Assembly (NCBI GenBank): GCA_001797815.1
Contig: MGQK01000078.1
Location: 2,213 to 11,098 of the forward strand
Source of the DNA: Deltaproteobacteria bacterium RBG_13_61_14
GTDB lineage: Bacteria > RBG-13-61-14
Length of the DNA stretch: 8,886 nt
Direction: 5' to 3'
Shown here: positions 1 through 8,886 of the stretch, in pieces
How positions within the stretch are numbered: the stretch's first letter is position 1
Layout of the letters: every line of letters starts with the position of its first letter
Translations under genes and position numbers: made by a program
The notes under the pieces: generated by a model
What the model was told of the DNA's origin: nothing
What the model saw: only the letters and a program-made list of their open reading frames with translations
Database searches by the model: none

Positions 1-1002
1 TGCCCTTACATTTTGTTGAATAATCGAACGGGCGGCTTCATAGGCCCGGTCCATCTCGGCCGGGCCTGGCTGAGCCCCCGCGAACTTGACCCGGTCGCAG
101 AGATGAAGCGTGTTGCGCACCGCGTCCGCGGTTTCCTGATCGGCCGCCTGTTTCAGGGCGTCCGCGATCTTGTCCGTGGTCTGGCCCTGGGTGCGGATTT
201 GGTAGCGCTCGCGCAGATAACCCTTGAGCACCGCAGCCAGGCCCAGGAAATACTCGGCATAATGGCCGGCGATGCGGTGGGTCTCGTTGTCTTTCAATTG
301 CCGAAGGCAACGGTCTTCCAGGGTCTCAATCGGCTCGGATATTACTTCCGCCTTCTTTCTCCGGTCCCGGACCACGATCCAAACCAGTCCGGCCACCGCG
401 AGCACCAGCGCGCCAACGATGATCAGCTTGGCCCGATGGGGACTGATGACCTCGGTCAATCGGAGCCGCGGCTTGAGCACCGTGATTTCAAGCGGGTGGG
501 TCATGAGCTTCTGCTCGTCGCCTCCCCCGCGCCGGCGAAAGACCACGGCGGTCGCACCGATCGAAAGCTTGTCTTCCTTGTCCGCCGCCAGTTCGTAGCT
601 GTATTCGCGGACCACGTGAACCGATCCCTGGTCCGCAACCGCGCTGGCCTTGAAGGAATTGCCGGTTACCCGGATGCCCTCGGAGCGGGGCGGGTCCGGG
701 AAATCAAAGTCCAGCTCCGCGGTCTGCCCGGCCGGCTTCTTGTCCCAGGTAACCGTGATGACGTAGCGGAAGGGGTCGCGGGCATGGACTTCGGTCTGGT
801 CCAGCCTGGCGGAGATAGTGACCGCGGGCATTTCCCCGGGCGCGGCGGCTGCCGCCGCAGGGACCGATGCTGGCGCCGGCGATGGCTCAGCCGGCTGGCC
901 TAAATTGGGCGGGGGCAATTGGGGCATCCGGGTTTGGCCCAGGCTCGGGCCGGCCCAGAGGAGGATCATGGCCGCCATCAAGATAATTTGAAAATTCCGC
1001 AT
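1..1002 (-). CDS. BatD-like membrane protein, 3' end outside window
   Basis: An open frame of 334 codons runs off the left edge without a stop, so the C-terminus is missing. It starts with a signal peptide (residues 1-22, hydrophobic core IILMAAMILLWAG, cut probably after SLG). A Pro/Ala-rich linker follows (25-60), then a beta-rich extracytoplasmic domain (about 61-180, opening VTISARLDQTEVHARDPFRY). One membrane helix (191-211) leads to a helical cytoplasmic tail containing YFLGLAAVLKGYLRERY (251-267) and TTDKIADAL (275-283). This order resembles BatD proteins with a DUF4381-like tail, which usually sit with MoxR ATPase and von Willebrand A (BatA/BatB) genes in envelope or stress loci. Any such partners would lie beyond the left edge. 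An in-frame ATG at 1041 would add 13 residues and lies closer to the promoter, but neither start has a clear Shine-Dalgarno site. The family call is from recall of the domain pattern and is moderately sure; the reading frame itself is sure. Confidence 0.75.
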   Translation of the reverse strand, partial: MRNFQIILMAAMILLWAGPSLGQTRMPQLPPPNLGQPAEPSPAPASVPAAAAAAPGEMPAVTISARLDQTEVHARDPFRYVITVTWDKKPAGQTAELDFDFPDPPRSEGIRVTGNSFKASAVADQGSVHVVREYSYELAADKEDKLSIGATAVVFRRRGGGDEQKLMTHPLEITVLKPRLRLTEVISPHRAKLIIVGALVLAVAGLVWIVVRDRRKKAEVISEPIETLEDRCLRQLKDNETHRIAGHYAEYFLGLAAVLKGYLRERYQIRTQGQTTDKIADALKQAADQETADAVRNTLHLCDRVKFAGAQPGPAEMDRAYEAARSIIQQNVRA

Positions 1003-1077
1003 GGCTGATCGGCACCGATAAGAAAGAGGCTTCCCGGCCATTCTCCGCGGCGGGCCAGGAAACCCGTTAATGGCTCT

Positions 1078-1105
1078 ATTTTAAGCCGAGTTGCCGGGCT
1101 GTCAA
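1078..1105 (-). promoter_or_regulatory. Sigma70-type promoter for the BatD-like gene
   Basis: On the minus strand a perfect TTGACA (1100-1105) is followed after 16 bp by TAAAAT (1078-1083), which matches TATAAT at five of six positions. Transcription would start near 1071, about 30 nt before the upstream ATG at 1041 and about 69 nt before the ATG at 1002. Position and quality suggest the BatD-like gene has its own promoter and is not simply read through from the glycosyltransferase. Confidence 0.55.
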
Positions 1106-1150
1106 CCGGCCCGGCCAACTTGCCCACCCCCATTTTTTTCGGAATCCCCG

Positions 1151-1210
1151 GCAGGGGCGCGATTGATCGCGCCCTTGCAGGGGAGCGGGCGCAATGAATT
1201 GCGCCCCTAC
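1151..1210. repeat. REP doublet (BIME-like), two perfect palindromes
   Basis: The 270-bp gap between the glycosyltransferase and the BatD-like gene holds two perfect palindromes with 9-bp arms and a 2-nt centre: 1155-1174 (GGGCGCGAT/ATCGCGCCC) and 1187-1206 (GGGCGCAAT/ATTGCGCCC), 12 nt apart. On the minus strand the second is immediately preceded by GTAG (complement of 1207-1210). On the plus strand the first is preceded by GCAG (1151-1154). GTAG at the foot of a GC-rich hairpin is the hallmark of REP sequences moved by RAYT transposases, and two REPs in opposite orientation form a BIME. The doublet might also slow or end transcription from the glycosyltransferase, but no T-tract follows it on the minus strand. 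Confidence 0.6.
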
Positions 1211-1275
1211 ACCGGCCGAAAATATGCGGTGTAGGCAAAAAATGGGAGGTGCCCGGCCCGGCCAAAATCCAGCAA

Positions 1276-2223
1276 TTAAGACAATTTTCCCGGAGAAGCG
1301 TTCCCCATTTTCCAGAGTCGGATTAAGAAGACCAAGCCCCTGGGATGAGGGAGGAGCAAGGCCAGGAGGGCGAGAGGGAGGCGGAGGGATCGGGGCCGGA
1401 GGCGCCAGGCGGCGAGGCAATGGCAAAGGAATCCCCGGCGGTCGGAGTTTTGATACAAGGCCCAGGCGGCGAGGCGATGGGAGCGGACCAGGGTGGGGAC
1501 CAAAATGGGGTGCAGGACAGTGGAGCGGCGGAAGCTCCGCTTTTGCACCTTGATGGACTCCAGGATGTAAGCCAGTTGGTGCTGAGCCAAACCGTCGGGC
1601 AGGTCGCGCTTGACGACCAGGGGCTCGGGCAAATAGGCGATGGCTTGGCCGGCTTCCAGCAGGCGCAGGATCAAGTCCGCGTCTTCATGAAGCCAGAGGT
1701 CTTCGGCGAACCCGCCGGCGCGTTTCACCGCCTCGGAGCGGACCATCAGGTGCGAGGTGATGATGGGGGTGCTCATGAGCCGGGCCGGCGCCTCGGGCCC
1801 GTGCGGAGGCAGGCGGGTTGCATAGAAGGTGGCGCGAGAAGCCAGATCGGCGGGAACCTCCTGACCCTTGATCACCCAGCCGTCGCAGTGCACGAGCGCG
1901 ACCTCCGGATGCTGGTCCAGGTATTGCACCTGGCGGGCGAGCTTCTGCGGTTGCCAGAGGTCGTCGGAATCCAGAAAGGCGAGGTATTCGCCGGCCGCGG
2001 TTTGGATCCCGAGGTTGCGGGCGGCGGAAGCGCCTCGATGCTCCTGGCGCAGGGCCCGAATCCTGGGACCGCAGCGCTGGAGGGCCTCCCAGGTGCCGTC
2101 GCTGGAGCCGTCGTCCACCACCAGGAGCTCGAAGTCCGAGAAGCTCTGGCGGAGCACGCTTTCAACGGCCTGGGCGATAAGCTCGGCCCGGTTATAGACC
2201 GGGATGATGACGCTTACCTTCAT
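1276..2223 (-). CDS. Family 2 glycosyltransferase (GT-A fold)
   Basis: This 315-residue protein should transfer a sugar from a nucleotide-sugar donor to a lipid, polysaccharide or protein acceptor at the cytoplasmic face of the membrane. The N-terminus MKVSVIIPVYNRAELIAQAV is the standard GT2 opening, so the start at 2223 is firm. DDGS (37-40) and DSDD (85-88) are the donor- and metal-binding aspartate motifs. HEDAD (179-183) matches the region of the catalytic base. The last 45 residues contain a hydrophobic stretch (about 281-304) that may tether it to the membrane. Donor and acceptor cannot be read from the sequence. The ATG directly abuts a 30-bp mobile repeat and lies 13 nt after the transposase stop. 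The expected Shine-Dalgarno position is filled by repeat sequence without a GGAG-type match, so expression may depend on readthrough or reinitiation from the transposase message. Confidence 0.9.
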   Translation of the reverse strand: MKVSVIIPVYNRAELIAQAVESVLRQSFSDFELLVVDDGSSDGTWEALQRCGPRIRALRQEHRGASAARNLGIQTAAGEYLAFLDSDDLWQPQKLARQVQYLDQHPEVALVHCDGWVIKGQEVPADLASRATFYATRLPPHGPEAPARLMSTPIITSHLMVRSEAVKRAGGFAEDLWLHEDADLILRLLEAGQAIAYLPEPLVVKRDLPDGLAQHQLAYILESIKVQKRSFRRSTVLHPILVPTLVRSHRLAAWALYQNSDRRGFLCHCLAAWRLRPRSLRLPLALLALLLPHPRGLVFLIRLWKMGNASPGKLS

Positions 2224-2251
2224 TGGGGTCAGAGCTTCACTTTACACTTAA
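2222..2251 (+). repeat. 30-bp islet repeat, copy 1
   Basis: This is the left terminal repeat of the RAYT element. It begins ATTGGGGTCAGAGCTTCAC and ends TTTACACTTAA. On the minus strand it encodes the transposase tail L-S-V-K-stop, and its outer A-T bases form part of the glycosyltransferase start codon. Confidence 0.9.
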
Positions 2252-3190
2252 TGCTTCCGTGCGTTTCTGCAACCCCGGCTCCCGGCCCAGTCGCTCCTTG
2301 AATCTTCTCGTCCCCATCGAAACCGCCGCCGCCTTCGCCCCCATCACCCTCCCCACCTCCGTCGCCCCCAGCCCGCAATGCTCAACCAAATGATAATACG
2401 CCGCCAGCCGCGGCACAAAATTCCGCCGCCGCCGCATCATCTCCTCTCGTTTCACCCCAAACACTTCCGCCACCCGGCCGACCTCTGCCTCAACCTTCAC
2501 CGCCTCTCGCTTAACTTGCACAAAAGCCGGCACTGCTTCCCACCTACCCGCTGGCCCATACTTCTTCATCAACTCCTCCACCACCGCACCCGGGCCTAAT
2601 ACCACCGCGCTCCGGATTTCTTCCCAAACCTTCCCCCGCTTCCCGGCCAATGCCAGGCATTCTTTCCGGTACCGCCGCCTCTGCCCCGCCTCGCTCTGGC
2701 CATACTGCGCCAAAATCTCCCCCGGCTTGAGCCACCCAAACCGCGAACGCCCCCGCGTGTAATCCCGAAAACTCGACCATTCATATTCCGCCGGGTCCGC
2801 CACCATCCCCGCCCGCACCGGATTCAGGTGCAAATACATGGACAGGTTCAGCCAGTGCCCCTCGTCCACCACCAGTACCGCCTTAAACCGCCCCTGCAAC
2901 AAGTGCCCGCCCCGGTGGTGTCTCCCAAAAAATCGCCGGGTGTAAGTGCCGATCAGCCACTGCATGGCCCGGCTCAGGTTGGCCCGGGGCGTGCGCAGAA
3001 AGAGGTGGAAGTGGTTGCTCATCAGGCAGAAGGCGAAAAGCTGAAGATCAAAGCGCGAGCTGGCCGTGGCAAGGGTGTCGAGAAAAAGGTGTTTGTCGGC
3101 TTCGTCCAGAAAGATGTCCTGGCGGTTATTGCCCCGCGAGGTTACGTGGTAAATAGCGTCGGGAAATTGGATGCGCCAGGGTCGGGCCAT
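2237..3190 (-). CDS. REP-associated tyrosine transposase (RAYT, Y1/HUH family)
   Basis: This 317-residue protein is a single-strand DNA transposase that nicks through a 5'-phosphotyrosine. The N-terminus MARPWRIQFPDAIYHVTSRG is the typical RAYT opening. The metal-binding HUH motif is H60-F61-H62 in LMSNHFHLF. The likely nucleophile is Tyr119 in SMYLHLNPVRAGMV. Residues about 230-305 form a C-terminal domain resembling the DnaA-type helix-turn-helix (VAEVFGVKREEM, then LAAYYHLVEHCGL) found in many long RAYTs. Catalytic residues look intact, so it may be active. The final L-S-V-K-stop is encoded by the flanking 30-bp repeat. A good promoter just upstream would start transcription at or next to the ATG, suggesting a leaderless message. 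No Shine-Dalgarno site is visible. Confidence 0.93.
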   Translation of the reverse strand: MARPWRIQFPDAIYHVTSRGNNRQDIFLDEADKHLFLDTLATASSRFDLQLFAFCLMSNHFHLFLRTPRANLSRAMQWLIGTYTRRFFGRHHRGGHLLQGRFKAVLVVDEGHWLNLSMYLHLNPVRAGMVADPAEYEWSSFRDYTRGRSRFGWLKPGEILAQYGQSEAGQRRRYRKECLALAGKRGKVWEEIRSAVVLGPGAVVEELMKKYGPAGRWEAVPAFVQVKREAVKVEAEVGRVAEVFGVKREEMMRRRRNFVPRLAAYYHLVEHCGLGATEVGRVMGAKAAAVSMGTRRFKERLGREPGLQKRTEALSVK

Positions 3191-3196
3191 GCTGCC

Positions 3197-3225
3197 ATCA
3201 TGACAAAGCCTTCAGTCCTTGTCAA
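3197..3225 (-). promoter_or_regulatory. Candidate promoter of the transposase, leaderless
   Basis: On the minus strand TTGACA (3220-3225) is followed after 17 bp by CATGAT (3197-3202), four of six matches to TATAAT. The expected start point is within a base or two of the transposase ATG at 3190. That would give a message with no leader, a common way to keep transposase expression low. Confidence 0.4.
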
Positions 3226-3228
3226 GCC

Positions 3229-3258
3229 TTAAGTGTAAAGTGAAGTTCTGACCCCAAT
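3229..3258 (-). repeat. 30-bp islet repeat, copy 2
   Basis: This is the right terminal repeat of the RAYT element, inverted relative to copy 1 with one difference (TTCTGACC in place of CTCTGACC). It begins TTAAGTGTAAAGTGAAG and ends GACCCCAAT. Confidence 0.9.
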
Positions 3259-3407
3259 CTCCCAATCTCGTTGTAAGAGTAGACATAGACCGGGTTGACC
3301 GGAGTTGCTCCCGTGCAATCCGAGCCGGAGGTTAGGCCGGTATCGCAGTAAGCCAGAACCTGCCCGCTGTTATCGTGCTTGAAACTCATGGTCATTTCAT
3401 TGCTCAA
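3259..3407 (-). pseudogene. Short YD/Rhs-like coding remnant
   Basis: Between repeat copies 2 and 3 a minus-strand frame reads SFKHDNSGQVLAYCDTGL and ends its non-repeat part with VYVYSYNEIGRLG. That ending resembles the YD-repeat signature (Y-x-Y-D/N-x-x-G-R-L) of Rhs and related wall or toxin-delivery proteins. It is cut off on one side by a stop codon at 3408-3410 and on the other by repeat copy 2, where it runs on for about ten residues. With under 50 residues and no clean ATG (only TTG at 3407), it looks like a fragment carried or left by element movement, not a working gene. The family link rests on one motif. Confidence 0.3.
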
Positions 3408-3423
3408 TTAAAAACCTTCCTTG

Positions 3424-3453
3424 TTAAGTGTAAAGTGAAGCTCTTATCCCGAT
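3424..3453 (-). repeat. 30-bp islet repeat, copy 3 (diverged)
   Basis: It matches the family at 27 of 30 positions. The differences lie in the outer end, which reads CTTATCCCGAT where the others have CTGACCCCAAT. It has the same orientation as copy 2 and no adjacent inverted partner, so it looks like an old orphan end. Confidence 0.85.
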
Positions 3454-3484
3454 CTTTTATATATTATAGACAACTTTAATATAG

Positions 3485-3862
3485 CTATTTTCTAATATTT
3501 GTCCTCTTTAACAATTTTAATATAATGGGAATCCCTAACATAGTTATAATAAAAGAAATTATCACTGCAAATGCGACGATATATTGAAGATATTTAGTAT
3601 TTTTCAAAAGATATATTATAAAATACCATAATAAAGGTATAAATATAGCTGCTATAATCCATAAAATAAAGCTCGCTGGTAAATTTATTATCATATTATA
3701 CAAATATTTTCTGTAAAATATCATTGCGATTACAAACAGAATAGCAAAGAAAATCATTATATATTTTTCATAGTTGGGCTTATAAAAAATAATAATAGTT
3801 AATAATATAATTATAATAATTGGTATCCTAGGAAACATATTCTTGTTCATCTTGATCTTCAT
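3485..3862 (-). CDS. Hypothetical four-helix membrane protein, AT-rich
   Basis: I do not recognise this 125-residue protein. It starts MKIKMNKNMFPRIPIIIIIL and has four probable membrane helices at about residues 13-27, 34-50, 64-86 and 92-117. Loops are short and lysine-rich, and the tail is basic (LLKRTNIRK). It has no signal-peptide cleavage site, catalytic motif or cysteine pattern. An in-frame ATG at 3880 would add six residues, but the Shine-Dalgarno AGGAGGAG lies between the two ATGs, so the start at 3862 is preferred. Codon use (many ATA, TTA, AAA) is unlike any neighbour and fits a low-GC donor such as a Firmicute. Small immunity, bacteriocin-protection or toxin-like membrane proteins look similar, but nothing here shows such a role. 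A TATAAT at 3901-3906 (minus strand) could be a -10 box; no good -35 box accompanies it. Confidence 0.65.
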   Translation of the reverse strand: MKIKMNKNMFPRIPIIIIILLTIIIFYKPNYEKYIMIFFAILFVIAMIFYRKYLYNMIINLPASFILWIIAAIFIPLLWYFIIYLLKNTKYLQYIVAFAVIISFIITMLGIPIILKLLKRTNIRK

Positions 3863-3867
3863 TATTA

Positions 3868-3875
3868 CTCCTCCT
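3868..3875 (-). promoter_or_regulatory. Shine-Dalgarno site deciding the start of the membrane protein
   Basis: AGGAGGAG on the minus strand ends 5 nt before the ATG at 3862. It overlaps codons 2-5 of the longer frame that begins at 3880. This is close to the ideal anti-16S match and argues that the short start is used and that this is a real gene. Confidence 0.75.
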
Positions 3876-3916
3876 CTCATTAATGCCTATTTAATTGATG
3901 ATTATATTATTAGAGC

Positions 3917-3948
3917 ATAGGGGTCACTTCTGAAGTCGCTTGTCAAGC
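3917..3948 (+). repeat. Degenerate repeat end followed by tandem palindromes
   Basis: ATAGGGGTCA (3917-3926) matches the outer ten bases of the 30-bp repeat at nine positions and then diverges. It overlaps a palindrome ACTTC-T-GAAGT (3926-3936), followed after 1 nt by GCTTG-T-CAAGC (3938-3948). It may be a decayed end, or the end of a related element family. The 73 bp that follow, up to the MITE-like element, show only a 6-bp-stem hairpin at 3979-3996 (GCGGCT/AGCCGC). Confidence 0.4.
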
Positions 3949-4021
3949 CCCCCGATGTAATTTTTAGCAACTTTCTTCGCGGCTTATCCGAGCCGCCGCC
4001 GCGACCCTCCCAGACCCAGGC

Positions 4022-4051
4022 ATGGGGGTCAGAGCTTCACTTTACACTTAA
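4022..4051 (+). repeat. 30-bp islet repeat, copy 4
   Basis: Left terminal repeat of the MITE-like element, identical to copy 1 except for G in place of T at its third base (ATGGGGGTCAGA). Same orientation as copy 1. Confidence 0.9.
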
Positions 4052-4153
4052 CGCAGTGGAACTTGGCCGATACCACCGAAGCGCGAGGGGTTGCCTAACG
4101 GTCGCCTGAGAAGCTGGCCCTGATGGAATCTCGCCAAGCCATGCCTCATCCAT
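4037..4153 (-). CDS. Possible 38-residue peptide inside the MITE-like element
   Basis: The frame opens MDEAWLGEIPSGPAS and ends with L-S-V-K-stop encoded by repeat copy 4, exactly as the transposase ends in copy 1. The ATG at 4153 is preceded by a purine-rich stretch, AGGAGGGGAGAGG, ending 5 nt upstream, and by a candidate promoter. I recognise no family. A similarly short opposite-strand frame overlaps it, so this could be chance in a repeated non-coding sequence. Confidence 0.22.
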   Translation of the reverse strand: MDEAWLGEIPSGPASQATVRQPLALRWYRPSSTALSVK

Positions 4154-4221
4154 GAACGCCTCTCCCCTCCTCTCCGGAAATGAGAATCTAACGGAATTAA
4201 CCAACCTTCAAGCTCAAAGCG

Positions 4222-4251
4222 ATTCTACACTCTGGCGCCGTTTGCCGTCAA
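4222..4251 (-). promoter_or_regulatory. Candidate promoter inside the MITE-like element
   Basis: On the minus strand TTGACG (4246-4251) is followed after 18 bp by TAGAAT (4222-4227); each box matches five of six consensus bases. It points away from carB toward the short frame, the AT-rich island and the transposase, so it could drive the islet genes. Confidence 0.4.
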
Positions 4252-4287
4252 GAAAAAAATCGGAAACCTCGAATTCTTACTCTACCG

Positions 4288-4317
4288 TTAAGTGTAAAGT
4301 GAAGCTCTGACCCCAAT
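4288..4317 (-). repeat. 30-bp islet repeat, copy 5
   Basis: Right terminal repeat of the MITE-like element; identical to the reverse complement of copy 1 over 30 bases. Read toward carB's end it encodes I-G-V-R-A-S-L-Y-T-stop, so the last nine codons and the TAA of carB lie in the repeat. Confidence 0.92.
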
Positions 4318-7300
4318 GTCGCGATGGTATTCCTGGAGCGACTTCACCTGCATCTGGGGCTGCCGGATCAGGCTCTCGATGCCGTTGACCGAAGCCTCGG
4401 CGCCGGCCAGGGTGGTGATCAGGGGCACGCCGTGGAGGATGGCGTGGCTGCGGATCTTGGTCTCGTCCTCCTTGGTGGCCTTGCCCGCGGGCGTATTGAT
4501 GATCAAATCCACCTTGTCGTTCTTGATGTAATCCAAAATGTTGGGCCGGCCCTCGTGGATCTTGGGCAAAACCTCGACCTCGATCCCGTTCCGGACCAGG
4601 GCCTCGGCGGTCCCGGAGGTGGCGATGATCTGGAAGCCCAGGTCCTGGAGCTTCTTGGCCACGAACACCAAGTGGCGCTTGTCCTGGTTCTTCACGCTGA
4701 TGAAGACGCTGCCTTGGGTGGGGAGCTTCTGCCCGGCCGCGATCTGGCTCTTGGCGTAAGCCATGCCGAAGGTGGTGTCAATTCCCATCACCTCGCCGGT
4801 GGACTTCATCTCCGGGCCGAGGATGGCGTCGGCGCCCGGGAACCGGATAAAGGGAAAGACCGATTCCTTGACCGCTACGTAGGGGATCGGCTTCTCTTGG
4901 GTAAAGCCCAGCTCGGGCAAGGTCTGGCCCAGCATGATCTTGGTGGCCAGCTTGGCCAGCGGCACCCCGATAGCCTTGGAAATGAAAGGCACCGTGCGGC
5001 TGGCCCGGGGGTTCACCTCCAGGATATAGACCACATTGTTCTTGACCGCATATTGAATATTGAGCAGCCCTTTGACCTTGAGCTCCTTGGCCAGGGCCGC
5101 GGTGTTGAGCCGGATCTGCTCCAGGATCTCCGCGCCCAGGGTGTAAGTAGGCAGGACCATGGCGCTGTCGCCCGAATGAATTCCCGCTTCCTCGATGTGC
5201 TCCATGATCCCGCCGATCACGCAGCGCTCGCCGTCGGCAATGGCATCCACGTCCACCTCGATCGCGTCCTCCAGGAACTTGTCAATCAAGATCGGATGGT
5301 CCGGCGAGACCTGGATGGCCTTTTCCATGTAACCGGCCAGGTCATGGTCATCATAAACAATCTCCATGGCCCGGCCGCCCAGCACGTAGGACGGCCTCAC
5401 CACCACCGGGTAGCCGATGACCCCGGCCACCCGCCGGGCCTGCTCGAAGGAGGAGGCGGTCCCGTTCTCGGGCTGGACGAGCTTGAGCTTTTTCACCAGT
5501 TGCTGGAAGCGCTTGCGGTCTTCGGCCCGGTCAATCGAGTCGGGCGAAGTGCCCAGGATCTTGACCCCGGCCCGGTGCAGGGGCACGGAGAGGTTCAAGG
5601 GAGTCTGGCCGCCGAACTGGACGATGAGGCCGATCGGCTTTTCCAGCTCCACGATGTTGAGCACGTCCTCGAAGGTGAGCGGCTCGAAATACAGCTTGTC
5701 CGAGGTGTCGTAGTCGGTGGAAACGGTCTCCGGGTTGCAGTTGATCATGATGCTCTCCATGCCTTCTTCCCGGAGCGCGTAGGAAGCGTGGCAGCAGCAG
5801 TAATCAAACTCGATTCCCTGTCCGATCCGGTTGGGGCCGCCGCCCAGGATCACCACTTTCTTGCGGCCGGAGGGAACGCTCTCGTTCTCGGTCTCGTAAG
5901 TGGAGTAATAGTAAGGCCGCTCCGCCCGGAACTCGCCGGCGCAGGTGTCCACCAGCTTGTAAACCGCCTGGATCCCGTGCCGCTTCCGATAGTCGCGGAC
6001 CTTGGCCTCGGTCGAGTTGAGCAGATGCGCGAGCTGCACGTCGGAAAAGCCGTTGGCCTTGGCCGTCTTCAACAGGTCGGCCGGCAGCTTGATCGCGCCG
6101 GTCGGCCGGGCGTTCCGGTATTTCCCGATCTTGGCTTCCAGCTCGGTAAGCTCCTTCATGTTGTCGAGAAACCACCGGTCTATCTTGGAGAGATCGTAAA
6201 GCTCGTCCACGCTCATCCCCAGCTTCAAGCCATAGCGGAGATAAAACAGCCGGTCGTCGTTGGGCACCCGGATCTTTTGCTGGATTTCCCGGTGAAGCGC
6301 CGGCGCGGGCTTCTTCAGCTCCGCGTCCTTGACCCGGTCCTTGCCGTCGGCCCCGAACCCGAAGCGGCCGGTCTCAATGGACCGGATGCCCTTCTGCAGC
6401 GCCTCCTTGAAGTTGCGGCCGATGGACATGGCCTCGCCCACCGCCTTCATCGAGGTGTTGAGCACCCGCTCGGCCTGGGGGAATTTCTCAAAGGTGAAGC
6501 GGCAGATCTTGAACACGCAATAGTCCACGGTCGGCTCGAAAAAGGCGGTGGTGCGGCCGGTGACCTGGTTCAGAATCTCGGGCAGGGTCAGGCCCACGGC
6601 CAGCTTGGTGGCGACCCGGGCGATGGGGAAGCCGGTGGCCTTGGAGGCCAGGGCCGAGCTGCGGGAGAGGCGGGGATTGACCTCGATGATCACGATCTGG
6701 CCGTTGTCCGGGTTTTGCGCAAACTGGATGTTGGCGCCGCCGCCGGTGACCCCCACCTTGCGGATGATCTTCTTGGAGAGGTTCACGAACTGGAGGTATT
6801 CCTCCGCGGTCAGGCTCTGGGAAGGCGCGACCACGATCGAGTCCCCGGTATGCACGCCCATCGGGTCCACGTTCTCCATGGAGGTGATCATGATCACGTT
6901 GTCCACGCAGTCGCGGACCACCTCGAATTCGATCTCCTTCCAGCCCAGCACCGATTGCTCGACCAGCACCTGGTGCACCGGGCTGATCTCCAGGGCGCTC
7001 GCGAGCGCCTGCTCCAGCTCTTCCTTGTTGTAAGCGGTGGCCCCGCCGGCGCCGCCCAGGCAATAGGCGGGCCGCAGGATCAAGGGGAACCCGATGTCCA
7101 GACCGATCTTCATGCCCTCTTCCACGCCGGTGGCAATCCCGCTCTTCGGAGTCTTGACTCCGATCTCGTGCATCGCCTGCTTGAACAGGTCGCGGTCCTC
7201 CGCCCGGGAGATGGCGTCCACGCTGGCGCCGATGCTTTCCACCCCGTAGCGGCTGAGAATCCCTTCCTTCATCAGGAAGAAGGCCAGGTTGAGCCCGGTC

Positions 7301-7578
7301 TGGCCGCCCAGCGTCGGCAGGATCGCGTCCGGCCGCTCCTGCTTGATGATCTCGGTCACCGCCTCGACCGTGAGCGGCTCGATGTAAGTGACGTCGGCCA
7401 GACCCGGGTCGGTCATGATGGTGGCCGGGTTGCTGTTGACCAGGATGGTGAAGTATCCCTCTTCCCGGAGCGCCTTGCAGGCCTGCGAGCCGGAATAGTC
7501 GAACTCGCAGGCCTGGCCGATCACAATCGGACCGGACCCGATCATCAGGATCTTCTTCAAGTCCGCGCGCTTGGGCAT
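4288..7578 (-). CDS. carB: Carbamoyl-phosphate synthase large subunit
   Basis: CarB makes carbamoyl phosphate for pyrimidine and arginine synthesis from bicarbonate, two ATP and ammonia. The 1,096 residues show the full plan. An N-terminal ATP-grasp unit spans about 1-405, with EFDYSGSQ at 25-32, RPAY at 169-172, ENVDPMGVHTGDS at 235-247, and E299 and N301 in IIEVNPRLSRSS. The oligomerisation domain covers about 406-570. A second ATP-grasp unit (about 571-945) has FDYCCCHASYALREEG, VVRPSYVLGGRAM at 726-738 and ILEVNPRASRT at 852-862. The C-terminal MGS-like allosteric domain follows (about 950-1085, TSGTAEALVRNG at 987-998). Active-site residues look intact. The start is supported by AAGGAG 5 nt upstream, inside the end of carA. 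Relative to E. coli, which as I recall ends VQEMHAQIK, the tail LQEYHRDI continues with GVRASLYT and a stop, all encoded by repeat copy 5. Confidence 0.98.
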   Translation of the reverse strand: MPKRADLKKILMIGSGPIVIGQACEFDYSGSQACKALREEGYFTILVNSNPATIMTDPGLADVTYIEPLTVEAVTEIIKQERPDAILPTLGGQTGLNLAFFLMKEGILSRYGVESIGASVDAISRAEDRDLFKQAMHEIGVKTPKSGIATGVEEGMKIGLDIGFPLILRPAYCLGGAGGATAYNKEELEQALASALEISPVHQVLVEQSVLGWKEIEFEVVRDCVDNVIMITSMENVDPMGVHTGDSIVVAPSQSLTAEEYLQFVNLSKKIIRKVGVTGGGANIQFAQNPDNGQIVIIEVNPRLSRSSALASKATGFPIARVATKLAVGLTLPEILNQVTGRTTAFFEPTVDYCVFKICRFTFEKFPQAERVLNTSMKAVGEAMSIGRNFKEALQKGIRSIETGRFGFGADGKDRVKDAELKKPAPALHREIQQKIRVPNDDRLFYLRYGLKLGMSVDELYDLSKIDRWFLDNMKELTELEAKIGKYRNARPTGAIKLPADLLKTAKANGFSDVQLAHLLNSTEAKVRDYRKRHGIQAVYKLVDTCAGEFRAERPYYYSTYETENESVPSGRKKVVILGGGPNRIGQGIEFDYCCCHASYALREEGMESIMINCNPETVSTDYDTSDKLYFEPLTFEDVLNIVELEKPIGLIVQFGGQTPLNLSVPLHRAGVKILGTSPDSIDRAEDRKRFQQLVKKLKLVQPENGTASSFEQARRVAGVIGYPVVVRPSYVLGGRAMEIVYDDHDLAGYMEKAIQVSPDHPILIDKFLEDAIEVDVDAIADGERCVIGGIMEHIEEAGIHSGDSAMVLPTYTLGAEILEQIRLNTAALAKELKVKGLLNIQYAVKNNVVYILEVNPRASRTVPFISKAIGVPLAKLATKIMLGQTLPELGFTQEKPIPYVAVKESVFPFIRFPGADAILGPEMKSTGEVMGIDTTFGMAYAKSQIAAGQKLPTQGSVFISVKNQDKRHLVFVAKKLQDLGFQIIATSGTAEALVRNGIEVEVLPKIHEGRPNILDYIKNDKVDLIINTPAGKATKEDETKIRSHAILHGVPLITTLAGAEASVNGIESLIRQPQMQVKSLQEYHRDIGVRASLYT

Positions 7579-7579
7579 G

Positions 7580-8668
7580 CTAACTCCTTTTCTCCGGCGC
7601 GATCATCCCCGTGAACTTGCTCCACACCGGATGGATTTCATCAAAGCCGGGACTCGACGGATAATACTGGGTGGAAATAAACCGGAGCGCTTCGTTCTCC
7701 ATTTCCTCGATGGTCGCGTCGTTCACGTTTTGCAGGGTGACGGCGACCTCGTTTCGCGCTTTGATCGAATCGGCGTCCACCACCCAGGAATGATTCTGCA
7801 CCGTGATCTCGCCTTTGAAAGAAGCGGGGGAGCGGACCGGGTAGTTGACGCCGTGATGGCCGACCTTGAGGCGCTGGAGCCGGCCGCCGAGCGCCAGGGC
7901 GATGATCTGGTGGCCGGTGGAAATCCCGAACAAGGGGATTCGGCCGAGCAACGCCTTGACCGTGGGCACAATCTCGGGTAGGGAAGCATCATTTTCCGGC
8001 CCGTTGGAGATGACCAGCCCGTCCAGACCCGCCTCCAAAATCTTCTCGGCGCTGGTGCGAAAAGGGAACAACCAGATTTCCCGAGCCAGGTGTTTGAGCT
8101 GCTGGACCAGGCTGTGGGTCACGCCCAGGTCGAGGACGCCGAGCCTGGGACCCTTCCCCGGTCCTTTGATCTTGGTGATGCGGCTTACGGAGATCTCCCG
8201 GATCCAATCCTGGTCGGCGTGCTCCTTATGGGCTTTCAGCTTTTTCAGAAGAGCGGCCGGATTCGACGGCTTGGTCGCTACAATCCCCCACATCTCGCCC
8301 TGGTCGCGGATTTTCACGGCCAGGGTGCGCGTGTCAATCCCGCTGATCGCGGTCACCTGCTGCTCGGCCAGGAAGTGATCGAAGGGATCTTCGGCCTGCC
8401 AGTTGGAGCAGATCCGCGTCTTCTCCTTGATCACCAAAGCCGCCAGCCAAGAGCGGCGGGACTCGTTGAACTTTCCCGCCACCCCGTAATTCCCGATCAA
8501 GGGATAGGTGAGCACCAGGATCTTGCCGGCGTTGGCCGGGTCGGTCATCAGCTCCTGATAGCCGACCACCGCCGTGTTCAAGACCACCTCGCCCATGCGT
8601 TCGCCGGCCACGCCGACGGAAAGGCCCGCGAACGCTTGCCCGTCTTCCAGAACCAGGATTCCCTTCAT
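7580..8668 (-). CDS. carA: Carbamoyl-phosphate synthase small subunit, glutaminase-inactive
   Basis: CarA normally hydrolyses glutamine and passes ammonia through a tunnel to CarB. The 362 residues cover both family domains: an N-terminal CarA domain (1-150; VVLNTAVVGYQELMTDP at 28-44, LTYPLIGNYG at 53-62, GIDTR at 110-114) and a class I amidotransferase domain (about 174-362). Catalytic residues are missing. The nucleophile-elbow motif GICLGHQ reads GISTGHQ (Ser250, codon 7919-7921). The QYHPE motif with the catalytic His and Glu reads QYYPS (Tyr336, Ser338). Pocket motifs are also altered: SNGPGDP is SNGPEND, QNHGF is QNHSW, and DPS (Ser47 in E. coli) is DPA. The fold motifs (GHQ, GHHG, SPG) remain and the frame is unbroken, so it looks like a maintained protein. 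The start at 8668 is chosen because MKGILVLEDGQAF aligns with the family and AGGAG lies 6 nt upstream; the ATG at 8758 would add 30 unsupported residues. Confidence 0.95.
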   Translation of the reverse strand: MKGILVLEDGQAFAGLSVGVAGERMGEVVLNTAVVGYQELMTDPANAGKILVLTYPLIGNYGVAGKFNESRRSWLAALVIKEKTRICSNWQAEDPFDHFLAEQQVTAISGIDTRTLAVKIRDQGEMWGIVATKPSNPAALLKKLKAHKEHADQDWIREISVSRITKIKGPGKGPRLGVLDLGVTHSLVQQLKHLAREIWLFPFRTSAEKILEAGLDGLVISNGPENDASLPEIVPTVKALLGRIPLFGISTGHQIIALALGGRLQRLKVGHHGVNYPVRSPASFKGEITVQNHSWVVDADSIKARNEVAVTLQNVNDATIEEMENEALRFISTQYYPSSPGFDEIHPVWSKFTGMIAPEKRS

Positions 8669-8674
8669 GTTCTG

Positions 8675-8679
8675 CTCCT
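8675..8679 (-). promoter_or_regulatory. Shine-Dalgarno site deciding the carA start
   Basis: AGGAG on the minus strand, 6 nt before the ATG at 8668. It lies inside the longer in-frame reading that begins at 8758 and so favours the shorter, family-conserved start. Confidence 0.8.
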
Positions 8680-8699
8680 GTCCGATCTTACCTTGACCG

Positions 8700-8826
8700 A
8701 GGTCGTTACCGCTGGGAGGTGCCGAATCCTCCCGGGACAAGCCGCTTGCCGATGACAAGCCGAATTTGAACCGCCGGTTCGGGTTGGAAGAACTACCCGG
8801 GTGCCACTAGGCTTCCTCGAACCGGC
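8700..8826 (-). promoter_or_regulatory. Structured leader of carAB, candidate cis-regulatory RNA
   Basis: The leader of about 155 nt holds three stems. The first is a two-part dyad at 8773-8826: outer arms GCCGGTTCG/CGAACCGGC (9 perfect pairs), inner arms GGAAG/CTTCC, and a 21-nt apical loop containing AGTGGCACCCGGGTAG. The second is GCTTG/CAAGC with a 7-nt loop. The third is GGGAGG/CCTCCC with an 8-nt loop. The predicted transcription start falls at the base of the first dyad, so the RNA would begin with it. No T-tract follows the last stem, so a transcription terminator is not evident. No known riboswitch class was recognised. Confidence 0.45.
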
Positions 8827-8830
8827 GAAA

Positions 8831-8859
8831 AGATTAGGACATCGGCAACGCCCTGTCAA
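8831..8859 (-). promoter_or_regulatory. Candidate carAB promoter
   Basis: On the minus strand a perfect TTGACA (8854-8859) is followed after 17 bp by TAATCT (8831-8836). The -10 box is weak (three of six) but keeps the important A2 and T6. The start point would be near 8824. The short A/T run just upstream (8861-8870) could help RNA polymerase binding. Confidence 0.45.
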
Positions 8860-8886
8860 CTAGAAAAAAACCTTGCCCGGCCGGGA

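Follow-up and report, generated by a model that had tools for sequence, protein, structure and literature searches.

The window analysed here, meaning the whole stretch of 8,886 nucleotides, carries a gene pair, designated carA'-carB', which would encode a second carbamoyl phosphate synthetase (CPS) fed by free ammonia, CarA' being its non-catalytic structural or regulatory subunit; a probability of about 0.7 is assigned to this reading. The Cys-His-Glu triad of the glutaminase is absent from CarA', so that glutamine should not be hydrolysed. Since nine or more other bacterial genomes conserve such a triad-less subunit, free ammonia is probably the nitrogen source of the enzyme. The loss of the triad, taken together with the use of ammonia by E. 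coli CarB, with CPS1 and with the PurF mutants altered at Cys1, is the basis on which the pair is considered as an ammonia-fed CPS.

According to the proposed mechanism, CarB' would perform bicarbonate phosphorylation, carbamate formation and carbamate phosphorylation. CarA' would keep the CarA fold and probably still bind CarB', without hydrolysing glutamine, and it most likely shapes the entry of ammonia, a role comparable to that of the glutaminase-like domain, itself inactive, in human CPS1. Under abundant ammonium, the pair may give ammonia an alternative route to pyrimidines or arginine. Free ammonia serves the E. coli CPS as a substrate only when very concentrated (PMC6245113), so that CarB' would need a high-ammonium niche or a better Km. 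The GAT half of CarA' could also bind another ligand, or CarA' could act as a regulator only, and CarB' could receive its ammonia from a different glutaminase, of which the cell's own canonical CarA is one candidate.

A small subunit without the glutaminase triad

The carA' gene (7580-8668, minus strand), a CPS small-subunit paralogue of 362 aa, is defined by its open reading frame, its Pfam matches and its AlphaFold model. The Pfam domains CPSase_sm_chain (PF00988) and GATase (PF00117) span the whole length of the protein, and its TIGR01368 score of 321 bits exceeds the cut-off of 307. An AlphaFold2 model, computed as a single chain from 14 sequences (pLDDT 82.9, pTM 0.87), has the E. coli CarA 1cs0 as its top PDB match (TM 0.91), followed by human CPS1 (TM 0.84-0.85). 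By fold as well as by sequence family, CarA' is therefore a two-domain CarA. The E. coli CarA structures include 1jdb, 1cs0 and 1c30, the last being the C269S mutant.

The triad that characterizes a glutamine-hydrolysing CarA is replaced by Ser, Tyr and a deletion, the counterparts of GICLGHQ and GHPEASPGPHD in E. coli being GISTGHQ and QYYPSSPGFDE. The preliminary description had correctly placed a Ser at the position of the catalytic Cys269 (Ser250, codon TCC, 7919-7921, minus strand; Ser in nine and Ala in one of the ten members of the clade described below) and a Tyr at that of the catalytic His353 (Tyr336, codon TAT, 7661-7663, minus strand). For Glu355 it had hesitated between a replacement by Ser and a one-residue gap; the alignment shows the gap, with Glu355 deleted at Pro337-Ser338 (7655-7660, minus strand; QYYP-SSPGFDE). 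The same one-residue deletion is found throughout the window's group of eight, which read QYYP-xSPGFDE or similar vs QYHPEASPGPHD.

The comparison with E. coli CarA and its homologues, which had been suggested as a check, confirmed the loss of the triad and revealed losses beyond those already listed. Relative to 58 CarAs and to the clade alignment, the CarA' of the window carries S47A, K202T, G243E, D244N, P245D, L270T, G313S and F314W, of which S47A, G243E, L270T and G313S concern the glutamine site; G241, Q273, N311 and H312 are retained. The residue at the Gly243 position of the glutamine site is Glu225 (codon GAA, 7994-7996, minus strand), a Glu in all ten clade members, and the Leu270 position is occupied by Thr251 (codon ACC, 7916-7918, minus strand), equivalent to Thr295 of human CPS1 (PMC4655335). 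In the window sequence alone, the losses cluster in the glutamine site, where they affect 5 of 8 columns vs 8 of the 49 others (Fisher p = 0.011). No CarA among the 58 compared has a GAT half as diverged as that of CarA'; the N-terminal half scores low, yet within their range. A G293V change had been considered as a block of the tunnel and was dropped as evidence, canonical CarAs having Ala, Ile, Leu or Gln at this position too.

An intact large subunit and a canonical pair elsewhere

The carB' gene (4288-7578, minus strand; 1096 aa) encodes a CPS large-subunit paralogue in which the checked active-site residues of both ATP-grasp halves are kept. Its ATG lies one base after the carA' stop, and an AGGAG (7584-7588, minus strand), its likely ribosome-binding site, is located inside the end of carA'. 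The residues retained by both the window and the clade are R129, R169, E215, H243, Q285, E299, N301 and R303 in the first half and R675, R715, E761, H788, Q829, E841, N843 and R845 in the second, which correspond to active-site residues of the E. coli CPS. The earlier statement that carA is coupled to an intact carB thus holds for the one-base spacing as well as for the catalytic residues checked, and the operon partner of CarA' is a carB with intact synthetase sites. CarB' likewise keeps its ornithine and UMP/IMP site residues, which give no pointer to a special regulation. One change concerns the tunnel gate, as described in PMC4655335: Thr replaces Cys232 in the window and seven of its nine relatives, the Cys being present in 29 of 30 canonical CarBs. 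Between carB' and an IS200-type transposase gene (2237-3190) lies an AT-rich island (3400-4000) with a G+C of 0.20-0.37 vs about 0.60 for the contig, which contains an ORF of 131 aa (3485-3880, minus strand), membrane-like and devoid of a Pfam match.

The window belongs to contig 78 of a 4.74 Mb assembly of 132 contigs (95% complete, 0.5% contamination). A canonical carA, with GICLGHQ and QYHPE, is found on contig 43 in a pyrR-pyrB-pyrC-carA-...-carB-greA neighborhood; this second pair was absent from the preliminary description. The two pairs of the genome share 57% identity for CarB and 35% for CarA. Because a canonical glutaminase-type carA-carB is present elsewhere in the genome, the window pair is a paralogue located outside the pyrimidine operon and not the sole CPS of the cell. 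In six loci (L221, L222, L223, L183, L184 and L202, from G252, G115, G068, G312, G176 and G040), only an N-terminal carB half, of about 550-580 aa, comes after the canonical carA. L202 reaches the end of its locus, and no C-terminal carB half was seen within these six retrieved loci.

A conserved clade of triad-less CarAs

Relatives were sought in the phylum of G029 and then by searching 386 diverse genomes with a profile. The phylum search provided two orthologues, in G312 and G176, each genome also having a canonical carA; their CarA motifs are GISSGNL together with QYVP and QYIP. A profile built from these two sequences and that of the window detected seven more (G252, G115, G339, G266, G209, G068 and G337) with scores of 461-504 bits vs at most 412 for canonical CarAs. 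Besides that of the window, nine orthologous pairs were obtained in seven other families, which brings the clade to ten genomes and eight families by their assigned labels, with identities to the window of 42-62% for CarA and 66-81% for CarB. In all ten genomes carA' and carB' adjoin, with a spacing of -22 to +157 bp. G209 and G339, of genus g201, have the triad-less CarA as the only CarA found.

Every triad position is lost in all ten members, as the preliminary description had proposed to verify: Cys269 is replaced by Ser (nine) or Ala (one), His353 by Tyr, Val or Ile, and Glu355 by a deletion, Val or Gly. The pocket is altered in a consistent manner, with Glu at position 243 in ten of ten and Ser at position 313 in nine of ten. 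A reference set of 57 canonical CarAs has 58 columns with a conservation of 95% or more; all ten members retain 38 of these and lack eight others, among which is every triad residue. Judged from the sequences, the loss of the triad is more than chance.

Simple motif searches were less productive. Scanning the 386 genomes for F-G-I-x-x-G-H-Q left the window as the sole CarA-type non-Cys exception among the about 150 matches listed; fifteen non-Cys matches were checked as CarA candidates and none was a CarA. The pattern P-x-F-G-I-S-T-G-H-Q gave a single match in GTDB genomes, in Devosia, where the Cys is present (GICTGHQ); this pattern is too strict because the relatives read LGIS and GHE or GNL. 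Viral contigs searched with the plain CarA' protein and with a designed alignment gave no matches.

Selection and phylogeny

Two pairs of genomes are close enough for dN/dS to be measured. For CarA' the ratio is 0.135 (G209/G339) and 0.244 (G252/G115), for CarB' 0.11 and 0.16 respectively, and for canonical CarA 0.006-0.08. The selection on CarA' is relaxed vs canonical CarA, yet clearly purifying, which answers the dN/dS check proposed earlier. The former claim that CarA' no longer hydrolyses glutamine is, as a prediction, strongly supported by the loss of both triad and pocket, its conservation in ten genomes and this purifying selection.

The ten clade members are united in the CarB trees (95/89), as is the window's group of eight (100/100), and the CarA tree likewise unites the ten (SH-aLRT 99). 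In a tree computed without eukaryotic sequence, CarB' is placed within the bacterial CarBs. CarBs without an adjacent carA are found near the clade in the CarB tree; this larger grouping is weak (87/65) and was not relied on. These solo paralogues are L080/L082 (G001), L081, L064 (G002), L118 (G026), L119, L120 (G037) and L057/L137 (G040). That of G001 is in tandem with a canonical carB, and that of G040 directly follows a glutamate-dehydrogenase-like gene, named by sequence likeness only.

Associated PurF and GuaA paralogues

The gene following carB' in G209, G339, G252 and G115 encodes a PurF paralogue that starts with M-S-G, a Ser replacing the catalytic Cys1, and keeps an intact PRPP loop. 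In the triad-less-CarA genomes the PurF paralogues have Cys1 changed to Ser or Ala. The window genome carries a copy on contig 73 (62% identical, MSGLFG) along with an ordinary PurF. The divergent neighbor of carA' in the window genome is a GMP-synthase ATPase without a GATase domain (contig 78, about 11177-12139; PP-loop SGGVDSS), and a full GuaA is encoded as well. In G337, carA'-carB' is followed by a glutamate dehydrogenase gene.

The co-occurrence of these genes was evaluated in 69 genomes, with p-values that ignore relatedness, groups set after the first matches had been seen, and 54 'other' genomes only partly checked for solo CarBs. A GuaA without GATase domain is found in 5 of 10 triad-less-CarA genomes and, once the solo-CarB genomes are counted too, in 8 of 15, vs 0 of 54 others (p = 8e-7). 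For the PurF paralogue the corresponding figures are 6 of 10, 8 of 15 and 2 of 54 (p = 3e-5). Several clade genomes have GuaA and PurF paralogues absent or not found. In G209 and G339, neither a canonical PurF nor a canonical CarA was found; if a glutaminase-competent version of either is indeed missing, de novo purine and pyrimidine synthesis would start from free ammonia in these two genomes. It is tentatively suggested, at slightly less than even odds, that several bacterial lineages co-inherit an ammonia-converted nucleotide set, and that at least genus g201 would start both purines and pyrimidines from ammonia. The members of this set would be a CPS whose CarA has no triad (or a CarB on its own), a PurF in which Ser or Ala replaces Cys1, and a GMP-synthase ATPase deprived of its GATase. 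If the PurF and GuaA paralogues do share the set, they would constitute a testable ammonia-fed entry to nucleotide synthesis.

A PurF paralogue with the Cys1 to Ser change also exists in G239 (L259) and G089 (L260), both with a canonical CarA. DUF1846 (PF08903) genes were observed at L268:2051-3577, L261:6595-8124, L214:17545-19083 and L258:5000-6532, the last by sequence likeness; such a gene adjoins the GuaA paralogue in G001 and the PurF paralogue in G068, and lies downstream of carA'-carB'-purF' in G252 and G115. In C. difficile, a DUF1846 gene figures on a list of essential genes (PMC12548448).

Alternative explanations

CarA' might be a regulatory pseudoenzyme whose altered pocket (Glu225, Ser250, Ser294, Tyr336) binds a metabolite and gates CarB', or CarB' might be fed in trans by the canonical CarA. 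The Glu at position 243 in ten of ten and the Ser at position 313 in nine of ten, specific to the clade, suggest a pocket that is remodelled and not empty, and feeding in trans is conceivable in the several clade genomes that pair a canonical CarA with the N-terminal CarB half only. This alternative is nevertheless unlikely: human CPS1 retains its dead GAT domain without using glutamine, and feeding in trans is not general because G209 and G339 have no canonical CarA found. It appears quite improbable that the carbamoyl phosphate of carA'-carB' is destined for something besides nucleotides or arginine, such as a specialised metabolite or the maturation of hydrogenase. The window pair does lie outside the pyrimidine operon and beside unrelated genes, but the PurF- and GuaA-type neighbors and co-occurring genes point to nucleotide synthesis, and there was no sign of a biosynthetic cluster.

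A copy of the canonical CPS in decay, or without function, would account for a CarA' evolving faster than CarB', the mean identity gap between the two being 18 points in the clade vs 5 in canonical pairs, and for a CarA' dN/dS of 0.14-0.24 when canonical CarA reaches at most 0.08. It is nonetheless very improbable in view of the intact frames, the conserved operon pairing and a CarB' 77-81% identical to that of the window in six other families. The earlier opinion that this is not simple decay is confirmed by orthologous pairs with the same losses in ten genomes and by dN/dS values well below 1. As to an error of assembly or sequencing, or a foreign contig, the number of contigs (132) and an N gap upstream of carA' could raise such a suspicion; there is however no N within carA', the contamination is 0.5%, the G+C of the contig (0.60) matches that of the canonical locus (0.62), and the same feature in nine other genomes refutes it, leaving a negligible probability.

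Comparison with known systems

Human CPS1, which uses ammonia and not glutamine, has Ser294-Thr295 at the Cys269/Leu270 positions and keeps its inactive domain; in frog CPS1, introducing Leu in place of the residue equivalent to Thr295 restored the glutaminase (PMC4655335). Vertebrate CPS I (human CPS1, PDB 5dot/5dou) and CarA' thus share the Cys to Ser replacement, the following Thr and the retention of an inactive glutaminase-like domain, the synthetase sites being intact in both systems, and CarA' gives a sequence match of 1.6e-39 to human CPS1. However, CPS1 is one fused mitochondrial chain needing N-acetylglutamate and carA'-carB' are two separate bacterial genes; moreover CarA', unlike CPS1, also loses the His and the Glu. 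The resemblance is most likely convergent. With E. coli CarAB (CPS II) the window pair shares the fold, the two-subunit operon and the checked catalytic residues of CarB, but it lacks Cys269-His353-Glu355 and several residues of the glutamine site in CarA', and Cys232 in CarB'. Bacillus and Lactobacillus possess duplicate CPSs, arginine- and pyrimidine-specific, hence two pairs per genome as here. Both of these are glutamine-dependent, unlike the window genome, in which one pair is without a glutaminase. The loss of the nucleophile, natural or engineered, is also encountered in a different enzyme, PurF: Ala or Ser replaces Cys1 in E. coli mutants, which are still able to use ammonia (PMC3261824), and in the archaeal Mlab_0150.

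Vertebrates are already known to possess a CPS that depends on ammonia and carries a dead glutaminase domain. The conserved bacterial two-subunit form, accompanied by PurF and GuaA paralogues devoid of a functional glutaminase, appears to be new, as no description of a conserved bacterial triad-less two-subunit CPS clade was found in the open-access literature (open-licence papers). The preliminary description, which knew of no commonly described bacterial CarA of this kind, is upheld within this literature; the pattern itself is not unique to the organism. The pair would constitute a natural two-subunit model of how the urea-cycle CPS I could lose the use of glutamine and keep a dead domain. 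Annotation pipelines would label CarA' 'glutamine-hydrolyzing', the TIGR01368 cut-off being exceeded, and as a consequence nitrogen flow in such organisms may be modelled wrongly.

Independent loss of the triad in another phylum

Triad-less CarAs also occur in another phylum, where the three positions of the triad read Val, Met and Asp in G024, G437 and G387, and Ser, Leu and Glu in G413. In each of these four genomes it is the sole CarA found (E up to 1e-15), and dN/dS is 0.15-0.19 among the CarAs of G024, G437 and G387. A first tree had placed the CarAs of the window and G024 as sisters (99/94), a long-branch pairing that disappeared once proper relatives were added. Since G024 and its kin nest among the canonical CarAs of their own phylum in the CarA tree, the two triad losses are independent. 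A partial change was observed in the CarA of L073 (G017), in which His353 is replaced by Asn (QYNPE), with Cys269 and Glu355 kept.
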